Positions 1 to 33,171 of a stretch of 33,171 nt of DNA are shown here, piece by piece (position 1 is the first letter of the stretch; each line of letters opens with the position of its first letter). The stretch comes from Alphaproteobacteria bacterium (GTDB lineage Bacteria > Pseudomonadota > Alphaproteobacteria > Rhodospirillales > Rhodospirillaceae), in the NCBI GenBank assembly GCA_015233585.1, contig JADFXL010000011.1, positions 1-33,171 on the forward strand, read 5' to 3'. The notes beneath the pieces are model-generated. The model saw nothing but the letters and a program-made list of their open reading frames with translations, was not told the origin of the DNA and did no database searches. A program made the translations under genes and the position numbers.

Positions 1-294
1 ATCCTCCAGCACGTTCGGCGCGGACGCATCCATGCCGTCCACTCCTTGCATGAGGGCTTCGGCGAGCTGATCGAAGCGGCGGCGATGGAGACCTCCAGTC
101 TGGTTGGCACGCCGCTGAAAGAAATCCGCCTACCGCCCGGCGTTATATTGGGCGCCCTTGTTCGCGACGGCAAAGTCATCACGCCCCGTCCCACGACGAT
201 CGTTCAGGCTAAGGACAGGGTGGTCTTGTTTGCCGTCGCTCATGCGGTTAAACACGTCGAGAAAATGTTCTCAGTACGCTTGGAGTATTTTTAA
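1..294 (+). CDS. trkA: Trk potassium uptake protein TrkA, C-terminal part
   Basis: Open from the first base of the window (frame 1) to a TAA at 292-294, so only the last 97 residues are present. In the family, TrkA is the peripheral cytoplasmic NAD-binding regulator of the TrkH/G K+ channel, with two RCK_N/RCK_C repeats. The visible part reads as the final RCK_C domain: the segment after GFGELIEAAAMETSSL, the beta-rich GVILGALVRDGKVITP, and DRVVLFAVAHAVKHVEKMF near the end, typical of TrkA C-termini. The next gene, dat, begins 5 bases after the stop, which fits an operon. The trkA-dat-hfq-hflX order is familiar from Rhodospirillales, often downstream of ntrYX. The start lies outside the window. 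Confidence 0.85.
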   Translation: MLQHVRRGRIHAVHSLHEGFGELIEAAAMETSSLVGTPLKEIRLPPGVILGALVRDGKVITPRPTTIVQAKDRVVLFAVAHAVKHVEKMFSVRLEYF

Positions 295-299
295 GAGCC

Positions 300-1163
300 A
301 TGCCCCGCATCGCCTATGTCAATGGCCGCTACGTGCCACATGTCGACGCCAAGGTCCATATCGAGGATCGTGGCTTTCAACTCTCCGACGGGATTTATGA
401 GGTGATCGCCATTCGTGGCGGCTACCCCATTGACTTGGCCCCACATCTGGTCAGGCTGGATCGATCCCTGCGGGAACTTCGGATCGCCATGCCGGTGGCA
501 ACCAACGTTCTGAAAATGATTCTGGGCGAGGTGGTCCGGCGTAACGGGATCGACGAGGGAATCGTCTATCTGCAAATCACGCGCGGTGTGGCAAGGCGCG
601 ACCACGCATTTCCGGTGAAATCGTCGCGGAGCCTGGTGATCACGGCGCGGCGGCACAAACTTCCCACCGAAGCAACGTTCGAAAAGGGGGTCGCCGTGGT
701 CACGGCCCCCGATCTTCGCTGGCGGCGGTGCGATATCAAGTCCGTTGGCCTGCTTGCCAACGCCTTGGGAAAGCAGACGGCCAAGGAGGCCGGTGCCTAT
801 GAAGCGTGGCTGGTCAATCCCGATGGATTTGTGACGGAAGGATCTTCGTCCAACGCCTGGATCGTCACGGCCAACGGGGATGTGGGGACCCATCCGGGCA
901 ACAACGACATCCTTTCCGGGGTTACCCGCAAGGCCGTGATCGACGTGGCGACGAAGCTTCGTTACAAGGTGGTCGAACGTCCCTTTACGGTAGCCGAAGC
1001 CCTTACGGCGGCGGAGGCGTTTTTGACCAGTACCACCTCCTTCCTCATGCCCGTACTTCGTATCGATGGCAAAACGATCTCTTCGGGTAAGCCGGGTCCG
1101 ATCTCGCGGCGGTTATGGCGGGCCTATGTCGATAGCTTGGCTACCCGGATAAAGCCCTGGTGA
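300..1163 (+). CDS. dat: D-amino-acid aminotransferase (PLP fold type IV)
   Basis: 287-residue class IV PLP-dependent aminotransferase. D-amino-acid transaminases interconvert D-amino acids and 2-oxo acids (for example D-Ala + 2-oxoglutarate to D-Glu + pyruvate) in the cytoplasm. Visible features are the N-terminal MPRIAYVNGRYVP strand, the EDRGFQLSDGIYEVI substrate loop, the DIKSVGLLANALGKQ segment whose Lys is the expected Schiff-base residue, and TEGSSSNAWIV, the conserved Glu loop. Length is normal. It starts at an ATG 5 bases after trkA. The following HAD gene overlaps its stop by 4 bases (GTGA), indicating translational coupling. A branched-chain or 4-amino-4-deoxychorismate specificity in the same fold cannot be fully excluded, but the DIKSxxLL signature and context favour dat. 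Confidence 0.88.
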   Translation: MPRIAYVNGRYVPHVDAKVHIEDRGFQLSDGIYEVIAIRGGYPIDLAPHLVRLDRSLRELRIAMPVATNVLKMILGEVVRRNGIDEGIVYLQITRGVARRDHAFPVKSSRSLVITARRHKLPTEATFEKGVAVVTAPDLRWRRCDIKSVGLLANALGKQTAKEAGAYEAWLVNPDGFVTEGSSSNAWIVTANGDVGTHPGNNDILSGVTRKAVIDVATKLRYKVVERPFTVAEALTAAEAFLTSTTSFLMPVLRIDGKTISSGKPGPISRRLWRAYVDSLATRIKPW

Positions 1164-1837
1164 TCCCGTCGTTGAACCGGCCACGCGCGATCTTGTTTGA
1201 TTGGGACAACACCCTCGTCGACACATGGCCGTGCATCTTCGAAGTGCTCAACACCACCTATCGTGCCATGGGCCACGAGGAGTGGACGCTGGAACGATTC
1301 CGCGCCGAGTTGGGGCCGTCGTTACGGGACTCGTTCCCGGCCAAATTCGGCGACCGGTGGGAGGAGGCCCGCGACATTTTCTATGCAACTTTCAACGCCA
1401 TCCATCTACAAAAGCTGATCGTATTGCCGGGGGCGGGGGAATTGCTGGCGACCCTCCATGCCGACGGTCTTTACCTGGGGATCGTCAGCAATAAGACCGG
1501 TTCCCATTTGCGCGATGAGGTCAACCATATGGGGTGGTCGTCCTATTTCGGCGGCATCGTTGGCGCCCTTGATGCCGAGCGGGACAAGCCTGCGGCGGAA
1601 CCGGTTCATCTGGCTCTGGCGGGATCGGGGGTCGATGCCGGCTCGGGTGTGTGGTTTGTCGGCGATAGTCATACCGATCTGCAATGTGCCGTCAATGCGG
1701 GCTGTGTCCCAATCCTGCTGCGCCCGGAACCGCCCAGTATCGGCGAATTTCCCACCTGCCCGCCACGCGAACATGTGGCGGATTGCGTGGCGTTTCGAGA
1801 TTTAGTTTGTGCGTCGTTTGACCTGCGTCAGGGATGA
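1160..1837 (+). CDS. HAD-family phosphatase (phosphoglycolate-phosphatase-like)
   Basis: 225-residue haloacid-dehalogenase superfamily hydrolase. All four HAD motifs are visible: motif I FDWDNTLVDTW near residue 13 (nucleophile Asp and acid/base Asp), motif II IVSNKTG, motif III Lys in DKPAAEP, and motif IV WFVGDSHTDLQCA. A helical cap lies between motifs I and II, as in subfamily I phosphatases (Gph, PpaX). The substrate cannot be read from the sequence. The start is GTG at 1160, overlapping the dat stop as GTGA. A 245-base gap separates it from hfq. Confidence 0.8.
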   Translation: MIPSLNRPRAILFDWDNTLVDTWPCIFEVLNTTYRAMGHEEWTLERFRAELGPSLRDSFPAKFGDRWEEARDIFYATFNAIHLQKLIVLPGAGELLATLHADGLYLGIVSNKTGSHLRDEVNHMGWSSYFGGIVGALDAERDKPAAEPVHLALAGSGVDAGSGVWFVGDSHTDLQCAVNAGCVPILLRPEPPSIGEFPTCPPREHVADCVAFRDLVCASFDLRQG

Positions 1838-1895
1838 CCCCCATTTTTCTGTTGAAAATCAGCGGGTTTCCAAATCCCTCCGGCCGTCTGTCAGG

Positions 1896-1914
1896 GTGTG
1901 GGCAGCGCCCACAC
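1896..1914. repeat. Perfect 8-bp-stem hairpin upstream of hfq
   Basis: The arms are GTGTGGGC and GCCCACAC with loop AGC. The stem closely resembles the outer hairpins of the larger intergenic elements at 6099-6114 and 11011-11026. There is no T-run, so it is not a canonical intrinsic terminator. It lies 59 bases past the HAD gene stop. The rest of 1838-2082 holds nothing else I can assign beyond the hfq leader. Confidence 0.6.
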
Positions 1915-2082
1915 GGTTAAATGCGATCGCCTTGCCAAAAATGCTTCCCGGCCTGCCTCCGGCGCGGATAGAGTATATCTTCCATTTGCCCATTGCTTCC
2001 ATTAGATGGAAACGAGGGCAGGGACCATGGCAAAAATGACGTGGTCCCCAAAGGCAAAAAGAACAAGAAACAGGGGGAGCGA

Positions 2083-2334
2083 ATGTCGGCGGAAAAGCTG
2101 CAAAACGTTCAGGATGTGTTTCTCAACCATATCCGCAAAAATAAAACATCGGTGACCGTGTTCCTTGTTAACGGCGTGAAACTACAGGGTATCGTTACGT
2201 GGTTTGATAATTTTTCCATGCTGTTGCGGCGGGATGGCTACACCCAGCTTGTCTATAAGCACGCCATTTCGACCGTCATGCCGACCACGCCCGTTCAGTT
2301 GTTCGATCCCTCGCGGGAAGGCGGTGAAGAATAG
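2083..2334 (+). CDS. hfq: RNA chaperone Hfq
   Basis: 83-residue Sm-like RNA chaperone forming a homohexamer; in the family it pairs sRNAs with mRNAs and affects stability and translation. The Sm1 motif is visible ([23 protein letters not shown]), as is Sm2 with [10 protein letters not shown], the classic Hfq KH signature. [15 protein letters not shown] is the proximal-face helix. I chose the ATG at 2083 because a strong GGGGGAG ribosome-binding site ends about 4 bases upstream and the protein then begins [11 protein letters not shown] like most Hfq proteins. The same frame stays open upstream as a Lys-rich stretch ([12 protein letters not shown]) that would join an ATG at 2027 if the A5 run at 2032-2036 had one more base; see findings. 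Confidence 0.95.
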
Positions 2335-2414
2335 CTACCAGCGCCACCTCGCTCCGTTCCGGGGCGATTGTCGTTCATCCCGTGCTGAAACGCACGAAGG
2401 AGGAGCGGCTTCGT

Positions 2415-3632
2415 GTGACGAGATCACCGGAGTCGCGCTTGCACGAGGCAACCGGGCTGGCGACGGCCATAGATCTTGAAATCCGGGCGACGGAAACCGT
2501 GCCAGTCAGCCGGATTCGCCCGGCCACATTCGTTGGCCAGGGAAGCGTGGAGCATCTCGGCGCGCTGGTCACCCAGCATGAAGCGGATCTGGTGGTCATG
2601 GATTGTCCGCTTTCGCCGATCCAGCAGCGCAATCTGGAGCGAGCCTGGCGTTGCAAGGTCATCGACCGGACGGCGTTAATTCTGGAAATTTTTGGCGCCC
2701 GTGCGCATACGCGGGAAGGCATTCTTCAAGTCGAACTGGCTCACCTGTCCTATCAGCGCAGCCGTCTGGTGCGGAGCTGGACCCATCTGGAGCGCCAGCG
2801 CGGCGGATTTGGGTTCCTGGGGGGACCGGGCGAGACCCAGATCGAAACCGATCGCCGATTGATCGGCGAACGCATCGCCCGTATTCGCCGTGAGCTGGAG
2901 GAAGTCAAACGAACTCGGGAACTCCACCGCGTGGCCCGGCGCCGGATTCCTTACCCCATCGTCGCTCTGGTTGGTTATACCAATGCGGGTAAGTCAACGT
3001 TGTTCAACCGCCTGACCAACGCCGAGGTTATGGCGGCCGACCAACTGTTTGCCACGTTGGACCCGACCATGCGGGGTCTGGCCCTGCCATCGGGCCGGTC
3101 CGTCATTCTGTCTGATACCGTTGGTTTCATATCTGAATTACCGCATGAATTGGTCGCGGCTTTCCGGGCCACCCTGGAAGAGGTGTTGACGGCGGATATT
3201 GTCATTCATGTGCGCGATGCCGCCCACCCCGACTCCTTGTCTCAGAAGACGGATGTCGAGGCCGTGTTGAGGGATCTGGGGCTTGGGGCGGCGGTGGATG
3301 CGGAGTTGATCCAGGCTCTCAACAAAATCGACCTGCTGGATCCGGTATCCCGCGAAGAGACCGTCAACCAAGCCCAACGACAGCCGCATCTGGTGCCGGT
3401 ATCGGCGCTGACAGGGCAGGGGACGGCGGATTTGTTGCGGCTCATTGACGAGCGGCTGGCTCGGGGTCGTGAACTCATCGAAACGAAGGTGCCATTACAC
3501 GATGGTGCCGCCATGGCTTGGCTGTATCGTCGCGGCGAAGTCATCGCCCGACATGACGACGACACCCATGCCCACATCACGGTTCGTCTTGACCCAGACG
3601 ATGCTGGCCGTCTTCGCGACTCATCAAACTAA
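2415..3632 (+). CDS. hflX: Ribosome-associated GTPase HflX
   Basis: 405-residue HflX, an Obg/HflX-superfamily GTPase that binds the 50S subunit and can split stalled or stress-arrested ribosomes. Visible: the N-terminal HflX domain (QRNLERAWRCKVIDRT), the glycine-rich linker GGFGFLGGPGETQIETDRR, then the G domain with P-loop GYTNAGKST, switch II DTVGFISELPHELVAAF, NKID and the SALTGQG G5-like loop. The GTG at 2415 is preceded at good spacing by AAGGAGGAG (2397-2405), which decides this start. The frame is open further back to a GTG at 2382 and reads IVVHPVLK just before that, so an upstream start cannot be excluded. It follows hfq, as in enterobacteria and Rhodospirillales. The convergent DUF4175 gene ends 27 bases away. 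Confidence 0.93.
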   Translation: MTRSPESRLHEATGLATAIDLEIRATETVPVSRIRPATFVGQGSVEHLGALVTQHEADLVVMDCPLSPIQQRNLERAWRCKVIDRTALILEIFGARAHTREGILQVELAHLSYQRSRLVRSWTHLERQRGGFGFLGGPGETQIETDRRLIGERIARIRRELEEVKRTRELHRVARRRIPYPIVALVGYTNAGKSTLFNRLTNAEVMAADQLFATLDPTMRGLALPSGRSVILSDTVGFISELPHELVAAFRATLEEVLTADIVIHVRDAAHPDSLSQKTDVEAVLRDLGLGAAVDAELIQALNKIDLLDPVSREETVNQAQRQPHLVPVSALTGQGTADLLRLIDERLARGRELIETKVPLHDGAAMAWLYRRGEVIARHDDDTHAHITVRLDPDDAGRLRDSSN

Positions 3633-3659
3633 ATCCGGTTGATGTCAAGCGCGCACTTG

Positions 3660-6077
3660 CTAAAACTGGCGCAACAACCGCTCCAGATAATCAAGTTCCG
3701 GCTTCGGTCGTTCCCGGTCGCTGGCGCGTTTTCGCAGTTCGTCAAGAATCTCGCGGGCGGTACGGGCGTCCGGCTGCGTGGGGATGGCGATTCCAGAGCC
3801 GTCGTCAATACCGCCGCTGGTGCGGCCGAGGGGGTCGAGTCCGGCTCCATTCCGGGACGATCCTGGACCGGGAAGCAGCATCATGGGGCTGCCATCGCCG
3901 CCGAGCGCGTTTTCCATTAGCGCCTTGAGCGCTTCGCCCGAGCCTTGGCGCAAGCTGGCAAGGGCGCGGCCTTGGGCTGCGGCTGCGGCGGTGGGGTCGC
4001 CGCTCCGTAGGGAGGTGGCGGCATCGCGCATGGACAACTCAGCACTTCCCAGCGACTTCGGCAGCGTCACGCCCATCTCGCCCAGGCGTTGCATCAACTC
4101 GCCCAGAGAGTGGCGCACGCCGTTCTGACTTGCTGCCGTGCGACGCATCCGCTCCCGGTCGACGGTCCGGCGCAAGTCCTGGCTTTGATGAAAGGTATCG
4201 TCGAGAAGTTTTTGCTGACGGTCGATAATGGCCTTCAGACCATCCATGACCGCCTGCGCCGCCTTCATCGCCGCACCGACTTCCGACGGCATCCGGGCAT
4301 TGCGAAGACTTTGCGTCATCCGCTGCAAGTCGCGTAACATCTCCTGGGCAGCTTGACGGGCGCCAGCAAGGCTCAGGTCTTTCAGACGATCGAGCCTGCG
4401 CGCGAAATCCTCAGGGCGCATTACCGGCCCATCGGGACGCAAGGGCGGGCGCAGCGTTTCCTGGTCAAGACGTTGGGCCAGAGTTTGCAGGTAACGATCT
4501 AGCGCTTCGCGATAGCGGTCGACCAGGCGGTCCAGTTCAGCGGGATCGGCCCCGGCTTTGAGAGCCTCGGATAGAACTTTCTCGGCATCATCCAGGCTCC
4601 GTTCAGCGGTTGCCGTCTGGCCGTCCTCGATATGCAGGGCGGTCTGCCACAGGATGTCACGCACGGACGCCAGGGAGGCGTCGGTAACGTCCAGAGCAAG
4701 ACGGTCGCGAGCGACGCGCAGAGCTAGAAAAACCACGATGTCGCGGCCAAACTTCTCCGGCTGGGCCGAGAGGGTGTCGAGCCGTTCCAGGACGTTGGCC
4801 AATTGGGCGGGCTCGGTAATCAACCGTTTGCGTTCGACGACGATTGCCCGGGCCATCGGGTGGGTAAAGACGCGATCTGGCAGGCGGGTGGTCGTGGGCT
4901 GGGACATGCCGGTCTGTCCCTTGTCGTCACGGGCGTACAGACGGATGGTTACGGGCATCCCGGCCCATTCGTGGGCCGTAAGGTCAAGCAGGCTGGTGTC
5001 GTGTACGTCTCGCGCTTTGCCGCCGGGGAGCGGCAATTCGATGTCCATGGGGGTTCCGTCCGGGTGGTCAACGCGGTGGATCAACGCGCTGACACCGGCA
5101 ACGGCGTAATCGTCATGTGCCTTGTAGGCGAGGCGCAGTCGCCAGCGGCTGGCCTCTGCCGGTGGTGCCGTGAAGGAAGTCTCGGGCGGTGTGTCGGTGA
5201 TGACGCGCATCGCCCACTGGCCAAGGGTCGTGTGACCCTGAGTCACCGCCAGTTGGGAACCGCCGTCGATTATGGTTTCAAGGCGGTGGCTGGTGTCGGC
5301 CAGAGGGGTGAAGGGGACGACACGATTGCCGATTGCCAGGCTGGGTGTCTCGTCCCCGCCCAGAACCAGCGCGAGGCCGCGGCTGCCTTCTGGGACGTCG
5401 AGGGGATTGGGGTTGGCGCCGGATGGCGTTTCCAGCACCAGTGGCGGCAGGCGGGTGTAGGGTGGGGGGGTGATCCACAGCCGCAGCAATACCGACGCCG
5501 ATGCCGTTGCCGGCGTTGTTGCTGTCGGGTGGAGCGCCCGCCCCATCCGCTCGGGGAGCTGTCCCCACCCCGCCGTGATGGCGATGGTCAGCAGCAGCAG
5601 CACGGCGGCTCGCAGCCCCAGCGGGTCTCGTGCGGGCACACCGGGCGAGGGTATTCCCGGTTCGAGGTGATGGGCCAGGGCGATCATGCGGGTAATGTGG
5701 GCTTGCCACAATTGTTGGGCCGCCGGATCTTTGGTCCCGGCGGCCAGCGTGTCGTCGATGGCGGTGAGGGGGTAATGGCTGCTGCCGCGCTCCAGGCGAC
5801 GCACGAGGTCCTCACGCCGGGGGAACTTTACCGAACGCCGCGCATGGGATATGGCGATGGCCCCGGCCAGCGCGAACAGGCCGAGACTGCCCGCATGGGC
5901 CAGACCTGGCATCTGGGGAAAAACGTCCAGCCAGGCCAGAGCTATGAACAGACCGGCGAGACTTGTCACCGGCCAGGACGCGGCCCACAGCCGTTCCCAC
6001 ATCAATACCACCCACGTCCGGCGCAATTTCGCCTGGAGCCAGGGGCGGGGGTCATGGTAGGAGCAATGTTTTATCAC
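3660..6077 (-). CDS. DUF4175/TIGR02302-type large membrane protein
   Basis: About 805 residues. The N-terminal third carries two close membrane segments (around TSLAGLFIALAWLDVF and LGLFALAGAIAI) and a third near LGLRAAVLLLLTIAITAGW. A beta-rich, Pro-rich middle follows (TPPPYTRLPPLVLETP), then a long Gln/Arg/Ala-rich coiled-coil region and a Gly/Pro-rich low-complexity tail. This architecture matches the alphaproteobacterial TIGR02302/DUF4175 family, whose function is unknown and which commonly lies next to lysA. I chose GTG at 6077 because codons further upstream run into the palindromic element 6099-6183, which is unlikely to be coding; ATG at 6002 is an alternative. It lies downstream of lysA on the same strand, probably the last gene of an argH-lptM-lysA unit. 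Confidence 0.82.
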   Translation of the reverse strand: MIKHCSYHDPRPWLQAKLRRTWVVLMWERLWAASWPVTSLAGLFIALAWLDVFPQMPGLAHAGSLGLFALAGAIAISHARRSVKFPRREDLVRRLERGSSHYPLTAIDDTLAAGTKDPAAQQLWQAHITRMIALAHHLEPGIPSPGVPARDPLGLRAAVLLLLTIAITAGWGQLPERMGRALHPTATTPATASASVLLRLWITPPPYTRLPPLVLETPSGANPNPLDVPEGSRGLALVLGGDETPSLAIGNRVVPFTPLADTSHRLETIIDGGSQLAVTQGHTTLGQWAMRVITDTPPETSFTAPPAEASRWRLRLAYKAHDDYAVAGVSALIHRVDHPDGTPMDIELPLPGGKARDVHDTSLLDLTAHEWAGMPVTIRLYARDDKGQTGMSQPTTTRLPDRVFTHPMARAIVVERKRLITEPAQLANVLERLDTLSAQPEKFGRDIVVFLALRVARDRLALDVTDASLASVRDILWQTALHIEDGQTATAERSLDDAEKVLSEALKAGADPAELDRLVDRYREALDRYLQTLAQRLDQETLRPPLRPDGPVMRPEDFARRLDRLKDLSLAGARQAAQEMLRDLQRMTQSLRNARMPSEVGAAMKAAQAVMDGLKAIIDRQQKLLDDTFHQSQDLRRTVDRERMRRTAASQNGVRHSLGELMQRLGEMGVTLPKSLGSAELSMRDAATSLRSGDPTAAAAAQGRALASLRQGSGEALKALMENALGGDGSPMMLLPGPGSSRNGAGLDPLGRTSGGIDDGSGIAIPTQPDARTAREILDELRKRASDRERPKPELDYLERLLRQF

Positions 6078-6098
6078 TGTTATAGTAGGCTCCAGAAG

Positions 6099-6183
6099 GT
6101 GGGCTGTAGCCCACACCCGCTTGGGGCCTAGAGGCCCCAAACCCCCATTAATAAAAAAAGGGGGTTTCGGGGCGATAGCCCCG
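6099..6183. repeat. Intergenic multi-hairpin element (copy 1)
   Basis: Four successive stems. h1 is 6099-6114 (GTGGGC / GCCCAC). h2 is 6121-6140 (TTGGGGCC / GGCCCCAA). A central stem ACCCCC / GGGGGT at 6141-6146/6160-6165 (extended by AA/TT) carries an AT-rich loop. h3 is 6168-6183 (CGGGGC / GCCCCG). h2, the central stem and h3 abut without spacers. It begins 8 bases past the lysA stop, and on the minus strand h3 is followed by C5T7, so it may act as the lysA terminator. The architecture recurs at 10942-11026, 27045-27155 and, with different stem sequences, at 21041-21136. Confidence 0.8.
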
Positions 6184-6191
6184 ATATTGGT

Positions 6192-7469
6192 CTATCTGGC
6201 TCCGGCCAGCCAGTCCGGCAACACCTCCAGCGCCAACATTTCCTCGTAGGAGGGGCGGCGGCGGACCACGGCAAAGGCGTCACCTCTGACCAGAACCTCG
6301 GGCACCAGCGGACGTGCATTATAGCTGGACGCCATTGCCGCGCCATAGGCCCCAGCCGAACCCACGGCCACCAGATCGCCGGCGGTTATGGGTGGCAACG
6401 GGCGTTGCTGGGCAAAGGTGTCGCCGCTTTCGCACACTGGCCCAACCACGTCCATCAGCGAACGGTTCGCTCCGGCAGCGGGTTCGATCACGGGGATGAT
6501 TTCATGGTAGGCGTCATACATGGCGGGACGAACCAGATCGTTCATGGCGGCATCGACGATGACGAACGTCCGCGTCGCACCCTCCTTTACATAGATTACC
6601 TTCGTCACCAGAACCCCGGCGTTGCCGACGATCAGGCGTCCCGGCTCCAGCAGCAGGGTGCAGCCCAGGTCGGCCAGGGTACTGCGAATCACTTCGGCAT
6701 AGGCGATGGGGGAGGGCGGTTCCGCCATGTCGGGATCATAGGGTATGCCCAGCCCACCGCCGAGGTCGATGTGGCGGATCGTCATCCCATCGGCGCGCAA
6801 CATCAGGACAAGGTCGCGCACCCGCAGAAAAGCCAGACGAAAGGGTTCAAGCTCGGTGATCTGACTGCCGATATGCACGGCCACGCCCACGACGTCGATG
6901 CCGGGCAGGGCGGCCGCCATGTGGAATACGGCATGAGCATGAGTCCACTCGATGCCGAACTTGTTTTCCTTGCGTCCGGTAGTGATTTTGACATGGGTGG
7001 CAGCGTCGATGTCGGGATTGACCCGCAGCGACACCGGCGCCCTCACGCCAAGGGCCATTGCGATCTCGTTCAGAGCCTTCAGCTCCGGCACGCTTTCTAC
7101 GTTGATTTGCAGGATGCCCTCCCTGAGGGCCAGGGTCAGTTCACTCTGTGTTTTGCCGACCCCGGAGAATACGATACGCCGGGCTGGCATTCCGGCGGCA
7201 AGGGCCAGCCGTAACTCCCCCTCGGAAACCACATCAGCCCCGGCTCCCAGGTTGGCCAAGGTCCGCACTACGGCGATGTTGGCGTTGGCTTTCATGGCGT
7301 AATGGACATGCGCATCCAGCCCCGCCAGCGCGGACGTGAACACCTTGTAGTGGTGCTTAAGTGTTGCTGTCGAGTAACAATAGAACGGCGTTCCCACCGT
7401 CTTGGCGATACGCGACAAGGGAACCGCCTCGGCGTGCAACTGGCCAAGATGGTATTGAAAGTGATTCAT
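6192..7469 (-). CDS. lysA: Diaminopimelate decarboxylase
   Basis: 425-residue PLP enzyme (fold type III) making L-lysine from meso-2,6-diaminopimelate, the last step of lysine synthesis. Visible: GTPFYCYSTATLKHH near the N-terminus, YAMKANAN with the Schiff-base Lys, the Gly-rich HIDLGGGLGIPYD, LLEPGRLIVGNAGVL, and GPVCESGDTF with the catalytic Cys-Glu-Ser. The ATG at 7469 gives the usual N-terminus and follows a GAGG at about 10 bases. Neighbour order argH-lptM-[insert]-lysA-DUF4175 agrees with the common alphaproteobacterial cluster, except for the insert between lptM and lysA. Its first ~100 coding bases and leader also occur as a diverged second copy at 8041-8190. Confidence 0.95.
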   Translation of the reverse strand: MNHFQYHLGQLHAEAVPLSRIAKTVGTPFYCYSTATLKHHYKVFTSALAGLDAHVHYAMKANANIAVVRTLANLGAGADVVSEGELRLALAAGMPARRIVFSGVGKTQSELTLALREGILQINVESVPELKALNEIAMALGVRAPVSLRVNPDIDAATHVKITTGRKENKFGIEWTHAHAVFHMAAALPGIDVVGVAVHIGSQITELEPFRLAFLRVRDLVLMLRADGMTIRHIDLGGGLGIPYDPDMAEPPSPIAYAEVIRSTLADLGCTLLLEPGRLIVGNAGVLVTKVIYVKEGATRTFVIVDAAMNDLVRPAMYDAYHEIIPVIEPAAGANRSLMDVVGPVCESGDTFAQQRPLPPITAGDLVAVGSAGAYGAAMASSYNARPLVPEVLVRGDAFAVVRRRPSYEEMLALEVLPDWLAGAR

Positions 7470-7520
7470 GGCGTTGAGCCTCGTCTCCCGGATCAAAACT
7501 GCCGCAGTGTAGGGCAATTC
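7371..7520. repeat. lysA 5'-end/leader repeat, copy A (functional lysA)
   Basis: Aligns base by base, with about one small gap and roughly four in five bases identical by eye, to 8041-8190. It covers the first ~33 codons of lysA, its ribosome-binding region and about 50 bases of leader. The two copies have the same orientation and enclose the coiled-coil gene 7559-7987. Confidence 0.8.
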
Positions 7521-7558
7521 GCGGCGGGGGGGCAGGGGACAATTATTATTACTGGCGA

Positions 7559-7987
7559 TCAGGGATGCGGGGGGAGATAGCGGATTGCGGCGAGGATGAT
7601 GCTGACGGCGACGATCATGACGCGACCGAACTTGACGGTCATGCGCAGTTCGAGCTTTTCTAGTTCCGCACGCAACGCCGCGATGTCGCTCTTTACATCC
7701 ATACGCAACGCCGTGGTATCACCCTTCAATTCCGTACGAAGTGCCGCGATATCACTCTTCACTTCCGTGCGAAGCGCCGCTATATCGCCCTTCAATTCCG
7801 TGCGGAGTGTCGCTATATCGCCCTTCACTTCCGTGCGGAGTGCCTCTATATCGCCCTTGGTTGCCAACTCGGCACCACTCGCCGCCTCGGCCAGGGCCGA
7901 AGCGGCCGTATGAGCCTGCTCGGACGTAAAGCCGCCAGCCTGAAGACGATCGGCCAGTTTCAGGGTGTCGAAGGGGATGGCGTTCAT
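7559..7987 (-). CDS. DUF1640-like coiled-coil protein with C-terminal membrane anchor
   Basis: 142 residues. The N-terminus (MNAIPFDTLKLADRLQAGGFTS) and an Ala-rich helix lead into six tandem 11-residue repeats at residues 43-108 with consensus xKGDIAALRTE, a hendecad coiled coil. A basic linker and one membrane segment (RVMIVAVSIILAAIRYL, about 122-138) close the protein. The layout matches small bacterial DUF1640/CCDC90-like proteins; their function is not established. ATG 7987 is preferred; a TTG at 8023 is in frame. The gene sits between the truncated and the complete lysA 5' ends, so it arrived with, or prompted, that duplication. The family call is by pattern and is moderate. Confidence 0.7.
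   Translation of the reverse strand: MNAIPFDTLKLADRLQAGGFTSEQAHTAASALAEAASGAELATKGDIEALRTEVKGDIATLRTELKGDIAALRTEVKSDIAALRTELKGDTTALRMDVKSDIAALRAELEKLELRMTVKFGRVMIVAVSIILAAIRYLPPHP
7664..7861 (-). repeat. Six tandem 33-bp repeats inside the coiled-coil gene
   Basis: Six 33-base units each encode 11 residues (xKGDIAALRTE-like) with alternating VK/LK starts. Neighbouring units are near-identical at the DNA level, which suggests recent expansion or contraction by slippage or recombination. Confidence 0.85.
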
Positions 7988-8040
7988 GAGGCTAATTCTG
8001 GTCCAGGATGGTGAGCGAGTCAACAGCGCACGCCTTGGGC

Positions 8041-8139
8041 TTAGTAACGATAGAACGGCGCTCCTACCGTCTGGGCAATGCGCGACAAGGTGACCGCTTC
8101 GGCATACGATTGGCCAAGGCGATACTGAAAATGATTCAT
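8041..8139 (-). pseudogene. Truncated lysA 5' fragment
   Basis: An ATG at 8139 opens a 32-codon frame ending in TAA at 8041-8043. The peptide begins MNHFQYRLGQSYAEAV and continues to TVGAPFYRY; 25 of its 32 residues equal the first 32 of the intact lysA at 7469. Homology stops right at the TAA, so it is a broken-off 5' end rather than an independent gene. The surrounding repeat extends about 50 bases upstream of the ATG. It may still be translated, since its start region is retained; no function is implied. Confidence 0.82.
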
Positions 8140-8190
8140 GGCAATGTGGGCCTTGTCTCCCAGGTAAAAACTGCCGTATCCGCCAATTCG
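8041..8190. repeat. lysA 5'-end/leader repeat, copy B (remnant)
   Basis: Partner of 7371-7520 in direct orientation. It includes the lysA-like leader up to the shared CAATTCG end. The separation is 670 bases. Confidence 0.8.
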
Positions 8191-8208
8191 TTATGTCAAC
8201 GTTTGTTT

Positions 8209-8677
8209 TTATTTTTCGAGTTCAGTGTGCATCAATTGCAGAATCTCCATTAATTTTTTGGCGTTTAACATAAAGCTATTGAACCTACTATCTTCAAAGT
8301 ACTCACCAACGACGTTTTCGTCGTCTTTAAGAAATTTATGCCAAACGACGCAAGGGATTCCGTTTAGCATGGTCCAGGAACCATGGACCATGAGATTGCG
8401 TTCATAGGAGAACTTCTTGACGCGTCTTTTAAGCCCATCATATTTTTTGTTATCTTTTTTTCTCATATATATCGATTAATTCTAGAAACACCCGTGTTAC
8501 GGGTGTTTCTGCTAGTTTCAACTTTTGTATGAAGTTCGCATCCTTCTCTATCCACATTATTTCGATGATTTCCTGTTCGATCCTCCCGGACAGAACTACG
8601 GCATCGGCTATTGCCAGCTTAACCCATTCAGGTAGCTCCGCAGAAAGTTGAACACCCTCAGCCATGGGGACGGTCAT
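8209..8677 (-). pseudogene. HEPN-like small protein, frameshifted at an A7 tract
   Basis: Two overlapping frames read as one protein. Frame one starts at ATG 8677 (after GGAG, TTG 8749 also possible) as MTVPMAEGVQLSAELPEW, continues through LSGRIEQEIIEIMW and LELIDIYEKKR and stops at 8450. Frame two covers DNKKYDGLKRRVKKFSYERN, LMVHGSW and VVWHKFL to TAA at 8209. Removing one base from the T7 run 8455-8461 (A7 on the coding strand) fuses them into about 155 residues. The RNLMVH segment matches the R-N-x3-H RNase motif of HEPN domains, and the helical context fits. HEPN proteins are often toxins or defence effectors; here that is inference. It is AT-richer than its neighbours and sits in an insert between lptM and lysA. 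It could be a true pseudogene, a slippage-regulated gene or a sequencing error. Confidence 0.6.
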
Positions 8678-8760
8678 AGAAATCTCCAACAATCCGTTTC
8701 GTTGACCATTGGAATCGATGCGTGACTCCAAGCCTCCACCTTTTTTCAAGAGGCTGATTC

Positions 8761-8892
8761 CTACTCCCTCGGATATTGCCTGGGATAAGTGCTGTCATCT
8801 GGAATCTCCGGCAATCCCTTCTTCCCGCAAGCAGCAAGGGAAACCGCCATCGCCATGGCCATCAGCGCCACCACCACCCAGCGGCGGGTCAT
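8761..8892 (-). CDS. lptM: LptM-like small lipoprotein
   Basis: 43 residues: basic MTRRW, hydrophobic [14 protein letters not shown], then lipobox LAAC with the lipidated Cys at residue 22, followed by [11 protein letters not shown]. The C-G-x-K-G-x-L pattern and the position between argH and lysA match LptM (YifL family), which in E. coli assists LptD disulfide maturation in the LPS translocon. Its ATG overlaps the argH stop (ATGA at 8889-8892), so it is translationally coupled. It is too short for many gene finders. Confidence 0.8.
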
Positions 8893-10319
8893 AACAGAAA
8901 CCTCCCGCGTGCAGCCACTACCGCCGCCGCCACATTGACCGGCGCGGTGCCGCCAAAGCTGGTGCGGCTGGCGACGGAGCGCGCCACGCCAAGGACATCC
9001 ATCACCGCCGGGGTGATACCGGGTTCCTCCGCCTGCATCTCGGCCAGGGAGATTTGGTCCAGACCACAGCCCTTGCTCTCGGCCAGCTTGACCAGACGGC
9101 CGGTGATGTGGTGGGCTTGGCGGAACGGCAGGAACAGTACCCGCACCAGCCAGTCGGCCAGATCCGTTGCGGTGATGAAGCCAGCCCCGGCGGCGGTCAG
9201 CATGGCGTCGGCGTTGACGGTCATGTCGGCGATCATCCCCGTCATGGCGGCCAGGCACAGTTCCAGGGTGTCGGCGGCTTCGAACACAGGCTCCTTGTCG
9301 TCCTGCATGTCTTTGGAATAGGCCAGCGGCAGGCCCTTCATTACGACCAGCAGGGCGTTCAGGTTGCCTATGATCCGGCCGCTTTTGGCGCGGGTCAGCT
9401 CGGCGGCGTCGGGGTTGCGCTTTTGCGGCATGATCGAGCTGCCGGTGGTGAAGGCGTCGGACAAACGGATGAAACGGAACTGGGCCGAGGTCCACAACAC
9501 CATCTCCTCCGCCAGACGCGACAAATGAATGGCGCAGATGGCGGCGGCGGCGAGGAACTCCATGGCGAAATCACGGTCGGATACCGCGTCGAGGGAATTG
9601 GCCGCTGGCCGGTCGAACCCAAGCTCCGCCGCCGTCATGGCGCGGTCAATGGGGAACGAGGTGCCCGCCAGCGCCGCCGCGCCCAGGGGGCACTCGTTGA
9701 GGCGCCGCCGGCAGTCGGCAAAGCGGCTGCGGTCGCGCCCGGCCATCTCCACATAAGCCAGCAGATGGTGGCCGAACGTCACCGGCTGGGCCGCCTGCAA
9801 ATGGGTGAAACCCGGCATGACCGTGCCGGCATGGCACTCCGCCTGATCCAGCAGCGCCGCCTGGAACGTCTTCAGGGCGCCATCGATGCCGTCCAGCGTG
9901 TCGCGGACCCACAGGCGGAAGTCGGTTGCCACCTGATCGTTGCGGGAGCGGGCGGTGTGGAGACGGCCGGCGGCTGGCCCAATGATCTCGGCCAGACGGG
10001 CCTCCACGTTCATGTGAATGTCCTCCAGCTCCGTGCGAAAGACGAATCGGCCTGTGACAATCTCGTCCCGAATCTGGTCCAGTCCGGCGGCAATGGCGTC
10101 GCCGTCAGCAGCCGAAAGCACACCGCACTTGACGAGCATGGCGCAATGCGCTTTCGATGCACGAATGTCGTGGGCATGGAGCCGCTGGTCAAAGCCGATG
10201 GAAACGTTGATGCGTTCCATGATCGCCGCCGGGCCGGTGGCAAAGCGTCCACCCCACATTCTGCTGGCCTGGGGGGCGGGGGAGGCGGGTGGTGGTGTGT
10301 TGTTGTTGCTGGTGGTCAT
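8889..10319 (-). CDS. argH: Argininosuccinate lyase
   Basis: 476-residue cytoplasmic lyase of the fumarase/aspartase superfamily that splits argininosuccinate into arginine and fumarate. The superfamily signature [11 protein letters not shown] is visible, as are the N-terminal [21 protein letters not shown] and [18 protein letters not shown] low-complexity Thr/Pro/Ala leader of about 20 residues precedes RMWGGRF, so a shorter start is possible, but no better one is evident. It is divergent from tlpA with only 24 bases between the two ATGs, so both promoters or leaders must overlap the neighbouring gene. It leads the argH-lptM-(insert)-lysA unit. Confidence 0.96.
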
Positions 10320-10343
10320 GATGATCTGAAGTTGGAGAATGGG

Positions 10344-10925
10344 ATGGCAAGGAATTCACTGATGCCGATCTTTGTCGCGGTGGCGACCGTGGTCGGTATC
10401 ATGGGCATAACACTGGCGGTCGTTTATAAGCAAGAGGGGCAACGGGCAGCCGATCTGTTCGCCTCCATGCCGACTCCCGGCCTGACCGTGCTGGAGCAGC
10501 CGCGACCGGCACCCGACGTGACATTCAAGGATGGCTCCGGCCAGGATGTCCGCCTGGAAAGCTTGCGCGGCAAGCTGGTGGTGATCAATCTTTGGGCGAC
10601 GTGGTGTGGGCCATGCGTTCAGGAAATGCCGTCGCTGGACCGGCTGGGAAAAGCCATGGCCGGTCCTCGATTCGCCGTGTTTGCCGTGTCCGAGGACATA
10701 AACGCCGATATGGCCAGAAAATTTCACCATTCCAGCAAGCTTGGCAATCTGGCTCTTTATCTTGATCCCGGTCAGGCGTTGACCCATGCGCTGAATGCCC
10801 AGGGATTGCCGACAACCGTAGTGATCGATGGCCAGGGCCGTATCCTCGCGCAGGCCATTGGCGCTACCGAGTGGGATTCGGCCGAGATGATCGAGCGGCT
10901 CAAGAAATGGCTGCCAGCGTCTTAA
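10344..10925 (+). CDS. TlpA-like membrane-anchored thiol-disulfide oxidoreductase
   Basis: 193 residues. An N-terminal membrane anchor (residues ~6-27, [20 protein letters not shown]) precedes a periplasmic thioredoxin fold with [17 protein letters not shown], that is a WCGPC active site, and a cis-Pro loop GLPTTVVID. TlpA/ResA-type proteins reduce disulfides in the periplasm, for example in cytochrome c maturation or copper-centre assembly; the substrate here is unknown. I chose ATG 10344 after GGAG at 10334. The TAA lies in a 13-bp direct repeat (10919-10931 and 10934-10946) leading into the multi-hairpin element that separates it from convergent PAP2. Confidence 0.88.
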
Positions 10926-10941
10926 TCGGGGTTGTCTTAAT

Positions 10942-11026
10942 CGGGGCTATCGCTCCAGACCCTCTGATTTTCAATCAAAAAGGGGGTTCGGGGCATCGCC
11001 CCGAGCAGGTGTGGGCGGCAGCCCAC
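10942..11026. repeat. Intergenic multi-hairpin element (copy 2)
   Basis: h2 is 10943-10956 (GGGGC / GCTCC, one G-U). The central stem is ACCCTCT 10959-10965 with AGGGGGT 10981-10987. h3 is 10989-11003 (CGGGGC / GCCCCG) and h4 is 11011-11026 (GTGGGC / GCCCAC). It lies at the convergent 3' ends of tlpA and PAP2. The PAP2 stop codon falls in the central loop, so the element encodes the last ~19 PAP2 residues. Confidence 0.78.
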
Positions 11027-11660
11027 CTAAGCGGACGGAACCGCCCCGGCGTACAAACTGGCGATGCAGCCACACGGTGACAGCGATCCCGATATAGCTC
11101 CCCATCGTCACGTCGCTCAAAAAATGGACGGAAGTAACGGCGCGGCTCAGGCTGACCAGGATCGCCACCATGATATAGGCGGCATTGTAACGAGGGTAAA
11201 TGAACATCAGGGCTACCGCTACCGCCCAGATGGTCTGGCTATGGCCGGAAGGAAATGAGTTCATCGCCCAGTGGGCGTTGAACGGCTTGAACCCGTACAG
11301 CCCGGATTCGAACAGATAACGCGGGCGATAGCGCCCAATCACGAACTTCATCCCCGTTTCCACCAGCCCGGAGGCGGTCAAGGCGGAGATCATGAAAAAT
11401 GCGGCGCGAGCATAGGCGCGGCAGCGTTCGCGCCACTCCGGGACAGTCACAAAAGTTTTGAGGCCGAAACACCCCAACAACACGACACCAGCCAGAACAT
11501 ACCACCCGGTGGCAACGCCCAGGGTGGTAATGACCTTGAAAAACCCCTCATACTCACCGGAGATGTGGTGTTTGAAAAACCATGCCAGCGGCGCGTCGAA
11601 CGTGGCCATGCCAAGCCCACAGAAAATGACCACGGCGGCAAAGGAAGTACGAAATGACAT
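10971..11660 (-). CDS. PAP2-family membrane phosphatase
   Basis: 229-residue polytopic protein with the three acid-phosphatase motifs: KFVIGRYRP (KxxxxxxRP), FPSGHSQ (PSGH) and SRAVTSVHFLSD (SRxxxxxHxxxD). Hydrophobic segments flank them, as expected for an inner-membrane lipid phosphatase (for example undecaprenyl-PP, phosphatidate or PGP phosphatase); the substrate cannot be told. ATG 11660 starts MSFRTSFAAVV. The last ~19 residues (GGLPPTPARGDAPNPLFD) are encoded by the multi-hairpin element 10942-11026 and look like a readthrough tail rather than part of the fold. Confidence 0.88.
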   Translation of the reverse strand: MSFRTSFAAVVIFCGLGMATFDAPLAWFFKHHISGEYEGFFKVITTLGVATGWYVLAGVVLLGCFGLKTFVTVPEWRERCRAYARAAFFMISALTASGLVETGMKFVIGRYRPRYLFESGLYGFKPFNAHWAMNSFPSGHSQTIWAVAVALMFIYPRYNAAYIMVAILVSLSRAVTSVHFLSDVTMGSYIGIAVTVWLHRQFVRRGGSVRLGGLPPTPARGDAPNPLFD

Positions 11661-11705
11661 GGTGAGGTCCGTTATTTAAGAAATTCAGGCAAGAAAGGGT
11701 AAGGC

Positions 11706-11744
11706 GGGGGAGGCTGGCCTCTCCCGGACCCCCACTTAGGTGGG
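11706..11744. repeat. Two small adjacent hairpins downstream of the AAA gene
   Basis: GGGAG / CTCCC (11708-11712 with 11721-11725) and CCCAC TTAG GTGGG (11731-11744). They lie past the 3' end of the minus-strand AAA gene and upstream of PAP2. G/C-rich stems of this kind recur at other 3' ends here; this copy lacks the triple-abutting layout. The rest of 11661-11848 shows no gene. Confidence 0.45.
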
Positions 11745-11848
11745 CGATTTGGCGTAGGGGAGGGGGACTCGGCAAATTATCTTTCCAGATTACCATAAGG
11801 ACACCGAAGAAGACAGGATAACGCTTGCAGTGCGACGAGCTTCTTTGC

Positions 11849-13549
11849 TCAATCTCTGCGGGGTTTTGCTTGTGTGGCAACACTAGCAATCAGATCCAGT
11901 TTTTCGCGTATTTCCGTGGCGATGACAGTCACGGGCACATATGGAGCCAGTGTATGGTAGTCGGTTTTACGCATAAGGTTGGGAAGACCGATTTTTTCGT
12001 AGAATTTCTTGAACAAAGGATCGAGGAAGTCGTCACTTGCCTTGATGTCGTCTCCCCATGGAGAAGGTTTGCTGAGTGCCGCCAGAGCCTTCGTAATTTC
12101 TTCAATGCTTTCCTCCATCCTGGCACGCCAAGAGCCAGCCCCTAGCTCTCCAAGTTCCTCGCGTCCACTGTTTTCAGCAAACGCAAAGAGTGTGTCCTGG
12201 TCACATAGGTAGTTCTCCAGTTCTCGCCGCTTCCACATGTGATGTTGAAGCTGCGGATCACTCGAAGGTTGCTGATCGAGTCGATCATAGATGGCAAGCC
12301 CAACGAGATCCTGTTTTGCCTCCCGCAGACCATAAAAATGATCTCGCGCTTTTTGAGGTTGATTGGCCACATAATGTACGAAAGGCCTCTCCAGGTGACC
12401 CTTGGCCGGGTGATCAAGCCGCCGGGCAAAAGCGAGCAAAATGGCAAGATCCGTTGACCCTTCCAGGTACAATATCCATCCGACCTCTTCCGCCTGGTAG
12501 TAGTGCTCAAAACCTATTTCCTTAAGCGCCTTGATAACTTGACTTCCACGGTTCTCTATCCGATGGGGGCGTCCAACAAAAGCGATCACGACATCGCGGT
12601 CGGCAGCCTCGTTGAGGATAACTTCCGAATGGCTCGCCGCGATAATCTGACTATGTGTCTCTCTGGCGGTGTCTGTCAGAATTTGGTACATCTGTCGTTG
12701 TCTCAAAATTTCAAGATGAGCATCTGGTTCATCTAGAAGTAACGTAGCCCCAGGATTGGATATCATGTGCGCAAGTAGAAGCATCGTCTGTTGTTGACCT
12801 CGTCCGCTGGACGATATATCAAGTCGTATTTTGTTCCTGGTTTGAAAACTCATTTCAATTTCGCCGCGTTCCTTGATATATGAAGGTCTATTCAATTCTA
12901 TCCCGAATAATGAATCGATTTGTTCATTAAGACGATTCCATTTTTCTTTTCCGCCATCACTCTCTACGACCAGGTAACATAAATTGCGGAGAACCTCAGC
13001 GGTTCGGCCCTCACCAAGACGAACACTGATCGCGCCTTTGTCCAGCATGGTTTCATTGGCGGCAAGGCCTGACATGGGCGGCAGATAGGCGATGGATTGT
13101 AAGGCGGCTTCTTGCGGCACTTCCATCCGGCCCCCTTCAGGCAAGCGAAGAGGTCGACAATAAAACGACTCTTCATTGGCGTAATAAAATTCCAGGCCGC
13201 AAGTCCACAATTTACCCCGAGTTATACCTTCGACGATCACATCGATAAAAATATTCCGGGATTGGCCCGATTCCGCAGTATGCAGATCGCGCCAAAGAAG
13301 CTTGGCCGCTGGAACCGGAACGGTGATCAAATCACGCCTGTTGATCGTTACGCCTGGGCGCTTTTCCGGAACATTGCCCGTGCCACGCTTTTCAACCCAT
13401 CGCCGGACGCCTATCTGCCACAAAGCCAGTGCCTGCAAGGCGGACGTCTTGCCGGCATTGTTTGGGCCGATAAGGACAACCCGTTCCCCAAGGTCGAGAT
13501 CCACCTCTGAAAACAGTTTGAAATTACGGATCGTTAGTTTGGTCAGCAC
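11849..13549 (-). CDS. OLD-like AAA ATPase with C-terminal TOPRIM-type domain
   Basis: 566 residues. The N-terminal ABC-type AAA ATPase shows LTKLTIRNFKLFSEVDLDLG, Walker A GPNNAGKTS, signature-like SSSGRGQQQ, Walker B TLLLDEPDAHLE and H-loop ASHS. The C-terminal part has YLEGSTDLAILLAFA, LAIYDRLD and WKRRELENYL, resembling the acidic TOPRIM core and the DUF4435/OLD tail. OLD-type proteins are ATP-dependent nucleases, many with anti-phage roles (P2 OLD, Gabija GajA, PARIS); activity here is inference. I chose GTG 13549 because GGAG precedes it by 6 bases and the protein then begins like other family members; ATG 13576 is in frame. It overlaps otsB by 7 bases, so it is coupled to it. It is AT-richer than the flanking genes. 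No partner such as a UvrD-like helicase is adjacent. Confidence 0.78.
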   Translation of the reverse strand: MLTKLTIRNFKLFSEVDLDLGERVVLIGPNNAGKTSALQALALWQIGVRRWVEKRGTGNVPEKRPGVTINRRDLITVPVPAAKLLWRDLHTAESGQSRNIFIDVIVEGITRGKLWTCGLEFYYANEESFYCRPLRLPEGGRMEVPQEAALQSIAYLPPMSGLAANETMLDKGAISVRLGEGRTAEVLRNLCYLVVESDGGKEKWNRLNEQIDSLFGIELNRPSYIKERGEIEMSFQTRNKIRLDISSSGRGQQQTMLLLAHMISNPGATLLLDEPDAHLEILRQRQMYQILTDTARETHSQIIAASHSEVILNEAADRDVVIAFVGRPHRIENRGSQVIKALKEIGFEHYYQAEEVGWILYLEGSTDLAILLAFARRLDHPAKGHLERPFVHYVANQPQKARDHFYGLREAKQDLVGLAIYDRLDQQPSSDPQLQHHMWKRRELENYLCDQDTLFAFAENSGREELGELGAGSWRARMEESIEEITKALAALSKPSPWGDDIKASDDFLDPLFKKFYEKIGLPNLMRKTDYHTLAPYVPVTVIATEIREKLDLIASVATQAKPRRD

Positions 13550-14376
13550 GATCGTCTCCAGCCTGATAAGGTCCACCGCCGCAACAACTCGATCACCTGC
13601 CCGGGATCATCGACCCGATAATCGGCAGTGGTCAACCGATCCTCGTCAGGCGGCGCGACGATGATGCCGATACCATGGCCCCGGATCGTGCGAAACGCGG
13701 GTTCGTCGTTGGCATCGTCGCCAAAAAACAGCGGCACGATCGATTTGGCTTCCAGTCCCTGGCCCTGTGCTGCGAGCAGCCAGGTTATCGCCTTGCCTTT
13801 GTGCCAGTCGATGGCGGGCAGGATCTCGTAGACCATCTTGCCTTCCGTCACCGTCATTTGCGGCTCTTCGGCCAGGCACGCAGTGACAATATCGCGCACC
13901 GCCGCCCGCGCCGGTTCCGTTGGGACGCGGCGGGTGTGGACGGCGAGGGCGCAGGCCTTGCGCTCCATCTGGCTCTCGGGAAAGGCGGCCAGTCCCTGAC
14001 GCAATCGGGTTTCCAGGCGATCCAACGGTGCCAGGAAGTCTCCGCATCCGTTGAAGACGCAGCCGCCGGGCATCGCGATGTCGAAACCATGGCTGCCGGC
14101 GTAACTCACGCCATCAATGGCGACGAGTCGTTCTAAAACGGCGCGGTCGCGTCCGCTGACTACGGCGACGCTCGCTGATCGCACCAGACGGGTGAGCACC
14201 GCGCGCGCCGATTCGGACAGCCGTCCCAATTCGGGCCGGGGAGGAATTGGCGTGAGGGTGCCATCGAAATCAAGGAAGAAGGCTATCCGCCGATCGCCGA
14301 TGCCTGCCGCGAGCCGGTCGTATCGCGTCAGGGCATGGGGCAGGTCGCGGGCAGGCCGGAGGGGGCTAGAAGGCAT
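13543..14376 (-). CDS. otsB: Trehalose-6-phosphate phosphatase
   Basis: 277-residue HAD-superfamily enzyme that dephosphorylates trehalose-6-phosphate to trehalose. Motif I is FFLDFDGTLTPI, motif II VAVVSGRDR, YAGSHGFDI is the OtsB signature, K in DWHKGKAI is motif III and FFGDDANDEPAF is motif IV. I chose ATG 14376 because it overlaps the transglycosylase stop by 11 bases (14366-14376) and gives a normal N-terminus; a longer frame to 14508 exists inside the upstream gene. No trehalose-6-phosphate synthase (otsA) is in the window, although the two are usually paired; it may lie elsewhere. Confidence 0.92.
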   Translation of the reverse strand: MPSSPLRPARDLPHALTRYDRLAAGIGDRRIAFFLDFDGTLTPIPPRPELGRLSESARAVLTRLVRSASVAVVSGRDRAVLERLVAIDGVSYAGSHGFDIAMPGGCVFNGCGDFLAPLDRLETRLRQGLAAFPESQMERKACALAVHTRRVPTEPARAAVRDIVTACLAEEPQMTVTEGKMVYEILPAIDWHKGKAITWLLAAQGQGLEAKSIVPLFFGDDANDEPAFRTIRGHGIGIIVAPPDEDRLTTADYRVDDPGQVIELLRRWTLSGWRRSC

Positions 14377-15184
14377 TGACGGAAGCGATCCGGGCCAGCC
14401 GTTGAGCCTTGCGGAGTTTATATTCCACGAGTCGGGCCTCTCGCCATGCGTTGGCGAAGCGTTGTGCGGCCGCGATGGCGGCACGGGTCCGCGCGGCCTG
14501 AGCCTCATGTTCGGCAGCCTGCATGGCCGGGGTCATCCCTTGCGGGATCAGCGGGGCCAGGAGAGACTGGCTGGTCGCGGCCTCGGTGACCGGCGGCGCG
14601 TTGAGCGCGGCGCGTTTGGCGTCATCCCAGGTCTTCACTATCTTTTGGCGATAGATATTGGATTCGGTCGGCTCCATCGAATGGTAATACGCGGCGGCCT
14701 GAATCCAGGAACCGGCATTCTTGTAAAGCTGGTTCAGAAACGTGGCCGCATAGCTCGTGTTGATGGCCGGATCGAAGGCTTCATCCAGGGTTTTGAACGC
14801 ATCGGGGTGATACATGAGATTGACTTGCATACAGCCGACATCGATGTTGTGGACCCCGTGACTCTGAAGGCGATGCACCTCGTTGATCGCGGCTTCCTTG
14901 GTGGGGAAATAATTGCCGTTACTGCCAGAGGTTACGGTCCATGGCCAGGCAAAACTTGCCTTGCGTTCGGTGCTCCAGCGACCGCTTTCGACCAGCGAAA
15001 TGGCGTCAAGCAGGTGAGACGGCAGGTTTTGCAAGCGCTCCTGTCTGGCCACCGCCGTGGCGCACATCGTTTCCGGCAGTTCCATGATGGTGGTTTTTGC
15101 CGCCATTTCGTTGATATCGGCCTTTACCGACAGGGGGGCGAGGCAGCCAAGTGCTATAATAAACAGGATAGGGATCGCTCTCAT
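14366..15184 (-). CDS. Secreted lytic transglycosylase (SLT domain)
   Basis: 272 residues. A signal peptide MRAIPILFIIALGCLAPLSV precedes KA-DI. The SLT-type catalytic domain has LLDAISLVESGRW with the expected catalytic Glu, GCMQVNLMYHP, the Gly-Met-Gln-like substrate loop, and ASYAATFLNQLY/WIQAAAYYHS helices. It would cleave the glycan strand of peptidoglycan in the periplasm. ATG 15184 follows GAGGGG at 8 bases. The C-terminal ~70 residues are Ala/Arg-rich helical. First gene of a coupled set transglycosylase-otsB-AAA ATPase. Confidence 0.83.
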   Translation of the reverse strand: MRAIPILFIIALGCLAPLSVKADINEMAAKTTIMELPETMCATAVARQERLQNLPSHLLDAISLVESGRWSTERKASFAWPWTVTSGSNGNYFPTKEAAINEVHRLQSHGVHNIDVGCMQVNLMYHPDAFKTLDEAFDPAINTSYAATFLNQLYKNAGSWIQAAAYYHSMEPTESNIYRQKIVKTWDDAKRAALNAPPVTEAATSQSLLAPLIPQGMTPAMQAAEHEAQAARTRAAIAAAQRFANAWREARLVEYKLRKAQRLARIASVNAF

Positions 15185-15423
15185 CGTGCCGCCCCTCAAG
15201 TTATTGGGTTCTTCTAGTCCTCGCAAGCGACGTGCCAAACCCAGGAAGCAAACCCAGGGCAAAGGAGACGCCCCTTGTAACGAGTGCTGGCGGACGACCC
15301 AAACGTGTTGTGGTGCGATAGGAGTCTATTGCCCGAATACACGCAAAAGCTATGGGGAGATATCTGGACCTGCCCTAAAATTACGCGAAACGAATTGATC
15401 GGACAGATATTACTTTTGTCCGG

Positions 15424-15452
15424 TTGCATTGATGGCGAGACATCTTTATATA
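15424..15452 (+). promoter_or_regulatory. Sigma70-like promoter of probable sRNA 1
   Basis: TTGCAT at 15424-15429, 17-base spacer, TATATA at 15447-15452. The predicted start is near 15459. It lies upstream of a non-coding stretch ending in an intrinsic terminator. Confidence 0.5.
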
Positions 15453-15458
15453 TTGCAT

Positions 15459-15575
15459 TGCAGCAACTGGACGGTCGTCGGCAATCTGTCGTCGGCAATT
15501 GGTGGTCCGATCGCCTGCATTTCTTGGACGTTTCCTCCCTAGACTTGGGCCGTGTGACAAGCACGGCCCCTTTTT
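15459..15575 (+). ncRNA. Probable sRNA with CCUCCC motif
   Basis: About 117 bases between a promoter-like pair and a strong terminator, in a 430-base interval with no supported gene (15185-15615). CCTCCC at 15534-15539 lies just before the terminator stem, an exposed anti-Shine-Dalgarno motif seen in several alphaproteobacterial Hfq-type or CUCC-loop sRNA families (suhB/alpha-r type). The motif and layout are seen; family membership is inference. A near-repeat GTCGTCGGCAAT occurs twice at its 5' end. 15185-15423 holds nothing I can assign. Confidence 0.5.
15547..15575 (+). terminator. Intrinsic terminator of sRNA 1
   Basis: Stem GGGCCGTG / CACGGCCC (15547-15554, 15562-15569) with a 7-base loop and T5 at 15571-15575. 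There is no T-run in the other direction, so it serves the + strand. Confidence 0.85.
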
Positions 15576-15596
15576 CGTCGACCAAGGGGGCGTTGC

Positions 15597-15614
15597 GACA
15601 ATATCTATATTGTC
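15597..15614. repeat. Perfect AT-rich dyad
   Basis: GACAATAT, CT, ATATTGTC: an 8-bp perfect inverted repeat one base past the stop of the minus-strand gene at 15616. It lacks a T-run, so it could be an operator or a weak 3' hairpin. Confidence 0.6.
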
Positions 15615-15615
15615 C

Positions 15616-15960
15616 TCAATGAGAGGAGCGGTGCAGTATGGCCTCCCGGAGGCCAGTGTCATACGCGAGTCCCTCCCTGGTAAGAACGATTCTATTGGGA
15701 AAAGTTGAACGAATCAGCCCTTTGCGGTCCAAAGCCTTCCATACGGATTCGTTATGGAGACCGGAGGCGTCTCGCGCCATGACTACGGAATGGCCAACGT
15801 GGAAGTGGTCGCCGTGGGGATGCGGCACACCGTCGATCTCGACCTCGCCACTTTCGGGCAACGCCCGCCCGACCTCAGGGTCGCCCGCGAATTCTTGTAA
15901 AAGCGTCAGAGTTCGAAGTTGCAACGGATTCAATTTCAGGGGATTGTTTTTCGGTGGCAT
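15616..15960 (-). CDS. Conserved hypothetical protein, 114 residues
   Basis: Starts MPPKNNPLKLNPLQLRTLTL at ATG 15960, then LQEFAGDPEVGRALPESGEV, a His-rich segment HPHGDHFHVGHSVV (a possible metal-binding cluster) and a helical C-terminus with VWKALDRKGLIRS and TREGLAYD that reads like the wing-helix end of a small winged helix. No signal peptide or membrane segment. I recognise the style from Rhodospirillales genomes but know no function. The ribosome-binding site is weak (GGAT). An in-frame extension to 16098 lacks typical features. Confidence 0.65.
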   Translation of the reverse strand: MPPKNNPLKLNPLQLRTLTLLQEFAGDPEVGRALPESGEVEIDGVPHPHGDHFHVGHSVVMARDASGLHNESVWKALDRKGLIRSTFPNRIVLTREGLAYDTGLREAILHRSSH

Positions 15961-16139
15961 GGTATATTCATATCCATCAAAGTGGTCACTGATTACGGCC
16001 CTGGCGGGTACGCCGTCAGCCCGGTGTGGCGGCTGGACGGAGTTGGATGGGTGAAAGCCATCTTGACACGCCCTGCCGATGGGCGTTGACTCTATCATCG
16101 TAGTCCGCTTGCGAAGCGGATGTCTAGAAAGGAACGAGA

Positions 16140-16346
16140 ATGTCGGTCGGTACGGTAAAGTGGTTTAATTCCACAAAGGGTTATGGATTTATTCAACCCG
16201 AGGACGGTTCAAAGGACGTGTTTGTGCACATTTCCGCCGTGGAGCGGGCTGGGCTGCGTAGCCTTAATGAGGGCCAGAAAGTAAAGTATGACCTGGTTGC
16301 AGACCGGGGCAAGACGGCAGCGGGCAATCTGACGCTCGTTGATTAG
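16140..16346 (+). CDS. CspA-family cold-shock protein
   Basis: 68-residue single cold-shock domain binding single-stranded RNA/DNA. RNP1 KGYGFIQP and RNP2 VFVHISAV are visible; [17 protein letters not shown] is the standard N-terminus. A strong AAAGGAACGAG lies before ATG 16140. A hairpin TCCGCTT / AAGCGGA lies in the leader at about 16104-16120, with TTGACA, TTGACT and TATCAT further up, but none of these pair at standard spacing. A terminator-like structure follows at 16357-16432. Related paralogues (cspA/cspE etc.) cannot be distinguished. Confidence 0.93.
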
Positions 16347-16356
16347 CCTCGCTGCT

Positions 16357-16432
16357 TTGGCGTTTAATGAATTGAGGGGGACGGGGAGGGGGGCTCGCCT
16401 TCCCCGTAACCTTGTGTCGTTCGATACGCCAA
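16357..16432. repeat. Nested hairpin structure 3' of the cold-shock gene
   Basis: Outer arms TTGGCGT 16357-16363 and ACGCCAA 16426-16432 enclose an inner stem ACGGGGA / TCCCCGT (16381-16387, 16401-16407). No long T-run follows. It may mark the transcript end. 16433-16638 holds no supported gene. Confidence 0.5.
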
Positions 16433-16638
16433 TGAAGCTGGCGTCTGGCGAAGAGGGTGGGTTGGCGCCGTTGGTTGTGGCCGCGTTGTCCGTGATGTGG
16501 ACCGGCCGCTAGGATTGGGCGCAATTTCGTCGGATATCCAGCCGATTTCCTTGCCTTGATGGTCCAAGGACTGGTAGTTAAACGCGGCTGTTATCCTCTC
16601 ACTGTGGAGGGGGGTATCGTTTCAGGGGGGTATCTGTC

Positions 16639-16893
16639 ATGAGAAGGTTGGTCGCCGCCGCTGCCGTGGTGGCGTTGCTTGGTGGTTGCGAAACGATGGA
16701 TAAGTATACCGTCTCCCCGGAAGATATGGGTCCGGCCGCGATCGTAGGCGGGGTGGCCGGTGCTGTATTCGGCGGCTTTATCGGGTTCCAGGTTGGTGCC
16801 GGCCTTGGTCAGGCTGCGGCGGCGACCTTCGGTGTGATTGGCGGCACCATGGGTGGGTCGTTGATCGGTGACTTGATTGACAATCCAGAATAA
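16639..16893 (+). CDS. Small glycine-zipper lipoprotein
   Basis: 84 residues. The signal MRRLVAAAAVVALLGGC has a lipobox LGGC (lipidated Cys at 17). The mature part has a Gly-rich zipper (IVGGVAGAVFGGFIGFQVGAG and IGGTMGGSLIGD), typical of small envelope lipoproteins of the 17-kDa surface-antigen/SlyB-like class. Function unknown. ATG 16639 lies shortly after a G-rich tract. It stands alone, followed by 250 bases without a gene. Confidence 0.72.
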   Translation: MRRLVAAAAVVALLGGCETMDKYTVSPEDMGPAAIVGGVAGAVFGGFIGFQVGAGLGQAAAATFGVIGGTMGGSLIGDLIDNPE

Positions 16894-17145
16894 TTGATTC
16901 ATCCCCTCGCTGCCTTGCGCTTAAAGCCAAGGTGGCACACCTCCCTCCTATCCTCACAATTTGTTGATGGCCGAGTCGACCAACCGGGCGGGGTTTGTCT
17001 TTACCTCGCCACGTTTTGTCGGCTAGTTTTTATTAGCAATATCTAATTTAGGGGTTCGTGATGAAGCGGATCCAGGCCGCACCTGATTTCGGGATTTGAA
17101 ACCGGCTTCCCGCCATGGGTGAACTGTTCAGTACAGGAGGGTTCT

Positions 17146-17403
17146 ATGTCCACTGACCATGTCGTACTCGCCGTTTCGGTTGTTTTGGTTGCCGTGACAC
17201 TGACATTGTCTTCTCAGGTCAATATCCAGTGGATCTGGTTGACAATGGTGATACTGGCGAACTTGGCGCGAGTTATTCTCGGCGGCTCCTGTTTTCAAGC
17301 CAGCCTCTATGAACGGCTGGGCGTCAGGCGGGGCGACACGTTTACCAGAAACGCCCTTGCTACCAGAAACGCCCTGGATATGATCGGCGGACAGAGGTAT
17401 TGA
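17146..17403 (+). CDS. YgaP/DUF2892-like small inner-membrane protein
   Basis: 85 residues starting MSTDHVVLAVSVVL at ATG 17146, preceded by AGGAGGG at ideal spacing. Two hydrophobic segments (VVLAVSVVLVAVTLTLSS and IQWIWLTMVILANLARVIL) are followed by GSCFQASLYERLGVRRGD, resembling the G-x-C-P-x-x-x-x-(x)-LG tail of YgaP-like DUF2892 domains. The C-terminus has an exact 6-residue tandem duplication (TRNALA) from an 18-bp repeat at about 17341-17375. Family call moderate; function unknown. 16894-17145 shows nothing assignable. Confidence 0.62.
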   Translation: MSTDHVVLAVSVVLVAVTLTLSSQVNIQWIWLTMVILANLARVILGGSCFQASLYERLGVRRGDTFTRNALATRNALDMIGGQRY

Positions 17404-17439
17404 GGTACCCGTCGATGGGCAAGACTGGCAGCGTAATTC

Positions 17440-18303
17440 ATGATAAACTCAGCGCATAAATACGTTCTTACGATCACTTGCCCCGATACGATTGGCATCG
17501 TCGCGGCGGTATCGGGGTTCCTGACCGACAATGACGCGTTTATCACGGAGGCGGCCCAGTTCGGCGATCCATTTTCAAACCGGTTCTTCATGCGAATCGT
17601 GTTTACATCTGGCGCCCTGGCACCGCCTCTGGCCGAACTGGAGAAGAAATTCGCCCAGATTGCCAATCGTTTCCAGATGATCTGGCGTATTCATGAATGG
17701 GCACGCCGGGCGAGGTTGCTGATTACGGTATCCAAGTTTGGCCATTGTCTCAACGACCTCCTGCATCGCTACAACACCGGCACCCTGCCAGTAAGCATTG
17801 TCGCCGTCGTGTCGAACCATCAGGACATGCGCAGTCTTGTCGACTGGCACGGCATTCCCTACTACTACCTGCCAGCGACCAAGGACACCAAGGCGGCGCA
17901 GGAGGCGCGGTGGCTATCCCTGGTGGACGAATTGAACGTCGATCTGGTGGTGCTGGCGCGCTACATGCAGGTGCTCAGCCGCAATGCGTGTGAAAAGTTG
18001 ATGGGGCGCTGCATCAATATTCATCACTCGTTCCTGCCCAGCTTCAAGGGGGCCAAACCTTATCATCAGGCTCATGCCAGGGGGGTCAAGATCATCGGCG
18101 CCACCGCGCACTATGTCACCAGTGATCTTGATGAAGGCCCTATCATCGAACAGGCGGTGGAACGCGTGGACCACACCCATGTGCCGGAGGATCTGGTCGC
18201 CATGGGCAGCGATCTGGAAAGCGTTGTCTTGGCACGGGCGGTGCGTTACCACATTGAACATCGGGTATTGCTCAACGGTCACAAGACTGTTGTGTTCAGA
18301 TAA
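17440..18303 (+). CDS. purU: Formyltetrahydrofolate deformylase
   Basis: 287 residues. An N-terminal ACT domain (KYVLTITCPDTIGIVAAVSGF, residues ~7-85) is followed by a formyltransferase-like hydrolase with SNHQDM, VVLARYMQVLS, INIHHSFLPSFKGAKPYHQA and GATAHYVTSDLDEGPIIEQ, which supply the Asn-His-Asp catalytic set. PurU hydrolyses 10-formyl-THF to formate and THF, balancing C1 pools and feeding PurT. Length and motifs are complete. It lies 15 bases ahead of the CRP-type regulator gene, so co-transcription is likely. Confidence 0.95.
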   Translation: MINSAHKYVLTITCPDTIGIVAAVSGFLTDNDAFITEAAQFGDPFSNRFFMRIVFTSGALAPPLAELEKKFAQIANRFQMIWRIHEWARRARLLITVSKFGHCLNDLLHRYNTGTLPVSIVAVVSNHQDMRSLVDWHGIPYYYLPATKDTKAAQEARWLSLVDELNVDLVVLARYMQVLSRNACEKLMGRCINIHHSFLPSFKGAKPYHQAHARGVKIIGATAHYVTSDLDEGPIIEQAVERVDHTHVPEDLVAMGSDLESVVLARAVRYHIEHRVLLNGHKTVVFR

Positions 18304-18318
18304 CTGCGGAGCGGAGAA

Positions 18319-19020
18319 TTGGCCAACGACGAAGCGAAGAGTTTCGACGGTTTTTCTCTGTTTGCGTCCCTGACACCCAGCCAGCGGGAAGAGGTGGTGA
18401 AAAGCTGCCGCTGGAAACGGTTTCCGGCGCAAGAACAGATTATCGATCGCCAGGCCGAGTCGCGGGATATCTATTTCGTGGTAAGTGGCCGGGTCCGTAT
18501 TATCATTTATTCGCTGTTGGGGCGCGAGATCACCTTGGCGGATCTTGGACCCGGCGAATTTTTCGGGGAATTGTCGGCATTGGACGGCAGACCGCGCTCG
18601 GCCAGCGTTTTGTCGCTGGATAACACCCTGGTCGCAATTCTGTCTCCTGAGCAATTCGTTCGTCTGATCAGCGCCTACCCCAATCTGGCCCTGGATGTCA
18701 TGCGCCGTCTGACCAGCATCGTGCGCCATGCAACCAACCGTATTATGGAACTTAGCACGCTTGGCGCCAACAACCGGGTTCATGCCGAGTTGCTGCGCCA
18801 AGCCCGTGTCGCCCCTCGCGATTCGCAGGGACGGGCGGTACTGCGGCCGATTCCCGTACACAGCGACATCGCCAGTCGCGTCAGCACTACCCGTGAAACT
18901 GTGGCCAGGGTATTTGGCGACCTTGCCAAGAACAAGATCGTGAGCCGCGAGCGTGACGCCCTTATAGTGCTTGATATCGAGCGACTGATCATTCTGGTCG
19001 AGGACGTGCGCGGCGATTGA
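18319..19020 (+). CDS. Crp/Fnr-family transcriptional regulator (CRP-like recognition helix)
   Basis: 233 residues. The cyclic-nucleotide-binding fold (residues ~12-125) shows IYFVVSGRVRI and the phosphate-cassette-like GEFFGELSALDGRPRSASV; a dimerisation helix and winged HTH follow (VHSDIASRVSTTRETVARVF). The RETVAR segment matches the RETVGR recognition helix of E. coli CRP, so TGTGA-N6-TCACA is the expected site. No N-terminal Cys cluster is present, so it is not a typical [4Fe-4S] FNR. It starts at TTG 18319 after GGAG. A matching dyad lies 98 bases past its stop. The effector (cAMP or other) is inferred from the cassette. Confidence 0.87.
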   Translation: MANDEAKSFDGFSLFASLTPSQREEVVKSCRWKRFPAQEQIIDRQAESRDIYFVVSGRVRIIIYSLLGREITLADLGPGEFFGELSALDGRPRSASVLSLDNTLVAILSPEQFVRLISAYPNLALDVMRRLTSIVRHATNRIMELSTLGANNRVHAELLRQARVAPRDSQGRAVLRPIPVHSDIASRVSTTRETVARVFGDLAKNKIVSRERDALIVLDIERLIILVEDVRGD

Positions 19021-19117
19021 GGCGCGGCGATTGAGGGATAGGTGTTGGACCGGGTGCGTCGGGCTGCCGCCTACTGGCGAAGCCAAAGACGGGCACCGGT
19101 TCAAAAACTTGCCGATC

Positions 19118-19133
19118 TGTGATGAGCGTCACT
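19118..19133. promoter_or_regulatory. CRP-type operator (TGTGA-N6-TCACT)
   Basis: TGTGATGAGCGTCACT: GTGA and TCAC half-sites with a 6-base spacer. Its centre is about 60 bases upstream of the start predicted from the promoter at 19150-19178, a class I activator position. The gene just upstream encodes a regulator with a CRP-like recognition helix. Confidence 0.5.
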
Positions 19134-19149
19134 GAGAGGGGAGGGCTGT

Positions 19150-19178
19150 TTGACGAAGATGGCGGGGATGGTTAGAAC
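19150..19178 (+). promoter_or_regulatory. Promoter of probable sRNA 2
   Basis: TTGACG 19150-19155, 17-base spacer, TAGAAC 19173-19178; start near 19185. The -10 is weak, which fits activator dependence. Confidence 0.45.
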
Positions 19179-19184
19179 TTGTTT

Positions 19185-19310
19185 CCCGTCTGCGTCGCCA
19201 GAAGTCTTTTGTCGGAGTTTGCCAGGGATAACATGGACTTGCCAGGTGTTGATGTCCTCTTTTTCCCCAAGATCAGACTAGGGCCAGGCGGTTGTCTGGC
19301 CCCTCTTTTC
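19185..19310 (+). ncRNA. Probable sRNA 2 between the CRP-type gene and divK
   Basis: About 125 bases bounded by a promoter and an intrinsic terminator, with no supported frame. TTGCCAGG occurs twice (19220-19227, 19240-19247), and TCCTC followed by pyrimidines (about 19256-19268) offers an anti-Shine-Dalgarno patch before the terminator, as in sRNA 1. Not assigned to a known family. An alternative is a long divK leader with an attenuator-like terminator. 19311-19466 is the divK leader. Confidence 0.42.
19281..19310 (+). terminator. Intrinsic terminator of sRNA 2
   Basis: GGGCCAG 19281-19287 pairs with CTGGCCC 19296-19302 around an 8-base loop; TCTTTTC follows. Confidence 0.8.
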
Positions 19311-19466
19311 GCATTTGCAGGCATCTGCAGCGTGGAAAGAGTTGCGTGGGATTTGACTTGCGCCACTGAATTCAACATCATGCTAAAATCGGTTTGCATT
19401 TCCGTTGGCTGGACTGCCGTGCCCCACGGGATCGGTCTTTAGTTCTCTCGTTAGTAGGAAACACAC

Positions 19467-19829
19467 ATGTCGAAAACGATTCTGATCGTTGAGGACAACG
19501 ACCTGAACATGAAGCTGTTCAATGATCTGTTGATGGCCCACGGGTACAGCACGCTTCAGACCAAGGATGGACGCGAGGCGCTCAAGATGGTACGGGAGCA
19601 TCGGCCCGACCTCATTTTGATGGATATCCAGTTGCCGGAAATATCCGGGCTGGAAGTCACCAAGATGCTCAAGGAAGATCCAGAGCTGAAACACATTCCG
19701 GTCATCGCCGTCACCGCCTTCGCCATGAAGGGCGATGAGGAAAAAATCCGCGACGGTGGCTGTGAAGGCTATATTGCCAAACCGATTTCGGTCGCCAATT
19801 TCCTGCAAACGGTCGCCAAGTTTTTGTGA
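19467..19829 (+). CDS. divK: Single-domain response regulator DivK
   Basis: 120 residues, receiver domain only. The acidic pocket is in [13 protein letters not shown], the phospho-acceptor Asp in [17 protein letters not shown], Thr in [12 protein letters not shown], and the Lys in YIAKPI. The [14 protein letters not shown] and GYIAKPI wording matches DivK, which in alphaproteobacteria tunes CckA/CtrA cell-cycle signalling via DivJ/PleC/DivL. AGGA precedes ATG 19467. It is followed 80 bases on by a small conserved gene. Another CheY-like stand-alone regulator is possible, but similarity and size favour DivK. Confidence 0.88.
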
Positions 19830-19909
19830 TCCAGGCGTCGCAGGATGGTTTTACCTCTTGCTCCGAGCCTGTCGTTGACATGACGTGACTACTAGTAGAC
19901 AATAACGCA

Positions 19910-20218
19910 ATGGCAACGACCGTCTCCCAGCGCAGGTGGCGCAATAAGAATCACATGGTAAAGCGCCAGCTCAATATCATGGCGCGCGGGTTGGTTCATG
20001 ATTACCTTGATGAGATTGCCACCCTTTTCAAGCTGCGTGGCAAGGGGGAGGCGGTCACGTTCTCCGGTTTCGTTGTCAAGTCGCTGCTCCAGCAGGCCGA
20101 ATTCAATCCTGAGGCAAAACGATTGCTGGACGTATTTGCCGAGGTCTACCACAAGGACCGGGATCTTTATTCAGCATCGGGGGAGGGGGCGGAGAACGAG
20201 CTTCCGTCCGTAACCTGA
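19910..20218 (+). CDS. Small conserved hypothetical protein next to divK
   Basis: 102 residues, basic and helical: QRRWRNKNHMVKRQLNIMAR, then LVHDYLDEIATLFKLRGKGE, AVTFSGFVVKSLLQQAEFNP and YHKDRDLYS. No signal peptide or membrane segment. I do not know its function; the short basic beginning and two helices suggest nucleic-acid or protein binding. A possible promoter (TTGACA near 19873 with GACAAT 17 bases on) lies directly upstream. It ends 44 bases before the inositol-monophosphatase gene. Confidence 0.68.
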   Translation: MATTVSQRRWRNKNHMVKRQLNIMARGLVHDYLDEIATLFKLRGKGEAVTFSGFVVKSLLQQAEFNPEAKRLLDVFAEVYHKDRDLYSASGEGAENELPSVT

Positions 20219-20262
20219 ATGCTATTTAATCGCCGTCTTTGAACGATGGCTGAGAGTTCCCC

Positions 20263-21033
20263 ATGTTGCCAGATATGAATAAGATCGTGGAGATCGTCCG
20301 CGATGTCGCCCTCACTGAAATCATGCCACGGTTTGGCACCCTCCTGGCGCATGAGATTCGCTCCAAGACCCACCCTAATGATCTGGTTACCGAGGCCGAC
20401 ATCCAGGCCGAACTGCAATTGACCCGCCACCTGACACGGCTTTTGCCCGGCTCCGTCGTCGTCGGCGAAGAGGGGGTTCACCACGATAAAAGTATTTTTG
20501 GCCGGTTATCGCAGGAGGCTCCGGTCTGGGTTCTGGATCCGGTCGATGGCACCAACAATTTCGCTCATGGCCGCACCAGTTTTGGCGTCATCGTCGCCCT
20601 GGTGAAAAAGGGCGTGACCGTGGCTGGCTGCATTCATGATCCGGTCAAGAATATAACCATCACCGCCGAGGCTGGCGCGGGAGCCTGGCGGGACGGCCAG
20701 CGTCTGAAAGTGGCGACGCCGGTTCCTCTGGCCCAGATGGCGGCCAGCCTTGGTAGTCGGGAGTGTCACGCGCTGGGCCTGCGCATCCATCATCTGGTGC
20801 GATTCGCGAGCGCCGCCCAGGATTATCTTGCCTTGATCCAGGGCGAGGTGCATTTCGCCCAGTACCACCATCTGATGCCATGGGACCACGCCGCCGGGGT
20901 GTTGATGCACACCGAAGCTGGCGGCTTCAATGCCATGATGGACGGCGAACCCTATCGCCCGGTCGAGAGCGACGGCGGGGTGTTGCTGGCCCCGGATCGG
21001 GCGTCGTGGAAAATGCTGCGGCCATTGATGTGA
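20263..21033 (+). CDS. Inositol monophosphatase family protein
   Basis: 256 residues, Mg-dependent phosphatase fold. Metal-site motifs are present: GEEGVH, WVLDPVDGTNNFAHG and PWDHAAGVLMHTEAGG. Members hydrolyse inositol-1-phosphate, histidinol-phosphate or 3'-phosphoadenosine phosphates, and SuhB also affects ribosome assembly. The substrate cannot be set from sequence: the call lies between SuhB-like and HisN-like, and GTNNFAHG with a shortened C-terminus differs slightly from classic SuhB. ATG 20263 follows GAGAG; ATG 20275 is an alternative. It is followed by a large structured intergenic element. Confidence 0.85.
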   Translation: MLPDMNKIVEIVRDVALTEIMPRFGTLLAHEIRSKTHPNDLVTEADIQAELQLTRHLTRLLPGSVVVGEEGVHHDKSIFGRLSQEAPVWVLDPVDGTNNFAHGRTSFGVIVALVKKGVTVAGCIHDPVKNITITAEAGAGAWRDGQRLKVATPVPLAQMAASLGSRECHALGLRIHHLVRFASAAQDYLALIQGEVHFAQYHHLMPWDHAAGVLMHTEAGGFNAMMDGEPYRPVESDGGVLLAPDRASWKMLRPLM

Positions 21034-21040
21034 AATTGGA

Positions 21041-21136
21041 AAGAACGAGGGCCTGAGGCCCTCGTGCTCCCCATTAATCTTATGAACGGGGAGCGCGAGG
21101 GGCCTTGGTCCCTCGCATCTTTATCTTCCCGTTCTT
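21041..21136. repeat. Intergenic triple-hairpin element with outer stem (copy 4, divergent)
   Basis: Stem A is ACGAGGGCC / GGCCCTCGT (21045-21065). Stem C is GCTCCCC / GGGGAGC (21066-21072, 21088-21094) with an AT-rich loop. Stem B is GCGAGGG / CCCTCGC (21095-21101, 21110-21116). The three abut without gaps, and AAGAACG / CGTTCTT (21041-21047, 21130-21136) closes them. It sits between convergent 3' ends and can terminate both. Confidence 0.8.
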
Positions 21137-21166
21137 AGATATTTTTTGGCCCCAGGGCAGATACAA

Positions 21167-21778
21167 TCAATGTAACTGGATCACGATTTTTGGAGGCTGG
21201 CGGTTTGTGCTGTTGATTTGCCAGAAATAGGTCTGGAATGGGCCGTTCTGTTCGATGCGGCCAGCGTTGTGTTTGAGTACGGTGGCGCCCGTCACCACCC
21301 GGAACGAACCCTCCATATTCAGGCCAAGTTCGCGAACTTCTCCGCCTTCGTTTTTTGGCATACTGGTACCGGCAATCTTTACGGTGCCGTCCTTACTCGA
21401 AGTCATAGTGATAAGCACCGCGTTGCGACGGATGAAAGTCACCATTTCAGTTTCTTTCAGGCGTCCAAAGCGCTCATAACGAACGCGGAATTGCCCGCTG
21501 CCCAGGGACGTAATTTCCTTGAAGTTCTCATCGCGGCGCAAATCCTTCTCGATTTCCGCCACTTTCTTTCGGGCTTCCCCAGGGGGAAGTTTGTTGCGTT
21601 TAATGTCGGCGAGCAGTGGAACCCAGGTAAGTATCCCCTGATAGGTAATTGCGTACGTCCCATTGCCGCCAAGGCGGATTTCTGCAACGAACTGATCAGG
21701 AAGATAGCAGCCAGCGAGCAACGGCAAGAAAAGAACCAGCAACACAAATCGAGCTGCCCCCACCCGGATGGCCCTCAT
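21167..21778 (-). CDS. Predicted lipoprotein, unknown function
   Basis: 203 residues starting MRAIRVGAARFVLLVLFLPL with lipobox LAGC (lipidated Cys near residue 24). The mature part is beta-rich (FVAEIRLGGNGTYAITYQG, FRVRYERFGRLKETEMVTF, NAVLITMTSSKDGTVKI) and ends with TNRQPPKIVIQLH. I do not recognise the family. ATG 21778 lies 2 bases after the mazG stop, so it is coupled to mazG. Likely anchored in the envelope. Confidence 0.75.
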   Translation of the reverse strand: MRAIRVGAARFVLLVLFLPLLAGCYLPDQFVAEIRLGGNGTYAITYQGILTWVPLLADIKRNKLPPGEARKKVAEIEKDLRRDENFKEITSLGSGQFRVRYERFGRLKETEMVTFIRRNAVLITMTSSKDGTVKIAGTSMPKNEGGEVRELGLNMEGSFRVVTGATVLKHNAGRIEQNGPFQTYFWQINSTNRQPPKIVIQLH

Positions 21779-21780
21779 GG

Positions 21781-22593
21781 TCACGCCTCCCGTTCCCCGA
21801 TTTTGACTCGTGCCCACAGGGCTTCCAGTTCCTCCGGCGTTGCCTGATTGGGGGAGCGGTCCACCTCGGCCAGCAGCGACTCAACTTGGCGAAAGCGGCG
21901 TTCGAACTTGGCGTTGGCATGACGCAACGCCGTCTCGGGGTCGATCTTCAGTTTACGAGCCAGATTGACACATGAGAACAAAAGATCTCCCATTTCGTCG
22001 GTAAGCCGTTCCGCCCCGGAACCACCGGCGATTTCTGCGCGCAATTCTTTGGCTTCCTCCGCGATCTTATCAAGAACCGGCGCTGCCGCTGGCCAGTCGA
22101 ACCCAACCCTGGCCGCGCGCGCCCCCAGTTTGTGAGATCGGGTGAGGGCGGGGAGGGCGGTTGCGATTCCATCCAGGGCACTGGGCCGAGCCGCCTCGGC
22201 TCCTCCCGCTGCCTGTGATGAGCGCTCAGCCTCCTTGATGCCTTCCCAGGCCCGTAATTGCGCATCGGAATCGGCGATCACTTCGTCACCGAAAACATGA
22301 GGATGGCGCCGCACCAGCTTCTCGGAAATGGCAGAGACGACATCGGCAAACGCGAACAGTCCGTCTTCGCGGGCGATTTGGGCATGAAACACAACCTGAA
22401 GCAAAAGATCACCCAATTCTTCTATTAGCAGGGCTGTGTTGCCGCGCTCAATGGCATCGACCACTTCATAAGCTTCCTCAATGGTATGAGGAGCGATGGA
22501 GGCGAAAGTCTGCTCCACATCCCACGGGCAGCCTCCAACAGGATTGCGCAGTTGCGCCATGATTTCCAGCAGTCGTTCGATATTCGTTGTCAC
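21781..22593 (-). CDS. mazG: Nucleoside triphosphate pyrophosphohydrolase MazG
   Basis: 270 residues, two MazG domains. The first has LRNPVGGCPWDVEQTF, EEAYEVVDAI and EELGDLLLQVVFHA, supplying the EExxE and ExxD metal ligands. The second has FDWPAAAPVLDKIAEEAKEL and DEMGDLLFSCVNLARKL. It hydrolyses (d)NTPs to monophosphate and PPi, cleansing nucleotide pools and affecting (p)ppGpp. I chose GTG 22593 because GGAG precedes it at 8 bases and it gives the usual short N-terminus; ATG 22626 is in frame. The dif-like site lies 110 bases upstream. Confidence 0.93.
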   Translation of the reverse strand: MTTNIERLLEIMAQLRNPVGGCPWDVEQTFASIAPHTIEEAYEVVDAIERGNTALLIEELGDLLLQVVFHAQIAREDGLFAFADVVSAISEKLVRRHPHVFGDEVIADSDAQLRAWEGIKEAERSSQAAGGAEAARPSALDGIATALPALTRSHKLGARAARVGFDWPAAAPVLDKIAEEAKELRAEIAGGSGAERLTDEMGDLLFSCVNLARKLKIDPETALRHANAKFERRFRQVESLLAEVDRSPNQATPEELEALWARVKIGEREA

Positions 22594-22703
22594 TACGGAT
22601 ACTCCAAGGGCCGAAAAAATCTTCATTCATTGGCCGGTTCAGTTCAAGGCGCGAATTAAAATGGCGGAAAGCCTCAAGAAGGCCGAGAACAGGAGATAAA
22701 CAA

Positions 22704-22731
22704 ATGTCGCATAATGTATATTATGAATAGG
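22704..22731. other. dif-like XerCD recombination site
   Basis: The inner 17 bases GCATAATGTATATTATG (22709-22725) are identical to the core of E. coli dif: the inner XerC half GCATAA, spacer TGTATA and inner XerD half TTATG. The outer bases differ (ATGTC on the left, AATAGG on the right, where E. coli has TTAAAT). It is located in an intergenic region between mazG and the MBL gene. To its right all nine genes point towards it. XerCD at dif resolves chromosome dimers at the terminus. The identification rests on the core match, so a genomic-island attachment site remains possible. Confidence 0.75.
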
Positions 22732-22757
22732 AAAAGGTGGTTTCTAACGGCGGAAAC

Positions 22758-23528
22758 TCATACCTGGATTTTCATGCCATCGAACGCGGGTTCGACGCCC
22801 TCGGGCAATCGAGTCCGCAGCGTTTCGTAATCGAGACCCGGTCCCATGTGCGTAAGTACGGCACGACGTGGTTTCAAGCGTTCGATCCAGGCAAGAACCT
22901 TGTCGACGTGGGCATGGGTTGGATGCTCCTTGTCGGTAAAGCACCCGATGATCCATACCGAGATACCCTCAAGCACTGCGAAGGCTTCTTCCGGCAACGT
23001 CACCACGTCGGTCGAATACGCCACCGGGCCAAAGCGGAATCCCATCGACGGGATATAGCCGTGATCCTGCTCAAACGGTATTACATCAATCCCGTTGACA
23101 GAAAACGGCCCGGTAATTTCGCGTGCCGTCAACCACGGCCGGTAAAATGGATATTTTTCCGACATATCGAGCGGCTCGAACGCATAGGGAAAACGGCGGT
23201 TGATAGTCTGAAGAACCTGTGGCGCGGCATAGACATCAATGGGGCCACCCATAGTCCGGTTTATTTCCCGCAAGTCGTCAAGACCATGAACGTGATCGGC
23301 ATGGGCATGGGTGTAGAGGACGGCATCAATGCGTCGCTCTCCGCATTGAATGAGCTGTTCCCGCAAATCCGGTGCCGTATCAACCAGGATACGGCAGTCG
23401 TCTTGCCCAACGAGGATCGACGGCCGAAGGCGCCGGTTCTTTGGGTTCGTGGGATCGCATCCCCCCCAGCCTCGGCTAATCATGGGCACGCCACCGGCAC
23501 CACCGCAACCGAGTATGGTGATCCTCAT
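22758..23528 (-). CDS. MBL-fold metal-dependent hydrolase (PhnP-like)
   Basis: 256 residues. N-terminal MRITILGCGGAGGVPMISR, then the metal motif THAHADHVHGLDD (His74, His76, Asp78, His79), DHG near residue 155 and a terminal THMGPGLDYE. The style is that of PhnP/RNase Z-like phosphodiesterases (cyclic phosphates), and it is routinely found after tatD in alphaproteobacteria. The substrate is unknown. Its ATG overlaps the tatD stop (ATGA). It ends 26 bases from the dif-like site. Confidence 0.87.
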   Translation of the reverse strand: MRITILGCGGAGGVPMISRGWGGCDPTNPKNRRLRPSILVGQDDCRILVDTAPDLREQLIQCGERRIDAVLYTHAHADHVHGLDDLREINRTMGGPIDVYAAPQVLQTINRRFPYAFEPLDMSEKYPFYRPWLTAREITGPFSVNGIDVIPFEQDHGYIPSMGFRFGPVAYSTDVVTLPEEAFAVLEGISVWIIGCFTDKEHPTHAHVDKVLAWIERLKPRRAVLTHMGPGLDYETLRTRLPEGVEPAFDGMKIQV

Positions 23529-24331
23529 GCCGAAGCAGCCCCACGCCTGGCATCCAGCCTGACTTTGGTAAACAGGCGCAAAAAATTGGTCGTGGTCGCA
23601 TCGGCCAGCGCCGCTATGCTGGTGCCTTTAAGCTCGGCCAGTGTCGCTGCCGTATGTGCAACGAATGCGGGTTCATTCCTTTTGCCGCGCTTGGGTACCG
23701 GGGCCAGGAATGGCGCGTCAGTCTCTACTAGTAGACAATCGAGTGGCAACGCCCTGACGGTGTCGCGCAAAGATGCCGCCGGCTTGAACGTGAGGATACC
23801 GGACAGCGAAATGAACAGCCCCAGTTCGATCGCTCGCCGCGCCATCACGGCGCTGGAACTGAAGCAGTGGATCACGCCACCAAAATGGCCAACCGCCATT
23901 TCCTCGGAAAGAATGCGGGCCGTATCATCGTCGGCGTCGCGGGTATGCACGATGACAGGCAATCCGGCAGCGCGAGCGGCGGCGATATGGACCCGGAAGC
24001 TGCGCTGCTGGTCCTGGCGTGGGCTGTGGTCGTAAAAATAATCGAGGCCGGTTTCCCCAAATCCGACCACCTTCGGGTGCCGAGCCAGGGCAACAAGAGA
24101 CTCGGCATCGACCGCCGGTTCACGACCGGCTTCGTGGGGATGAATGCCGACGGTGCAGTAGACGTTGTCATAGCGCTCGGCCACCGCCAGCACCTGGGGA
24201 AATCGGGTGACATGGGTGCAGATGGTTAGTAACAGGCCGACGCCTGCCTGACCGGCACGGTTCACGATGGCATCGACATCGGCGGAAAAATCTGGAAAAT
24301 CCAGGTGACAATGGCTGTCAACCAGCATCAT
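23525..24331 (-). CDS. TatD-family metal-dependent DNase
   Basis: 268-residue TIM-barrel hydrolase: VDSHCHLDF at the N-terminus (metal His-x-His), FGETGLDYFYD, PVIVHTRDADDD, GGVIHCFSSS and LVETDAPFLAPVPKRGKRNEP. The family has 3'-5' DNA exonuclease or D-aminoacyl-tRNA deacylase-like activity; the cellular role is uncertain. The start overlaps the metG stop; ATG 24331 or ATG 24328 are both possible. The metG-tatD-MBL order is standard in this group. Confidence 0.92.
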   Translation of the reverse strand: MMLVDSHCHLDFPDFSADVDAIVNRAGQAGVGLLLTICTHVTRFPQVLAVAERYDNVYCTVGIHPHEAGREPAVDAESLVALARHPKVVGFGETGLDYFYDHSPRQDQQRSFRVHIAAARAAGLPVIVHTRDADDDTARILSEEMAVGHFGGVIHCFSSSAVMARRAIELGLFISLSGILTFKPAASLRDTVRALPLDCLLVETDAPFLAPVPKRGKRNEPAFVAHTAATLAELKGTSIAALADATTTNFLRLFTKVRLDARRGAASA

Positions 24332-25905
24332 CGGCCCCCTTGCGCGCCCTCATCGCCCTCTCCCACCGCTTCCACATAGCGCGGAAAGATACCCTGCGGC
24401 TTCGGAAGCGGCTGGTCGGGACGCAGCGCGTAATCGGAACTCACACAAGTAAAGTCCCGCGCCGTTGCCGCAATGGCCAACTGATCGAGCATCTTTGACG
24501 CCGAGTCCGGTACGAACGGCTGCATCAGCAAGCCCAGCACGCGAATGGTCTCGGCCAGCACATACAGGACCGTTTCCATCCGTGGCGGATCGTTTTTCTT
24601 GAGCGCCCACGGCGCCTGACGGTCCACATAGCCATTGGCGGCACGCACAACGCTCCAGATCGTCTCCAGCGCCTCATGAAACACCTGCCGATCCATCAGC
24701 CAGCGAATCCTGGGCAACAGATCATATGCGGCCTGCATCAAAGCCCTGTCGTCGTCGAGAAACGATCCCGGCTGGGGTAAGCGGCCGGCACAATTCTTGT
24801 CGATCATGGACAGAACACGCTGGGCAAGATTGCCCAGGTCGTTGGCCAGTTCACCGTTGACCCGATTGACCATGGCCCGGTGAGAATAATCGCCATCGTT
24901 GCCGAACGGCACTTCGCGCATCAGAAAATAACGCACCGGGTCAAGGCCATAGCGGGCGATCAAGGCCAGGGGGTCAATGACGTTTCCCACCGACTTGGAA
25001 ATCTTCTCGCCCTCATTGGTCCACCAGCCATGAGCATATACCCGCTTGGGCGGCTCCAGCCCGGCGGCCATGAGGAACGCGGGCCAGAACACCGCATGGA
25101 ACCGCACAATATCCTTGCCCACCATGTGAAGATCAGCCGGCCAATGGCTGGCATAAGCGCCACTTTGATCCGGGTAACCAACGGCGGTGATGTAGTTAGT
25201 CAGCGCGTCCAGCCAGACGTACATTATATGTTCGCTGTCGCCGGGCACCGGCACGCCCCATTTGAAGGTGGTGCGCGAGACGGAAAGATCCTGCAATCCG
25301 CTTTTTACGAAACTCATGACCTCGTTACGGCGGCTGTCGGGGGCAATGAAGTCCGGGCGGGTTTCATAAAGCCGCAACAGCGGTTCCTGCCAGGCCGACA
25401 GTCGGAAAAAGTAACTGGGTTCCTCGACCCATTCCACCGGCGCCCCCGTCGGAGCCAGTCGTTGCCCCCCCTGCCCTATCACCAGCTCGCTTTCGGCATA
25501 GAAGGCTTCGTCCCGCACGGCGTACCAGCCCTTATAGCCGCCGAGATAAATCTGGTCGCGCTGGACCAGTTCCTGCCACAACGCCTGGCAGGATCGCGTA
25601 TGGCGGCTCTCCGTGGTGCGGATAAAGTCGTCATTGGAAAAATTCATCGCCCGCGCCAGATCGCGAAAATTCTGCGATACCTGATCGGTGAATACCTGCG
25701 GCGGAAGGCCCGCGACGGCGGCCGATTTTTCCACCTTTTGTCCGTGCTCGTCGGTGCCGGTGAGGAATTTCACATCATAGCCGTCAAGGCGCTTGAATCG
25801 GGCCAGAACGTCACAGGCCAGCGTCGTATAGGCGTGGCCGATGTGGGGACGGTCATTGACGTAATAAATTGGTGTCGTGATGTAAAACGGTGTGCGTCCT
25901 GTCAT
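24328..25905 (-). CDS. metG: Methionyl-tRNA synthetase
   Basis: 525 residues. Class I signature: FYITTPIYYVNDRPHIGHAY (HIGH motif) at the start and GEKISKSVGNVIDP (KMSKS-type KISKS). WLDALTNYI and HMVGKDIVRFHAVFWPAFLM are typical MetRS. No C-terminal OB-fold appendix, as in the alphaproteobacterial short form. It charges tRNA-Met. I chose ATG 25905 with AAGGAG 4-9 bases upstream. A 16-bp direct repeat (25909-25924 and 25929-25944) duplicates this ribosome-binding sequence. It lies 37 bases after holB. Confidence 0.96.
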   Translation of the reverse strand: MTGRTPFYITTPIYYVNDRPHIGHAYTTLACDVLARFKRLDGYDVKFLTGTDEHGQKVEKSAAVAGLPPQVFTDQVSQNFRDLARAMNFSNDDFIRTTESRHTRSCQALWQELVQRDQIYLGGYKGWYAVRDEAFYAESELVIGQGGQRLAPTGAPVEWVEEPSYFFRLSAWQEPLLRLYETRPDFIAPDSRRNEVMSFVKSGLQDLSVSRTTFKWGVPVPGDSEHIMYVWLDALTNYITAVGYPDQSGAYASHWPADLHMVGKDIVRFHAVFWPAFLMAAGLEPPKRVYAHGWWTNEGEKISKSVGNVIDPLALIARYGLDPVRYFLMREVPFGNDGDYSHRAMVNRVNGELANDLGNLAQRVLSMIDKNCAGRLPQPGSFLDDDRALMQAAYDLLPRIRWLMDRQVFHEALETIWSVVRAANGYVDRQAPWALKKNDPPRMETVLYVLAETIRVLGLLMQPFVPDSASKMLDQLAIAATARDFTCVSSDYALRPDQPLPKPQGIFPRYVEAVGEGDEGAQGGR

Positions 25906-25942
25906 GGCAGGCTCCTTCCTGGTCGCAGAGGCTCCTTCCTGG

Positions 25943-27013
25943 TCATTGGCGAACCTGCTTTTCCACCGCCAGGAAGGCACCCAGCATCACCTGCCGGGGA
26001 TCAAGGTTCACGGCATCGGCTCTTACAAACAAACGTGTGATCTTTTCCCACACCTCAACCCATTGATCAAGGCTGCATCCACGAGCCAGACGATCGGCGA
26101 GACCCCCCTCCCCCATCACGACCTCCGGCTCCGGGATACCGCAGGCGCCACCGCGAATCACCCGGGCCAGCCACCAGACCAGCAATTCCGCCGCCGCGTC
26201 ATAGGCCGAATCGGTCTTGGCCACCCGGTCGATAAAGGCGTGGAGCGCCACGGCATCCATACGCGGCAATCCCGAAAGCAGTCCGATCATATCCCGGTAC
26301 AAGGTCAAGCCGCCACTGTCGGCCAATGCCAGAACCCGCCCCAGGCTGCCCTCACCCAGCCGGGCCAGTGCCGACGCATCCACGGACGACAGTTCGGGGC
26401 GCCATTCGCGCAATCGGGCTTCCACCAGATCCACAGCCAAAGGCCGCAGCATCAAAGCCCGACAGCGGGACCGCAAGGTCGGCAGCAAACCACCTGGACT
26501 GTGGCTGACCAACAGCAGCAGCGCACGGCGCGGCGGTTCCTCAAGAACCTTCAACAAAGCATTGGCCGCGTTCCGATTCATTTCGTCGGCGGTATCGACG
26601 ATAACCACCCGCCATCCGCCCCCGGCCGGCGTCAGCGACAGGAAGGCGCCGATCTCGCGCACATCCTTGACCAAGATCTCCGTGCGGCGTTTGCTGGGTT
26701 TTTCATCGGACCATCCGCGCTCGACGACTTTCAGATCGGCATGAGTACCGCTGGCGACGTGTCGAAAAATCGGATGATCGGGCGCCATGTGCAGAGTGTC
26801 GGTTACAGGCCCAAACAGGCCGCCGCTGCCCTCCCCTCCCCCCAGCACGAAGCGTGCGAAACGATAGGCCAGCGTCGCCTTGCCGATACCGCGAGGCCCT
26901 CCGATCAGCCACGCATGAGCCAGCCGCCCGGATCGCCAGCCATCCAGCAAACGTTGCTCCGCCTCCTCATGACCCAGGAGGTCCTGGGTATCGCGTGGGG
27001 TTAGGGCTTCCAT
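25943..27013 (-). CDS. holB: DNA polymerase III delta' subunit
   Basis: 356 residues. P-loop GGPRGIGKATLAYRFARFV, Walker B-like VVIVDTADEMNRNAANALLKVLEEPP, sensor SHSPGGLLPTLRSRC; the DnaX-like ATPase fold of the clamp loader, which with delta and tau/gamma loads the beta clamp. The Walker A has GKAT, and LEEPP plus SRC are family hallmarks. It begins at ATG 27013. The multi-hairpin element and tmk lie upstream. Confidence 0.92.
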   Translation of the reverse strand: MEALTPRDTQDLLGHEEAEQRLLDGWRSGRLAHAWLIGGPRGIGKATLAYRFARFVLGGGEGSGGLFGPVTDTLHMAPDHPIFRHVASGTHADLKVVERGWSDEKPSKRRTEILVKDVREIGAFLSLTPAGGGWRVVIVDTADEMNRNAANALLKVLEEPPRRALLLLVSHSPGGLLPTLRSRCRALMLRPLAVDLVEARLREWRPELSSVDASALARLGEGSLGRVLALADSGGLTLYRDMIGLLSGLPRMDAVALHAFIDRVAKTDSAYDAAAELLVWWLARVIRGGACGIPEPEVVMGEGGLADRLARGCSLDQWVEVWEKITRLFVRADAVNLDPRQVMLGAFLAVEKQVRQ

Positions 27014-27044
27014 GGCTTTGGTCCGGGAACATACGGGGCGTTAT

Positions 27045-27155
27045 CGGGCTGCCGCCCGAACCCGCCTGGGGCGATGCCCCAGTCCCCCTTATTATTTATT
27101 AAACGAAAATGGGGTCTGGGGCATCGCCCCAGGCGGGGCCGGGGCGGCAGCCCCG
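27045..27155. repeat. Intergenic multi-hairpin element (copy 3, most symmetrical)
   Basis: h1 27045-27058 (CGGGC / GCCCG), h2 27066-27082 (CTGGGGC / GCCCCAG), central stem CCCC 27084-27087 with GGGG 27111-27114 around an AT loop, h3 27116-27132 (CTGGGGC / GCCCCAG), h4 27140-27155 (CGGGGC / GCCCCG). The element is itself a long imperfect inverted repeat. It lies between the tmk stop and the holB start, interrupting an otherwise tight gene row. Confidence 0.85.
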
Positions 27156-27161
27156 CAGGGA

Positions 27162-27824
27162 TCACGAACATATCACCCCAAGCCTCTGCTCCACCGCCGC
27201 AAGCACGCTTCTATGGACCAGCCCGATATCGCCAACGGCATCGATCACGGCGCAACGCTCTTGCTCACGGGCAGCGATTTCCAGAAACCCGGCTCCAAGC
27301 CGACGATGAAAATCAGCTCCCATCCGTTCATAACGATCTTCGTTCCCGTTGCGGACGCCGGCCCGATTCAGACCGATTTCGACGGGAATATCGAGAATGA
27401 TCGTCAGATCCGGCGAAAAATCCCCAATAGCCACGGCACGAAGCTGCTCCAGCCTGGAGCGTTCCAGTCCATGGCCATACCCTTGATAAGCCATCGTGGA
27501 ATCCACAAAGCGATCGGACACCACCCACTTTCCCGCCTCCAGTGCGGGCCAAACGGTTTGGAGCAGGTGGTCCCGGCGCGCCGCAAAATGGAGCAATGCC
27601 TCGGTCATGGCATCCCACCGCGCCACATCGCCTTCGACAAGAAGGCTGCGTATTTGTTCGGCACCGGGAGAACCACCCGGTTCACGGGTCAGAACCGCAT
27701 CGACCCCTACCTGCCGCAAAGCCTCGACCAGAAGCCGTGCCTGGGTTGATTTTCCGGCGCCATCGGCCCCTTCGAAGGTTACGAACCGGCCGCGTTTATC
27801 CTTATGGGCATCATTGAGCGCCAT
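27162..27824 (-). CDS. tmk: Thymidylate kinase
   Basis: 220 residues. P-loop FEGADGAGKSTQARLL, DR motif REPGGSPGAEQIR, VVSDRFVDSTMAYQGYG and the LID RYERM. It phosphorylates dTMP to dTDP. The start ATG 27824 overlaps the dacA stop by one base (TGATG). Codons further upstream lie within dacA in another frame and were rejected. Confidence 0.95.
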   Translation of the reverse strand: MALNDAHKDKRGRFVTFEGADGAGKSTQARLLVEALRQVGVDAVLTREPGGSPGAEQIRSLLVEGDVARWDAMTEALLHFAARRDHLLQTVWPALEAGKWVVSDRFVDSTMAYQGYGHGLERSRLEQLRAVAIGDFSPDLTIILDIPVEIGLNRAGVRNGNEDRYERMGADFHRRLGAGFLEIAAREQERCAVIDAVGDIGLVHRSVLAAVEQRLGVICS

Positions 27825-28984
27825 CAATGGGCGGAGCCTGTGACCATGCGTTTGGCTGCGGCACCAATGCGGCCGACAAAGCCGAGCCTCGCTATATCCT
27901 CCCCCGCTTCCAGCGGCAGTTCCATGGCCGGCATGTCGGGGGCAGAAATAACCAGGGTCGCGATGCGGTCCCCTTTTCGGATTGGGGCGGGTATTGGCGA
28001 GTTGAAGATGGCGGAAACCTTGATGTTCTTGCTGGTGCGGCGCGGCAAGGTCATCTTGACGGTATTCTTCACCACGAGCGGTACCACCGGCATGACGCCC
28101 AGCCATACGTCGGCAGTCGTCACGATCTCGTTGGCGTCGAACAGTTTTTTGTCTTCAAATTCGCGGAACGCCCAGTCTATGAGACGTTCCGATTCCTGAG
28201 CGCGTTCCTTCATGGTCTCCATGCCATTCAAGACCATGATCACCCGGCGCCCGTCCCGTACCGCCGAAGCGGTCAGGCTGTAGCCCCCAACTTCCGTATG
28301 CCCTGTCTTCAAACCGTCGGCGCCAAGATTTGTGTGGTACAGCAAAGGATTGCGATTCCCTTGTTTTATCCCGTTATAGGTAAAATCCATTTCCTTGAAG
28401 ATCGGGTAGTATTGGGGAAAGTCGGACATGATACGCTTCGCCAAGATCACGAGATCCCTGGCCGTCATTTGATGTTCTGGATTCGGCCAGCCGGTCGCGT
28501 TCTTGAAGGTGCTGTTTTTCAGCCCGATCTTTGGTGCTTTCTTTGTCATCTCAGCGGCGAACTCATCCTCGGACGGAGCCAGATTTTCGGCCACCACGAC
28601 ACAGGCATCGTTACCAGAATCGACCAGAATGCCCCGCAAAAGATCCTCGACCTTGACCCGACTGCCAATCTGCACGAACATTTTGGAGCCGCCCATCCGC
28701 CACGCCCGTTCGCTGACCGCGAATTGATCCGTCAGCGACACGCTGCCTTCCTTCAGGCGTTCAAACAGCATGTACACGGTCATCAGCTTGCTCATGGACG
28801 AAGGCGCCATCAACTGATCGGCGTTTTTCTCCAAAAGCACGGTATCCGTATCAAAATCGACAATCATCGCCTGTTTAGCTACCGTATCCATGGCCCGCAC
28901 TGGTAACGCTGACACCAGCACCAGCACCAGCACCATCGCGCGTGTAACGCCCGCGAATGCAGTGCCAAAACGCGGAAACAGCAT
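27824..28984 (-). CDS. D-alanyl-D-alanine carboxypeptidase (S11 family)
   Basis: 386 residues. The signal segment MLFPRFGTAFAGVTRAMVLV continues hydrophobic to SALPVRA. SxxK is SMSK (63-66), SGN is SGND at 123-125 and KTG is KTGHT at 226-228, the three penicillin-binding motifs. It removes terminal D-Ala from pentapeptide; a C-terminal DacA-type domain follows. I chose ATG 28984 after AAGGTG. The tmk ATG overlaps its stop. DacA, DacC and DacF cannot be told apart. Confidence 0.9.
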   Translation of the reverse strand: MLFPRFGTAFAGVTRAMVLVLVLVSALPVRAMDTVAKQAMIVDFDTDTVLLEKNADQLMAPSSMSKLMTVYMLFERLKEGSVSLTDQFAVSERAWRMGGSKMFVQIGSRVKVEDLLRGILVDSGNDACVVVAENLAPSEDEFAAEMTKKAPKIGLKNSTFKNATGWPNPEHQMTARDLVILAKRIMSDFPQYYPIFKEMDFTYNGIKQGNRNPLLYHTNLGADGLKTGHTEVGGYSLTASAVRDGRRVIMVLNGMETMKERAQESERLIDWAFREFEDKKLFDANEIVTTADVWLGVMPVVPLVVKNTVKMTLPRRTSKNIKVSAIFNSPIPAPIRKGDRIATLVISAPDMPAMELPLEAGEDIARLGFVGRIGAAAKRMVTGSAH

Positions 28985-29067
28985 ATGATTCACCTTGTAA
29001 TTTCTGGAACTTACAACAAACTTGGCGCCCGGGAAGGGCCGGGTTGGCTGGCATGGCACAACCCTGG

Positions 29068-30069
29068 TCAATTAACAACCACCAAGCGTGCATCCGGGAA
29101 GCCCGAACCTTTTACCTTATCTAACAAAACCTGGGGGTTCTTCCCGTTTTTTAACGGTCCGAGCCAGACGCGATAGACAATTTTTTTGCCTGATTGCTGC
29201 TCCAGAACTTTGGCTGGGGCAAGGTCTTTCAGCCGCCCCGCCAGACGAACGGCATTGCTTCGGTTGACGAAGGAGGCCGCCATGACGAACGTGCCAGCTT
29301 TTCCAGTTACCGCCGGTTTCTCAGATGCTGCTGCTTTCGGTTGCGTCACCCCTGTTCTGGTGGCATGAATTTTTTCGCTCCCCTTGGTTGACGACTCCAC
29401 TGCCGCCGGAGGGTGACGTGGCTTTGTCATCCTGGGATGGGGCAAGGTCTCGCCGGAAACCGGCAGGGGAGGCAGGGACTCGCTGGCGACGGTAATGCGG
29501 GGAACCGAGGAAATCTTTGGTGCCAGCGTGACGGAGTTGCGCAACAACTGGTTCTTGAGCGCCATGCTTTCATCCGCAAGAATTTCCAGGCGCACGAGCG
29601 TGGTGCCGCCCCCCTCAAAGCCAAGCATTTGTGCCGAGCGGCGCGACAGGTCGATGACCCGGTCGTTGGCAAAGGGGCCACGGTCGTTAACCCGCACGAC
29701 CAGAGCGCGGCCATTGCTCACATTGGTCACCCGCACGACGGAAGGCAGCGGCAAGGTGCGATGCGCGGCGGTCAGCGAGTTCATGTCAAAGATCTCACCG
29801 TTGGCGGTGGCTTTGCCGTGAAAGTCCTTGCCATACCAGGAGGCGACTCCGGTCTCGTTATAAGCGTAATCCTCGTGGGGATAATACCAGACCCCATTGA
29901 TTTGATAGGGTTCCCCGATCTTGTAGGTGCCGGTGGATGGCACGGAAGTGGAATAGTCAACCGTTGTCTGACTCGTCTCTTGGGTTTGTACGCGTTCACT
30001 GGCGCAGGCATTTGGCAAAAGACACGCCAAACCCAGCGCAATCATGCGGTGCACGGGCTTGTTTCGCAT
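29068..30069 (-). CDS. rlpA: RlpA-family septal lytic transglycosylase
   Basis: 333 residues. The leader MRNKPVHRMIALGLACLLPN ends in a lipobox-like PNAC. The double-psi beta-barrel spans GVASWYGKDFHGKATANGE, AAHRTLPLPSVVRVTN and RVNDRGPFANDRVIDLS (Asp/His catalytic positions). A Pro/Lys/Ser linker leads to a C-terminal SPOR domain (from FVMAASFVNRSNAVRL to the end) that binds denuded glycan at the septum. RlpA cleaves stem-peptide-free glycans. It lies between dacA and mltB; the three envelope hydrolases probably share a transcript. Confidence 0.92.
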   Translation of the reverse strand: MRNKPVHRMIALGLACLLPNACASERVQTQETSQTTVDYSTSVPSTGTYKIGEPYQINGVWYYPHEDYAYNETGVASWYGKDFHGKATANGEIFDMNSLTAAHRTLPLPSVVRVTNVSNGRALVVRVNDRGPFANDRVIDLSRRSAQMLGFEGGGTTLVRLEILADESMALKNQLLRNSVTLAPKISSVPRITVASESLPPLPVSGETLPHPRMTKPRHPPAAVESSTKGSEKIHATRTGVTQPKAAASEKPAVTGKAGTFVMAASFVNRSNAVRLAGRLKDLAPAKVLEQQSGKKIVYRVWLGPLKNGKNPQVLLDKVKGSGFPDARLVVVN

Positions 30070-30113
30070 GGGCTGGTACTATGGCTCCCCCTGATCAACG
30101 ATATATGGCAATT

Positions 30114-31100
30114 CTACTTGCGGCCCAGGGAATCTGCAAGATGTCCTGCCGCCAGCGCAAAAAGATTGGATTGATTCCACTTGCGAAGAACATCGAAGTT
30201 ATCCGAAACTAGAAAGGCGCGTCCTCCCCGTCCTTCGGGCAGAACCAGGGCAGCACGGGCCGTGGATTTTGGCAAGGGATGGGATTTCGAGGCCCGAATC
30301 CCCAACGCCGACCACTCGTCCAGGCTCTTGCGAATGCTCAGATCCGCCAGGGCCGTGTTGAATCCCTTGGGCAGACGCACGGCCCTGCCCCACGATTGCC
30401 CGGCATCCCACCCGGATTTGGCGAGGAAATTGGCCGTGGAGGCGAACACATCGGCTTCACTGCGCCAGATATCGCGCCGGCCGGTACCCTCGAAATCCTC
30501 GGCAAATTTCAGGAAGCTCGACGGCATGAACTGACACTGGCCCATGGCTCCCGCCCAGGATCCGGTCATTCTCTCCGGGGTAATGTCGCCATGATCAAGA
30601 ATTGTCAGGGCATTGAAGAGTTCCTTGCGGAAATAGGCGCTGCGCCGGCCGTCATAGGCCAGCGTTACCAGAGCGGGAATGATTGGAAATCCTCCCGTGA
30701 CATGACCATAGTCGCTCTCCATGCCCCACAATGCGACGATGAAGCGGGCCGGAACGCCGTATTTCGCGGCGATGGTGGCAAGGACGGTCTGATGTTTGGC
30801 CATTTTCACCCGGCCATTGGTGATACGGGCCTTGGAAACCACATGCCGCATGTAGGAGGAATAGGTAAGCTTGAACTCCGGTTGGTGGCGATCGAGTTCA
30901 ATCACGCGGGGCAACAATTCCACCGAGCCCAGCGTCTTGTCCAGGATCGGCGCGCGAATCCCCTTCCCCGCCGCTTCGCTCCGCAGATCCCGAAGCCACT
31001 CCGCAAACGGCTGCTGCGCACCTGCGGCCACCGTTGGCAGGGTCAACGCGAGCGTCGTGGCGATCATCACGATCATAGCCCGGCATTGCCTGAAGATCAT
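30114..31100 (-). CDS. MltB-like lytic murein transglycosylase
   Basis: 328 residues. A signal sequence (IVMIATTLALTLPTVAAGAQ) precedes an MltB-type domain: FIVALWGMESDYG with the catalytic Glu, RKELFNALTIL, GSWAGAMGQCQFMPSSF and IWRSEADVFASTANFLA. It cleaves MurNAc-GlcNAc with 1,6-anhydro product formation. MltB orthologues are shared across the alphaproteobacteria in this cluster. ATG 31100 is used; ATG near 31076 is possible. A C-terminal peptidoglycan-binding domain is absent. Confidence 0.9.
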   Translation of the reverse strand: MIFRQCRAMIVMIATTLALTLPTVAAGAQQPFAEWLRDLRSEAAGKGIRAPILDKTLGSVELLPRVIELDRHQPEFKLTYSSYMRHVVSKARITNGRVKMAKHQTVLATIAAKYGVPARFIVALWGMESDYGHVTGGFPIIPALVTLAYDGRRSAYFRKELFNALTILDHGDITPERMTGSWAGAMGQCQFMPSSFLKFAEDFEGTGRRDIWRSEADVFASTANFLAKSGWDAGQSWGRAVRLPKGFNTALADLSIRKSLDEWSALGIRASKSHPLPKSTARAALVLPEGRGGRAFLVSDNFDVLRKWNQSNLFALAAGHLADSLGRK

Positions 31101-31191
31101 GGTTCCGATCCATCCCCGTTTATGGTGAAGTTCGGACAGGTTGTGCCACAGGATCGGTTAGGCGACAATATGTCGCGAGGACCAGAATGCA

Positions 31192-31977
31192 TTATTCCTG
31201 TGGGGCCGGAAAAAAAACATCGGTTCTTCCCATCAGACGATAGGCGATCATCCCCACGAACTCGTGAAGAACGATACCGGCAAGATCGAGGCCCAACCGA
31301 AATTGCAGCCGCTCCAGATGCGAAGGCGTATTGTAGGATACGGGATAGGGGATGATCGGCCAGCCAGCGGCTCGAAACACACCCACCGATCGTGGCATGT
31401 GCCATGCGGATGTGACGAGCACCCACCGCGACCCCGGAGCCGGTTGTACCAGCGCCTTGCTCATTATCGCGTTTTCGTAGGTATTACGGGATTCGTTTTC
31501 AAAAATAACCCGGTGACTGTCAAAGCCAACTTGTTCCATCAACGCGCGCACCACCGGTGCTTCCTTGAGATCCTGACGCAACAGCGCCCCGGACCCACCG
31601 GTAAACACGAGTTTGGCTTTTGGGTAGCGATGCGCCAGCTCAATGAACGCAATCAGCCGCCCGGCATCCTGGTTGAGGGTGGGTTGGCCACGGGCTGCCA
31701 TGATCTCGGGATTGGCGAAGCCTCCCAGCACGATGATACCGTCAACTTCCGCCGGCAAAACTGAGGGTTGTGGAAATCGATTCTCCAGCGAACCTATGAA
31801 CGCCTCGCTGAATGGCAGGAACGCCACTATCAACGCGATCACGGCAAGCCCTGTCACCACATACCGGCTCTTTATCGGCCACAGCCATGCCGATACTACC
31901 GCAATGCCAAGCCCGATCAGGAACAGATCGCCCGGCTCAAGGAAACACCATAAAATTTTTGATATGGCAAATGACAT
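31192..31977 (-). CDS. YdcF/ElyC-type DUF218 membrane protein
   Basis: 261 residues. Three membrane segments at the N-terminus (ILWCFLEPGDLFLIGLG, VSAWLWPI, YVVTGLAVIALIVAFLPF) precede a DUF218 domain: IIVLGGF, KLVFTGGSGALLRQD, ENESRNTYENA and VLVTSAWHMPRSVGVF. E. coli ElyC of this family affects envelope biogenesis and peptidoglycan at low temperature. ATG 31977 follows AGGT at 8 bases; no extension to 32055 is needed. It closes the row of minus-strand genes. Confidence 0.84.
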   Translation of the reverse strand: MSFAISKILWCFLEPGDLFLIGLGIAVVSAWLWPIKSRYVVTGLAVIALIVAFLPFSEAFIGSLENRFPQPSVLPAEVDGIIVLGGFANPEIMAARGQPTLNQDAGRLIAFIELAHRYPKAKLVFTGGSGALLRQDLKEAPVVRALMEQVGFDSHRVIFENESRNTYENAIMSKALVQPAPGSRWVLVTSAWHMPRSVGVFRAAGWPIIPYPVSYNTPSHLERLQFRLGLDLAGIVLHEFVGMIAYRLMGRTDVFFPAPQE

Positions 31978-32118
31978 AACGGTACCTGACGACCAATCTT
32001 CATTTTCTCTACAATATACCGGGATATATGGGCGGAGACGTAAAAAAACATGCATAGGATTGCAGGACGGTGTTGGATCGGCTAGGAATGTCCCCCATTG
32101 GGGTCAGCATAAAGACTT

Positions 32119-32143
32119 CGCGTGCGCCCAAACTTCGCACGCG
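32119..32143. repeat. Hairpin upstream of tRNA-Ser
   Basis: CGCGTGCG / CGCACGCG 8-bp arms with a 9-base loop; no T-run. The two arms also form an imperfect direct repeat with ACTT at their front. The rest of 31978-32193 holds no gene. Confidence 0.5.
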
Positions 32144-32193
32144 CTCTGTGAGAGCCTGCGCCAAGTGAGGATATGTCAATTTAATTTTGTTCT

Positions 32194-32283
32194 GGATGGG
32201 TGGCCGAGCGGTTTAAGGCACCGGTCTTGAAAACCGGCGAAGGTGTAAGCTTTCCGTGGGTTCGAATCCCACCCCATCCGCCA
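32194..32283 (+). tRNA. tRNA-Ser (anticodon UGA)
   Basis: 90 bases including CCA. Acceptor GGATGGG / CCCATCC with discriminator G, D arm GCCGAGC(GG)TTTAAGGC, anticodon arm CCGGTCTTGAAAACCGG with anticodon TGA, a long class II variable arm (GAAGGTGTAAGCTTTCCG) and T arm GTGGGTTCGAATCCCAC. CCA is encoded at 32281-32283. It reads UCA/UCG-type serine codons. Confidence 0.97.
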
Positions 32284-32446
32284 GCGACAGTTGTTATCTT
32301 CTTGAAATTGCTTGATAGTTCGATCGGTCAATAATTCTGTACTATCCGGCGTCCCATCCTTTTTTGTCGGCTTGGGGCGAATGGGGTGGCCCCGGAAAAC
32401 TGGACATCATGGCAAGCTAATCCCGACCTGAGCAAGGACGGGAAAG

Positions 32447-32725
32447 ATTGGTAAGGTTACACGGAAGAGGTATTCTGCTGATTTTAAGGCGAAGGTCGCC
32501 TTGGAGGCGATCAAGGGGGAACAGACGGTGGCGGAATTGGCCTCCAAGCATGGCATTCACCATACGCTGATCGCGACGTGGAAAAAGCAGGCCATCGAAG
32601 GGATGACAGCGACGTTTTCGGGCAAGACGGAAACGCCGAAGGCGGTCAATGACGCCGAGCTGCACGCCAAGATAGGCCAGTTGGTCGTGGAACGGGATTT
32701 TTTAGTCAGGGCCTCCAATCGATGA
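32447..32725 (+). pseudogene. IS3-type OrfA, lacks a standard start codon
   Basis: From ATT 32447 it reads IGKVTRKRYSADFKAKVALE, then IKGEQTVAELASKHGIHHTL and IATWKKQAIEG, an HTH_Tnp_1 domain, and QLVVERDFLVRASNR* at 32723-32725. No ATG/GTG/TTG precedes the conserved part in frame after the TGA at 32429; TTG 32501 would cut off the start of the HTH. The TTTTTT at 32698-32703 may be the frameshift site to OrfB. Confidence 0.7.
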
Positions 32726-33171
32726 GTGTCGAACGGAGGCGTCAGATGATTGAGCCGGAACAGCCCCGGTTATCGATTGCCCGGCAGTGCGAGTTGGTGT
32801 CGGTCAGCCGGTCGGAGAGAGCCCGCTGAACCTGACATTGATGCGCCTGATCGACGAAGCCTTCACGGAATCGCCGTTTTATGGCGCCCGGCAGATGGTC
32901 CGCCATCTCCGGCGTCAGTGGCACACGGTTGGCCGGAAGAGGGTTTCGAGGTTGATGGCCAAGATGGGGCTTTCTCCCATCTACCAGAAGCCTCGGACCA
33001 CCGTACCGCACCCTGGGCACAAGATTTACCCGTATCTGCTCAGGGACTTGGACGTCACCCGCCCCAACCAGGTGTGGTGCGCCGATATCACCTATCTGCC
33101 GATGCGGCGCGGCTATCTGTATCTGGTGGCAATCATGGACTGGCACAGCCGAAAGGTTCTGTCCTGGCGGC
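32722..33171 (+). pseudogene. IS3-type OrfB transposase, frameshifted and cut by the window edge
   Basis: Starts ATG 32722 (MSVERRRQMIEPEQPRLSIA) and stops at TGA 32829 after SVSRS. The true continuation is in the next frame from about 32814: GESPLNLTLMRLIDEAF, FYGARQMVRHLRRQ, then the rve (DDE) core VWCADITYLPMRRGYLYLVA and IMDWHSRKVLSW to the window end. Loss of a few codons and frame at about 32811-32815 (where related elements carry a YR-type segment) inactivates it. Confidence 0.8.

Follow-up and report, generated by a model that had tools for sequence, protein, structure and literature searches.

A probable chromosomal dif site marking the replication terminus of a Rhodospirillales alphaproteobacterium, with an unusual pattern of arm conservation

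Published catalogues include hundreds of dif sites (PMC2731167; PMC3025954). The E. coli dif reference sequence, GGTGCGCATAATGTATATTATGTTAAAT, was taken from Table 1 of PMC2731167, and GGGNAGGG was used as the E. coli KOPS consensus. According to Carnoy and Roten (2009; PMC2731167), conservation is stronger in the XerD arm than in the XerC arm. The same paper gives the Magnetospirillum dif as CGTCGCCATAATATACATTATGCGACAA, in the opposite orientation to the site described here, with TTATGCGACAA as the XerD arm. KOPS polarity at dif in alphaproteobacteria was reported earlier for Azorhizobium (PMC2443382), and also for several other alphaproteobacterial replicons (PMC13342612). The window of this study is the whole stretch of 33,171 nucleotides that was analysed, and it belongs to a draft assembly of 3.33 Mb in 435 contigs that is 80% complete. 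The host is a family-level relative of Novispirillum, Caenispirillum, and Rhodospira. On the basis of its sequence, its single copy in the assembly, and its conservation in relatives, the 28-bp site ATGTCGCATAATGTATATTATGAATAGG at 22704–22731 on the plus strand is almost certainly the ordinary chromosomal dif of this Rhodospirillales alphaproteobacterium, at which dimers would be resolved via XerCD and FtsK. The 28-mer represents a known kind of element.

The site has the layout of the proteobacterial dif consensus, which spans 28 bp as two 11-mer arms around a 6-bp centre, and its right outer arm deviates in the same way as in its family. The left arm, ATGTCGCATAA (22704–22714), is followed by the central hexamer TGTATA (22715–22720) and the right arm, TTATGAATAGG (22721–22731), all on the plus strand. 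On the E. coli-like reading, the left arm would be the XerC arm and the right arm the XerD arm, and the hexamer is presumed from E. coli to be the region of strand exchange. The original prediction had claimed that a 17-base core is identical to that of E. coli dif while the right outer arm departs from TTAAAT. Both statements hold: the core GCATAATGTATATTATG is exact at 22709–22725 on the plus strand, and the right outer arm reads AATAGG. The identity extends over 18 consecutive bases (22708–22725), and the overall match to E. coli dif is 19 of 28 bases. The gap in which the site lies is A+T-rich and the core is near-palindromic, so that a chance likeness of an intergenic A+T-rich stretch was considered. 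However, none of 100 dinucleotide-preserving shuffles of the window contained a match to the core, even when three mismatches were allowed. The site is also where conservation, synteny, skew, and KOPS polarity coincide, and the probability of a chance likeness is negligible.

The exact 28-mer occurs once in the 80%-complete assembly, which answers the question posed with the prediction of whether copies are single or scattered. At up to three mismatches, the search otherwise gave only the same site read in reverse and two sites that each differ at three positions. Among 61 genomes, the own one and 60 relatives, the core was found with at most one mismatch in 47, and in 45 of these as a single copy. 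A control with the reversed pattern gave no match across the 61 genomes. The 14 relatives lacking the core at one mismatch were searched again at three mismatches; some carry clear variants (GCATAATTAATATTATG, GCATAATGAAAATTATG, GCATAAGATATATTATG), and the rest gave background-level matches only, or none. Three genomes of the same family (G009, G011, and G027; L050, L051, L052, L059, L060, L061) match the core only at the background level and may have a diverged dif, or none. Two of the three are only 1.3–1.4 Mb. Two dif-like half-matching sites, GCATAATGAAAATTATG and GCATAATGTTTCATATG, lie about 30 bases apart on contig 1 near 340 kb in each of G021 and G035 (L048, L049, L057, L058). These are both genomes of one genus, and the paired sites are possibly a variant or duplicated dif.

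As predicted, the site is intergenic, located in a 131-bp gap between the start of mazG at 22626 and an MBL-fold hydrolase gene at 22758. Its left neighbour, mazG (21781–22626, minus strand), matched Pfam MazG with an E value of 1.4e-38, and its right neighbour (22758–23528, minus strand) matched Lactamase_B_2 with an E value of 2.9e-38. The nine genes to the right, expected to run towards the site, are indeed all on the minus strand. They are the MBL-fold gene, tatD, metG, a holB-like gene, tmk, a D-Ala-D-Ala carboxypeptidase gene, an rlpA-like gene, an SLT_2/mltB-like gene, and DUF218. Past the last of them, the right end of the window carries a tRNA-Ser (tga) at 32194–32283. The order suhB-like, lipoprotein, mazG, dif, MBL-fold, tatD, metG, holB, D-Ala-D-Ala carboxypeptidase, rlpA-like, and mltB-like is preserved in most of 20 relatives. 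With the site oriented, 18 of the 20 carry the right-hand block on the same side of it, and 14 have mazG to the left of dif at no more than 20 kb. A search of 20 kb around dif in G013 did not reveal the right-hand block. In G005, dif is inverted relative to its neighbouring genes.

Phages and islands are known to use dif, and terminus regions gather foreign genes. The original prediction had offered a Xer-using island as an alternative, in which the 28-mer would be the dif-like attachment site of an integrated element (IMEX) rather than the host dif. An AAA_15/AAA_21 ATPase gene (11849–13576), about 10 kb to the left of dif, has a lower G+C of about 0.52 against 0.58 and is possibly a horizontally acquired defence-type gene, which would suit an element of this kind. 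In contrast, no second dif-like copy within two mismatches was found in the 80%-complete assembly. The flanking genes are core genes whose order is shared with relatives, which makes the flanks core terminus DNA and not an island. Foreign DNA beside or between dif-like sites was thus not seen. The site is also conserved across families of the order, a pattern that an island would not produce. The island alternative is contradicted by these results, and an attachment site is very improbable.

The position of the terminus was examined by GC skew. The skew in the window is +0.034 to the left of the site and –0.035 to the right, and the switch is significant (p about 0.001, permutation of 500-bp blocks). 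The cumulative skew has its maximum at 21285, 1.4 kb from dif, compared with a median of 7.3 kb reported for proteobacteria (PMC2731167). Two relatives have chromosomes assembled almost as a single contig, with dnaA beginning at base 182 or 309. There dif is found 48% (G060) and 46% (G026) of the way along the sequence, and the sampled skew reverses its sign at dif. Hence the proposed check, a site at the skew switch, came out positive locally in the window of the site itself, and whole-chromosome sampling agrees in the two relatives, where dif is 46–48% of the way round from dnaA. However, the skew near dif is noisy in G030 of the same family. Since GC skew alone is too noisy in some relatives, KOPS polarity was taken as the sharper test.

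In the window, 16 of 17 GGGNAGGG octamers point towards dif, 10:0 on the left and 6:1 on the right (Fisher p 0.0006). The ten KOPS-like octamers on the left are on the plus strand within 2016–22157, with first bases at 2016, 3414, 6709, 6903, 7530, 11757, 16383, 19138, 20180, and 22150. The six on the right are on the minus strand within 25469–30968, at 25469, 26106, 26829, 26834, 30383, and 30961, and the single octamer facing the opposite way is at 29031, also to the right of dif. When up to 20 kb on each side of dif was taken from 20 relatives, 278 octamers pointed towards dif and 28 away. As an unbiased control, every one-wildcard octamer was ranked by its polarity towards dif over 21 loci, and GGGNAGGG ranked first with 293:29. 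Related G-rich controls were much less polar (129:49 for GGGANGGG and 221:156 for GGGNCGGG). For 18 of 21 genomes, dif falls inside the best KOPS switch interval, often to within about 1 kb. In the relative with the inverted dif (G005; L131, L132), the KOPS-like motifs still converge on the flipped site. Therefore, the orientation of the site is free relative to gene order. The skew switch, the convergent KOPS-like motifs, and the conserved terminus gene order at the site bear out the claim that the replication terminus is inside the window.

The genome encodes the machinery expected at a dif site. XerD was found with 334.9 bits, above the curated cut-off, and an FtsK_gamma domain with an E value of 1.7e-26. 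The best XerC match, an XerC-like recombinase, has 311 bits, just below the strict curated cut-off of 335, although this model passes in only 2 of 14 control genomes. By analogy with E. coli, homologous recombination would leave the sister chromosomes as one dimer. Septal FtsK would then be loaded and steered by the GGGNAGGG motifs converging on dif, join the two dif copies, and activate XerCD. Strand exchange by XerCD around TGTATA would finally restore two monomers. Binding and activation of XerCD and the resolution of dimers at this site are inferred from E. coli biology.

The two arms of the site differ in their conservation. Among 23 sites of the same family, the left outer positions 2–5 are invariant (TGTC) and the left 11-mer is nearly invariant, while positions 23–28 in the outer half of the right arm are variable, with an NATAG form being common. 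The information content is 9.4 bits for the left outer arm against 3.6 bits for the right. The outer positions were absent from the search pattern, and therefore the contrast is not a product of how the sites were found. The right arm comes closer to the usual GAAAAT in 17 sites belonging to other families of the order. The right arm of our site, unlike that of E. coli, is the family norm and not a defect. The NATAG arm was also considered as unique to this family, an idea rejected because many Desulfobulbales-type genomes share this arm combination. In Desulfobulbales-type Desulfobacterota (L143, L145, L157, L161, and others), the exact combination GTCGCATAATNTATATTATGNATAG was observed, which is also common in this alphaproteobacterial family. 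Its presence in both groups may reflect shared ancestry or convergence of the arms.

Under the E. coli-like reading, the better conserved arm in this family is the left one, opposite to the published XerD-arm rule. Therefore, either the rule fails here or the arms are reversed. In the latter case, XerD would bind the conserved arm (minus strand TTATGCGACAT) and XerC the variable arm. The excess of information in the left outer arm points in this direction, as do the reverse orientation in which the Magnetospirillum dif is published and the TTATGCGAAAT given for Xanthomonas (PMC2731167). In contrast, the right arm in other families of the order is often TTATGGAAAAT, a near match to the usual XerD arm, and the site is oriented there in the same way with respect to its neighbouring genes. 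On the E. coli-like reading, the base that varies in the centre is the second, in line with the published description (PMC2731167). Moreover, the flipped site of G005 indicates that the orientation is not rigid. In short, the rule of Carnoy and Roten implies that the arms are reversed, whereas homology with the other families implies that they are not. We regard functionally reversed arms as unlikely, though they deserve to be kept in mind. A wider proposal is slightly more doubtful still. It holds that this Rhodospirillales family departs from the proteobacterial rule by an inversion of the roles of the XerC and XerD arms at dif, or of the constraint acting on these roles, with one outer arm (TTGTC) frozen and the presumed XerD arm drifting in its outer half. 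If true, such an inversion would mean an altered division of labour between XerC and XerD. The unusual two-arm conservation pattern is the only point of wider interest.

As an ordinary dif, the 28-bp site pins the replication terminus of the draft genome and orients its contig. Across the Rhodospirillales, the terminus is marked both by the core of E. coli dif and by the KOPS consensus of E. coli, which agrees with the published alphaproteobacterial cases. Compared with E. coli K-12 dif, the site shares the 17-base core plus one further base leftward, and it is likewise intergenic, single-copy, near the terminus, and approached by convergent KOPS. The outer arms differ: at the left end the site has ATGT where E. 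coli has GGTG, and at the right end AATAGG where E. coli has TTAAAT. The dif of Magnetospirillum magneticum AMB-1 (PMC2731167) has the arm TTGTCGCATAA / TTATGCGACAA in common with our site and is likewise intergenic and near the skew maximum. However, the published listing has it the other way round, and its second outer arm reads CGTCGC where our site has CCTATT. The dif sites of the Novispirillum, Caenispirillum, and Rhodospira relatives have the same core class, the NATAG outer right arm, and the same right-hand block (MBL-tatD-metG-holB). Among these sites, the first base, the second base of the centre, and the last bases vary, and mazG is at differing distances or was not found within 20 kb.
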